DNA from: Bacillota bacterium
GTDB taxonomy: Bacteria; Bacillota; Dethiobacteria; DTU022
Length of the DNA: 39,866 nt
Assembly (NCBI GenBank): GCA_029552125.1
Contig: JAKPEE010000009.1
Coordinates: 1 to 39,866 of the forward strand
Direction: 5' to 3'
Part shown: positions 1 to 39,866 of the stretch, in pieces
Position numbering within the stretch: position 1 is the stretch's first letter
How the letters are laid out: each line of letters starts with the position of its first letter
The notes under the pieces: model-generated
What the model was told of the DNA's origin: nothing
The model's input: only the letters and a program-made list of their open reading frames with translations
Database searches by the model: none
Made by a program: the position numbers and the translations under genes

Positions 1-25
1 TTAGCTGTATAATCTTATCTGACAT
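1..25 (-). CDS. 5' end of an unidentified gene cut by the window edge
   Basis: The complement has an ATG at 25 that opens a frame reading MSDKIIQL before the window ends. A strong GGAGG ribosome site (CCTCC at 35-39) sits 9 bases upstream, and a good promoter lies behind it at 68-96. Because this gene points away from a truncated binding-protein gene and lies within about 120 bases of the truncation, a transposase or other insertion-borne gene is the natural guess. Eight residues are too few to identify a family. Confidence 0.5.
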
Positions 26-67
26 GGTACGTAACCTCCTTTGGTTGGTATTTTGTGTGCTAACTTA

Positions 68-96
68 ATTCTACCAAACGGTTACGTCCATGTCAT
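68..96 (-). promoter_or_regulatory. Promoter candidate for the left-edge minus-strand gene
   Basis: Read on the complement, ATGACA (91-96) is followed by a 17-base spacer and TAGAAT (68-73). Each box matches five of six bases of the sigma-A consensus. The ribosome site and ATG of the minus-strand gene follow directly. Confidence 0.55.
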
Positions 97-734
97 TTTT
101 ATTGGACTTCTATGAATTTGCGAAAAATATTATACTTTATCTCGACCTGGAAAAATCAAAACAGATCCTGGAAGAGGCCGGGTATAAAGCCGGCAGCGAC
201 GGCATCAGGGTGAGCGCAGACGGAACACCGCTGGCCTTTACTGTGCTGGTCCGCTCGGAATCACCCGACAGCCAGAAAGCGGCCAGGTTGATCAAAGAGT
301 GGTTTAAAGAGGTCGGTATTGATCTTGAGGTGCAAGTAATTGATGAAGGGACGCTCACCGACAAGATCTATGAAGGTGACTTTGATCTCTTCATCTGGGG
401 CTGGTTTGTGGATGTGGATCCCTCCTCCATCCTGAAAATCATGACTACGGATGAGATCATGTCCTGGAGTGACTGCTTCTACTCCAATCCGGAGTACGAC
501 GAGCTCTTCATACAGCAGCAGTTTACACTCGATCCCGCCGAAAGACAGCAGCTTATCTTTGAACTACAGCGGATAGTGTATGAGGATGCTCCCTACATCA
601 TCCTCTCGTACGATCCCGAGCTGCAGGCCTACCGCACAGACCGCTTTAAGGGTTGGGTCCAGAACCCCGCCGGCGGCCCGGTAGTCTTTACTAATACCAT
701 TGAAACTTACGAGAAACTGGAACCGATCAATTAA
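90..734 (+). pseudogene. C-terminal remnant of an oligopeptide ABC transporter substrate-binding protein
   Basis: From about base 141 the translation is a typical C-terminal part of a family 5 extracellular solute-binding protein (DppA/OppA type). It has the helix with LEKSKQILEEAGY, the DFDLFIWGW stretch, the AERQQLIFELQRIVYEDAPYI region and a C-terminal strand. Full-length proteins are over 500 residues; only about 195 remain, with no signal peptide or lipobox. The first roughly 17 codons (90-140) are AT-rich, do not resemble the family, and the ATG at 90 has no ribosome site. This fits a 5' truncation by the inserted DNA carrying the minus-strand gene at 1-25. The remnant is followed by the matching importer core, so it was presumably the operon's first gene. 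Confidence 0.75.
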
Positions 735-793
735 TCCTCAAACCCTCAACGTTTCAAAAGCGTCCTCTGGGCGGGGGCCCGGTGATGATTAAA

Positions 794-819
794 CCGGCCC
801 CCGTGCCCCCGGGGGCCGG
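794..819 (+). other. Intercistronic stem-loop between binding protein and permease genes
   Basis: A perfect 10-bp stem (CCGGCCCCCG / CGGGGGCCGG) encloses a 6-base loop. No T-run follows and the next ribosome site begins four bases later. It is more likely an RNA-stability or partial attenuation element, as often found after binding-protein genes, than a full terminator. Confidence 0.6.
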
Positions 820-837
820 GATGGAGGTTGGATCAAC

Positions 838-1809
838 TTGAAGATGCGCGGATTTATACTGAACAAGTTGGGGCAAACCGTGCTAATTATTTTTGTCGTG
901 CTGGTCATTAATTTTTTTCTTTTCCGGATCATGCCGGGGAACCCAGTACGGATACTCATCCGCAATCCCAAAATCTCGGCCGAGGCGCTGCAGCGGGTTA
1001 CAGAGCAGTTCGGACTGGATCAGAGCAAGTTTGTCCAGTTTGGTTATTACCTGCGCGATCTGTGCCTGGGCGACCTGGGTCATTCTTTTGTTTACCGCCG
1101 ACCGGTTCTCGATGTGATTATGGAGAAGCTGCCACCGACCCTGTTGCTCACGGGCACGGCAACCGTTCTCTCGATTATCCTGGGTATTCTCCTGGGAGTG
1201 ATCTTTGCCTGGAAAAGGGGCAGTAAACTCGATGTGGCCGGGCTTTCCCTATCGCTGGTACTCTACTCGATGCCCTCTTTCTGGGTCGGCATCTTGATGG
1301 TGATGCTTTTTGCGGTCTACTGGAAGATTTTTCCCCTGTTCGGAATGAGCGTCCCCGGGACCAGCTTTGCCTCCATCTGGGGCCGCCTGGCTGATTTGTT
1401 AAAACACATGTTTTTACCCACGGTTACTTTTACGCTCATTCTCATCGGTGAATATGTTTTGATCATGCGCAACTCGCTCCTCGAAGTGATGAGCGAGGAT
1501 TATATGCTTACGGCTAAAGCCAAGGGCGTCTCCGGCAGGAACCTGCTGCGCCGGCATGCTTTACCTAATGCCATGCTGCCCATGGTCACGCTAATCGCCA
1601 TGAACCTGGGATTTATCGTCGGCGGGGCCATTCAGGTCGAAACCGTATTTTCATGGCCGGGGTTGGGCCGGTTGATGTACACGGCGCTAATGGGGCGGGA
1701 TTACCCTCTTCTGCAAGGGATATTTCTCTTTGTGACCGTATGCGTAGTCGGCGCCAACTTCTGCGCCGATCTCCTCTACCGCTACCTTGACCCCCGGGTC
1801 AAAACCTGA
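838..1809 (+). CDS. Peptide ABC transporter permease, DppB/OppB family
   Basis: This is the first inner-membrane subunit of an oligo/dipeptide importer. The 323-residue protein has an N-terminal membrane helix with the family motif FRIMPGNP, a large extracytoplasmic segment, then the transmembrane domain with the EAA coupling loop (TAKAKGVSGRNLLRRHALPNA) and the family ending DLLYRYLDPRVK. A TTG start is chosen because GGAGG at 823-827 lies 10 bases upstream; ATG at 844 is the alternative and would remove two residues. Its stop overlaps the region just before the next gene, so the two permeases are translationally linked. It would pair with the DppC-like protein and the two ATPases downstream; the binding protein upstream is truncated. 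Confidence 0.93.
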   Translation: MKMRGFILNKLGQTVLIIFVVLVINFFLFRIMPGNPVRILIRNPKISAEALQRVTEQFGLDQSKFVQFGYYLRDLCLGDLGHSFVYRRPVLDVIMEKLPPTLLLTGTATVLSIILGILLGVIFAWKRGSKLDVAGLSLSLVLYSMPSFWVGILMVMLFAVYWKIFPLFGMSVPGTSFASIWGRLADLLKHMFLPTVTFTLILIGEYVLIMRNSLLEVMSEDYMLTAKAKGVSGRNLLRRHALPNAMLPMVTLIAMNLGFIVGGAIQVETVFSWPGLGRLMYTALMGRDYPLLQGIFLFVTVCVVGANFCADLLYRYLDPRVKT

Positions 1810-1823
1810 TGGAGGGGCTGGTT

Positions 1824-2714
1824 ATGCTGCAGATTGTCAACAGAAAAGATCGCTTCATCCTGCTTAAGAAAAACCTGGCTTCATTCTGGGGAATCTACCG
1901 CCGGAACACCATGGGGATTGCCGGGCTGGTCATTCTGGTATGCTTCGCCCTCATGGCGCTGATTGGGCCTTACTTCGTGACCTATACCAGCGCCGCCGAA
2001 GGGATTGAAAAGGTCCTGCAACCGCCGAGCGCCGAGCACTGGCTGGGCACCGACGATCTGGGCAGAGATGTCTTTGCCGGCGTAGTGATCGGCTCCAGGA
2101 TTTCGCTGGTGGTCGGCCTGGCGGCTACAGTGATCTCCATGGTGATCGGCGCGGTGATCGGCATTGTCTCAGGATATTACGGCAAAACCCTGGATGCGCT
2201 CCTGATGCGCTTGACGGATATTTTTCTCGTCATTCCCTGGCTCCCCCTGATGCTGGTGATGGCCGCCCTGCTCGGCCCGAGCCTGGGGAACATCATCCTG
2301 GTGATTGGGATTACCGGCTGGGCAGGGACAGCCCGGATCATCCGCTCGCAAACACTGAGCATCAAGGAGAGACCGTATGTGGAGAGAGCGCGGGCTATCG
2401 GCTCGGGCGATCTGCACATCATGCTCCATCATATTTTACCCAATGTCTTTCCCTTGATTTTCGCCAATACAATCCTGGTCGCGGCGGTAGCCATTCTCTC
2501 CGAGACGACACTGAGCTTCCTGGGGATGGGCGATCCGACCTCGATAAGCTGGGGCATGATGCTCCATTTCGCCTTTGAAATGGGTGCTGTCGCTTTTGGG
2601 GCCTGGTGGTGGCTCATTCCGCCGGGTATCTGCGTAGTTCTGGTCGTGTTGGGATTCACTTTTATCGGGTATGCCCTCGACGAAGTGTTGAACCCGAAAC
2701 TAAGGAGGCGTTAG
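1824..2714 (+). CDS. Peptide ABC transporter permease, DppC/OppC family
   Basis: Second permease of the peptide importer (296 residues). It begins with the short cytoplasmic segment and first helix typical of DppC proteins, followed by HWLGTDDLGRDVF, a near-invariant family motif. It then carries the transmembrane domain with the EAA loop around RARAIGSGDLHIMLHHILPN and ends GYALDEVLNPKLRRR. An in-frame ATG at 1809 overlaps the previous stop, but I prefer ATG 1824 because GGAGGGG (1811-1817) is six bases ahead of it; the longer form would add MEGLV. The next gene starts one base after its stop, so the importer genes form one transcript. Confidence 0.93.
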   Translation: MLQIVNRKDRFILLKKNLASFWGIYRRNTMGIAGLVILVCFALMALIGPYFVTYTSAAEGIEKVLQPPSAEHWLGTDDLGRDVFAGVVIGSRISLVVGLAATVISMVIGAVIGIVSGYYGKTLDALLMRLTDIFLVIPWLPLMLVMAALLGPSLGNIILVIGITGWAGTARIIRSQTLSIKERPYVERARAIGSGDLHIMLHHILPNVFPLIFANTILVAAVAILSETTLSFLGMGDPTSISWGMMLHFAFEMGAVAFGAWWWLIPPGICVVLVVLGFTFIGYALDEVLNPKLRRR

Positions 2715-2715
2715 C

Positions 2716-3684
2716 ATGGCCTTGCTCGAAGTCAACGATTTAACCACCTATTACAAGCTCAAAGAAGGTACGGTCAAGGCCTGCGAGGGAGTTTCGCTGC
2801 ACGTGGATAAAGGTGAAGCATTGGGGCTGGTCGGAGAATCAGCTTCCGGCAAGACGACAGTGGCGCTCTCCTTGATGAAACTTATCCCTGAGAATGCCTC
2901 GATTATCGGAGGCAGCATTAAACTAGACGGCAAAGAGCTCGTTACGGCTACTGAAGAAGAGATGCAGAAAATTCGCTGGAAAGAAATCTCCATTATATTC
3001 CAGGGGGCGATGAACGCTCTGAACCCGGTGCATACCGTGGGCGATCAGATTGCCGAGGTTTTGAAAATTCATGAGAAGCTGACCGATAAGGAGGCCCGGC
3101 AGCGGACCAGGGACCTGTTTGAAAAGGTCGAGATTGACCCGGACCGGGTCCGGGAATATCCCCATGAATTCAGCGGCGGGATGCGGCAGCGGGCCATGAT
3201 TGCCATGGCCATCGCCTGCAATCCAAAGCTAGTTATCGGCGATGAGCCCACCACCGCCCTTGATGTGATGGTGCAGGCGCAGGTATTGCAACTGCTGCAT
3301 CACCTGCGGCAGGAAATCGACATGGGGCTGATCCTGATCACGCACGATCTCTCCGTGGTGGGTGAAACCTGTGACAAGGTGGCGGTGATGTATGCAGGCC
3401 GGATTGTTGAACTGGGGCCGACTGAAACAGTGTTTACCCGGCCGGCTCATCCTTACACGCGGGCGCTGCTGGCCGCCTTCCCCGATATCGAAGGGGAGCG
3501 CACCATGGCTTCATCGATCCCCGGCAATCCGCCGAACCTGCTCTATCCACCGCCGGGATGCCGCTTCCACGAGCGCTGTTCCGAAGTGATACCGGTGTGC
3601 CGCGAGGAACAGCCTCCCACGATTACCATTAACGATCAGCATTACGCGTCGTGCCATCTTCTAAGCAGGCGGGTGAAATCATGA
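2716..3684 (+). CDS. Peptide ABC transporter ATP-binding protein, DppD/OppD family
   Basis: First ATPase of the importer (322 residues). Visible are Walker A GESASGKT (residues 40-47), a Q-loop (IIFQGAMNALNP), the signature FSGGMRQR, Walker B LVIGDEPTTALDV and the switch histidine in LILITHDLSVV. The C-terminus has the oligopeptide-ABC extension with the cysteine-rich segment GCRFHERCSEVIPVC, seen in DppD/OppD and in some members linked to an iron-sulfur cluster. An AAGGAGG ribosome site ends the previous gene. Its stop overlaps the next start as ATGA, the usual coupling for the DppD-DppF pair. All nucleotide-binding motifs are intact, so loss of the binding protein has not been followed by decay here. 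Confidence 0.94.
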   Translation: MALLEVNDLTTYYKLKEGTVKACEGVSLHVDKGEALGLVGESASGKTTVALSLMKLIPENASIIGGSIKLDGKELVTATEEEMQKIRWKEISIIFQGAMNALNPVHTVGDQIAEVLKIHEKLTDKEARQRTRDLFEKVEIDPDRVREYPHEFSGGMRQRAMIAMAIACNPKLVIGDEPTTALDVMVQAQVLQLLHHLRQEIDMGLILITHDLSVVGETCDKVAVMYAGRIVELGPTETVFTRPAHPYTRALLAAFPDIEGERTMASSIPGNPPNLLYPPPGCRFHERCSEVIPVCREEQPPTITINDQHYASCHLLSRRVKS

Positions 3685-4670
3685 CAGCCTTAGTCGACGT
3701 AGATCAACTGGAAGTTCATTTTACCGCCCGCGCCGGGTTGCTCCGCTCTATGTTTGGCAGGGAGACACCGGTGGTCCGGGCTGTAGATGGGGTCAGCTTC
3801 ACCCTCGGCAAGGGGGAGATCTTATGCCTGGCCGGGGAGTCCGGAAGCGGGAAAACCACTACAGGGAAAGCGATCTTAAGGCTGGTGGAGCCCACCGCGG
3901 GAAAAGTGTATTACGCCGGTGAAGATGTCCGGGCGTATAACCGCTCCAAACTGCGCTCCTTTCGCCAGGAAGCCCAGATTATCTTTCAGGATCCGTATGA
4001 ATCGCTGAACCCGCGCCAAACGGTTTTTAACATTGTGGCCGAGCCGCTGGAAGTGAACAATCTTTGCCATAGCCTGGCGGAAAAAGAAGAAAGGGTTGCC
4101 CGGGCGCTGATCGATGCAGGGCTGCACAATCCGCAGGAGCTATTTTTACGTTATCCCCACGAGCTGAGCGGCGGCCAGCGCCAGCGATTGGCCATTGCCG
4201 GGTCGCTGGTGCTCGATCCAAAATTTATCGTGGCCGATGAACCGGTCTCCATGCTCGACCTCTCCATCAGGGCGGGCATCCTCAAGCTGATGGTCGATCT
4301 GCGCGATCAAAAAGGGATCAGTTACCTGTTCATCACCCATGACCTCTCCCTGGCCTGGCTGGTCTCGGATCGCATCGCGATCATGTATCTCGGGAAAATC
4401 GTCGAACTGGGCAGTGCCGATACGGTGATCAAAGATCCGCTGCACCCCTATACCAGGGCGCTGGTTTCCGTAATACCGGCACCGCGGCGCAAAGTGATCA
4501 CGCGCCAATCGCTTTTGAAAGGAGAAACGCCAGACCCGGTAAATGTCCCGCCGGGCTGCCGCTTTCATCCCCGGTGTCCCGTTGCGCTGCCGCGCTGCCG
4601 GGAGGAAGTGCCTCCGTACCGGGAGGTCCGGCCAGGCCATTTCGCCGCCTGCCACCTGATCAACGGCTAA
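3681..4670 (+). CDS. Peptide ABC transporter ATP-binding protein, DppF/OppF family
   Basis: Second ATPase of the importer (330 residues from ATG 3681). It has Walker A GESGSGKTT (residues 52-60), Q-loop IIFQDPYESLNPR, signature LSGGQRQRLAIAG, Walker B FIVADEPVSMLDLS and the switch region LFITHDLSLA. The C-terminal extension has the cysteine-rich pattern GCRFHPRCPVALPRC. An upstream in-frame ATG at 3651 is possible, but ATG 3681 gives the ATGA overlap with the preceding stop and the N-terminus expected for the family (a beta strand beginning LVDVDQLEVHF). It completes a canonical permease-permease-ATPase-ATPase order. The first C25-like gene begins 37 bases downstream. Confidence 0.94.
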   Translation: MTALVDVDQLEVHFTARAGLLRSMFGRETPVVRAVDGVSFTLGKGEILCLAGESGSGKTTTGKAILRLVEPTAGKVYYAGEDVRAYNRSKLRSFRQEAQIIFQDPYESLNPRQTVFNIVAEPLEVNNLCHSLAEKEERVARALIDAGLHNPQELFLRYPHELSGGQRQRLAIAGSLVLDPKFIVADEPVSMLDLSIRAGILKLMVDLRDQKGISYLFITHDLSLAWLVSDRIAIMYLGKIVELGSADTVIKDPLHPYTRALVSVIPAPRRKVITRQSLLKGETPDPVNVPPGCRFHPRCPVALPRCREEVPPYREVRPGHFAACHLING

Positions 4671-4706
4671 GCCACATGGCTTTCCGCGAGACCCGAGGAG
4701 GTTATT

Positions 4707-7700
4707 ATGCAACAACTAACAGTACTGCTTTTATCCCTGGATCGCTGGCTGCACGGTTTAATTTATGCCGCCGCGGCGCTCTCACGGGGTTACGAAATCT
4801 TTTGGGTGAACCCGGACCGGGTCGAAGAAGAGATCGCCGCCCTGGAGCTTCTCAGCCGGAGGCTGCCTCTGTCCCTGGTCGATGCCACCGGCAGCGCCGC
4901 CTTCAGTGAAGCGCTCTGCAGCGCCCCGGGGCGGGAGCGTTTGCCGGTAAACTTCAGCCTGCCGCCTATCAGCGATCCGGAGCTGCTGGCGGAGCGTTTT
5001 GGCCCGGTGCGCGGTATGGTTACCGCCCCGTCAAAAGATCCGTCACGCTGCCTCAAGGCGGCCGTAGTGGCGGTCCGCACCGGTTACTTCTTTTTACCTG
5101 AAGAAATGCTTGACGCGGCATCCCGGCTGCCCGGCGGGCTGCCCCTGGTCCGGCTGGGCTGTGCAAGCAACTGCAGCCATGCGGATGACGCCCGCTTCGG
5201 GCCGATTTTTGATCTCCCCGACGATGCGGCGCTGGCTGCTTTCATGCAACAACTGGAAGCGCCGCCTGATTACCTGCTCTTGTATAACTCCGGTGATATT
5301 CACGAATGTTCTGCTGCATCCCGCTCCATGGGGGATTACCGGGTCAGGGGGTTAAGCCTGCTCGCGCCCCTGTGCGCCTCTTACCGCCGCGTTTTCCCTT
5401 ATGATGTTGGGGCGGCCCGGCCCGACCCGCGGGCCGTCGAAGCAGAATTGAACAGTTTCGTCTCCCGGACCGGGCTGCAACTGAAATACCAGGCCATCCT
5501 GGCTTCACCCGGAGCCATCCCCTTGATCTACGACCGCCGCCTGACCATCGGCAGCCGCAGCGAAGAGGCGGTCCGCGAGATTCATCTGCGCTTAAATGAC
5601 GATCTCTTCTTTGATCTGGCCGAAGGGCGCCTGTTCCAGTCGACTCCGGGCGGCCTCTCGCAGCAGATCATTTCGACCAAGCATTATCACCGCCTTGCCG
5701 GAGCCGGCGCGGGAGAAAAAGAGGTCCTGGTGGTGACCACGCCTCATGTGGAAGGCGGGATCATCTTCACCGCTGACGAGCCCTTAATCGAATGCCAGTT
5801 AAAACCGCTTTTAGAGGAGGCGGGATACGGGGTCAAGATCCTCTCCGGCGAGAAAGCCCATGGGGATGCCATCGCCGCCGCGCTGCCGCAGGCTGATTTC
5901 TTTCTCTACACCGGGCATGGCGGCCCGGAATCGCTGCATACCCACGGGCGTTTTCTGACGCGCCGCGAGCTGCCGCCTCTACCCCCGCTGGTAGCCTTTG
6001 CCTCGGCCTGCTCCACGGTGGCAGTAGATCCGCACTGGTATTCCACCAGCGACGGCCTGGACTGGGACTGCATTCCCGTTTCCGCCCCGGAGGTAATCGG
6101 GCTGGCCATGGTGGAAAAGGGGGCAGTCTGTTACGTGGGCGGCATGACCCTGGAAGACCTGCAATACAGCACCCCGGCTTACGGCATTTTCATGGAGGCG
6201 CTGCTGGTCAAGGGCTGCAGCACCGGCGAAGCCGTGCGCGCAGTGCGCCACTTTGTCAGCCTCTACGCCTCCATGTTGCAGCAGAAATCTCCCGAGAGCT
6301 ATTACTGTTACCAGCAGGGTACGGCCGCCGCCATCCACCAGTTGCTCCTGCTGGGCGATCCAGCCCTGGTCCCCTGCCCGCGGCAGGGGCCCGCAAAGGT
6401 TGCCTTGCCGCAAGAGTGCGAAACGGACACAGCGCGCAGCCGCCTGAAGGTGGCCGTCCCGGAAGAGCGCTGGCGCCGCTCCAGGGGGGCGGTCAACCCG
6501 CTGCCGCCGTCAAAATACTATTACCGCAGTCGAGCCATCGAGGTGCTCTCCCCCTTTGGCGAAGACGTGGTTAGCTGGGGCGACTGCTACCGTATCGCCC
6601 CCGACGCCGAAGGGATTACCGAAACGGCGCTGCTGTCGGGCTTTTTGCACCTGCATCTTGATCTTCCGCCGGGACGCTACCCGCTGCGCCTTGACCTGGT
6701 GGAGGTAAAAGCAGCCGGTGCAGAGTGCCTGCTCTGCGGCCGGGAAACAGAACCTCCGGCTAATTTAAAGGAGGCTTTTCAAGATTTCCGCCTGCCCCAC
6801 CTGCTCCTTCCCCCGGCCCGGATCAATATGGCTGCGGGGTGGGCCTTTGCCGTAGAAGAACGGGGTTTTGATCAGGGCTTGCGGATCCACTGGCTGGCGC
6901 CGGCGCTGGTCATTGACGAAGCGACCCGCACCGCGGTGCGGGCGGCGGAATTTCTGTTTGAGTTAAAGACCGCGGCGGGGCAAAGGGTAAGCGGCCAGGT
7001 TCTCCCCCCCGGCGGCGCAGGCGATTCCGGCAAAGCCTATCTCATCAGCGCCGCCGTAGCCGCGGAGAGCGGGGCGGAGGGCGGCGGTGCGGTCAAAGCG
7101 GAACGGCCTGAAACGCCTCTAAACGTTGTTTTCCAGGGCCTGACCCGCCCGGGAGGATCATTTTCCTTTACCTGCGCCGCCGCCGCCAACCAACTTGCCG
7201 TTGCAGAGCAGTTCCCCCTTTTCGAACTGGTTGGGCCGTACCGGACCTTCCAAAAAGAGCGCCTCCCGCTGCCGCTGCCACAGCCCGAAATCCGGCTCCG
7301 CGCGGCCAGCCAGGGGAAAATTTCCGGGAAAGTGCTCGACGTGAAGAGCGGCGCCGCCCTGCCGGGGGCGCTGATCAGGGTCTGGCGCGGCCTGGAAGAC
7401 CCGGTAAGGGATCCCTTGATCGAAGCGTTCGCCGGTGAGGCGTACAGCGACGCCGCCGGCGCTTTCTCCTTTGATTTGCCCGCGGGGAAATATCTTCTTT
7501 TTGCCGTAGCGCGGCGGGAGGGAGTGGCCTATAAATCTAAATCCGTTACGCTCGAGATTTTTGCCGAAGAAGAGCAGCATCTGCTGCTGCCCCTGGACAT
7601 CGCCGCGGTCGTCAGCGGCCACATCAAATATGGCGCCGCTCCGCCGCTGCTGCATCCAGTGATTGTCACGTTGATGCGCTACCCGGAAAAAGACGGGGGA

Positions 7701-7901
7701 GAGACAGTGGTATCAACGCCGGTGCGGCCCGACGGCTCCTTCTCTTGCCTGGTCGGCTTTCAGGATCGTTTCTATGTCTGGATTGAAGAGGAAGGGTGGC
7801 AGGCGATCAAAGATAACAACCAGGGACGCGGCTACAAAATCCCGCCGGGCGAGGAGCTGCGCCTGGAGTACACTTTGCTTCCGGAGCAGGAACAGCAGTA
7901 G
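4707..7901 (+). CDS. Large C25 (gingipain)-like cysteine peptidase with C-terminal beta-sandwich repeats, copy 1
   Basis: A 1064-residue protein I cannot name. Residues 1 to about 250 look alpha/beta, with segments such as YEIFWVNPDRVEEEI. Residues about 260-555 resemble a peptidase C25/clan CD domain: LASPGAIPLIY, then NDDLFFDLAEGRLF, then FFLYTGHGG (candidate catalytic His404) and FASACSTV (candidate nucleophile Cys435), ending LLGDPALVP. The His-to-Cys spacing of 31 is close to that of gingipains. A middle region contains a CLLC pair. Residues about 870-1060 form two CarboxypepD_reg-like sandwich domains (GKISGKVLDVKSGAALPGA). There is no signal peptide, lipobox or membrane anchor, so a cytoplasmic location is inferred. 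GAGGAGG precedes the ATG. It lies in the peptide-importer operon and has a full-length paralogue next door. Proteolytic activity is inference. Confidence 0.7.
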   Translation: MQQLTVLLLSLDRWLHGLIYAAAALSRGYEIFWVNPDRVEEEIAALELLSRRLPLSLVDATGSAAFSEALCSAPGRERLPVNFSLPPISDPELLAERFGPVRGMVTAPSKDPSRCLKAAVVAVRTGYFFLPEEMLDAASRLPGGLPLVRLGCASNCSHADDARFGPIFDLPDDAALAAFMQQLEAPPDYLLLYNSGDIHECSAASRSMGDYRVRGLSLLAPLCASYRRVFPYDVGAARPDPRAVEAELNSFVSRTGLQLKYQAILASPGAIPLIYDRRLTIGSRSEEAVREIHLRLNDDLFFDLAEGRLFQSTPGGLSQQIISTKHYHRLAGAGAGEKEVLVVTTPHVEGGIIFTADEPLIECQLKPLLEEAGYGVKILSGEKAHGDAIAAALPQADFFLYTGHGGPESLHTHGRFLTRRELPPLPPLVAFASACSTVAVDPHWYSTSDGLDWDCIPVSAPEVIGLAMVEKGAVCYVGGMTLEDLQYSTPAYGIFMEALLVKGCSTGEAVRAVRHFVSLYASMLQQKSPESYYCYQQGTAAAIHQLLLLGDPALVPCPRQGPAKVALPQECETDTARSRLKVAVPEERWRRSRGAVNPLPPSKYYYRSRAIEVLSPFGEDVVSWGDCYRIAPDAEGITETALLSGFLHLHLDLPPGRYPLRLDLVEVKAAGAECLLCGRETEPPANLKEAFQDFRLPHLLLPPARINMAAGWAFAVEERGFDQGLRIHWLAPALVIDEATRTAVRAAEFLFELKTAAGQRVSGQVLPPGGAGDSGKAYLISAAVAAESGAEGGGAVKAERPETPLNVVFQGLTRPGGSFSFTCAAAANQLAVAEQFPLFELVGPYRTFQKERLPLPLPQPEIRLRAASQGKISGKVLDVKSGAALPGALIRVWRGLEDPVRDPLIEAFAGEAYSDAAGAFSFDLPAGKYLLFAVARREGVAYKSKSVTLEIFAEEEQHLLLPLDIAAVVSGHIKYGAAPPLLHPVIVTLMRYPEKDGGETVVSTPVRPDGSFSCLVGFQDRFYVWIEEEGWQAIKDNNQGRGYKIPPGEELRLEYTLLPEQEQQ

Positions 7902-7962
7902 GGGCCCGGGCTTCCGCTTTGCGCCGCTCTCATGGCCATAATCTTTGGAGGTGATTCTGGCA

Positions 7963-10900
7963 GTGACCGCAGTACTCGATCTCCTGTTATTATCCATCAA
8001 TGACTGGCGGCGCAGCCTGTCGCTTGCTTCAGCCGCCCTGGCAAAGCCGGACAGTGAAATCTTCTTTGTTGATCCGAATAAAATCGACAGTGAACTGTTT
8101 GCGTTGAAGCTGCTCGCTGCGAGGCTGCCGCTGCGGGTTACCGACGCCACCGGTGACGACGCCTTCAGCGAAGCGCTGCGGGCAGCCCCGGAGTTAAACT
8201 TGCAACAGGCAGCCGCAAGCATAGAGGCCGACCCGGTGCGGCTGGGCCAGCACTTCGGGCCGCCGCGGGGCCTGGTCTGCGCGCCCGCGGACGATCCGGT
8301 CCGCTGTCTCAAGGGAGCGGTCCTGGCCGTCCGCTTAGGTTACTACTTTATCCCCTGCGGCGGCACGGAGAGCCATTCATCCGGTTGGTGCGAACTTTTT
8401 ACCGCTTCGGGGTTGGCCTTTCATTTGCCGCTAATCTGGCTCGGCCCGGCGGAGCGGCCGCCAGAGCTTTCCGCCGCTGCCGGGCTTCACGATTTTACGG
8501 CCCTGCCCGATGATCCGGCCCTGGCCCGTTTTATGCTCCGGCAAGGCCTGGAAATAGACTATCTGCTTATCTATAACTCCGCTGACCTGGAGCAGGGGAG
8601 CGGCGCGCCGCGCTCTCCCGGCGAGGCCTGGGTGAAAGGGTTGAGCCTGCTGGCGCCGCTCTGCGCCTCTTACCGCCATGTTTTTCCCTATGATGCGGCG
8701 GCGGCCAGGCCGGAGCCGGCGGAAATAGAAAAGGGGTTGAACCGCTTTGTATCCAGGGCCGGCCTTCGCCCGCGCTACATGGCCCTTCTGGCTTCACCGG
8801 GAGCGATCCCTTTGCTCTATGAGCCGCGGCGGACCATCGGCAGCACCAGCGAAGAGATGGCCCGGGAGATCCACCTGCGCCTGAATGACGATATTTTCTT
8901 TGACACGGCCGAAGGCCGCCTTTTCCAGTCAAGCCCCGGGGGGCTCTCCACGCAAATACTGACCACCAAGTATTATCACCGCCTGCCCGGAGCCCGGCAA
9001 GAAACCAGAAAGGTGCTGGTGGCGGCCAGCCCTGCCGTTGAATACAAAATTATCTTTAACTCCGACGATCCGCTGCTGGAAACCCAGTTTACGCCGCTAT
9101 TGGAGCAGTGCGGCTACCGGGTCACCCTCCTTCAGGGCCAGGAGGCCAGGGCGGATCGCATTGCCGCCGCATTAAAGCAGAGCGATTTCTTCCTCTACGC
9201 CGGTCACGGCACCACCGAGGCGCTGATGACTTGCGGCCACTTTCTCACACGCAACGATCTGCCGCTGCTCCCTCCGCTGGTGGCCTATGCTTCGGCCTGC
9301 ACCACCGTGGGGATGGATCCTTACTGGGTTTCGGCCTCCGACGGCCTCGACTGGGAGGGTATACCGGTGCCTTACCGCGACCAATTCGGCCTGGCCATGG
9401 TTGAACAGGGGGCCGTCTGCTATGCCGGGGGCATCACCTCCATGGACCTGCAATTTGCCACCTCCATCTACCCGATCTTCTTTGAAGGTTTGCTGGTAAA
9501 GGGACTGAGCGTGGGCGAGGCCCTGCAGGAAACCCGCCATTTTGTGAGCCTGTATGCCTCCCTCTTGCAGCAGAAAGCTCCCGAACGTTACGGCTGCTAC
9601 AAGTGGTGGATCGCCGCCACCCTGCAGCAGCAGATTTTGCTGGGCGATCCCGCCCTGGTGCCCGTACCGCGGCAGGGTAACGCGGGTACGGCGCTGCCGC
9701 GCCAGGTCGAACCGGAGGGGGACCGCTACCGGGTGACCGTATCCATCCCGGAGAACAGGTGGCGGCACTCGCGCAAACCGGTTCACCCCGGGGAGGCCAC
9801 CCGGTCCTATTACCGGACCCGCCACGTAGAGGTGATTTCGCCCTACGGCGAGGATGTGGTCAGTTGGGGCGATTTCTACCGCCTGGCCCCCGGCGCGGAT
9901 AATATGGCCGAGAACGCGGTGATGGCGAGCTACCTCCATCTTTATCTCGATCTGCCCCTGGCCTTGATGCCCCTGCGGCTGAAGCTGGCCGGGGTAAAAG
10001 AGGCCGGTTATACCTGCCTCCTTTGCGGCCGGGAGGCGGAGCCGCCCCGCGAGATCGCGGCCCTCTTCCAGGACTTCCGCATTCCCTTTTTAATGATGCC
10101 GGCGGTGCGCTTCGATTACCGCGAAGGATGGGCCTTTGCCGTTGAAGAGCGCAGCGACTGCCACCGGGTGCACTGGTTAGTCCCGCTCCTGGTGATCGAC
10201 GAAGCTACCCGCGCCGCGGTAAGGGCCGGCGAGTTAACCTTTGAGCTGCATACCGCGGCGGCGCTCACTTTCAGCGGCAAGGTACAGGCCCCCGGCGCAG
10301 CCACAGGGAGCTCTTTTCTGGTCAGCGCCGGAACCGCGCGCCCATCCGCGGGCGGCAAAAAGGAGGAGACAGGGGAGACAGGGGAGACGCTTGCGGTGGC
10401 GGTACAGGCGGTGACCCGTCCCGGCGGCTCCTTTAAAATCAAGTGTGCCGCTGTGGCCGATGCGGCCAGCGTGGACGCCCAATTTCCCCTCTATGAAATC
10501 CTGGAGCCTTACCGGGCTTTTCAAAAAGAGCTTTGGCCTCTCTCCCTCCCGGAGCCGGTGCTGCTCTCCCCCCGGGAGGCCCTTCCCGGCCAGATCTGCG
10601 GCAAGGTGCTCGACGCAGTCACCGCGGCGCCCCTGCCGGGCGCCCTGGTCAGGGCCTGGCGCGGCGAGACCGATCCCTCAGGCGACCTGATGACTGAAGG
10701 CTTCGCCGGGGAGGCTTCTGCCGCCGCTGACGGCAGTTTTGAGCTGGCCTTGCCCGCGGGTCAATACCAGCTCTACGCGGTGGCCCGGGCAGGGGGAGTG
10801 GACTACAAAAGCCAATGCTTTACCGTGGAGAGCACCGCCGGTGACAGGCTTTACCTGATTTTGCCCCTGGAGGCTGGGGCCCGGGTGTGCGGCCGGGTCT

Positions 10901-11166
10901 ACTTTGCCGGGGCGGCGCCCCTTTACCCGGTCAAGATCAGCCTCAAAAGATATCGCGGCGGCGCTCCCGGGGAGACATTGGCGGCGGTGCATGCCGGCCG
11001 TGACGGCAGTTTCGCCGCCCTGGTGGCGGCGCGGGAGCGCTTCTGCGTGGTGATCGAGGAAGAAGGCTGGAGAACGGTAGAGGATAGCAGTTTGGGCCAC
11101 GGGTTTAAGCTGCAACCCGGGGAAGAGCTGCGCTTAAGCTATACCCTGGAGCCGCGGGAAGGGTAG
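7963..11166 (+). CDS. Large C25 (gingipain)-like cysteine peptidase with C-terminal beta-sandwich repeats, copy 2
   Basis: A paralogue of the preceding gene along its entire 1067 residues, with well over half of the residues identical by eye in the catalytic block. Candidate catalytic residues are His415 (FFLYAGHGT) and Cys446 (YASACTTV), again 31 apart. The shared LCASYR, EGRLFQS, LASPGAIPL, GLDW and LLGDPALVP stretches are retained, as is the CLLC pair. Two C-terminal sandwich domains begin at GQICGKVLDAVTAAPLPGA. GTG 7963 is chosen as start because GGAGGTG (7947-7953) is nine bases upstream and the N-termini of the two copies then align; the longer TTG start at 7945 would sit on the ribosome site itself. 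No secretion signal is present. A short acidic insertion encoded by a 9-bp tandem repeat separates it from copy 1 near residues 800-810. Function beyond the fold is unknown. Confidence 0.7.
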   Translation: MTAVLDLLLLSINDWRRSLSLASAALAKPDSEIFFVDPNKIDSELFALKLLAARLPLRVTDATGDDAFSEALRAAPELNLQQAAASIEADPVRLGQHFGPPRGLVCAPADDPVRCLKGAVLAVRLGYYFIPCGGTESHSSGWCELFTASGLAFHLPLIWLGPAERPPELSAAAGLHDFTALPDDPALARFMLRQGLEIDYLLIYNSADLEQGSGAPRSPGEAWVKGLSLLAPLCASYRHVFPYDAAAARPEPAEIEKGLNRFVSRAGLRPRYMALLASPGAIPLLYEPRRTIGSTSEEMAREIHLRLNDDIFFDTAEGRLFQSSPGGLSTQILTTKYYHRLPGARQETRKVLVAASPAVEYKIIFNSDDPLLETQFTPLLEQCGYRVTLLQGQEARADRIAAALKQSDFFLYAGHGTTEALMTCGHFLTRNDLPLLPPLVAYASACTTVGMDPYWVSASDGLDWEGIPVPYRDQFGLAMVEQGAVCYAGGITSMDLQFATSIYPIFFEGLLVKGLSVGEALQETRHFVSLYASLLQQKAPERYGCYKWWIAATLQQQILLGDPALVPVPRQGNAGTALPRQVEPEGDRYRVTVSIPENRWRHSRKPVHPGEATRSYYRTRHVEVISPYGEDVVSWGDFYRLAPGADNMAENAVMASYLHLYLDLPLALMPLRLKLAGVKEAGYTCLLCGREAEPPREIAALFQDFRIPFLMMPAVRFDYREGWAFAVEERSDCHRVHWLVPLLVIDEATRAAVRAGELTFELHTAAALTFSGKVQAPGAATGSSFLVSAGTARPSAGGKKEETGETGETLAVAVQAVTRPGGSFKIKCAAVADAASVDAQFPLYEILEPYRAFQKELWPLSLPEPVLLSPREALPGQICGKVLDAVTAAPLPGALVRAWRGETDPSGDLMTEGFAGEASAAADGSFELALPAGQYQLYAVARAGGVDYKSQCFTVESTAGDRLYLILPLEAGARVCGRVYFAGAAPLYPVKISLKRYRGGAPGETLAAVHAGRDGSFAALVAARERFCVVIEEEGWRTVEDSSLGHGFKLQPGEELRLSYTLEPREG
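10363..10389 (+). repeat. Three tandem 9-bp repeats inside C25-like copy 2
   Basis: Three units of G(A/G)GGAGACA-type sequence encode EETGETGET in a linker of the second C25-like protein. Copy 1 has no equivalent. The reading frame is preserved, so unit number could change without breaking the gene. Confidence 0.7.
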
Positions 11167-11281
11167 GACTCTCACCGCTACCGCGGCGCTGCGGATCAAG
11201 AACCAGCCGGTCGGCAAGACGGCCTGCCGGCCTTGACCAAAGCCGGATTGCCGGTGATGCCGTTTTGAAGGAGGTTGTTTC

Positions 11282-12478
11282 ATGAGCCTTGGATTGGAGC
11301 AAATCAACCGGATCATCGCTGCCGAAAAAGAAGCCCTGATCGGCCTGGGCCGCGAGATCCACAGCCATCCCGAACTGGGTGACCAGGAATTCTATGCTGT
11401 CCGGATTATTTGTGATTACCTTGCGGCCAAAGGTTTTGCGGTGGAGAAAGAAATCGCCGGGCAGAAGACCGCTTTTCTAGCCACCCGGCATAGCGGCACC
11501 GGCCGGGAGGGGTGCCGGATTGCCTTCTGCGCCGAATATGACGCTCTCCCGGAAATCGGGCATGCTTGCGGCCATAACCTCATTGCCACCGCCTCCGTGG
11601 CCGCAGCCGTGGCCCTAAGCGGGACCACGCCCGGGGTCCCCTTCACGGTTTTGGTGATCGGCACCCCCAACGAAGAGGGCCGCGGGGGGAAAATTGACCT
11701 GATCAAAGCCGGTGTTTTCGATCAGGTGGACCTGGCCATGATGTTCCATCCCGACCATCTAACCCGTGTTGATTATATTAGCCAGGCCTGCCGCACCTTC
11801 ACCTTTACCTTTCACGGTCAAAACGCCCATGCCGCCGGCAACCCGTGGGACGGCCGCAATGCGCTTGACGGCGTCATCCTTACCTTTAACGGGATTAATG
11901 CCCTGCGGCAGCACCTGTGCGATGATGTGCGCATTCACGGGATCATCACCGACGGCGGGCAGGCGAGCAATGTCATACCCCATCGCGCCTGCACGGAGTT
12001 CTGTATCCGCTCCATAGACAACCGCTACCTTGAGGAGGTAGTGGAAAAGGCCCTCAACTGTGCCCGCGGCGCCGCGCTGGCTACGGGCACCGAGCTGACC
12101 ATTGCCGAAACCGAATACCCCTATGAGGCCATGTTAACCAACCGGGTCATGGGCGAACTGTTCTGGGAGAGCCTGCATGAAGCCAGCGATTCGGCCTGGA
12201 CCGAGCAAGAGGTGGGTTTGGGTTCGACTGATATGGGGAATGTCAGCCAGGTGGTGCCTTCCATTCAGCCACTGGTAGCCATTACCGATGAAAATGTGGA
12301 GGTGCATACCGCTGAATTTGCCCGGCTCTGCGACACCCCGCAGGCTTACGAGACGGCGCTGACGGTGGGAAAAGCGATGGCCCTGACCGGGTTCAAGGTC
12401 CTGCAAGATCCGGCCTTACTGAACAGAATCAAGGAAGAATTTGCGGCGAGAGCCGGCTCAATCCGGCAAAAGGGGTGA
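11282..12478 (+). CDS. M20 family amidohydrolase (M20D / ACY1L2-AbgB type)
   Basis: A 398-residue zinc/manganese hydrolase of the type that cleaves N-acyl or peptide-like amides. The metal-site pattern of M20D enzymes is visible: EYDALPEIGHACGHN with His94, Cys96 and His98, the glutamate pair E131-E132 in TPNEEGRGG, and His156 in MFHPD. The inserted dimerisation domain follows (FTFHGQNAHAAGNPWDGRNALD, GGQASNVIPHRA). AAGGAGG precedes ATG 11282. It follows the C25-like genes after a 115-base gap and its stop almost touches the next M20 gene. Substrate is not readable; aminoacylase, aminobenzoyl-glutamate-type and dipeptide hydrolases share this fold. Context suggests a final step in use of imported peptides or acyl-amino acids. 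Confidence 0.88.
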   Translation: MSLGLEQINRIIAAEKEALIGLGREIHSHPELGDQEFYAVRIICDYLAAKGFAVEKEIAGQKTAFLATRHSGTGREGCRIAFCAEYDALPEIGHACGHNLIATASVAAAVALSGTTPGVPFTVLVIGTPNEEGRGGKIDLIKAGVFDQVDLAMMFHPDHLTRVDYISQACRTFTFTFHGQNAHAAGNPWDGRNALDGVILTFNGINALRQHLCDDVRIHGIITDGGQASNVIPHRACTEFCIRSIDNRYLEEVVEKALNCARGAALATGTELTIAETEYPYEAMLTNRVMGELFWESLHEASDSAWTEQEVGLGSTDMGNVSQVVPSIQPLVAITDENVEVHTAEFARLCDTPQAYETALTVGKAMALTGFKVLQDPALLNRIKEEFAARAGSIRQKG

Positions 12479-12485
12479 TTGGGCC

Positions 12486-13685
12486 ATGCATGGCCTGTGT
12501 CAACGGATTAAAAAGGTGCTCACGGCAGCGGAGATCGCCTCCCTGGCCGGTGACCTGGTGGCTCTCCCCAGCTACCCTGGAATCGCGGAGCAGGAAACCG
12601 CGGTGGCCGCTTATATTGACCGCTTCTTTAAGCGGGAAGGGATTCCTTCAGAGCTGATCCCGGTCAAAGAGGGCCGCTGCAATGTCCTGGCCAGGCTGCC
12701 CGGCAGCGGCGGCGGCTGCACCCTTTTGCTGAACAGCCATCTCGATACGGTCCCCCCGTATGATCTGGGCGAACCTTGCCGTCCGCGCCAAAAAGAGGGG
12801 AAGCTTTACGGGCGGGGTGCGGTCGATACCAAGGGGATTCTGGCCTGTATGATCTCTGCCGTAGCGGCGCTGCGCCGGGCCGGCATCGCCCTAAAAGGAG
12901 ACCTCATTTTTGCGGGAGTAATCGACGAGGAAGGAGGCAGCGCCGGCAGCATTGATCTGGTCAAGAAAGGGCTGCAGGCGGACGGCGCGGTAATCGGCGA
13001 GCCCACCGGGTTTGATCTTTGCCTCGGGCAAAGGGGCCTGGAATGGCTCGAGTTCTGCTTTAAGGGCGCGGACACGCACGGGGGCAACCAGGCCGGTGCG
13101 CCCAATGCCATCCGGATGGCGGGGTTGTTTATCGCCAGGTGCGAACAGGAACTGGTGCCCGTGCTTAAACAGAGGAGGCACCCCCTTCTCGGGAGCGCCT
13201 CCATGAATTACGGCTTTATCCACGGCGGTTCCCAGCCGAGCACCGTGGCCGGGGAATGCCTCCTGCAGGTCGACCGGCGCTGGCTTCCGGATGAAGATTA
13301 TGCCGCCGTGCTGAATGAGTACGAAGCGCTGCTGCGTTCGCTGGCCCGCGAAGAGCCTCAGTTCAAGGGATCGATGCGGCTCGTGGAGGCCGGCCGGATG
13401 GAGGATGGTTATCTGCACACCGGGTCGCTCCTTGAGCCGGGCCATCCGCTGGCGGTTGCCGTTGCGGAGAGCGCCGCTGCGGTTTTTGGCGCCGTGCCGC
13501 CGCAGCGGGCTTTCACCGCCTGGAGCGACGCCGGTATCTTATCCACCTACGGCGGGATCCCTTCCTTAATCTTCGGCCCCGGCGACCTGGCCGTGGCCCA
13601 TACGGCCAGCGAGTATATCGGGATAGAAGATCTCTTACCGGCGGCCCTGGTCTATGCCCTCACGGCAGCCAGCTTCTGCAGCTAA
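12486..13685 (+). CDS. M20 family peptidase/deacylase (ArgE/DapE/CPG2 type)
   Basis: A 399-residue M20A-like hydrolase with all metal ligands visible: SHLDTVPP (His85, Asp87), GAVDTKG (Asp114), DEEGGSAGS (Glu148 as general base and Glu149), and VIGEPTG. Near the C-terminus is AHTASEYIGI with the last histidine ligand. ATG 12486 is preferred over the in-frame ATG 12441 because AGGGGTGA (12471-12478) lies seven bases upstream and the longer start would run inside the previous gene. Members of this group act as deacetylases, dipeptidases or carboxypeptidases, and the sequence alone does not choose between them. It is the last gene of the peptide-use operon and converges on the ATP synthase operon with a 41-base gap in which I see no clear terminator. 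Confidence 0.88.
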   Translation: MHGLCQRIKKVLTAAEIASLAGDLVALPSYPGIAEQETAVAAYIDRFFKREGIPSELIPVKEGRCNVLARLPGSGGGCTLLLNSHLDTVPPYDLGEPCRPRQKEGKLYGRGAVDTKGILACMISAVAALRRAGIALKGDLIFAGVIDEEGGSAGSIDLVKKGLQADGAVIGEPTGFDLCLGQRGLEWLEFCFKGADTHGGNQAGAPNAIRMAGLFIARCEQELVPVLKQRRHPLLGSASMNYGFIHGGSQPSTVAGECLLQVDRRWLPDEDYAAVLNEYEALLRSLAREEPQFKGSMRLVEAGRMEDGYLHTGSLLEPGHPLAVAVAESAAAVFGAVPPQRAFTAWSDAGILSTYGGIPSLIFGPGDLAVAHTASEYIGIEDLLPAALVYALTAASFCS

Positions 13686-13726
13686 CTTTCATGCTTGTTT
13701 ATGTAATCCCGGGCGCGGGCGGCAAA

Positions 13727-14139
13727 TCAGGATCCGCTCCGGGAACGGGCCGCTTTCAGGCGGGCTAGATTTCTCGCTAAAGCCAGTTCCGCCCGGGCTA
13801 CATCCAGCCCCGGGGGGCGCTCCCGAAGTCGCTTTGCCGCCCTGTCCCTGGATCGCCGTGCCCTTTCGACATCAATTTCCGCGGCCGTTTCGGCTGTATC
13901 GGCCAGAATGATCACCTTGTCGGGGCCTGCTTCCATAAAGCCCCCTGAAACAGCCAGGCAGTCTCTTTCACCGCCAATTTTCCGGTAATAGACCACGCCG
14001 GGCTTTAAAGTAGTCAGAAGGGGGGCGTGCCCGGGTAGAATGCCCAGGTAGCCTTCCGCCCCCGGGGCGGTTACACTGACTACTTCCTCCGACAATACGT
14101 TTCTTTGAGGAGTGACAACTGCTAATCTTATCGTCCGCA

Positions 14140-14140
<1 letters not shown>
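13727..14140 (-). CDS. atpC: ATP synthase F1 epsilon subunit
   Basis: The 137-residue protein has the N-terminal beta-sandwich (IRLAVVTPQRNVLSEEV, GAEGYLGILPGHAPLLT) and a C-terminal two-helix segment rich in Arg/Ala. The epsilon subunit links the rotor stalk and inhibits ATP hydrolysis through this helical tail. It is the last gene of the atp operon, and its start overlaps the atpD stop by one base. The C-terminal helices are unusually arginine-rich (RARRSRDRAAKRLRERP), which could affect the inhibitory conformation; that is inference. The gene ends 41 bases from the convergent M20 gene. Confidence 0.95.
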
Positions 14141-15543
<1,403 letters not shown>

Positions 15544-16413
15544 CTACTGCCAGTCTTTTAAAGCTTCGGCGCCGGTGGCGACCTCCAGTATTTCTGTGGT
15601 AATGGCCGACTGGCGGGCTTTGTTAAAGGTCAGGGTCAGCCTTTCAATCATCTCGCCGGCGTTTTTGGTTGCCGCATCCATGGCGATCATACTGGCGCTA
15701 TGCTCGCTGGCTTTTGCATCTAAAAGGGCCTGGTATACTTTAATTTCACAGTAACGGGGCAGGAGGGCGGTCAGTATACCGGTGGGCTCAGGCTCAAAAA
15801 TGTAGCCGGTATCCACAACCTCTTCAGGTGGAGGGGTTTCTAAAGGCAAAAGCCGCTCTACCCGGGGAGTATAGTGAAGCGCCGAATAAAAGCGGGCATA
15901 GATCAGGTTTACTTCGTCGAGCTGCCCCTGAAGAAATAACTCCATTAGCTGCCGGGCCAGCTCTCCGGCCTGGGATATGTCAAAATCGTCCTTAATGTCC
16001 ACAATGTTTTTTAAAATCTTCACCGGACGCTGCCGAAAATACCGGTAACCCTTGCGGCCAATGGTCACTAAAGCAACCGGCCTCTCCTCCTGGGATAAAC
16101 AGGTCTCAGCCAACTGGATCAGGCTGGAGTTGTAGGCTCCGGATAGGCCCCGATCGCCGGTGATTAAAACATAGCCTGCAGTTTTAACTTCCCGCGGTGC
16201 CACCAGCGGAAGCTCCCGGGCATTGGCCGCCCCGGCCAGGCGCCCCGCCACCTCGGCCAGCTTCAGGGCATAAGGCCGCGCCGCCAGGACTCGATCTTGC
16301 GCGCGGCGCATTTTTGCGGCCGCCACCATTTGCATAGCCTTAGTGACATGCTGGATATTGGTCACAGCCCGGATACGCCGTTTGATATCCCTAATACCGG
16401 ACAAAAGTTCCAC
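15544..16413 (-). CDS. atpG: ATP synthase F1 gamma subunit
   Basis: The 289-residue rotor shaft has long coiled-coil helices at both ends. The N-terminus (IRDIKRRIRAVTNIQHVTKA) and C-terminus (MDAATKNAGEMIERLTLTFN followed by RQSAITTEILEV) match the conserved gamma segments, with the Rossmann-like middle (VLITGDRGLSGAYNSSL). It connects the catalytic hexamer to the c ring. Spacing to atpA is 64 bases and to atpD 15 bases. Confidence 0.96.
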   Translation of the reverse strand: MELLSGIRDIKRRIRAVTNIQHVTKAMQMVAAAKMRRAQDRVLAARPYALKLAEVAGRLAGAANARELPLVAPREVKTAGYVLITGDRGLSGAYNSSLIQLAETCLSQEERPVALVTIGRKGYRYFRQRPVKILKNIVDIKDDFDISQAGELARQLMELFLQGQLDEVNLIYARFYSALHYTPRVERLLPLETPPPEEVVDTGYIFEPEPTGILTALLPRYCEIKVYQALLDAKASEHSASMIAMDAATKNAGEMIERLTLTFNKARQSAITTEILEVATGAEALKDWQ

Positions 16414-16477
16414 CGCCTTTGTTATCCGCTAATCGCGCCGGTTCGCCGGCAAATGTCGGGCGCGGGCAGGCGCTGTC

Positions 16478-18016
16478 TTAAGAGACAGCCTCATCAATAT
16501 GCTCATCAACGTGAACGAATTTTTCCTTGAATTCCGCCAGGCACTTTTTCAAGTTCTCTTCCACTTCCCCCTCCAGTGTTTTCTTTTCTCTAATGTCATT
16601 AAGCAGAAAAGCATAGTTGCTGCGCAGGAATTGGAGGTACTCCTGTTCAAAGAGCCTCACTTTTTCTACCGGCAAATCGTCAAGGTATTTGTTTACTCCG
16701 GCGTAAATGACCGCAATCTGCTCTTCTACAGGCATGGGCTGGTATTGGGCCTGTTTTAAAAGTTCCATCATCCGTTCGCCCCGGGATATTCTGTCCTGGG
16801 TCGCTTTGTCCAGCTCCGTCCCGAACTGGGCGAAGGCAGCCAGTTCTTGGTACTGGGCCAGGTCCAATCTTAAATGGCCCGCCACCTGCTTCATGGCCTT
16901 TATCTGCGCGGCGCCCCCGACCCGTGAAACAGAAAGCCCTACGTTTATGGCCGGGCGCTGGCCGGCATAAAAAAGATCTGCTTCGAGATAAATCTGCCCA
17001 TCGGTGATGGAGATAACGTTAGTGGGGATATAGGCGGCCACGTCCCCGGCCTGGGTTTCAATGATTGGTAAAGCTGTGAGCGAGCCCCCGCCCAGCTCAT
17101 CGTTCAGGCGAGCCGCTCTCTCCAATAAGCGGGAATGAAGGTAAAAAATATCCCCGGGATAGGCTTCCCGTCCCGGCGGCCTTCGTAAAAGCAGGGAAAG
17201 TTCACGGTACGCCACGGCATGTTTTGAAAGGTCATCGTAAATGATCAAAACATCCCGGTGTTGTTCATACATGAAATATTCACCGATAGCACAGCCGGCA
17301 TAGGGAGCCATATACAGAAGGGGGGCCGGTTCCCCGGCATTGGCCGCCACGACTGTAGTATAGGCCATCGCGCCTGTTTCTTCCAGCTTTTGAATCACGC
17401 TGGCCACGGTGGAAGCCTTTTGTCCTATGGCCACGTAGATACAGATTACATCCTGGTCTTTCTGGTTAATAATTGTATCCACGGCAATAGCGGTTTTACC
17501 GATTTGGCGGTCTCCGATGATCAGCTCCCGTTGCCCCCGGCCGATGGGGAGCATGGCATCGATGGCTTTAATCCCTGTTTGCAGCGGGGTGTTTACCGGT
17601 TGCCGCTGCACCACCCCCGGTGCGGGAGATTCAGCCGGCCTGAATTTATCGGTCTGAATCGGTCCTTTACCGTCCAGCGGCTCGCCTACCGGGTTGATCA
17701 CCCTGCCTTTAAGCGCTTCACCGACCGGAACCTCCATAATGCGGAAGGTTCGCTTTACTTCGTCTCCTTCTTTGATGTGCTCGTATGGGCCCAAAATCAC
17801 CGCCCCGACGCTATTTTCTTCGAGGTTTAAAGCCATACCGTAAACTCCCCCGGGGAATTCCAAAAGCTCACTGGCCATGACTTTGTTTAATTGAACCCGG
17901 GCGATACCATCGCCGACATAAGTAATCACGCCTTTATTGGCCACTTCAGCCTTAAGCTCAAGGCTTTCAATTTGTTGCATTAAAAAGTTGGTTATTTCCT
18001 CTAATTTAAAATCCAA
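16478..18016 (-). CDS. atpA: ATP synthase F1 alpha subunit
   Basis: A 512-residue non-catalytic nucleotide-binding subunit. It has P-loop GDRQIGKTA (168-176), Walker [14 protein letters not shown], and the arginine-finger region [12 protein letters not shown]. The N-terminal helix ([17 protein letters not shown]), which contacts the delta subunit, is intact. The start is TTG, with AAAGGTG about nine bases upstream on the complement; no better in-frame start lies nearby. The C-terminus is acidic. Gene order atpH-atpA-atpG is standard. Confidence 0.97.
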
Positions 18017-18044
18017 GGAAGATCACACCTTTTATAGTCTCCTA

Positions 18045-18557
18045 CTATACTTGCCGGTCAGACTTTATCTGGGCGCAGATGCTCTCCAGCTTATGTTTCA
18101 CGCTGGCGTCAATGACCTGATCTCCCCAGCGTAAAACGAGCCCTCCCAGCACTTTCGGATCAACCTTAATTTGTAAGCGGATATTCTTTCCCGTAAAACT
18201 GCTTAACCTGCTCTCCAGCTCCGACACCATGGTGGGGGAAAGGGGAGCAGCGACGGTTATTTCTAGATACTCCCTGTTTTTGGCTTTATCCAGGAGAACT
18301 TGATACTCGTTAACTATGTCAACAATCGTTTCTTCGGTAGTTCTGCTTGAAAGCCGGGGGATAAGTGCTTTTAAAGCTTTTTCTTTATCCTCTGGGGTAA
18401 GGAGCTGTTGCTGAAATATCCGCTGTAACTCGGCATCTTCTTCCAGTCTATTTTTCAAAGAGACAAGCTTTGCTCCCATCTCATCTTCCTGCCCCCATTT
18501 TTGGGCCACAGAGAAGAGGGCTTCGGCATAAGATCGCGCGACTCTGCTCGGGCTCAC
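18045..18557 (-). CDS. atpH: ATP synthase F1 delta subunit
   Basis: The 170-residue peripheral-stalk protein joins F1 to subunit b. The N-terminal helical domain begins with RVARSYAEALFSVA. The C-terminal part has the conserved LRLQIKVDPKVLGGLVLRWG-type strand and hairpin and ends in a short helix. The start is GTG, overlapping the atpF stop by four bases (GTGA), with GGAGG upstream inside atpF. Length is near the family norm of about 175-180. Confidence 0.94.
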   Translation of the reverse strand: MSPSRVARSYAEALFSVAQKWGQEDEMGAKLVSLKNRLEEDAELQRIFQQQLLTPEDKEKALKALIPRLSSRTTEETIVDIVNEYQVLLDKAKNREYLEITVAAPLSPTMVSELESRLSSFTGKNIRLQIKVDPKVLGGLVLRWGDQVIDASVKHKLESICAQIKSDRQV

Positions 18558-19060
18558 TGCAGCCTTTCCACCTCCGACAGGGCTTCTTTAATTAAATGCT
18601 CCTGATCGCCGGCAGAAAGGTTACGCGCCAGAATTTTAGTTGTCGCCATCAGGATAAGGTCCGCTGCCTGGCTGCGTATATTGGCCATAGCAGCCCTTTT
18701 CTCTTTTTCAATTTCCAGGCGTGCCTGTTCCAGGATCCGGTCTGCCTCCTGCTTGGCCCGGGCGATCATCTCCTGGCGGGTAGTCTCGGCCAGCCTGGTG
18801 GCCTGTTCTAAGATGGCCTGGGCTTCCTGGTGGGCATGGTCCAGTTGTTGCTGATATGAAGCCAGCACCTCCTCCGCTTTCTCCCTGGCCGCTGCCGCTT
18901 CCTTGAGGCTTCCCTCAATTTTTTCTTCCCGGTTAGCGAGGGTTTTTACTATGGGTTTCCATAAAAGGAAGAATAGGGCAGCCAAGATGATCGCGATATT
19001 GATTGCTTGCAACAAAAATGTCCACGGATCAAAACCTAATGCCTCTATAATGGCTTCCAT
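18554..19060 (-). CDS. atpF: ATP synthase Fo b subunit
   Basis: A 168-residue peripheral-stalk protein with one N-terminal membrane helix (INIAIILAALFFLLWKPIVKTL). A long charged coiled coil rich in Glu, Ala, Gln and Arg follows and extends to the delta subunit. This layout is diagnostic for subunit b. It is the only b-type gene in the operon, so a homodimer is expected rather than b/b' pairs. It overlaps atpH by four bases and follows atpE after a 59-base gap that carries a stem-loop. Confidence 0.94.
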   Translation of the reverse strand: MEAIIEALGFDPWTFLLQAINIAIILAALFFLLWKPIVKTLANREEKIEGSLKEAAAAREKAEEVLASYQQQLDHAHQEAQAILEQATRLAETTRQEMIARAKQEADRILEQARLEIEKEKRAAMANIRSQAADLILMATTKILARNLSAGDQEHLIKEALSEVERLQ

Positions 19061-19075
19061 TACGCCACCCCCTTA

Positions 19076-19104
19076 TCAGTAGGGACGAATAATTCGTCGA
19101 CTGA
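19076..19104 (-). other. Stem-loop between atpE and atpF
   Basis: The arms TCAGT-GACGAAT and ATTCGTC-ACTGA pair to give 12 bp, with a small internal bulge (AGG opposite G) and a very tight tip. It lies just after the atpE stop on the transcribed strand and has no T-run. A 3' mRNA-stability element for the highly needed c-subunit message is a reasonable reading. Confidence 0.55.
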
Positions 19105-19119
19105 TCCGCCCCGGTAAGA

Positions 19120-19335
19120 TTATATTTTCGTCCATAAAAGGATGGCTACCACAAAGGAAAATAGGGTCAGCGCCTCCATAAAGGCCAGCGCTAAAATAAG
19201 GGTAGTCCGGATATCCCCGCTAGCTTCAGGCTGCCTGGCGATTCCCTCCATGGCAGCCTTCGTTGCAATGCCCTGTGAAAAAGCCGAGCTCAATGCAGCC
19301 ACTACAACGGCCAAGGCGACACTAAGAAATTCCAT
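19120..19335 (-). CDS. atpE: ATP synthase Fo c subunit (rotor ring proteolipid)
   Basis: The 71-residue two-helix hairpin has the polar loop GIARQPEA and the ion-carrying carboxylate Glu54 in [11 protein letters not shown]. The ring of these subunits turns as ions pass. Two points are odd. The first helix, normally GxGxGxGxG, reads A14-x-S16-x-A18-x-S20-x-G22, resembling the AxAxAxA helix of some alkaliphilic Bacillus proteins. A glutamine (Gln21) occupies the place used for sodium binding in sodium-type c subunits, but the serine expected after the carboxylate is Ala55. Proton use is therefore more likely, but the ion is not certain. CAGGAGG precedes the ATG. Confidence 0.96.
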
Positions 19336-19367
19336 TTGCTTTTTACCTCCTGAAAATACTATTATCG

Positions 19368-20051
19368 TTAATGTCCTTTAATTAAATTGGCTATATAGAT
19401 CACTGTCAGCAAAGAAAACACGAACGCCTGAATGACACCCATAATGATCCCCAAAAACATTACCGGGATGGGGCAGAAGACCGGCACCATGAGGAACAGG
19501 ACCGTGACCACCGTCTTTTCACCGAACATATTGGCAAAAAGACGGAGGGATAGAGAGACGGGTTTTACCAGCTCTTCCAGCAAGTTTAAAGGAAACATAA
19601 ACGGAGTGGGCTGGAAATAATGCTTGATATACCCTTTCAACCCTTTCTTTTTTATGCCGATAAGCTGAACCAGAACAATCGTTACTACAGCAAAGGCCAG
19701 GGTTGAAGAGAGGTCGGTGGTAGGCGGTTTCATATTGGGGATAAACCAGGATAGGTTTAAGAACAGGATGAAGATAAAAAGGGTGCCTACCAGCGGTAGA
19801 TATTTACGCCCTTCCTTGCCCATGGTTTCCTCGAGAAGATTATGGAAAAACTCTGCTACCATTTCCGGTAAGTGCTGGGCTCCCCGGGGCACAGTGCCCA
19901 GACGTCTGGTGAGGAGGTAGGCCAGGGGAAGCAAAATGGCCATAATGATCCAGGTGTTGACTACGGTGGTGGTTATGCGAACAGGTCCCAGATAAAATAC
20001 TACTGATGGCCTTATGTGTTCCAGTACCTCCTGCAACGCATGCAAATCCAA
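19368..20051 (-). CDS. atpB: ATP synthase Fo a subunit
   Basis: A 227-residue membrane stator subunit that forms the ion half-channels. The essential arginine is in the conserved [14 protein letters not shown] (Arg170), followed by the conserved C-terminal segment [18 protein letters not shown]. The start is TTG, directly after the TAA of atpI, with AGGAGGG about ten bases upstream inside atpI. It is slightly shorter than the E. coli protein, normal for Firmicutes. Confidence 0.95.
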
Positions 20052-20435
20052 TTATGCCTTCCCTCCTTTCTTTACTATAGTATACAAGGCCTGTCCCGTG
20101 TAAGCCATAATTTGAAACAGAAGGCCGGTCAAGACCCCGAAAAGAAAAGTTTCTCCTCCTAAAATAGAAAGCCCCAGCAGGGTAAGGCTGACGATTAGCC
20201 TGAGGAGCGAACGAGTGAGCAGCCTGGCCGTGGCCCGGCGAGGTGGCAGACCTTCCAGATTGGAAAGAGCCATTATCTGCCACCGGTAAAGTAACCAGGC
20301 TATAGGGGTAGCCAGAGCTACCCCTAGGGCATAAAGGCGATAACCCAATAAAAGCGCAATGGTGACAGCTACCGCACACAGTACGGCCAAAGTTTTTCCT
20401 GTTGTGATAGTACTATTATATTCGCTTGGGTGCAT
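20052..20435 (-). CDS. atpI: ATP synthase I-like small membrane protein
   Basis: The 127-residue protein is predicted to span the membrane four times and lies first in the atp operon, the usual place of AtpI, which helps c-ring assembly. Sequence conservation in this family is poor, so the call rests mainly on position, size and hydrophobic pattern (TLAVLCAVAVTIALLLGYRL; a later pair around LRLIVSLTLLGLSILGG). The ribosome site is weak (AAAGGGA eight bases upstream). Its stop abuts the atpB start. Confidence 0.8.
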   Translation of the reverse strand: MHPSEYNSTITTGKTLAVLCAVAVTIALLLGYRLYALGVALATPIAWLLYRWQIMALSNLEGLPPRRATARLLTRSLLRLIVSLTLLGLSILGGETFLFGVLTGLLFQIMAYTGQALYTIVKKGGKA

Positions 20436-20514
20436 CTTTAATTCCCTTTACGGCGATTAATCTAACTTGTTGTTTAATTAGCTTTCAGCAAAATTATGAA
20501 AAATCCTGCTTAAA

Positions 20515-20542
20515 AATATACAATTTAAAAAATTTGTTCCAA
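20515..20542 (-). promoter_or_regulatory. Promoter candidate for the atp operon
   Basis: On the complement TTGGAA (20537-20542) is followed by 16 bases and TATATT (20515-20520), matching four and five of six consensus bases. It lies about 80 bases ahead of atpI in AT-rich DNA. No better-spaced pair was seen closer to the gene. Confidence 0.4.
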
Positions 20543-20619
20543 AATCATGACAGCGGCGCTTTCTAGAAACAAGTGAAACAGAGCCGCGAAGTGGCCATGA
20601 TTATTTAGAACAACATGTC
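20534..20619. repeat. Imperfect inverted repeat in the atp/zinc-ribbon gap
   Basis: The left arm reads TTGTTCCAAAATCATG and continues into a GCGGC block. The complement of the right arm reads TTGTTCTAAATAATCATG and also continues into GCGGC. Arms differ by small gaps. It lies between divergent promoter candidates, so it could be a protein-binding region or a folded RNA; neither can be decided by eye. Confidence 0.4.
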
Positions 20620-20622
20620 AAG

Positions 20623-20652
20623 TTGACTTTTCCAGGCCCCAAAAACTATAAT
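20623..20652 (+). promoter_or_regulatory. Strong sigma-A-type promoter toward the zinc-ribbon gene
   Basis: TTGACT (20623-20628), an 18-base spacer and a perfect TATAAT (20647-20652). Transcription would begin near 20659 and run toward the ORF at 20912. Confidence 0.6.
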
Positions 20653-20911
20653 AGTTTCAGATCATTGGTAATTGTATTATCAATTTTATAGCTGGAACCG
20701 GGACAGTGCCGCCAGGATAAGCCCCTGCCGATTCTTTGTCCTATCACCTGAAGAAACAGGCCGCACCATGCTTATAGCCCGAAATACTTTCCATACTTAA
20801 TATTATAACGCAGGGTTATTGTAAAGCAAGAATTCTTCGCCTGCGGCTTTTGAGCGACAGAGAGGATTTCGATTTAAGAGAGAGCATATCGTATATGGAG
20901 GAGGTAAGCTT

Positions 20912-21091
20912 ATGGGAAAATTAGGACAGCGCTGTCTTTTCTGTGGCCGAATTTTTGAAAATGAAGCCCCGGACGAGACAGTTTCAATACTACCCGGCCT
21001 AACTCCAAAAGCAAAATCCATCTGTCCCATCTGTGAAGCAAGAATAAAGAAAGAAGCCGAAGACGCCTGGAAAGATCCCAAGCCCATGTAA
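20912..21091 (+). CDS. Small zinc-ribbon protein (DUF2197/YlaI-like)
   Basis: A 59-residue ORF preceded by GGAGGAGG seven bases from its ATG. It has two CxxC pairs, Cys8-Cys11 in RCLFCGR and Cys38-Cys41 in ICPICEAR, about 27 residues apart, forming a probable zinc-binding four-cysteine site, and a charged C-terminal tail. Size and pattern resemble the YlaI/DUF2197 family of Firmicutes, whose function is unknown. It is transcribed from the promoter at 20623-20652 or from one nearer the gene, and converges on an EamA transporter gene 33 bases away. The strong ribosome site and paired motifs argue that it is real despite its size. Confidence 0.75.
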   Translation: MGKLGQRCLFCGRIFENEAPDETVSILPGLTPKAKSICPICEARIKKEAEDAWKDPKPM

Positions 21092-21124
21092 GGCCTGTCA
21101 GCCAGTGAAGATACTGTAGTGGTT

Positions 21125-22006
21125 TTAGCCGTATTTTTTCCGGGCGTGGTGTTGCCTGGAGGAACGGACAATGCTATGGGCGGTCACCGCGGTTATAACT
21201 ACTGCTCCACCGGCCAGGGTCCACAGCCCGGGCCGCTCACCGATAGCCAAGAAAACCCAGACTGGATTGAGTATCGGCTCAATAACCGGTATGAGCACCG
21301 CCTCAAGAGCGGTAACGTGTTTAATGGTGATGGAGTAGATAATATAAGGAAGGCCCAGTTGAAGTGTGCCCAGGAGAGCCAGGGAGATCCATCCCCTGAG
21401 GTCAGGTGGAGAGTCGAACATAAACGGCAGACAGACCAGGGCGGTCAGTCCATTTCCGATAATCACGGTTTCCATGGGCGAACCGTCTTTCTGCCGGCGC
21501 ATGCATAAAATGAAAAGCCCAAAAGAGACCCCGCTTAAAACACCGAAGCTGTTCCCCCAAAAAGTACCCAACTCAAGATCATCAATAAAGAAAAGGAGCA
21601 TTCCGCCTATGGTCAGCGCCACAATAATCCAGTCGAAGCGGGTCGTGCGCTCTTTAACGAACCAGTAGCTTAGCAGGGCAATATAGATTGGGGCGGTATA
21701 CTGGAGCAATACGGCATTGGCGGCTGTGGTAAGTTTTGTGGCTACTACAAAAAAAGTAACAGTGCCGACGTAGGCTACGGCGCCGCCCAACTGGTTAGCC
21801 GACCAGCTAAAACGGGGGCGTCGACCGGTCATCAGGTACATGGTTAGCCCGGCAATGGCGCTGCGCATACCGGCTATGGCCATGGGGTTCCAGTCGATTA
21901 ATTTAACCAGCAGGCCCCCCAGGCTCCACATTGTGGCGGCCGCGGCAAGCAAGAGAAGGGCTTTTTTATGGTCTGTCGCCAGAGCATCCAGTTTGTGAGT
22001 CAGCAA
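21125..22006 (-). CDS. EamA/DMT family transporter, copy 1
   Basis: The 293-residue membrane protein has about ten hydrophobic segments arranged as two EamA halves, the layout of drug/metabolite transporters that usually export amino acids or other metabolites. Typical stretches are LLVKLIDWNPMAIAGMRSA in the first half and the repeat-like QYTAPIYIALLSYWFVKER; the second half has a corresponding EPILNPVWVFLAIGERP. The start is TTG with AGAGGA eight bases upstream. A close paralogue lies at 27622-28554, in the same orientation, on the other side of the Liv-type importer. Substrate unknown. Confidence 0.88.
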   Translation of the reverse strand: MLTHKLDALATDHKKALLLLAAAATMWSLGGLLVKLIDWNPMAIAGMRSAIAGLTMYLMTGRRPRFSWSANQLGGAVAYVGTVTFFVVATKLTTAANAVLLQYTAPIYIALLSYWFVKERTTRFDWIIVALTIGGMLLFFIDDLELGTFWGNSFGVLSGVSFGLFILCMRRQKDGSPMETVIIGNGLTALVCLPFMFDSPPDLRGWISLALLGTLQLGLPYIIYSITIKHVTALEAVLIPVIEPILNPVWVFLAIGERPGLWTLAGGAVVITAVTAHSIVRSSRQHHARKKYG

Positions 22007-22283
22007 AAAATCAATCCTCTTTCTTTATACCGGCCGGTTGAGACAATTTGTTTTCCATTACCCGTAACAAAGGTAAATTTATTTGTAATTTTTCGGCTGT
22101 TAACAGGCAAATCCCTGCTGTAAGCCATATTTGTAATCCTTGTTCACCGCCTCAATTATTTAAAAAAATTGTAGATAAATTGCTTAAAATTGATTAAAAA
22201 GGTGCTCTGCGGATATCAGTTCACCAAACCTTTCCAATACACTATCTTGCCTTGAACGTAAACTGAATAAAGGAAATTTTCCG

Positions 22284-22313
22284 TTGACATCAGCATGAGC
22301 CATAGTATATAAT
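22284..22313 (+). promoter_or_regulatory. Sigma-A-type promoter of the Liv-type operon
   Basis: Perfect TTGACA (22284-22289), an 18-base spacer and perfect TATAAT (22308-22313) just upstream of the binding-protein gene. Predicted transcript start is near 22320. Confidence 0.75.
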
Positions 22314-22321
22314 TTTTTATA

Positions 22322-22355
22322 CGTTTATGCAGAACAGGTAAGTTTTGTATAAACG
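22322..22355. promoter_or_regulatory. Inverted repeat at the Liv operon transcript start
   Basis: Arms CGTTTATGC (22322-22330) and GTATAAACG (22347-22355) match at eight of nine positions. They lie immediately downstream of the -10 box, where a repressor would block initiation. A weak RNA hairpin is the alternative reading. Confidence 0.45.
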
Positions 22356-22386
22356 ATAAAAAAATACTTATTTAGGAGGGGAAAAT

Positions 22387-23667
22387 ATGTCGAAAAAGCT
22401 GTGGTATGCCCTGGCAGCCGTTTTTGTCGTGACTCTATCATTATTGATTATCGGCTGCGGTAAGGGCGGCGACGGCGGTGAGGAAGCGGGTGAAGAAGCG
22501 GCGGGCGAGCTTACCGGTGAGTATACCATCGTTGCCCTGGTGCCGCTGACCGGCTCCCTTGGAACTTACGGTGAGAACAGCAAGGAAGCAGCCCTGCTGG
22601 CAGCCCAGGACATAAACGCCTGGCTGGCAGAACAGGGAAGAAAATGGACTTTAAAGGTGGTGCCCGAGGACACCCAGACCGAACCGGCCGTGGCTCTGCG
22701 CAAAATGCAGAACTGGTTCGGTGACGGGGTCAGGTTCTTCTCCGGCCCGCAGGCCAGCGGTGAGGCCAGCGAGTGCCTCAACATTGCCAACTCCAACCAG
22801 ATTTTATTTATATCGCAGTCTTCCACTTCGCCTACCCTGGCCATTGCCGATGACTGGCTGTTCCGGTTCTGCACAGACGATAGTATTCAGGGACCGGCTA
22901 TTGCCGCGGTCGCCGCTGCGGCCGGCGTAAAGCACCTTATTTTTGCCTGGCAGGGCGACACCTGGGGTGACGGGCTGCAGGGAGCGGCGGCAGCCAAGGC
23001 AGAAGAATTGGGGATCGAAGTTTATCCGAAGGAACTGCGTTTTGATCCCATGCTGGAGGACTTCACCAAGGAAGTGGGCTTGCTGGACGGCTATGTCACC
23101 GATCTGCTGGAACAGGGTGCCACCCTGGAAGAGATCGGCTTTTGCATCATCACCTATGAACAAGTCGTACCGTTTATGATTGCCGCCAGTGAGTATCCCC
23201 AGCTAAGAGAGATTGCCTGGATCGGCAGCGACGGCACGGTTAAATCCGCGGCCATGCTGGCAAATGATACGGTGGCCAGGTTTGCCGCTGATACCAGGTT
23301 CATCAGCGCCATGAACCGCCCTGAGGCGGCTTCACGCAAAGAGCATGTGACCAAGCATATTCAGGAAACCCTTGGTAGGGAGCCCGACGCCTACGCCTAC
23401 AATAATTATGATATTATCTGGGCGCTGGCCCTGGCCATTGATGAAGTGGGCTACGATCCGGTCAAAGTTAAAGAGATCCTCCCCCGCGTAGCCGACGAGT
23501 GGACCAAGGAAAACGGCGCCAGCGGCCACGTGGTCTTAAATGAATTTGGCGATCGCGCCTTTGCTGACTATGACTTCTGGTTGATTAACGATAACCTCGA
23601 GTGGGAATATGTCGGCTACTATGACAGCCGCGCCGACATTATTAACTGGGAGCGCCAGGTCTACTAA
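22387..23667 (+). CDS. Lipoprotein substrate-binding protein, Liv/urea-type (type 1 periplasmic fold)
   Basis: The 426-residue extracellular lipoprotein has a lipoprotein signal peptide with hydrophobic core LAAVFVVTLSLLIIG and lipobox cysteine Cys24, then a Gly/Glu-rich linker. The folded part begins YTIVALVPLTGSLGTYG, the usual start of the Peripla_BP_6 (LivK-like) fold, with FFSGPQASGEASECLNIAN and the hinge region ISQSSTSPTLA. It would deliver a ligand to the permeases and ATPases downstream. Branched-chain amino acids, urea, amides and aromatic acids are all known for this family, and the ligand cannot be read from sequence. Confidence 0.9.
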   Translation: MSKKLWYALAAVFVVTLSLLIIGCGKGGDGGEEAGEEAAGELTGEYTIVALVPLTGSLGTYGENSKEAALLAAQDINAWLAEQGRKWTLKVVPEDTQTEPAVALRKMQNWFGDGVRFFSGPQASGEASECLNIANSNQILFISQSSTSPTLAIADDWLFRFCTDDSIQGPAIAAVAAAAGVKHLIFAWQGDTWGDGLQGAAAAKAEELGIEVYPKELRFDPMLEDFTKEVGLLDGYVTDLLEQGATLEEIGFCIITYEQVVPFMIAASEYPQLREIAWIGSDGTVKSAAMLANDTVARFAADTRFISAMNRPEAASRKEHVTKHIQETLGREPDAYAYNNYDIIWALALAIDEVGYDPVKVKEILPRVADEWTKENGASGHVVLNEFGDRAFADYDFWLINDNLEWEYVGYYDSRADIINWERQVY

Positions 23668-23691
23668 ACCCAGCACGGTTTTAAGAAAAAC

Positions 23692-23722
23692 ATGGGGGGT
23701 CGGGGTGGTCCTCGACCCCCAT
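23692..23722 (+). other. Stem-loop between binding protein and ATPase genes
   Basis: A GC-rich hairpin of about 13 bp with one bulged G pairs the ATGGGGG(G)TCG arm (from 23692) with the CGACCCCCAT arm ending at 23722, around a 4-base loop. There is no T-run. It probably protects the binding-protein message or attenuates the downstream genes. Confidence 0.6.
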
Positions 23723-23742
23723 TTAAGTAAGGTGGTGAACTG

Positions 23743-24510
23743 GTGAAAAATTTACTTGTAGTCGAAAACCTTACCAAGGCTTTTGAAGGATTAGTGGCCG
23801 TCAACAAAGCAACCATCGAGGTAAAAGAGCAATCTTTCACCATGCTGATCGGACCCAACGGGTGCGGCAAGACCACTCTCATAAATTGCTGCACCGGAAT
23901 TTTAAAGCCAACCGGGGGGCGGGTGCTGCTGGACGGCCTTGATATCACCGGGTGGGCGCCGCATAAGATTTACGACGTGGGCTTTGTCCGGAGTTTTCAG
24001 ATTCCGCTGCCCTTTATGGGCCTGACAGTGCTGGACAATGTTCTGGGTGCCATGCACAACAAGGGAGAATCGCCCTTTAGAGCTCCATTCCATCGCTTCT
24101 GGCGTGATAAAGAAGAGAGCAACATGGAAAAAGCCATGGATATTTTAAGCCGGGTTGGGCTGCAGCAGCACTGGAATCTGCCCAGCATGTCCCTGGGTGC
24201 GGCCCAGCTAAAGATGCTGGAGGTGGCCAAGGGACTGGCCTCGGGAGCCAGGCTGATTATTCTCGACGAACCAATCGGCGGTGTTGATCCGGCCTCGGCG
24301 GAAGAGATACTTACTCACGTTTCCGCATTGAAAAAAGAGGGCCTGACCTTCCTGGTGGTGGAGCACAGGATCGACATTGCCGCCCCCTTTGCTGATTATG
24401 TCTACGCCATGGAGCTCGGTTCCATTATCTCGCAAGGAACTCCCAATCAGGTGCTCAACGATCCCAAGGTTATCGAAATATATCTCGGAAAGGGGGTTGG
24501 AGCATGCTGA
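23743..24510 (+). CDS. ABC transporter ATP-binding protein, LivG type
   Basis: A 255-residue ATPase. Walker A GPNGCGKTT (37-45), the LivG-specific insertion after the Q-loop (FVRSFQIPLPFMGLTVLDNV), and Walker B LIILDEPIGGVDP are visible. The ABC signature reads MSLGAAQLKM instead of the usual LSYGQQR, a marked departure. GTG is the start, with AAGGTGGTGA upstream. It overlaps the LivF-type gene by seven bases. It would pair with LivF in a heterodimer energising import. Confidence 0.9.
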   Translation: MKNLLVVENLTKAFEGLVAVNKATIEVKEQSFTMLIGPNGCGKTTLINCCTGILKPTGGRVLLDGLDITGWAPHKIYDVGFVRSFQIPLPFMGLTVLDNVLGAMHNKGESPFRAPFHRFWRDKEESNMEKAMDILSRVGLQQHWNLPSMSLGAAQLKMLEVAKGLASGARLIILDEPIGGVDPASAEEILTHVSALKKEGLTFLVVEHRIDIAAPFADYVYAMELGSIISQGTPNQVLNDPKVIEIYLGKGVGAC

Positions 24511-25265
24511 CCGTAAGAAATCTTAATTCCGGTTATGGCAAGCTTCAAATCCTCTACAACCTGGATCTAGAGGTCCCCGCCAAGGGCATTACGGTCGTGG
24601 TAGGACCGAACGGGGCAGGCAAAACAACCCTTTTAAGCAGCATCATGGGGACGGCCAACGTTTTTTCCGGGGAAGTGCTTTTTGAAGATGAGCCCATTAC
24701 CGGCCAGCAAACCCACCTACTGGCCAGGAAGGGTATCTCTTACGTTCCCCAAATGGGCAATGTTTTTGCCGAGCTTAGCGTCATGGACAACCTGCACATG
24801 GCCGGATATTTGATGTCTAAAAGCGAGGCCAGGTTAAAAGCGGAACAGATGACCGAAATGTTTCCGGTGCTGAAAAAGTTTATCCACCGTAAAGCGGGAA
24901 CGCTAAGCGGCGGTGAAAGAAGAATGCTGGCTGTGGCCATGGGGCTGATGAAAAACCCCAAGCTGATGCTTTTAGATGAATTAAGCACCGATCTGGCCCC
25001 GATTATTGCCGAGAAAGTGTTGCTGGAAGTGATCAGGTTAAGGGATGAATTGGGTATTACCATTTTGATCGTGGAACAAATGGCCAAACGGGCCCTGGAA
25101 ATCGGTGATACGGCATACCTGCTGGTCAGCGGCGGGGTCAAGTATGCCGGCAAGGCGTCAGAGCTGCTCCATGAACCGGAACTGTGCAATCTCTACCTGG
25201 GTATAAAGCAGTTGCCGAAACAACAGGACAATACCAGAATACCATCTTCGGAAGGGAGGGGGTAA
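24504..25265 (+). CDS. ABC transporter ATP-binding protein, LivF type
   Basis: A 253-residue ATPase with Walker A GPNGAGKTT (34-42), a Q-loop in VPQMGNVFAELSVMDNL, signature LSGGERRMLAVA, and a Walker B/D-loop region reading LMLLDELSTDLAP where most LivF proteins have DEPSLGLAP. The switch histidine position (VEQMAKRAL) has Gln, as is normal in LivF. A short C-terminal tail extends past the core. Its stop is three bases before the next gene. Confidence 0.9.
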   Translation: MLTVRNLNSGYGKLQILYNLDLEVPAKGITVVVGPNGAGKTTLLSSIMGTANVFSGEVLFEDEPITGQQTHLLARKGISYVPQMGNVFAELSVMDNLHMAGYLMSKSEARLKAEQMTEMFPVLKKFIHRKAGTLSGGERRMLAVAMGLMKNPKLMLLDELSTDLAPIIAEKVLLEVIRLRDELGITILIVEQMAKRALEIGDTAYLLVSGGVKYAGKASELLHEPELCNLYLGIKQLPKQQDNTRIPSSEGRG

Positions 25266-25268
25266 GTC

Positions 25269-26207
25269 ATGGCGCCCTGGTTGGCCAACGGTTTAATCTA
25301 TGCCAGTGCCCTGGCTTTAACGGCCGGCGGCATCACTTTGCTTTACATTACCACGCGAACATTCAATTTTGCCCATGCCAGCATGGCTACAGTGGGCTTC
25401 TATGTAGTCTACAGCTTTATTATATTTATCGGCGGTTCACCTTACCGCTATTTTCCATTTGCATTCCTGTTTGGCGCCCTTTTAGGGGTAATCTGTTACT
25501 ACGGGTTGAACCGGCCCTTGTTAAAGCGCCAGGCGTCGGAGATAACACTGATGATGTCAACCCTGGGTTATGATCTCATCCTTCTCTCGCTAATCCAGAT
25601 GTATTGCGATTTCCTTACTTCCAATTACAAACTTTTCCCTCGCCGGGTCAATATGAACATGTATGATCTGGAACTGTTCGGTATTAATGCCGCGACGATA
25701 ATTCTGCCCTTAATGGCCATTATCTGTTTATCTGCCCTGCACCTGTTCCTGGGCAAAACCAAGTTCGGGGTGGCCATGAAAGCGACTATCGAAAACCCGG
25801 TCCTGGCCGGGGCTTCGGGCATAAATTCCGACCGGGTTTACATGGTGGCATGGCTCATCGGCGGCGGCATGGCCTCCCTGGGTGGCGCGGCCATGGCCAT
25901 GGCGCAGACAGGGACCCCGGTCATGGGCATGAATTCAATTCCCTTTATGTTTGCCGGCGCCATACTGGGAGGCCTGCACAGCCTCTATGGGGGCATATTG
26001 GGCGGTTTCATGGTCGGCCTGGCCGAATACGCGGGGGTATTTCTCCTGTCTCAGAAATTTGGGCCATGGATCCTGGGCTACCGCATGGGCATACCGCTTT
26101 TATTGATGGCCATAACCCTGCTCATCTTTCCGCGGGGCTTGGCCGGTATTCCCTGGGCTGACCTGTTCGGCCGCCTAACGGGCAAGAAAAGAGGTGTACA
26201 GGCATGA
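25269..26207 (+). CDS. Branched-chain amino acid-type ABC permease, LivH type
   Basis: The 312-residue membrane protein starts with the family's characteristic run (LIYASALALTAGGITLLYIT, then FNFAHASMATVGFYVVY). It has the coupling-loop region FGVAMKATIENPVLAGASGI and the GAILGGLHSLYGGILGGFMVGL segment. A GGAAGGGAGGGGG ribosome site overlaps the end of the LivF-type gene. It overlaps the LivM-type gene by four bases. It forms the translocation pore with that protein. Confidence 0.92.
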   Translation: MAPWLANGLIYASALALTAGGITLLYITTRTFNFAHASMATVGFYVVYSFIIFIGGSPYRYFPFAFLFGALLGVICYYGLNRPLLKRQASEITLMMSTLGYDLILLSLIQMYCDFLTSNYKLFPRRVNMNMYDLELFGINAATIILPLMAIICLSALHLFLGKTKFGVAMKATIENPVLAGASGINSDRVYMVAWLIGGGMASLGGAAMAMAQTGTPVMGMNSIPFMFAGAILGGLHSLYGGILGGFMVGLAEYAGVFLLSQKFGPWILGYRMGIPLLLMAITLLIFPRGLAGIPWADLFGRLTGKKRGVQA

Positions 26208-27385
26208 GCGACGACAAACAGATTGTTTCCAGGCTGAAAGGATTCCTGCTGCGCAGGGAAGTCATCATTACTGCCGTAATCGTGGCGCTTTTAACCTTCC
26301 TGCTGATCACCCGCGGCGTACCGATGATTTTAACCATTTTTATTGATTTTGCCATCTTTGCCATTGTGACCTTGAGCCTGAACCTGGAGGTAGGCTATAC
26401 CGGCATATCCCAGTTCGGGCGGGTGCTGGCCGTCATGGCCGGCGCTTTTGGCGCGGGCGCTATTCCGGGGCGGGTTATGGCCGCGATTATGGGGCTGCCG
26501 TGGGGGGCCAGCTATGCCGAGGCTACGGTTAACTTTAAACTGGTTCCCCAGCTAACCGCTGTCCTGGAAAAGAGCTGGTTCCTATCCATAGTCTTTTTAA
26601 TCTTCTGCCTGCTGGTGGCGGCGCTGTGCGGCGCGGGCATCGGCTGGCTCACTTCCCGGCCGGCCATCCGCTTAAAAGAGGCTTACCTGGGCATATCGCT
26701 GCTGGCTTTCGGTGACCTGTTAATGTGGATCGGTCATAACTGGGAACCACTGGTCGGGGCTACCACTTCGGTTTATATCCCCGATCCTTTCCGCTTCGTT
26801 CCCGGCAACCGTTTCCAGGTGGTAGTGATTACAGTGTTTGTCATTGCCTTTTTGATCTATTTCTTTATTAATAAGTTGACCCATTCGCCTTTTGGCCGGA
26901 CGCTCAAAATGGTGCGGGACAATGAAATTTCCGCAGCCGCCGCCGGCAAAGATGTGGTCAAGATCAGGACCAGGAGCCTCATGATCGGCTCGGCCATTGC
27001 GGCTATCGGGGGGGCTCTTTATGTCATTTACACCGGGGCTGCCACAGCCATCGGGTTCACCAGGCTAACCTGGACCTTCTGGCCATGGGCCTTTATGATG
27101 CTGGGCGGTATCGGCAGCAACTTGGGTGTTCTTTTAGGCGTTTTCCTGCTAACCATCTTAAGATCGATGATTACCATTTTCCGCTTCCAGGTGTTCGGTT
27201 TCCTCATCCAGTGGGGTATTGATCCTACCTGGCTGGAATTTACCCTCATGGGCGCGGTGATTATCGTGGTGGTCCTATTCCTGCCGCACGGACTGGTTCC
27301 GGAGAAAGTGGAGCCGGTGCTTCCGGCAGATCGCGTCCAGAAAGTGATAACGAACATGTCAAGTCGGGGACGGTTCTTGACTTGA
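26204..27385 (+). CDS. Branched-chain amino acid-type ABC permease, LivM type
   Basis: A 393-residue membrane protein with the LivM features LSLNLEVGYTGISQFG near residue 60, the RLKEAYLGISLLAFGD core, the coupling loop around MVRDNEISAAAAGKDVVKIR, and the ending LPHGLVPEK. It is longer than many LivM proteins through an insertion near residues 85-125. The last residues (about SSRGRFLT and the TGA) are encoded by the first copy of a 27-bp repeat at 27359-27385, so the original C-terminus was changed by a repeat insertion. The conserved part ends before this, so function is probably kept. It is the final gene of the operon, followed by a terminator. Confidence 0.91.
   Translation: MSDDKQIVSRLKGFLLRREVIITAVIVALLTFLLITRGVPMILTIFIDFAIFAIVTLSLNLEVGYTGISQFGRVLAVMAGAFGAGAIPGRVMAAIMGLPWGASYAEATVNFKLVPQLTAVLEKSWFLSIVFLIFCLLVAALCGAGIGWLTSRPAIRLKEAYLGISLLAFGDLLMWIGHNWEPLVGATTSVYIPDPFRFVPGNRFQVVVITVFVIAFLIYFFINKLTHSPFGRTLKMVRDNEISAAAAGKDVVKIRTRSLMIGSAIAAIGGALYVIYTGAATAIGFTRLTWTFWPWAFMMLGGIGSNLGVLLGVFLLTILRSMITIFRFQVFGFLIQWGIDPTWLEFTLMGAVIIVVVLFLPHGLVPEKVEPVLPADRVQKVITNMSSRGRFLT
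27359..27385 (+). repeat. 27-bp dispersed repeat, copy A, inside the end of the LivM-type gene
   Basis: It has TCAAGT and ACTTGA ends enclosing a GGGGACGGTTCTTG core. Copies B (27389-27415) and C (29271-29297) differ at one or two positions. Copy A provides the stop codon of the LivM-type gene. Confidence 0.9.
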
Positions 27386-27388
27386 ATT

Positions 27389-27415
27389 TCAAGTTGGGGA
27401 CGGTTCTTGACTTGA
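27389..27415 (+). repeat. 27-bp dispersed repeat, copy B
   Basis: Lies 30 bases downstream of copy A in direct orientation and differs from it by one base (TTGGGG instead of TCGGGG). Confidence 0.9.
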
Positions 27416-27478
27416 AGAGGAACTACCTGTAGCGCCTGGTTTCCGCAGAACAGTACACCCAAGCCAGTAAATCGAAGG

Positions 27479-27511
27479 GGGGTCGTCCCAAAAGTCAGTT
27501 GGGACGACCCC
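27479..27511 (+). terminator. Rho-independent terminator of the Liv-type operon
   Basis: A perfect 12-bp stem (GGGGTCGTCCCA / TGGGACGACCCC) with a 9-base loop, followed by TTAGGTTTGTTCTT. It may act in both directions, since the EamA gene on the complement ends about 110 bases away. Confidence 0.85.
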
Positions 27512-27621
27512 TTAGGTTTGTTCTTGCGGCGCAGGGGCGCCAGTAGAGGAGTGCAACCCCTTTTATTATTTTTCTCATAGGCGATGGGGATGTTGCGGCT
27601 TACTGCCTTTAGGTCCTAAGA

Positions 27622-28554
27622 TCACCTTAACGGGGGAGGGGCTGCCGCCTGGTGGTTCTTGCCCGGCAATTCTTTGCGGCGTCCTTCCATCTTATTCTTG
27701 TAAATGCTGCGGCCGGTAACAGCGGCCAGCACTACCACTCCGCCTAGAATAGCCCACGGCCCCGGCGTTTCACCGATGACTAGAAGGACCCAGATGGGGT
27801 TTAACAGCGGCTCAATGATCTGGATCAGCACCGCATCCAGGGCGGTAACATGTTTGATGGCTGCGCTGTAGAGTAAAAATGAAAGGCCCAGTTGGAAAAT
27901 ACCGAGAAAAGCCAGCGCCGCCCAGCCGGCCGCCCCCGGAGAGCCCTGCCCGTAGTATGGAAGACAGAGCAGGGCGGTGAGAATATTGCCCAGGATGACC
28001 GTTTCCACTGGTGAACCATCCTTTTGCCTGCGCATACATAGAATAAAGATGGAAAAGACAATGCCGCTGAAAACAGAAAGAATGTTGCCCCAGAAGGCGC
28101 CCGGAGAAAGTTCGTCCAAGAAGAAGAGGGCCATGCCGCCCATGACCAGGGCGATAATACCCCAGTCCAGGCGGGTCACTTTTTCTTTAAGAAACCATAT
28201 TCCCAAAATAGCGGTATAAACCGGCGCAGTATACTGCAGCAAGATGGCATTGGCGGCCGTGGTCATTTTTACGGCGATAACAAAAGATATTACCGTTAAG
28301 GCGTAGGCCAGTGCGCCTCCCAGTTGCGGCGCAGAAAAATTGAAGCGCAGGCGCCGGCGCATCACCAGCATCATGGTTGCGGCGGCGACGGCGCTGCGCG
28401 TGCCGGCAATGGCCTGCGGGTTCCACTCGATGATCTTGATAAAGAGGCCGTTAAGGCTTAACAACAGCGCTGACAGGACCAAATAGAGAATAGCTTTATT
28501 TCTTTCCTTAATCGCGGCCTGGGCTGTTTCTGTACTCAATGCTTCATCTCCCAT
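27622..28554 (-). CDS. EamA/DMT family transporter, copy 2
   Basis: The 310-residue ten-segment membrane transporter is clearly paralogous to copy 1 at 21125-22006: shared stretches include TTAANA(V/I)LLQYTAP, FILCMRRQKDGSP and IKHVTAL(E/D)AVLI. It has two EamA halves and a hydrophilic N-terminal extension of about 20 residues. Both copies point the same way and bracket the Liv-type importer, which suggests exporters of the same or related compounds or an old local duplication. The substrate is unknown. It ends about 110 bases from the Liv terminator. Confidence 0.88.
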   Translation of the reverse strand: MGDEALSTETAQAAIKERNKAILYLVLSALLLSLNGLFIKIIEWNPQAIAGTRSAVAAATMMLVMRRRLRFNFSAPQLGGALAYALTVISFVIAVKMTTAANAILLQYTAPVYTAILGIWFLKEKVTRLDWGIIALVMGGMALFFLDELSPGAFWGNILSVFSGIVFSIFILCMRRQKDGSPVETVILGNILTALLCLPYYGQGSPGAAGWAALAFLGIFQLGLSFLLYSAAIKHVTALDAVLIQIIEPLLNPIWVLLVIGETPGPWAILGGVVVLAAVTGRSIYKNKMEGRRKELPGKNHQAAAPPPLR

Positions 28555-28650
28555 CCACCGTAATTATGGGATCAATTCGCTGAAGCAGCAGGTTTTCCTT
28601 TGACCGGCCGGCTTGAGCCCTTCTTTTTTTTCCTGAATAGCGCTGCTGCC

Positions 28651-29253
28651 TTAGAGAGCAAGCACAGCAGTGGATAAAAGCAAATCAACAATATCATACA
28701 TGTTGCTGATAGCGCCTACGTTCAGGGATTCCTTCAAGCCAAAGTAATCGAGACAGGTGCCGCAGGCCAGGATTTCCACGCCGGCCGATTGCATAAGCTT
28801 TAGCTCTTCCAGCACCGCCGAGCCTGAGGTGCAAAGCTTAACCCCGCTGTTCATAAAAATTAGCGCCCGGGGCAGCCGGTCGCGCCTGGCCAGGGTGTAG
28901 ATAAAGTTGCGCATCAACAGCCGGCCTAGCTCTTCGCTGCCCTGGCCAAGCTGATCGGAGCTGATTAGAATTACCTGCCCCGGCCCGGCCTGCGGGAGAT
29001 CGCCAGGGTGTTCACTGCTACGGCCGGGCTCTTGATCCGCCACGGCTCCACCAATATCAACGACAAATTCATTCTCCTGCTGCCGCCACCCGGCCTGCAG
29101 GCCGCGGTTCCTGGCAAAGCGCAGGATATTGTCCCGCGCCACATCATTGTCCACCAGGACTTGCAAAGGGGCGCCCTCATTTTCTTCCAGCGCTTTTTTT
29201 ACCCGCAGCACCGGCTCGGGGCAGCTTAGCCCGCGGCAGTCGATCTTTTGCAT
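28651..29253 (-). CDS. yedF: Selenium metabolism protein YedF (TusA-DsrE fusion)
   Basis: A 200-residue two-domain protein. Residues 1 to about 72 are a TusA-like domain with the sulfur/selenium-carrying CPEP motif (Cys11 in CRGLSCPEPVLRVKKAL). Residues about 95-200 are a DsrE-like domain with GQGSEELGRLLMRNF, the cysteine in SGVKLCTSGS, and ILACGTCLDYFGL. This fusion defines the YedF family found in selenium-using bacteria, thought to handle a reactive selenium species. ATG 29253 is chosen because CGGAGGTG is just upstream; a longer TTG start at 29274 would put the ribosome site inside the gene. It is separated from the desulfurase gene by 125 bases containing two repeat elements. Confidence 0.92.
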   Translation of the reverse strand: MQKIDCRGLSCPEPVLRVKKALEENEGAPLQVLVDNDVARDNILRFARNRGLQAGWRQQENEFVVDIGGAVADQEPGRSSEHPGDLPQAGPGQVILISSDQLGQGSEELGRLLMRNFIYTLARRDRLPRALIFMNSGVKLCTSGSAVLEELKLMQSAGVEILACGTCLDYFGLKESLNVGAISNMYDIVDLLLSTAVLAL

Positions 29254-29270
29254 CAGGACACACCTCCGAT

Positions 29271-29297
29271 TCAAAGTGGGGACGGTTCTTGACTTGA
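29271..29297 (+). repeat. 27-bp dispersed repeat, copy C, inside the selenium operon
   Basis: Same core GGGGACGGTTCTTGACTTGA as copies A and B, with TCAAAGT at the left end instead of TCAAGTT. It lies just upstream of the yedF ribosome site. Confidence 0.88.
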
Positions 29298-29308
29298 ATT
29301 AGTCCTGC

Positions 29309-29330
29309 GGCGCAACACGCTGCGCCCCTG
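29309..29330. repeat. GGGGCGCAGC repeat element, copy between yedF and the desulfurase gene
   Basis: GGCGCA and TGCGCC form a six-bp hairpin here. The complement (29330-29313) matches 34229-34246 at 16 of 18 positions, and a shorter related stretch occurs at 27532-27543. It sits beside copy C of the 27-bp repeat. Confidence 0.6.
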
Positions 29331-29378
29331 TGTATATTACATTATTCCCGGACCATGATATGGTAATGAGCTCACCCT

Positions 29379-30548
29379 TTACCGGGCGCGGGTGAATGCG
29401 CTTATCTCCGCCACGGCGCCTGCCAGGTAGTCTACATCTTTGTCCGAGGTGAAATAGCCGGGACTGAGGCGGACGGTGCCCTGGGGGAAGGTGCCGGCAG
29501 CCTGGTGGGCCAGGGGAGCGCAGTGCAGGCCGGTGCGGCAGATAATGCCGAAAGAGCTTTCCAGGATATAGCCAAGCTCGCCGCAGTCAACCCCTTCCAG
29601 GGTAAAAGAGAGGACCGCGGTGCAGCGGTCGTCATCGGCCGGGCCGTAGACAGTCACTCCTTTAATCTCCTCAAGTTTGCGCCGCAAACGCTTGCGGAGC
29701 GTCACCTCGTGGGCTCGAATTTTGTCCAGGCCTGTTTCTTCAATAAACTTTATGCCTTCAATCAGGCCGGCCAGCCCGGGGCTGTTCAGCGTACCCGCTT
29801 CCAGCCGCTCCGGCATCGTTTCCGGGTGAAGGTCCATTTCGGAATGGCTGCCCGTCCCCCCTTCGCGCCACGGTTTTAAATCAAGGCCCGGCCGGACGTA
29901 AAGCCCCCCGGTGCCCGGCGGCCCCAGTAGCCCCTTGTGCCCGGTAAAAGCAAGCATATCGACAGGGGCAGCCGCCAGATCAACAGGCACCGCCCCGGCC
30001 GATTGTGAAGCATCAACCAGCACCGCTACCCCGTGGCGGTGCGCCGCTGTGGCCATCTCCTTTAGGGGCAGGATCGTTCCTAGAACATTGGAAGCGTGGT
30101 TAATCACCAGCAACCGGGTGCGCCGTTGAAAAGAGCGCTCCATAAAATCCAGGTCGGGGTATCCTTCTGGAGAGCAGGGGATCATGGTTGTGCTGATTAA
30201 CCCCGCCCGGCGCAGGCCGCCCAAAGGGCGCAGTACCGAGTTGTGATCCATGGCGGTATAAAGCACATGATCGCCCGCTTCCAGCAACCCCTTGATGGCC
30301 ATATTTAAAGCGTCGGTGGCGTTAAGGGCGAATACGATCCGGCCCGGATCGGCGATATGGAAAAAGCGGGCCAGGGTTTCCCTGGCCCGGTAAACCAGGC
30401 GGTCCGCTTCCAGGGTGCGGGTATGCCCTGAGCGCCCCGGGTTGCCCCAACTGCCCCGCAGGCAGCGTTCAGCCGCACCGTAGACCGGTTCCGGCTTGGG
30501 CCAGGAGGTGGCGGCGTTATCAAAATACAAATTCAGTTCACTGTTCAT
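29379..30548 (-). CDS. Class V aminotransferase / cysteine desulfurase family protein (EF2568 type)
   Basis: A 389-residue PLP enzyme related to SufS/NifS. The cofactor lysine is Lys205 in AFTGHKGLLGP, with the aspartate in VAVLVDASQSAG. A catalytic cysteine candidate is in CRTGLHCAPLAH near the C-terminus. The N-terminus YFDNAATSWPKP and the RTGLHCAP segment are typical of the EF2568-type family found beside selenium genes, where it is thought to act as a selenocysteine lyase or desulfurase. ATG 30548 is preferred over an upstream in-frame start at 30611, which lies inside the DUF3343 gene; the two genes then overlap by 11 bases. Confidence 0.9.
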   Translation of the reverse strand: MNSELNLYFDNAATSWPKPEPVYGAAERCLRGSWGNPGRSGHTRTLEADRLVYRARETLARFFHIADPGRIVFALNATDALNMAIKGLLEAGDHVLYTAMDHNSVLRPLGGLRRAGLISTTMIPCSPEGYPDLDFMERSFQRRTRLLVINHASNVLGTILPLKEMATAAHRHGVAVLVDASQSAGAVPVDLAAAPVDMLAFTGHKGLLGPPGTGGLYVRPGLDLKPWREGGTGSHSEMDLHPETMPERLEAGTLNSPGLAGLIEGIKFIEETGLDKIRAHEVTLRKRLRRKLEEIKGVTVYGPADDDRCTAVLSFTLEGVDCGELGYILESSFGIICRTGLHCAPLAHQAAGTFPQGTVRLSPGYFTSDKDVDYLAGAVAEISAFTRAR

Positions 30549-30822
30549 GGGCGGGGCCTTCTTTCTTCGAAAATAGGCGGGGCAGGCTAAAGTCTTTTTC
30601 TTCAATTTCATATGAACCTTCGGTTTCCACCCCGTTTTCTTTAAGAAGGCGCTCCACCTGCGGCCTGTCCGGGCAGAGGCAGCGCAGGGCGATGCCGCAG
30701 CTGGAGCTGATGCTGCGCGGTACCGGAACCATTTTATACTCCAGGGGGCTGTTTTTAAGCAGGGCTTCCGCGCGCAGGGCGTAATGTGTGGTCGAGAATG
30801 TAATATAGCAATATAGAGCCAT
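30538..30822 (-). CDS. DUF3343 putative Se/S carrier protein
   Basis: The 94-residue protein matches the DUF3343 pattern: an N-terminal beta strand and helix (YITFSTTHYALRAEALLKN), a central strand (YKMVPVPRSISSSCGIALRC) containing the conserved Ser-Ser-Cys-Gly, and a second helix. Proteins of this family are found in selenium-utilisation loci and are regarded as likely carriers of a sulfur or selenium atom on the conserved cysteine. It overlaps the desulfurase-like gene by 11 bases, consistent with the two acting together. Confidence 0.88.
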   Translation of the reverse strand: MALYCYITFSTTHYALRAEALLKNSPLEYKMVPVPRSISSSCGIALRCLCPDRPQVERLLKENGVETEGSYEIEEKDFSLPRLFSKKEGPAHEQ

Positions 30823-30892
30823 CGGTTCTCCTTGGTCTAAAACCGGCTGCAGAGCCAGTGCTGCCCACCCCGGTTTTATTTGGTAACCCTAT

Positions 30893-31105
30893 CTATTTCG
30901 ACAGGGTTAATACATAACCTTCCGCTGTATTCTCCACCGCAACCGACCAGCCCATTTGCCTGGCGGCGCGGCTGACGTTGTCCCGGGCTACTCCGCTGCT
31001 GACCAGGACGGTAACAGTGCCGGCTCCCGCCCTTTGCAAAGCCTCTCGCGCCAGCAGCACCGGTTCCGGACAGGCCAGACCCCGGCAGTCTACCGTTTCA
31101 GACAT
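30893..31105 (-). CDS. TusA-like sulfur/selenium carrier
   Basis: A 70-residue SirA/TusA-fold protein with the active-site motif CRGLACPEPVLLAREAL (Cys12). It closely resembles the N-terminal domain of YedF in the same operon, so the cluster encodes both a free and a fused TusA domain. Such proteins pass a persulfide or selenopersulfide between partners. GGAGG is close upstream on the complement. It lies between the transporter yedE and DUF3343. Confidence 0.9.
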   Translation of the reverse strand: MSETVDCRGLACPEPVLLAREALQRAGAGTVTVLVSSGVARDNVSRAARQMGWSVAVENTAEGYVLTLSK

Positions 31106-31165
31106 AGTTATGACCTCCTTGCCTCATTTTATCCGATCAGGTGTTCATGTCAACCCGGCCGGGCC

Positions 31166-32260
31166 TTAGTTATTTGCCGGAGCGGCTGTTTTCGCCTCTT
31201 TCCGGCTGTAGAGCGTTTTAGCCGCCAGATTGCCTGCGCCAATAATTATCAGCAGGATCAGGGCTATAATTACCGACCATCGGCCGGCAGGGGTAACCCC
31301 GGCGGGAGACGCGGCCAGCCCGAAATTGTGCATGAACGCGGCCCCGGTGATGAGGCCTAAAACCGTGAACAGCGCGTCGCTGTTACCTTCGCCGCTTAAA
31401 ATTAACTGCCGCAGGGGGCAGCCGCCGGCTAATACTGCGGCCAGCCCGACCACAGCCATGCCTAAGAAATTCCACAGCCCGTCAGTATGGGCCACTGGTT
31501 GATCGGTAAACCCGGGTACAAATTTCCCGGTGATCAGGTTGCCGGCCAGAGCCACCACGAAGATGGCGGCGATGCCCCAGAAAAGATGAAAATCTTTAAA
31601 TAAGATCAGGTCACGGATCGCACCCATGGTGCAGAGGCGGGAGCGCTGGGCCAGGATTCCGACCAGCAGCCCGGCTCCCAGGGAGAAAGCAACGGGAGCA
31701 GCCATGGAGCCCGGACCCTCGGTACTGAAGAAGATAAATGCGGGTGCCGTTAGCAGCAGCACCAGCAGAAACAAGGTTAAAAACGGGACGGCATAACCGT
31801 TTAAGGGTGGCTGGCTTTGGCTCCGGCCCAGGGTGTAGCCTTTTTTAAGAAAAATCGTTCCGACCCAGATGCCGGCGATGTAACCGGGCAGCGCGGCCAG
31901 GGCGTTCCAGTCGCCCCCGGCCAGGCGTAAAATCATGCGCAGCGGGCAGCCCAGGAAAGTGAGTGCGCCGGCCATCATCAGTATTCCCAGGATAAAGCGC
32001 AGTACCGGGCTGGATCCGCCTCCGGCTTTAAATTCTTTGCCGATCAGGGCAGTGATAAAAGCGCCCAGAACCAGCCCCATAATTTCCGGCCGCAAGTACT
32101 GGACCGCCCCGGCCCGGTGCAGACCCAGGCCTCCGGTAATGTCACGCAAAAAACAGGCGATACAGAACCCCATGTTGGCGGGATTGCCCTGCAGGACCAA
32201 CAGCACGGCCAGCAGGCCGGTCACAGCGCCTGCGGCAATAATAAACAACCGGTCTTTCAT
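31166..32260 (-). CDS. yedE: YedE family putative selenium transporter
   Basis: The 364-residue membrane protein of the YeeE/YedE family has around ten hydrophobic segments in two related halves. It has the conserved cysteine motifs LGCPLRMILRLAGGDWNAL and GGCPLRQLILSGEGNSD, plus CIACFLRD and RLCTMGAIRD. Relatives conduct thiosulfate through rows of such cysteines. In selenium loci with YedF the YedE branch is believed to import a selenium compound. It is first in the minus-strand operon, divergent from the LysR gene by 226 bases. AGGAGGTTTTAG precedes the ATG. Confidence 0.9.
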   Translation of the reverse strand: MKDRLFIIAAGAVTGLLAVLLVLQGNPANMGFCIACFLRDITGGLGLHRAGAVQYLRPEIMGLVLGAFITALIGKEFKAGGGSSPVLRFILGILMMAGALTFLGCPLRMILRLAGGDWNALAALPGYIAGIWVGTIFLKKGYTLGRSQSQPPLNGYAVPFLTLFLLVLLLTAPAFIFFSTEGPGSMAAPVAFSLGAGLLVGILAQRSRLCTMGAIRDLILFKDFHLFWGIAAIFVVALAGNLITGKFVPGFTDQPVAHTDGLWNFLGMAVVGLAAVLAGGCPLRQLILSGEGNSDALFTVLGLITGAAFMHNFGLAASPAGVTPAGRWSVIIALILLIIIGAGNLAAKTLYSRKEAKTAAPANN

Positions 32261-32425
32261 CCATCTAAAACCTCCTTGATCATATTTTCACAGGATCTTG
32301 CACCACCCTGCGCTATGGACATTATAGAACAGGGTTGTTCGGGCATAAAATTGCAAAAATTAATAGATCTTCCTGCTTTTATTACTTTTTTCTATAGTGC
32401 CCCTGGCACCCGGGTCAGGCTTGTA

Positions 32426-32454
32426 TGGACGCCACCTAAACGGCAAGATATAAT
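32426..32454 (+). promoter_or_regulatory. Promoter candidate for the LysR gene
   Basis: TGGACG (32426-32431), 17 bases, then a perfect TATAAT (32449-32454), 32 bases ahead of the lysR ATG. On the opposite strand a TATAAT at 32321-32326 may serve yedE, but its -35 is poor. Confidence 0.45.
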
Positions 32455-32486
32455 TGAAGTAAGGCATTAATGGAAGGGACCGGCCG

Positions 32487-33422
32487 ATGGACTTTCAGCA
32501 ATTAAAGATATTTTTAACCGTTGCCGCTTTGAAAAGTTTTTCCCGGGCCGCGGAAGAAATGTTTATCAGTCAGCCCGCGGTCAGTGTGCGCATCAAGGGG
32601 CTGGAAGAGGAACTGGGGGCGGTTCTTTTTGACCGCAGCCGCGCGCGCGAACTAACGTTAACGGAAGCGGGCAGAGAATTCCTGGATTATGCCCAGCAGA
32701 TGGTCAACCTGCAGGACGAAGCGCTGGCGCGCCTGGCGCGGGTTGAAGAGGGCACTGCGGTCGCCGGGCCGGTTCAGCTTGGTGCCAGTACCGTCCCGGG
32801 GATATACATGCTCCCCTCCCGCCTGGTGGCGCTGAAGCAAATCCATCCCGGCATCGCCGTCAACTTGAGTATTGACGACTCGGCCCGCGTCCTGGAAAAA
32901 GTGCTAAATTACGAGGTTGACCTGGGTTTTGCCGGTTCCCAAATCCAGGACGAGCGGTTGCAGTACTACACCTTTGCCACCGATGAACTGGTTTTAATCA
33001 CGCCCCCGGGATATTTTCAGCCGGCGCCGGACGCGGCTTCCCCGGAGGGGTTGCCGCCCATTTCGCTGGAACAGTGTCTTTCGGCCAACCTGATTCTCCG
33101 GGAAAAGGGATCTGCCACCCGCGATTTTTTTGAAACCGCCCTCGCCCAAAAAAAGATCAGCCTGCTCGATTTTGCCGGCGTCATTTATGTGGACAGCCTG
33201 GAGGCGATCAAAAACAGTGTGCGGCACGGCCTGGGCATTTCCCTGGTTTCACGGCACTCCGTGGAAGATTATTTGCTACTGCGGTGGGTGGACGGTTACA
33301 GGCCGGAGGGCCTGGCGCTGACCCGGAGAATTTACCTGGTCCGCCACGCCGGCCGGGTTTTAAGCCGGGCGGCGAAGCTAACTTTTAAATTCTTTACCGC
33401 CGAAAATACTGCATTTCCGTAA
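32487..33422 (+). CDS. LysR family transcriptional regulator, selenium-cluster associated
   Basis: The 311-residue regulator has the N-terminal winged helix-turn-helix MDFQQLKIFLTVAALKSF (about residues 1-60, including SRAAEEMFISQPAVSVRIKG). A LysR substrate domain follows from about residue 90. It resembles the CysB/CysL/YwfK-like group. It is divergent from yedE, the usual arrangement for a LysR protein that controls the neighbouring operon; proteins of this branch are commonly linked to selenium-metabolism loci. The effector is unknown. The start has AAGGGACCGG upstream, a moderate ribosome site. Confidence 0.92.
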   Translation: MDFQQLKIFLTVAALKSFSRAAEEMFISQPAVSVRIKGLEEELGAVLFDRSRARELTLTEAGREFLDYAQQMVNLQDEALARLARVEEGTAVAGPVQLGASTVPGIYMLPSRLVALKQIHPGIAVNLSIDDSARVLEKVLNYEVDLGFAGSQIQDERLQYYTFATDELVLITPPGYFQPAPDAASPEGLPPISLEQCLSANLILREKGSATRDFFETALAQKKISLLDFAGVIYVDSLEAIKNSVRHGLGISLVSRHSVEDYLLLRWVDGYRPEGLALTRRIYLVRHAGRVLSRAAKLTFKFFTAENTAFP

Positions 33423-33521
33423 TTAAACCAGGGCTGCCATTCCAAAGCTGTTTTTCTCAAGGCCTGGAAATGAAGCGACTATCCAACAGGGAGAAGCAGT
33501 GATTAGCCTCCCGTCCTTTTC

Positions 33522-33550
33522 TTTTCACCCGGCCGGAAGTAGTTTATAAT
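33522..33550 (+). promoter_or_regulatory. Promoter candidate for queT
   Basis: TTTTCA (33522-33527), 17 bases, then a perfect TATAAT (33545-33550). The transcript would have a leader of about 110 bases. Confidence 0.5.
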
Positions 33551-33573
33551 ATGGCCAGGACACCGGCCAAAGA

Positions 33574-33608
33574 TTTGAAGTTTGAAATAAGAAATTGGAG
33601 GTTGGAAA
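33574..33608 (+). repeat. Degenerate purine-rich heptad repeat in the queT leader
   Basis: Five consecutive seven-base units (TTTGAAG, TTTGAAA, TAAGAAA, TTGGAGG, TTGGAAA). The period is clear, the sequence degenerate. Confidence 0.6.
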
Positions 33609-33610
33609 AA

Positions 33611-33640
33611 GCTACAGGTAGCGTCTCCCCTGATGGGAGA
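33611..33640 (+). promoter_or_regulatory. Two adjacent hairpins in the queT leader
   Basis: GCTA/TAGC (33611-33622) followed by a six-bp stem TCTCCC/GGGAGA with a five-base loop (33624-33640). QueT genes in Firmicutes are often under preQ1 riboswitches, but I do not find the preQ1-I core here. Function is open. Confidence 0.4.
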
Positions 33641-33669
33641 TACTCTCTGGCAGACAGGGCGAGAAAAGG

Positions 33670-34140
33670 ATGAACAACGCGGGAATGCTTAATTACTGGA
33701 TCAAGGCCGCCATGATCGGCGCTATTTATGCCGTTTTAACCATTTCCCTGGCACCGATCAGCTACGGGGTTATCCAGGTGAGGGTGGCGGAAGCGCTGAC
33801 CGTGCTGCCTTATTTCTCCCCTGCCGCGATACCGGGTTTATTCGTAGGTTGTGTCATCGCCAATATTTTTGGCGGCAACGGCCTGCTAGACATTATTTTT
33901 GGCAGCCTGGCTACCCTGGCCGCTGCTCTGGCCGTATCCCGGATAAATAATAAATACCTGGCGCCTCTGCCCCCCGTCGTCATTAACGCCCTGGTTGTGG
34001 GCTTAATTCTACATTATATCCTGGGATTTCCGGCGCACCTCACCATTTTATGGGTGGGAGCAGGCCAGGTATTGGCCTGCTACGGGCTGGGCCTTCCGCT
34101 GTTGCTGTTTCTGGAAAAGCGGCGGCATCTGCTCAGGTAA
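33670..34140 (+). CDS. queT: QueT family queuosine-precursor transporter
   Basis: The 156-residue membrane protein has five or six hydrophobic segments and the QueT/DUF988 signature IQVRVAEALTVLPYFSPAAIPGLFVGC in the first half (the basic-acidic pair RVAE is characteristic), followed by GSLATLAAALAVSRI. Family members act as substrate-specific subunits of ECF-type vitamin importers for a queuine/preQ1-type compound. queA at 38655-39683 makes a later step of queuosine, supporting the call. AAAGG precedes the ATG. No energising subunits are nearby. Confidence 0.88.
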   Translation: MNNAGMLNYWIKAAMIGAIYAVLTISLAPISYGVIQVRVAEALTVLPYFSPAAIPGLFVGCVIANIFGGNGLLDIIFGSLATLAAALAVSRINNKYLAPLPPVVINALVVGLILHYILGFPAHLTILWVGAGQVLACYGLGLPLLLFLEKRRHLLR

Positions 34141-34143
34141 ACC

Positions 34144-34171
34144 AGGAGATAGGACGCAGGTTGCAGGGAAA
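34144..34171 (+). repeat. Heptad repeat just after queT
   Basis: Four units (AGGAGAT, AGGACGC, AGGTTGC, AGGGAAA), beginning four bases after the queT stop codon. Same AG-leading phase as the other heptad tracts in the window. Confidence 0.65.
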
Positions 34172-34228
34172 AGCGGCCGCCGGCGGGTAGAATATTAGGA
34201 AACGATATCAGGCACAGGTCGTAAACCG

Positions 34229-34246
34229 CAGGGGCGCAGCGCGCTG
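34229..34246 (+). repeat. GGGGCGCAGC repeat element, copy between queT and yebC
   Basis: Matches the complement of 29313-29330 at 16 of 18 bases. Confidence 0.6.
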
Positions 34247-34259
34247 AGCCCGCGAAGAG

Positions 34260-34323
34260 CAGTATTCAGTAAACAGGGAAAAGCAGAATACCCCTAGATC
34301 CTGTATACTGCCTCCTGTATTCT
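34260..34323. repeat. Heptad repeats in inverted arrangement upstream of yebC
   Basis: Forward units AGTATTC, AGTAAAC, AGGGAAA, AGCAGAA occupy 34261-34288. On the complement, units AGAATAC, AGGAGGC, AGTATAC occupy 34323-34303. The two halves could pair loosely, and the tract contains TATACT and TATTCT, which resemble -10 boxes. Confidence 0.55.
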
Positions 34324-34392
34324 ATTTAAGCACCCAATAATGGGGGGCATCATATTACTTTTTATTCCTTTGGCTGACAGGGAGGTAGATCT

Positions 34393-35139
34393 ATGGCCGG
34401 CCATTCCAAGTGGGCTAATGTCAAGCATCGCAAAGCGCGGGTCGATGCACAGAAGGGAAAAATTTTTACTAAACTTGCCCGGGAAATAATTGTTGCCGCC
34501 CGGGAGGGGGGCGGCGATATAAACGCCAACTTCCGTTTGCGCCTGGCGGTGCAGAAAGCCCGGGATAACAACATGCCCAACGAAAATATCCAGAGGGCTA
34601 TTCAAAAGGGAACCGGGGGAGCAGATGGTGAAAACTACGAACAGGTAATTTATGAAGGCTATGGTCCGGCCGGGGTGGCGCTGCTGCTGGAAGTGCTGAC
34701 GGACAACCGCAACCGTACCGTGGCTGATATCCGGCATCATTTGTCCAAGCACGGCGGCAGCCTGGGCGAAGCCGGCTGCGTCTCCTGGATGTTTGTCCGG
34801 AAAGGCATGCTTATAGTTAAAAAAGAAGACACGGACTTGGGTGAAGACGATCTAATCATGATTGCCCTGGAAGCAGGGGCGGAAGACGTGGATCCCGAGG
34901 GTGACAGCTATAACATTACGACCCTGCCCGAAGATTTTGAAGCGGTAAAAAAATATCTGCAGGAGCAAAATGTGCCTGTTTCCGTGGCCGAGGTGACTAT
35001 GGTGCCACAGTCTACGGTAGTCATTGAAGATCCTGAAGTTGCGGCACGCATCCTCAAGCTTATGGACGCCCTGGAAGACCTGGACGACGTGCAAAATGTA
35101 TACGCCAATTTCGATATCCCCGAGGAGTTGCTCAATTAA
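34393..35139 (+). CDS. yebC: YebC/PmpR family protein (translation/transcription regulator)
   Basis: A 248-residue three-domain protein starting with the invariant [20 protein letters not shown]. It has the [18 protein letters not shown] helix and the [20 protein letters not shown] segment, and ends with an acidic domain ([15 protein letters not shown]). YebC proteins act in translation of difficult sequences such as polyproline, and some are described as transcription regulators. Length is normal. GGGAGGTAG precedes ATG 34393. In Firmicutes yebC often lies ahead of ruvC, as here. Confidence 0.97.
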
Positions 35140-35150
35140 TTGTTTTAGCC

Positions 35151-35184
35151 GGGGCTGCCCTTTGGGGACAGCCCCTTGTGTTTT
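35151..35184 (+). terminator. Terminator after yebC
   Basis: GGGGCTG (35151-35157) pairs with CAGCCCC (35169-35175) and is followed by TTGTGTTTT. Confidence 0.65.
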
Positions 35185-35300
35185 ACCTTCTCATGGCGCC
35201 GCCTTTGGCCCCAAGCTCTCTAAAAAACAATGTATATAAATCCCTTTACCGGGGCAATATACCATTTTAAGAATGGGATTCCCGGGAGGGGTGTATCTGT

Positions 35301-35978
35301 ATGGTTAAACAAAATGAACGGAGAAGCATGCTGAAGTGGTTGGGCTGGACAGTTTTTATCCTCTTGCTTTTGGTGGTAGGGCTTGGCCCCCTGGCCCTGC
35401 TGATCTCATATACCTGGGACGAAAATATAAGCGCCGGCAGCATTTGGGACATCTTTAGGGGAAACAGCCACGGTAATGATCAGATTCATGAGCTCGTGCC
35501 GGAGGAATTCTCGCCGGAACCTTTCATGGTGCAGTACCTTAATCGCTATTGCACCCACAGCGAGGTTTTTCCTCCCGGCAATATTCCGGCAGGATACCCG
35601 GAGCCGCCCCAGGCTATTACCGAAATTGCGGTAGCACTGCAAAAGAACAATCTCGCCATCGACGATCTGATGGAAGAGTTGAAAAATCCACAGGACTGGC
35701 ACCTGGCTGATTTAAAAGAAGGGTGCGGGCGTCCTTTCTTTATCCTGACCCATTTGGGCGAATTTTGTCCCCGGTGCAATGAGCAGTTTTACCTGGGCAT
35801 CTTTAAGCTTGAATATGAAGATAAAATCGCTGTTTACCAGGGTTCCCCTCCCAACGGTAAACTGATTGAAATAACCGATATACAGGTGAAAGATATCTTC
35901 CGCCAGGAGTTGGAGAAAGGGGTCATGTTTGAGAGCGAAGAGAAAAAAAGAATGTACCTGGAGGACTTCAGCAGTTAA
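35301..35978 (+). CDS. Membrane-anchored protein with BofC-like C-terminal domain
   Basis: The 225-residue protein has a single N-terminal membrane helix (WLGWTVFILLLLVVGLGPLA) after a basic start, so most of it is probably outside or in the forespore intermembrane space. The C-terminus (YLGIFKLEYEDKIAVYQGSP, then LIEITDIQVKDIF, ending with a charged helix) matches the BofC C-terminal domain, found in the Bacillus protein that inhibits the SpoIVB protease during sigma-K control. A CPRC pair and two other cysteines are present. Position between yebC and ruvC matches BofC in other Firmicutes. The middle region is not recognised. It stands alone between two terminators. Confidence 0.72.
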   Translation: MVKQNERRSMLKWLGWTVFILLLLVVGLGPLALLISYTWDENISAGSIWDIFRGNSHGNDQIHELVPEEFSPEPFMVQYLNRYCTHSEVFPPGNIPAGYPEPPQAITEIAVALQKNNLAIDDLMEELKNPQDWHLADLKEGCGRPFFILTHLGEFCPRCNEQFYLGIFKLEYEDKIAVYQGSPPNGKLIEITDIQVKDIFRQELEKGVMFESEEKKRMYLEDFSS

Positions 35979-36005
35979 CCTGCCCCAGAGCAAGCATCAT
36001 CAGAT

Positions 36006-36031
36006 AACCGGAACATTTGTTCCGGTTTTTT
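36006..36031 (+). terminator. Rho-independent terminator after the BofC-like gene
   Basis: A nine-bp stem AACCGGAAC/GTTCCGGTT with a four-base loop and TTTT directly after. A textbook terminator that isolates the gene from the ruv operon. Confidence 0.9.
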
Positions 36032-36149
36032 GTCCACCCGGCGGCAGGGAAGGATTTAGCCTGCCTGCTAAAGAATAGTAATAAAACAGAACACAGCGAA
36101 CTCCTGTTTCGTGGATCCGATCTACCAGTTGCCATACAGGGGGTTTACA

Positions 36150-36656
36150 ATGCGCATCATCGGCATCGATCCGGGGGTGGCTATTACCGGTTACGGCGTG
36201 GTGGATGAAGTAAAAGGCTCATTTCTACGGGTGGCTTCCGGATGCATCCGCACCAATCAAAAACTTCCCCCGGCTACCCGGCTGGAGCAAATTTTTCACC
36301 GGATCAGGGCTTTAATCGGGGATTTTAAGCCCCAGGCAATAGCCCTGGAAAAATTATTTTTCAACAAAAATACCCGGACCGCGCTGCAGGTAGGAGAGGC
36401 CAGGGGTATAGTGATCCTGGCTGCGGCTTTGAACAAAGTTGATCTTTTTGAGTACACTCCGCTGCAGGTAAAACAGGCGGTGGCAGGTTACGGCCGGGCA
36501 GAAAAGGACCAGGTTCAGCGCATGGTCAAGCTGCTGCTGCAGTTGCCGCAACAGCCCGCCGTGGACGATGAAGCGGATGCCCTGGCGGTAGCCCTGTGCC
36601 ACCTGCAGCACCGCCGCTGGAACGATGCGGTCAGGAGGGGAGGGGGGCGGCCATGA
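36150..36656 (+). CDS. ruvC: Holliday junction endonuclease RuvC
   Basis: The 168-residue resolvase has RNase H-like fold motifs: IGIDPG with Asp7, AIALEKLFF with Glu67, and the C-terminal DDEADALAVALCH with the last acidic residues. It cuts Holliday junctions in partnership with RuvAB. ATG 36150 is preferred to an in-frame ATG at 36111 because CAGGGGG lies six bases upstream and the family starts exactly at MRIIGIDPG. Its stop overlaps ruvA as ATGA. Confidence 0.96.
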   Translation: MRIIGIDPGVAITGYGVVDEVKGSFLRVASGCIRTNQKLPPATRLEQIFHRIRALIGDFKPQAIALEKLFFNKNTRTALQVGEARGIVILAAALNKVDLFEYTPLQVKQAVAGYGRAEKDQVQRMVKLLLQLPQQPAVDDEADALAVALCHLQHRRWNDAVRRGGGRP

Positions 36657-37264
36657 TCGATTACCTGAGGGGCCGCCTGGCCGCGGTGCTGCCGGGCCGG
36701 GTTATTCTCGAGGTAGGCGGTGTAGGTTTGAGTATCGAAATACCGGCATCTTCCTTCGCGGAATTGGCGCAGCAGGCGGGCAGCGAAGTAACCCTCTACA
36801 CCAGGCTGGTTCTCAAGGAAGATGAGATCTGCCTTTACGGTTTCCGCAGCGAGGCCGAGCGCAACCTGTTTAACCTGGTCACGGGGGTTAGCGGTTTCGG
36901 GCCGCGACTGGCCCTGGCCCTAATCGGCTCTTTTACCGCTTCCCAGTTTTGTACCGCCGTCCTGGAGGAAAACACAGCCTTGCTCTGCCAGGCGCCGGGC
37001 GTAGGCCGCAAAGGGGCTCAACGCCTGGTTCTGGAATTAAAAGAGAAATTGCCCAAAGTGATGGGATCGGATCTGCCGGCGCCTTCCACTGCTGCAACGG
37101 CCGGAGCGCTCTCTCCCGAGGATGAAGTTGTGGAAGCGCTGTGCACCCTAGGTTACACCCGGGTTGAAGCGCTTGCCGCAGTGAAAAGCGTTTCAGGAGC
37201 AGGAGAAGAGGGCGGCCGGGAAGAGCTGTTGAAAAGAGCTTTGAAGAGCATCGGCGGCCGCTAG
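36653..37264 (+). CDS. ruvA: Holliday junction DNA helicase subunit RuvA
   Basis: A 203-residue tetramer-forming junction-binding protein. The N-terminal OB fold begins MIDYLRGRLAAVLPGRVILE. Two helix-hairpin-helix motifs follow (VSGFGPRLALALIG and APGVGRKGAQRLVLELKEKL), and a linker leads to the C-terminal domain (EVVEALCTLGYTRVEALAAV) that contacts RuvB. ATG 36653 overlaps the ruvC stop; the longer frame upstream is only ruvC overlap. Confidence 0.96.
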   Translation: MIDYLRGRLAAVLPGRVILEVGGVGLSIEIPASSFAELAQQAGSEVTLYTRLVLKEDEICLYGFRSEAERNLFNLVTGVSGFGPRLALALIGSFTASQFCTAVLEENTALLCQAPGVGRKGAQRLVLELKEKLPKVMGSDLPAPSTAATAGALSPEDEVVEALCTLGYTRVEALAAVKSVSGAGEEGGREELLKRALKSIGGR

Positions 37265-37293
37265 CGCCCGCCTTATAAGAGAGGGGAATAACC

Positions 37294-38316
37294 GTGCAAG
37301 ACCGGATCATTTCAGCACACCGGCGGGAAGATGACGATCTTCAACTGGAGCAAGGGCTGCGGCCCCGCACCTTGCAGGAATATACCGGCCAGGAAAAAAT
37401 AAAAGAGAAGCTAAGAATTTATATTGCCGCCGCCCGCGAGCGCGGCGAACCCCTGGATCATGTCCTGCTTTACGGACCGCCCGGCCTGGGCAAGACTACC
37501 CTGGCCCATATTATTGCCTATGAGCTGGGGGTGAGCATCAGGGTTACCTCCGGGCCGGCTATCGAGAGGCCCGGAGACCTGGCGGCCATCCTGACCAACC
37601 TCGGGCGCGGTGACGTTCTTTTCATCGATGAGATTCACCGGCTCAACCGTGCCGTCGAAGAGATCCTTTACCCGGCCATGGAAGATTTCGCCCTGGACAT
37701 TATCATCGGGAAAGGGCCCGGGGCCCGCTCCCTGCGGCTGGACCTGCCCCCCTTTACCCTGATCGGGGCTACGGTACGGGCCGGAGCGCTTACTTCGCCG
37801 CTGCGGGACCGCTTTGGCGTGGTGGATCGGCTAGATTTTTATACACCTGAAGAACTGGCGGCCATAATTACCCGTTCCGCCCGCCTGCTCAACGTAGATA
37901 TTCGGCCGGAAGGCGCCCAGGCTATTGCCGCTGCCTCCCGGGGTACGCCTCGCGTGGCCAACAGGCTTTTAAAAAGGGTTCGCGACTATGCGCAGGTCAT
38001 GGCTGACAATGTTATCACCGGCCCGGTCGCCGAGGAGGCGCTGAGGATGCTCCAACTGGACAGGCAGGGGCTGGATGAAATCGACCGCAGCCTTTTGCGG
38101 GCCCTCATTGATAAATTTGAAGGAGGCCCCGTGGGGCTGGACACCCTGGCCGCTTCAATCAGTGAAGAGCCGGAAAACCTGGAAGATGTGTACGAGCCTT
38201 ACCTGATGAAACTGGGCTATATCAAGCGCACCGCCCGGGGCCGCGTGGCCACCCGGGAAGCCTATAACTACCTGGGTCTGAACTACCGGGAGGATCTCCA
38301 GCAGAAGCTGTGGTAG
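37294..38316 (+). CDS. ruvB: Holliday junction branch-migration ATPase RuvB
   Basis: A 340-residue AAA+ motor. Walker [10 protein letters not shown] (61-69), Walker [11 protein letters not shown], sensor 1 LIGATVRAG, arginine finger SPLRDRFGV and the C-terminal winged helix ([20 protein letters not shown]) are all present. The start is GTG with GAGAGGGG upstream. It follows ruvA by 29 bases. Confidence 0.97.
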
Positions 38317-38320
38317 GGGA

Positions 38321-38334
38321 AGGATACAGAATAC
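38321..38334 (+). repeat. Two heptads after ruvB
   Basis: AGGATAC and AGAATAC, four bases after the ruvB stop. Same AG-leading phase as the tracts after queT and queA. Confidence 0.5.
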
Positions 38335-38390
38335 GGGCTTAATTTGGGATAATATATGGCAAAAGGTTTAATCAGGGGGATGGTCGGGCA

Positions 38391-38615
38391 ATGCCTTCTT
38401 TTGAATCCATTGGCAAAATAATGTTAATCATGGGCGGGCTGATTGCCGCCGGAGGGCTGCTGCTTTTGCTGGGCGGCCGTCTCGGATTGGGGCGCCTGCC
38501 CGGAGACATTCTCGTCCGGCGCGAGAACTTTGTTTTTTATTTTCCCATCGTTACCACCCTGGTGCTCAGCCTTGTGCTGACACTGTTGATTAATTTTCTC
38601 CGGCGCCTTTTTTAG
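38391..38615 (+). CDS. DUF2905 small membrane protein
   Basis: The 74-residue protein has two membrane helices, one near residues 8-28 and one near 50-70, separated by the conserved GRLPGDILVRRENFVFYFP. This is the DUF2905 signature. It is commonly found next to ruvB and queA in Firmicutes, but its function is unknown. A GGGGG-type ribosome site precedes it. Confidence 0.9.
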   Translation: MPSFESIGKIMLIMGGLIAAGGLLLLLGGRLGLGRLPGDILVRRENFVFYFPIVTTLVLSLVLTLLINFLRRLF

Positions 38616-38654
38616 CGGTACACTCTTACCGGTGTTCCCATACCAGGTGAATTA

Positions 38655-39683
38655 ATGACCGAAATGAAGCTGAGCGATTTTGACTACTATTTGCCGCAGG
38701 AACTGATCGCACAGGAACCTCTTGCCCGGCGGGATCATTCCCGCATGCTTGTTCTGGATCGCCGCAAAGCAGCTCAAGAGCACAGCTACTTCTACCGCCT
38801 GCCCGAAAATCTAAATCCGGGCGATCTGCTGGTGTTGAACAACACCCGGGTCATTCCGGCCCGGCTGGTGGGCCAGCGTGCGGAAGGGGGCGAGGCGGAG
38901 CTGCTGTTGCTGCACCGCCATGATCGCGATCGCTGGACGGCCATGGTTCGCCCGGGGCGGAAACTCAAACCCGGTGCGGTTGTTTATTTTAAGTACGGGC
39001 TTGAGGCTGTAATTGAGGATTATGCCGCGGAAGGGCAGCGCCTGGTCCGCTTCAGGGGGCCGGAAAGCACTGAGCTGCTGCTGCAGCGGAACGGCCAGGT
39101 GCCCCTGCCGCCATATATTACCGCCCCCTTGAGAGATCCTGAGCATTATCAGACCATTTATGCCTCTATAGAAGGCTCGGCGGCCGCTCCCACTGCCGGT
39201 TTTCATTTTACAGAAGAAGTCTTTGACCACTTGAGTAAAAAAGGGATTAACTGGAGCTTTATCACTCTGCATATCGGGCCGGGCACCTTTCAACCGGTAA
39301 AGGTGGAAGATATCCGGCAGCATCGCATGCACCGGGAATTTTACCGCATTGATGAAGAGACGGCCCGGCAGATCAACGAATCCAGGCGGCGGGGCGGCCG
39401 TGTAGTGGCGGTAGGCACAACCGCCTGCCGGGTTTTGGAGACCGCCGCCTCCTCCGACGGCGTGGTGCAGCCGCAGGAAGGGTGGACGGAGCTTTTTATC
39501 TATCCCGGCTACCGCTTTCGCGCCGTCGACGCCCTGCTCACCAACTTCCACCTGCCCCGCTCCACCCTGTTGATGCTGGTCAGCGCCCTGGCCGGACGCA
39601 CCCGCATCCTGGAAGCATACCGCGAAGCTGTGGAGCAAAGGTACCGCTTCTATAGCTTCGGGGACTGCATGTTAATCTTGTAG
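38655..39683 (+). CDS. queA: S-adenosylmethionine:tRNA ribosyltransferase-isomerase QueA
   Basis: A 342-residue enzyme that transfers the ribosyl part of SAM to preQ1 in tRNA, giving epoxyqueuosine. The family start is DFDYYLPQELIAQEPL. Conserved blocks are VLNNTRVIPARL, RPGRKLKPG, PLPPYI, SAAAPTAGFHFT, LHIGPGTFQPV, TTACRVLE and the ending TNFHLPRSTLLMLVSALAG. AGGTGA precedes ATG 38655. In many genomes tgt follows queA; here the window turns into intergenic repeats and an unidentified ORF instead. Confidence 0.97.
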   Translation: MTEMKLSDFDYYLPQELIAQEPLARRDHSRMLVLDRRKAAQEHSYFYRLPENLNPGDLLVLNNTRVIPARLVGQRAEGGEAELLLLHRHDRDRWTAMVRPGRKLKPGAVVYFKYGLEAVIEDYAAEGQRLVRFRGPESTELLLQRNGQVPLPPYITAPLRDPEHYQTIYASIEGSAAAPTAGFHFTEEVFDHLSKKGINWSFITLHIGPGTFQPVKVEDIRQHRMHREFYRIDEETARQINESRRRGGRVVAVGTTACRVLETAASSDGVVQPQEGWTELFIYPGYRFRAVDALLTNFHLPRSTLLMLVSALAGRTRILEAYREAVEQRYRFYSFGDCMLIL

Positions 39684-39706
39684 GAGACAGGAGAAGCAGG
39701 AAGCAG
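39682..39706 (+). repeat. Heptad repeat overlapping the queA stop
   Basis: Units AGGAGAC, AGGAGAA, GCAGGAA begin within the TAG stop codon of queA. Confidence 0.55.
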
Positions 39707-39760
39707 GCTTTTCCTCCTCTCCCTAACCCTCTCCCACCAGGGGGTGATCCGAGCACACAC

Positions 39761-39789
39761 TTGACACCGGGGGTCGATTGATGTAGCAT
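39761..39789 (+). promoter_or_regulatory. Promoter at the right edge
   Basis: Perfect TTGACA (39761-39766), 17 bases, then TAGCAT (39784-39789). The ATG of the edge ORF is only six bases beyond the -10, so the transcript could be leaderless. Confidence 0.55.
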
Positions 39790-39795
39790 AGAAGC

Positions 39796-39866
39796 ATGCT
39801 AATACAGGGTCAGCGTTACACTGAAACCATCATAGATGAGATCAAGGCAGCGATCAAAGTGGAGCC
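39796..39866 (+). CDS. 5' end of an unidentified ORF cut by the window edge
   Basis: ATG 39796 opens at least 23 codons (MLIQGQRYTETIIDEIKAA and onward) to the end of the window. No ribosome site is visible and the start lies directly at the expected transcript start. The visible residues are helical and charged; I do not recognise the family. A leaderless gene or one on a mobile element are both possible. Confidence 0.35.
   Translation, partial: MLIQGQRYTETIIDEIKAAIKVE

Follow-up and report, generated by a model that had tools for sequence, protein, structure and literature searches.

The stretch of DNA analysed here (the window) comprises the 39,866 nt of contig JAKPEE010000009.1 of a Bacillota bacterium (GCA_029552125.1), and carries at positions 4707-11166 a tandem pair of genes for C25-like proteins (Table 1), which are the only C25-like copies in an assembly of 2.56 Mb, 159 contigs and 87% completeness. 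Ahead of the pair lies an importer of the Opp/Dpp type, recognised by Pfam as a set of a family-5 solute-binding protein (SBP), two permeases and two ATPases. A preliminary sequence-only reading had described this importer as complete, which is the case in relatives of the window genome but not in the window itself, where the SBP is reduced to its C-terminal ~197 residues. This remnant shows 86% identity (tblastn) to the complete SBP of a relative, G023, and positions 1-140 of the window, without homology to the SBP gene of the relatives, are probably an assembly edge artefact. Behind the pair there are two M20-family genes, as had been noticed before: the first one has counterparts in relatives (56-59% identity), whereas the second has none in their operons and holds this position in the window only. 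The remaining part of the window (14140-39866) is housekeeping-like, with ATP synthase subunits, an importer of the branched-chain amino acid type, a class V aminotransferase, RuvB and queuosine synthesis. A plasmid search returned no match, and promoter and terminator scans gave nothing beyond chance level.

Table 1. Genes at the locus (window positions) and regions of the first C25-like protein (residues)
Feature	Position	Strand	Evidence and remarks
SBP family-5 gene, 3' part	141-734	+	residues ~352-548 of 548; PF00496; contig edge
OppB/DppB-type permease	838-1809	+	PF00528, PF19300; 91% identical to G023 orthologue
OppC/DppC-type permease	1809-2714	+	PF00528, PF12911
OppD-type ATPase	2716-3684	+	PF00005, PF08352
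OppF-type ATPase	3651-4670	+	PF00005, PF08352
C25-like copy 1	4707-7901	+	1064 aa; PF01364 32.8 bits; alignments; models
C25-like copy 2	7963-11166	+	1067 aa from GTG; listed ORF starts at TTG 7945
M20-family amidohydrolase	11282-12478	+	TIGR01891 202.9 bits, above cut-off; synteny with relatives
Second M20-family hydrolase (ArgE/DapE type)	12441-13685	+	TIGR01910 219.1 bits, above cut-off
Copy 1, alpha/beta N-terminal domain	residues 1-180		pLDDT mostly 65-85
Copy 1, C25 N-subdomain	residues ~181-335		
Copy 1, caspase-like subdomain	residues ~336-560		Glu349, Asp357, His404, Cys435
Copy 1, beta-rich region	residues 575-760		Cys674-x-x-Cys677
Copy 1, variable linker	residues 761-870		
Copy 1, tandem transthyretin/CNA-B-like domains	residues 871-1064		

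Both C25-like ORFs are intact, and their products are 54% identical over the full length. A strong Shine-Dalgarno sequence (GAGGAGG) precedes the ATG of copy 1, and another one, GGAGGTGA at 7947-7954, is found 8 nt before the GTG at 7963 of copy 2. As the listed TTG start of this second copy overlaps GGAGGTGA, the GTG is the likelier start, from which the N terminus of the protein resembles the start of its homologues. The His/Cys dyad of copy 1 is formed by His404 in a TGHGG motif and Cys435 in ASACST, and that of copy 2 by His415 and Cys446 (numbered from the GTG), a spacing of 31 residues in each of the paralogues that agrees with the first description of the pair. Values of dN/dS of ~0.24 and ~0.22 for the two copies indicate purifying selection on both of them. 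The duplication is older than the split of the window genome from G023, a member of the same family with a tandem pair in the same arrangement (73% identical), and a somewhat differing specificity of the two enzymes is a plausible reason why both copies were kept.

The assignment of these proteins to the C25 peptidases comes from the Pfam profile and from alignments. PF01364 (Peptidase_C25) matches copy 1 with 32.8 bits (cut-off 23, E 5.7e-8) and, over the same span, copy 2 with a sub-cut-off score of 20.0 bits; among the ten C25-like members the profile is detected in all and exceeds the curated cut-off in eight. Neither a single protein nor a profile of the family retrieved anything relevant from the PDB sequences, and the C25 match is a remote one. 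HH alignment to canonical C25 proteins yielded a short local match only, and the full alignment was obtained by MAFFT with two canonical proteins of the same order (169 bits to PF01364) as reference. In this alignment, the FGHG and ASACDT motifs of the canonical proteins are matched with TGHG and ASACST, the Asp residue is matched as well, and IHKFVLFGDPSL corresponds to IHQxLLLGDPAL; a strand of subdomain A, a GR motif and the IHxxxLxGDP(A/S)L end are also shared landmarks. Altogether, profile and dyad alignment bear out the proposed clan CD domain of C25 type. His404, Cys435 and Asp357 do not vary among the ten proteins, whose identity to copy 1 falls as low as 42%. Either Glu or Asp occupies position 349 in the nine fully printed rows of the alignment and in the distant locus described below (G143). 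The caspase-like subdomain is the best conserved part, with a mean pairwise identity of 62% versus 36% for the N-terminal domain. The canonical C25 proteins of loci L052 and L053 (G043 and G055) have ~950-1100 residues, with additional domains N-terminal to the C25 domain. Pfam also gave weak hits to separase (C50) and, in one member, to DMFA2_C (E 0.12), which we ascribe to a similar fold or to chance.

A view of the putative active site suggests a preference for basic residues. In RgpB, the Arg-binding residue of the S1 pocket, Asp163, is found in the first helix, 48 residues ahead of the catalytic His (PMC4357240, where this His is given as 221, while its flanking glycines, 210 and 212, point to 211). 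Asp357 precedes His404 by 47 residues and is aligned at the S1 Asp site of gingipains, and it is on this spacing and alignment that a preference for Arg/Lys is proposed, so that the C25-like enzymes would probably cut after these residues.

Models of the protein were built with AF2 as two halves from four sequences. The catalytic region was modelled with low confidence (pLDDT ~46), and Foldseek found caspase-11 as a weak match only; a glutamate racemase-like match of the N-terminal half (probability ~0.5) was taken as generic alpha/beta similarity. The pair Cys674-x-x-Cys677 of copy 1 (P0001; window 6726-6737) is invariant in the ten C25-like proteins and may represent a metal or redox site. 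For residues ~871-1064 a tandem beta-sandwich is predicted, with a best Foldseek E of 4e-9 to Gram-positive surface proteins. The CarboxypepD_reg-like domains initially recognised here are thus backed by the model as beta-sandwiches, although by Pfam both the CarboxypepD_reg and the SpaA hits in this region, which agree with the predicted fold, are weak and sub-threshold.

C-terminal beta-sandwich domains of such type are usually extracellular. On the other hand, neither a signal peptide nor a membrane segment was found in any of the ten C25-like members, with a maximum 19-residue hydropathy over the first 60 residues of 0.9-1.4, whereas the SBP lipoprotein of the operon, which has a clear signal, reaches 2.6. 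This absence, already pointed out from the letters, suggests that the C25-like proteins stay in the cytosol, as they appear to do. Export by an unrecognised route, after which the proteins would degrade substrates outside the cell and feed the peptides to the importer, would be in line with the secretion of the well-studied C25 enzymes (gingipains) and with the likeness of the C-terminal domains to surface proteins, but we regard it as very unlikely in view of the uniform lack of targeting segments next to an SBP that has one, and of an N terminus that opens straight with the alpha/beta domain.

The neighbourhood of the C25-like gene was compared among relatives. Within the home family (f1), a single copy is encoded in five genomes (G003, G006, G010, G014 and G021) and a fragment in G022, on a contig of 3.1 kb. 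With the distant G143 described below, a full-length gene is found in eight genomes, and just two of them, the window genome and G023, have the tandem pair. In every locus with both genes assembled, the C25-like gene lies directly behind OppF, in most cases with a gap of 14-36 nt. The order in relatives is corrinoid protein, MttB-like methyltransferase, SBP, OppB-C-D-F and C25-like protein: the corrinoid protein and MttB genes share the operon and stand immediately ahead of the SBP in G023 and the five single-copy genomes, and every locus assembled on its upstream side has MttB-family genes before the importer. The genes downstream are mostly amidases (C45, M20), and in four relatives comprise a C45 acyltransferase/hydrolase, an M20 amidohydrolase, an MBL-fold protein and, mostly, an FGGY kinase. 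The C45 gene (L014:12148-13173 and orthologues; autoproteolytic type, NF040521, above cut-off), located between the C25-like and M20 genes in these four relatives, is missing from the window, which carries the second M20 gene in place of it. The MBL gene lies directly 3' of the C25-like gene in G010 and G022, with no amidase gene directly after the C25-like gene of G010, and the contig of G023 ends inside the second C25-like gene. An agmatinase-family gene (TIGR01230, above cut-off) lies just 5' of the corrinoid protein gene in G023 (L012:923-1819). Other species of the same genera (G001, G012 and G024) lack the C25-like gene, and so the operon seems to be gained or lost as one unit.

Moreover, a sample of 399 genomes of the phylum outside the home family yielded a full-length relative in the distant Bacillota family f54 (G143) and, in G283, a fragment that follows OppBCDF where the contig ends; wider searches around these two added no further genomes. 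The G143 locus reads three MttB genes, SBP, OppBCDF, C25-like protein, a fourth MttB-like gene overlapping the 3' end of the C25-like gene, and a gene without NCBIfam hit at E 1e-15 that from its sequence we take to be an M19-like dipeptidase. Upstream of the MttB genes there is an ectoine hydrolase DoeA-like gene (L063:261-1436; TIGR02993, 468 bits, below cut-off). Together with the loci of the home family, this one extends the link between C25-like protein, importer and MttB to two families at least. Of the operon proposed at first, importer, C25-like protein and amidohydrolase recur elsewhere, but the second M20 gene does not, and most genomes with a full-length gene lack the tandem arrangement.

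The partnership with MttB was also apparent at the level of genomes. Orthologues of the operon MttB (at least 70% identity) are present in exactly six of the 43 genomes of the home family, and all six are positive for the C25-like gene; in the two C25-like positive genomes without orthologue the contigs are cut upstream. This co-occurrence has a Fisher p of 4.6e-6, uncorrected for relatedness. The assembly of the window genome is one of those without an MttB orthologue (best identity, 33%); its contig begins inside the SBP, and the missing MttB and corrinoid protein genes presumably lie beyond this break. Eleven paralogues of the MttB superfamily, 25-33% identical to the operon MttB, are encoded elsewhere in the same genome (G000; contigs C150, C3, C51, C134, C156, C101 and C23), two of them with a TAG in the matched frame that could stand for pyrrolysine or simply be the terminal stop. 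The corrinoid protein of the operon scores just above the cut-off of TIGR02370, and its MttB is of the non-pyrrolysine type (PF06253), with no internal stop. The substrate of many MttB-superfamily proteins is not known, and that of the operon MttB is not predictable from similarity because its nearest PDB match, the glycine betaine methyltransferase, reaches only about 180 bits.

These data modify the original proposal of an intracellular peptide-degrading or peptide-triggered module. A putatively cytoplasmic C25 protein coupled to an importer remains in place, but a plain peptide module is an incomplete description because upstream the conserved genes encode a corrinoid protein and an MttB-family methyltransferase. 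Our main reading, to which we give a probability of roughly one half, is that these cytosolic clan CD peptidases perform the endohydrolytic step in an operon for the catabolism of an N-methyl compound held in amide or peptide linkage. The substrate and order of steps that we infer would be as follows: the SBP lipoprotein would capture an amide-linked methylated compound, OppBCDF would bring it into the cell, and the C25-like enzyme would cleave it by an endoproteolytic or amidolytic cut, probably after Arg/Lys. The downstream amidases (M20, with C45 or M19 in relatives) might then free the methylated amine, whose methyl group would be handed by the MttB-family methyltransferase to the corrinoid protein of the operon.

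An SBP family-5 importer and amidases leave the substrate unfixed, and the strongest rival is a general use of peptides inside the cell, where the C25-like proteins would trim oligopeptides for amino acid fermentation with MttB genes as neighbours of convenience. The Opp-type importer and the M20, M19 and C45 hydrolases of the same operon would suit such a role, all the more as the N-methylated substrate is one that we infer. However, the distribution of the MttB orthologue in the home family follows exactly that of the C25-like gene, the distant G143 has MttB genes both before and after its C25-like gene, and C45 enzymes and the TIGR01891 subfamily of M20 are amidases rather than typical peptidases, by which we consider this option rather doubtful. 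Still less probable is a regulatory or processing protease that senses an imported ligand and cuts one particular protein of the cell, be it the importer, a regulator or the methyltransferase, in the manner of separase or caspases. The large multidomain build, with several conserved non-catalytic domains, speaks for it, as does the site specificity of clan CD endopeptidases (PMC12445089), but no target or cleavage site was identified and the neighbouring genes are metabolic. A peptide-triggered defence or cell-death module, which the caspase-like domain and the weak similarity to separase could evoke, is hardly credible next to the constant company of importer, methyltransferase and amidases; the proteins did not match any known defence family in PADLOC, and an anti-phage role was rejected.

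Returning to the catabolic operon for N-methyl compounds, the association of C25-like proteins with an importer and genes of B12-dependent demethylation suggests an undescribed route for the import and breakdown of methylated amide-linked compounds. It is possible, and proposed here only tentatively, that anaerobic Bacillota import peptides or conjugates of methylated or quaternary amines and use their methyl groups through MttB and corrinoid proteins in a dedicated pathway, with a cytosolic, hitherto unrecognised family of gingipain fold as the first cutter. If true, an intracellular C25 branch and a peptide-bound class of substrates for MttB-type methylotrophy would be added, and a cytosolic multidomain branch in a metabolic operon would imply a wider use of the C25 fold. 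The MttB/corrinoid link points to methylated substrates that need prior release from amide bonds, and a conserved operon that names importer and hydrolases makes the question of the MttB substrate testable.

What is known of C25 enzymes comes mostly from gingipains, virulence proteases that Bacteroidota secrete. The domain described here belongs to this known peptidase family by its profile match and motifs, whereas its location, architecture and operon were not found in the open-licence literature, in which no paper joined C25 with MttB or with intracellular proteins of Firmicutes. Like gingipains, the C25-like proteins have the domain match, the His-Gly and Cys motifs, an Asp at the RgpB S1 position, the GDP(A/S)L end and beta-sandwich domain(s) after the catalytic domain. 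Unlike them, they have an extra alpha/beta N-terminal domain, a His-Cys spacing of 31 instead of the about 33 of RgpB, and no Pfam match to positions of the PF01364 model before about 100; they are encoded in a metabolic operon and lack the signal peptide and secretion features of a secreted zymogen, a trait that is typical of known C25 members but external to the Pfam definition. Regarding the importer, the SBP5, two permeases and two ATPases keep the usual order of Opp/Dpp operons, from which the locus differs by the C25-like gene fixed right behind OppF and the methyltransferase genes before the SBP. Finally, demethylation systems of the MttB superfamily with corrinoid proteins include those for glycine betaine (MtgB), gamma-butyrobetaine (MtyB), choline and carnitine. 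The operon resembles them in the corrinoid protein (TIGR02370) and non-pyrrolysine MttB (PF06253) that adjoin an importer, and departs from them in the Opp/Dpp type of this importer, in the built-in C25-like, C45, M20 or M19 hydrolases, and in an MttB whose similarity to the solved glycine betaine methyltransferase is distant (180 bits).

Follow-up and report, generated by a model that had tools for sequence, protein, structure and literature searches.

Hairpin repeats with a constant loop and a compensated stem flank a Y1 transposase gene in a Bacillota bacterium and occur at gene ends

Introduction

TIRYTs, or TIRtrons, were defined in 2013 by Di Nocera et al. as Y1 transposase genes flanked by inverted repeats (PMC3733652). 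Some of the published terminal inverted repeats (TIRs) carry the sequence GGGGWSAS but not all of them do, and members of some TIR families are scattered singly, as dimers or in groups (PMC3733652). In the 2018 survey of Quentin et al., 20 of 26 published TIRYTs fall into TnpA-Y1 subclass 2.1, for which the survey found no REP-like structures (PMC6006769). Genes of subclass 2.6, which it lists mainly in Bacteroidetes, adjoin atypical secondary structures (PMC6006769). Published surveys tie REPs to a tetranucleotide at the foot of the stem (PMC6006769). Work on GTAG REPs shows that the enzyme can contact loops and irregularities of the stem (PMC8266576).

This report concerns a 27-bp repeat in a stretch of 39,866 nucleotides from a Bacillota bacterium (the window), its copies in the genome of origin (G000; 2.56 Mb in 159 contigs, 87% complete) and its counterparts in other genomes.

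Results

Repeat units in the window

A preliminary description of the window had noted three direct 27-bp copies with the inverted ends TCAAGT/ACTTGA. All three are present on the forward strand, at 27359-27385 (unit 1), 27389-27415 (unit 2) and 29271-29297 (unit 3). The inverted ends are as described in units 1 and 2 but imperfect in unit 3, whose left end reads TCAAAG. The exact matches of the 20-mer GGGGACGGTTCTTGACTTGA in the window, at 27366, 27396 and 29278, are these three; at up to three mismatches its chance expectation in the window is 0.01.

Unit 1 forms a hairpin with the arms TCAAGTCG (27359-27366) and TGACTTGA (27378-27385) around the loop GGGACGGTTCT (27367-27377), with a predicted DNA fold of -4.9 kcal/mol (z -2.9). 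Unit 2 lies in tandem behind it and encloses the same loop between TCAAGTTG and TGACTTGA; its DNA fold is weaker than that of unit 1 (z -1.1). In unit 3 the left arm is decayed (TCAAAGTG), the loop and the right arm are intact and no stable DNA fold was obtained (z +0.35).

Unit 1 overlaps the end of a gene for a LivM-type branched-chain amino acid permease (26204-27385, forward strand; PF02653, E 1.3e-33, residues 41-357 of 393). Unit 3 lies between yedF of selenium metabolism (28651-29274, reverse strand; TIGR03527, E 6.5e-63) and the upstream gene of the cysteine desulfurase family (29379-30611, reverse strand; TIGR01977, E 3.7e-134). Its position 5' of a Shine-Dalgarno-like GGAGG of yedF agrees with the preliminary description. 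The TIGR03527 match starts at residue 11 and, judged by eye, the true start of yedF is probably an inner ATG near 29253.

Copies across the genome and a flanked Y1 transposase

A genome-wide count, which the preliminary description had proposed as a check, gave 24 matches with at most two mismatches (14 exact, eight with one and two with two) on 11 contigs; the reversed pattern gave none in the same genome. Units that stand alone are common. Eight units are arranged in inverted pairs as four dimers, each about 112 bp long, two on contig C101 and two on C143, which have the MITE- or REPIN-like shape that the preliminary description had suggested. These dimers have perfect 27-bp inverted ends around related spacers of about 70 bp; a long hairpin is predicted for one of those on C101 (-36.9 kcal/mol, z -9.5). 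On C3 two units form a short dimer.

The search for a Y1 transposase had likewise been proposed. Two Y1_Tnp genes are present in the genome, on C43 and C91. Inverted copies of the repeat lie on both sides of the C43 gene (26 bp at 100%), the upstream one with an imperfect stem. The gene encodes 276 residues (P0001; PF01797, 61.3 bits at a cut-off of 23). His60 and His62 of the HUH motif and Tyr119 are invariant among 19 aligned relatives, and the Y motif here is YIH[NQ]NP. Matches to a helix-turn-helix at the C-terminus are weak and below the cut-off, and searches of PHROGs and the PDB with the transposase returned nothing useful. The congener G001 has a C43 gene that is 89% identical and flanked in the same way. 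The C91 gene is flanked by a different inverted pair with the core GGGGACGGGGCAATT.

Constant loop and compensated stem

The flanks of related transposase genes contain the same loop on other stems, e.g. AATTCACATTG/CAATGTGAATT and TTGCGACAG/CTGTCGCAA. The loop is 11 nt long and reads GGGACGGTTCT in this group. The stem was analysed in 195 distinct copies from 44 genomes, including genomes that have one, probably chance, match. Stems of at least six pairs, G-T allowed, occur in 53% of the 195 copies and in 10% of controls that combine arms from different genomes.

Covariation was assessed with one randomly chosen unit per genome (n = 44). Nine of the ten pairs change on both sides, as they also do in shuffled sets. 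The number of cells changed on both sides is 125, compared to 65.8 (sd 6.1) after shuffling, and none of 500 shuffles came as high. The covariation score is 0.525 vs 0.222 after shuffling, with at most 0.220 in slid registers. A separate permutation gave at most 231 paired cells in 1000 trials, compared to 281 observed. The constancy of the loop in this 44-unit set is a matter of choice, because the sequences were sampled for holding the loop; its conservation rests instead on loci that were found through the transposase alignment.

For these loci, the best 80 of 576 relatives found with the transposase alignment alone were used. According to their titles they are mostly from Bacillota, with some from Bacteroidota, Nitrospirae, Proteobacteria and Actinobacteria. 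Inverted flanking repeats with a score of at least 14 are present at 50 of the 80 loci and were not found at the remaining 30; with downstream flanks swapped between loci, the control gave 18 of 396. All 50 flanking repeats contain GGG[AT]C and 26 of them GGGACGGTTC. An uninterrupted Watson-Crick stem of at least six pairs encloses the core in 22 of the 50, compared to 5% of 200 mixed controls, and in 28 the stem is shorter than six pairs. The stem changes freely with its pairing kept, and the loop is nearly fixed.

Loop type, orientation and transposase phylogeny

Among 106 examined loci, 75 bear such repeats, and in 73 of these the core in the upstream flank points towards the gene; some core labels in this set caught a GGGAC of the stem, mostly within the class "other" (9 of 75), and this class was excluded from the tree analysis. 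A quick tree of 66 transposases requires 11 changes of loop type, compared to a mean of 20.5 and a minimum of 19 in 100 shuffles. For pairs of transposases with 40-50% protein identity, the loop type is the same in 59%, whereas the 5' arms agree in 3.6 of 9 bases, with 3.3 expected from composition. The loop type follows the transposase tree and the sequence of the stem hardly does so. Since the loop tracks the phylogeny and the stem is at chance identity, the loop is probably the recognition feature, i.e. the part that the enzyme reads.

Distribution in other genomes

In the 199 genomes searched there are 1910 exact occurrences of the 12-mer GGGGACGGTTCT and 60 of its reverse. The 12-mer is present in 121 of the 199, with up to 130 copies in one genome. 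Of 94 genomes that encode a P0001 homologue (E up to 1e-5), 71 have at least three copies, as have 16 of the 105 genomes without one; these counts ignore kinship. Outside the class to which the window belongs, the corresponding numbers are 17 of 28 and 4 of 74.

Units at gene ends

As the preliminary description had claimed, unit 1 encodes in frame the last eight residues (SSRGRFLT) and the stop of LivM. The LivM C-terminus was compared with that of relatives, and four orthologues without the unit have other tails: RVKRVLAGRQ (G008), RVKKVMAQREL (G021), QVRKVLEKRQAAAS (G003) and RVRRVITDGLEPSKPAVNRPLS (G017). In the congener G001, where the unit is present, LivM ends with VTSSRGRFLT.

Altogether, an open frame of at least 60 codons runs from 5' into 13 of the 24 units and stops inside the unit or just behind it. 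Seven of these frames were judged to be genes that end at a unit: those for LivM, a DAO-family oxidoreductase (PF01266), a YolD-like protein, a DUF4870 protein and a rubrerythrin-like protein, an ORF of 170 residues for which no Pfam match was obtained, and a candidate ORF on C159. The remaining six frames were classed by judgement as antisense or spurious. A unit on C49 is immediately preceded by the stop of a gene that encodes a pyruvate kinase C-terminal domain and, by eye, some other units adjoin ribosome sites of genes that point in the opposite direction. The DAO protein of G000 has the tail GTVLDLN, and three relatives end differently. In LivM and the DAO protein the domains are intact and the change is confined to the last residues. 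Such repeats explain odd C-termini in annotated proteins (-GRFLT, -GDGS and -GTVLDLN).

Sites in the congener

Compared by position, copies at C3, C43 (at 5644 and in both gene flanks), C49 and C67 (LivM and yedF) are common to G000 and G001, as are further sites on C101, C134, C135, C143 and C159. A counterpart of the copies on C53 and C150 was not found at an aligned place in G001 and, conversely, three copies of G001 lack one at an aligned place in G000. The LivM site contains two tandem units in G000 and one in G001. Among the compared loci no clean pair of a filled and an empty site was found; at non-shared sites one flank can be aligned or the sequence is replaced. Since sites are either shared or of this latter kind, the boundary of an insertion and a target duplication cannot be read.

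C101 contains a DAO gene between two dimers in G000 and one dimer in G001. No orthologue of the DAO protein was found in G001 (best match 29%), and the synteny around this gene in G003, G008 and G017 does not agree. Judged from these sequences, the difference may be a gain in G000 or a loss in G001.

The repeat family has spread, but no clean case of recent movement within this genus was seen among the compared sites. The preliminary description had stated that the element inserts at gene ends. Units are indeed found there, and the insertion itself is read from their position: because no clean empty site is available and most sites are common to the congener, we infer transposition into gene ends.

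Discussion

Proposed system and alternative explanations

The repeat is probably the terminal hairpin of a TIRYT-type (RAYT-like) system with a Y1 HUH-transposase. In such a system the transposase would act on single-stranded DNA, read the loop together with the shape of the hairpin and nick beside it, and it would move or copy dimers in trans. Single units, those of the window included, would be remnants of dimers. Units would persist where the end of the element abuts a stop codon or a ribosome site because insertions are tolerated there, and at such places they could replace the last few residues of a gene.

It is very unlikely that the repeats are an ordinary MITE, i.e. the inverted ends of a cut-and-paste (DDE-type) insertion sequence that is recognised as double-stranded DNA. 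The 112-bp dimers with perfect 27-bp inverted ends have the form expected of such an element. However, the gene between the ends encodes a Y1 transposase in G000, in the congener and in many other genomes, which is why this explanation is not favoured. Furthermore, single partnerless units are common, and the stem varies with its pairing kept, which a double-stranded site would not need. Hardly more probable is a role as selected RNA elements (attenuators, terminators or stabilisers of mRNA 3' ends) with an incidental link to the transposase. The positions at gene ends and ribosome sites would fit this role and compensated stems would suit RNA as well, but a search of 26800-29800 gave no Rfam match up to E 1 and the units are absent from the terminator-like sites that were found. 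Among the non-Watson-Crick cells of pairs 2-8, in copies pre-selected for pairing, 34 are G-T and 51 are A-C, so that the G-U excess to be expected if the RNA came from this strand is absent. Finally, the repeat is linked to the transposase by the flanks and by co-occurrence.

A further alternative concerns the present activity of the system and not its kind. The family could be a static relic of an old spread, in which differences between genomes arise by recombination or tandem duplication between copies instead of current transposition. This is a real, if tentative, possibility. Most loci are common to the congener, the difference at LivM is a second tandem unit and the difference at C101 fits a deletion between direct copies. 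On the other hand, the transposase gene is intact, with 89% identity between G000 and the congener, and three copies of G001 lack a counterpart at the aligned place in G000.

Beyond this genome, the TIRYT-type reading can be extended. It appears somewhat probable that GGG[AT]C-loop hairpins constitute a further large REP-like class, loop-tagged and with free stems, in Bacillota and beyond, in which each hairpin would be the substrate of a TIRYT-type Y1 transposase that reads the loop; the published "terminal inverted repeats" of TIRYTs would then be these hairpins. A bolder and unlikely extension is that pairs of dimers transport entire genes out of or into a genome, as might be suggested by the DAO segment between dimers, which G000 has and G001 lacks. 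With a conserved loop and a variable stem, substrate recognition can be tested with few oligonucleotides, and the loop rule provides a simple search for the family in Bacillota.

Comparison with known systems

The reading as a REP- or MITE-type element holds in kind: dispersed copies, dimers and a Y1 gene are those of REP/RAYT systems. It does not hold for a standard REP, as the GTAG foot is lacking. REPs and REPINs with their RAYTs are likewise short palindromic units with inverted dimers that are dispersed, occur at gene ends and lie beside a Y1 gene (PMC3733652, PMC6006769, PMC8266576). In GTAG REPs, as these sources describe them in part, the tetranucleotide is unpaired at the foot of the stem, whereas the present repeat has a constant 11-nt loop. 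An assignment to GTAG REPs was rejected: the units begin with TCAAG-GGGG, have no GT[AG]G foot and carry the constant motif in the loop. CGTC REPs are palindromic too (PMC3733652), and CGTC can be read on the opposite strand of the present loop. Their tag, however, is unpaired at one end, their loops have 4-5 nt and the description available gives them no associated transposase (PMC3733652). This assignment was also rejected, since the motif is inside an 11-nt loop and copies flank a transposase.

P0001 resembles subclass 2.1 in its length and in its helix-turn-helix-like C-terminal end, for which the matches are weak (PMC6006769). The Y motif of that subclass is Y[IV][EH]LNP, whereas YIH[NQ]NP resembles the one listed for subclass 2.6 (PMC6006769).

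Loop-tagged hairpins were not found in the literature searched, outside which most subscription papers lay, and among the matches listed in a literature search with the motif letters none was on bacterial repeats by its title.

The likeness to TIRtrons comprises a Y1 gene with HUH and tyrosine motifs and inverted flanking repeats of non-GTAG type (PMC3733652). The core GGGGACGG differs by one mismatch from GGGGWSAS of several published TIRs (PMC3733652), and the forms GGGGACAG and GGGGTCAG are found at other loci. The likeness in gene and flanks places the present repeat system with the TIRtrons. The TIRtron paper regards the repeats as terminal inverted repeats and mentions self-complementary tracts in some of them; the available part of its text does not describe a loop that stays constant while a compensated stem varies freely (PMC3733652). 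We consider this combination to be new, together with its breadth and the way in which it is tied to the phylogeny of the enzyme.

Dimer copies and loop motifs in related genomes

On contig C101 of the genome under study (G000, positions 18300-20600, locus L029), the gene of a DAO-family oxidoreductase has a 112-bp dimer, built from two inverted 27-bp units, on either side; the two dimers are in direct orientation. The counterpart of this locus in the congener G001 (C117, L091) contains a single dimer, and no orthologue of the DAO gene was found in G001. The gene may have been gained or lost via the repeats. In relatives it is present, but in different surroundings.

The loop motif occurs in 63 copies in genome G063 and in 55 copies in G082. 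No homologue of the Y1 transposase P0001 was found in either genome at a threshold of E 1e-5; the transposase may have been lost, have diverged or be unassembled there.

Further repeats and open reading frames

The second Y1 transposase gene of G000 is flanked by a separate repeat family, GTGACAGTGGGGACGGGGCAATTTTGTCAC (C91, L028, 804-865 and 1672-1705), with one additional tandem copy. A further dispersed repeat of ~50 bp (CCCCCTCTCCCTTGCC...) is located near position 27100 of C53 in G000 and has numerous copies in both G000 and G001.

In the window, a strong G+C-rich inverted repeat (GGGGTCGTCCCAA/TTGGGACGACCCC, 27477-27513) lies a short distance downstream of the LivM gene. It resembles a terminator, yet a good T run is absent. 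Two neighbouring open reading frames of 1064 (4707-7901) and 1073 amino acids (7945-11166), with Peptidase_C25 matches of weak to moderate strength, look like paralogues. The pair adjoins an oligopeptide-type ABC transporter.
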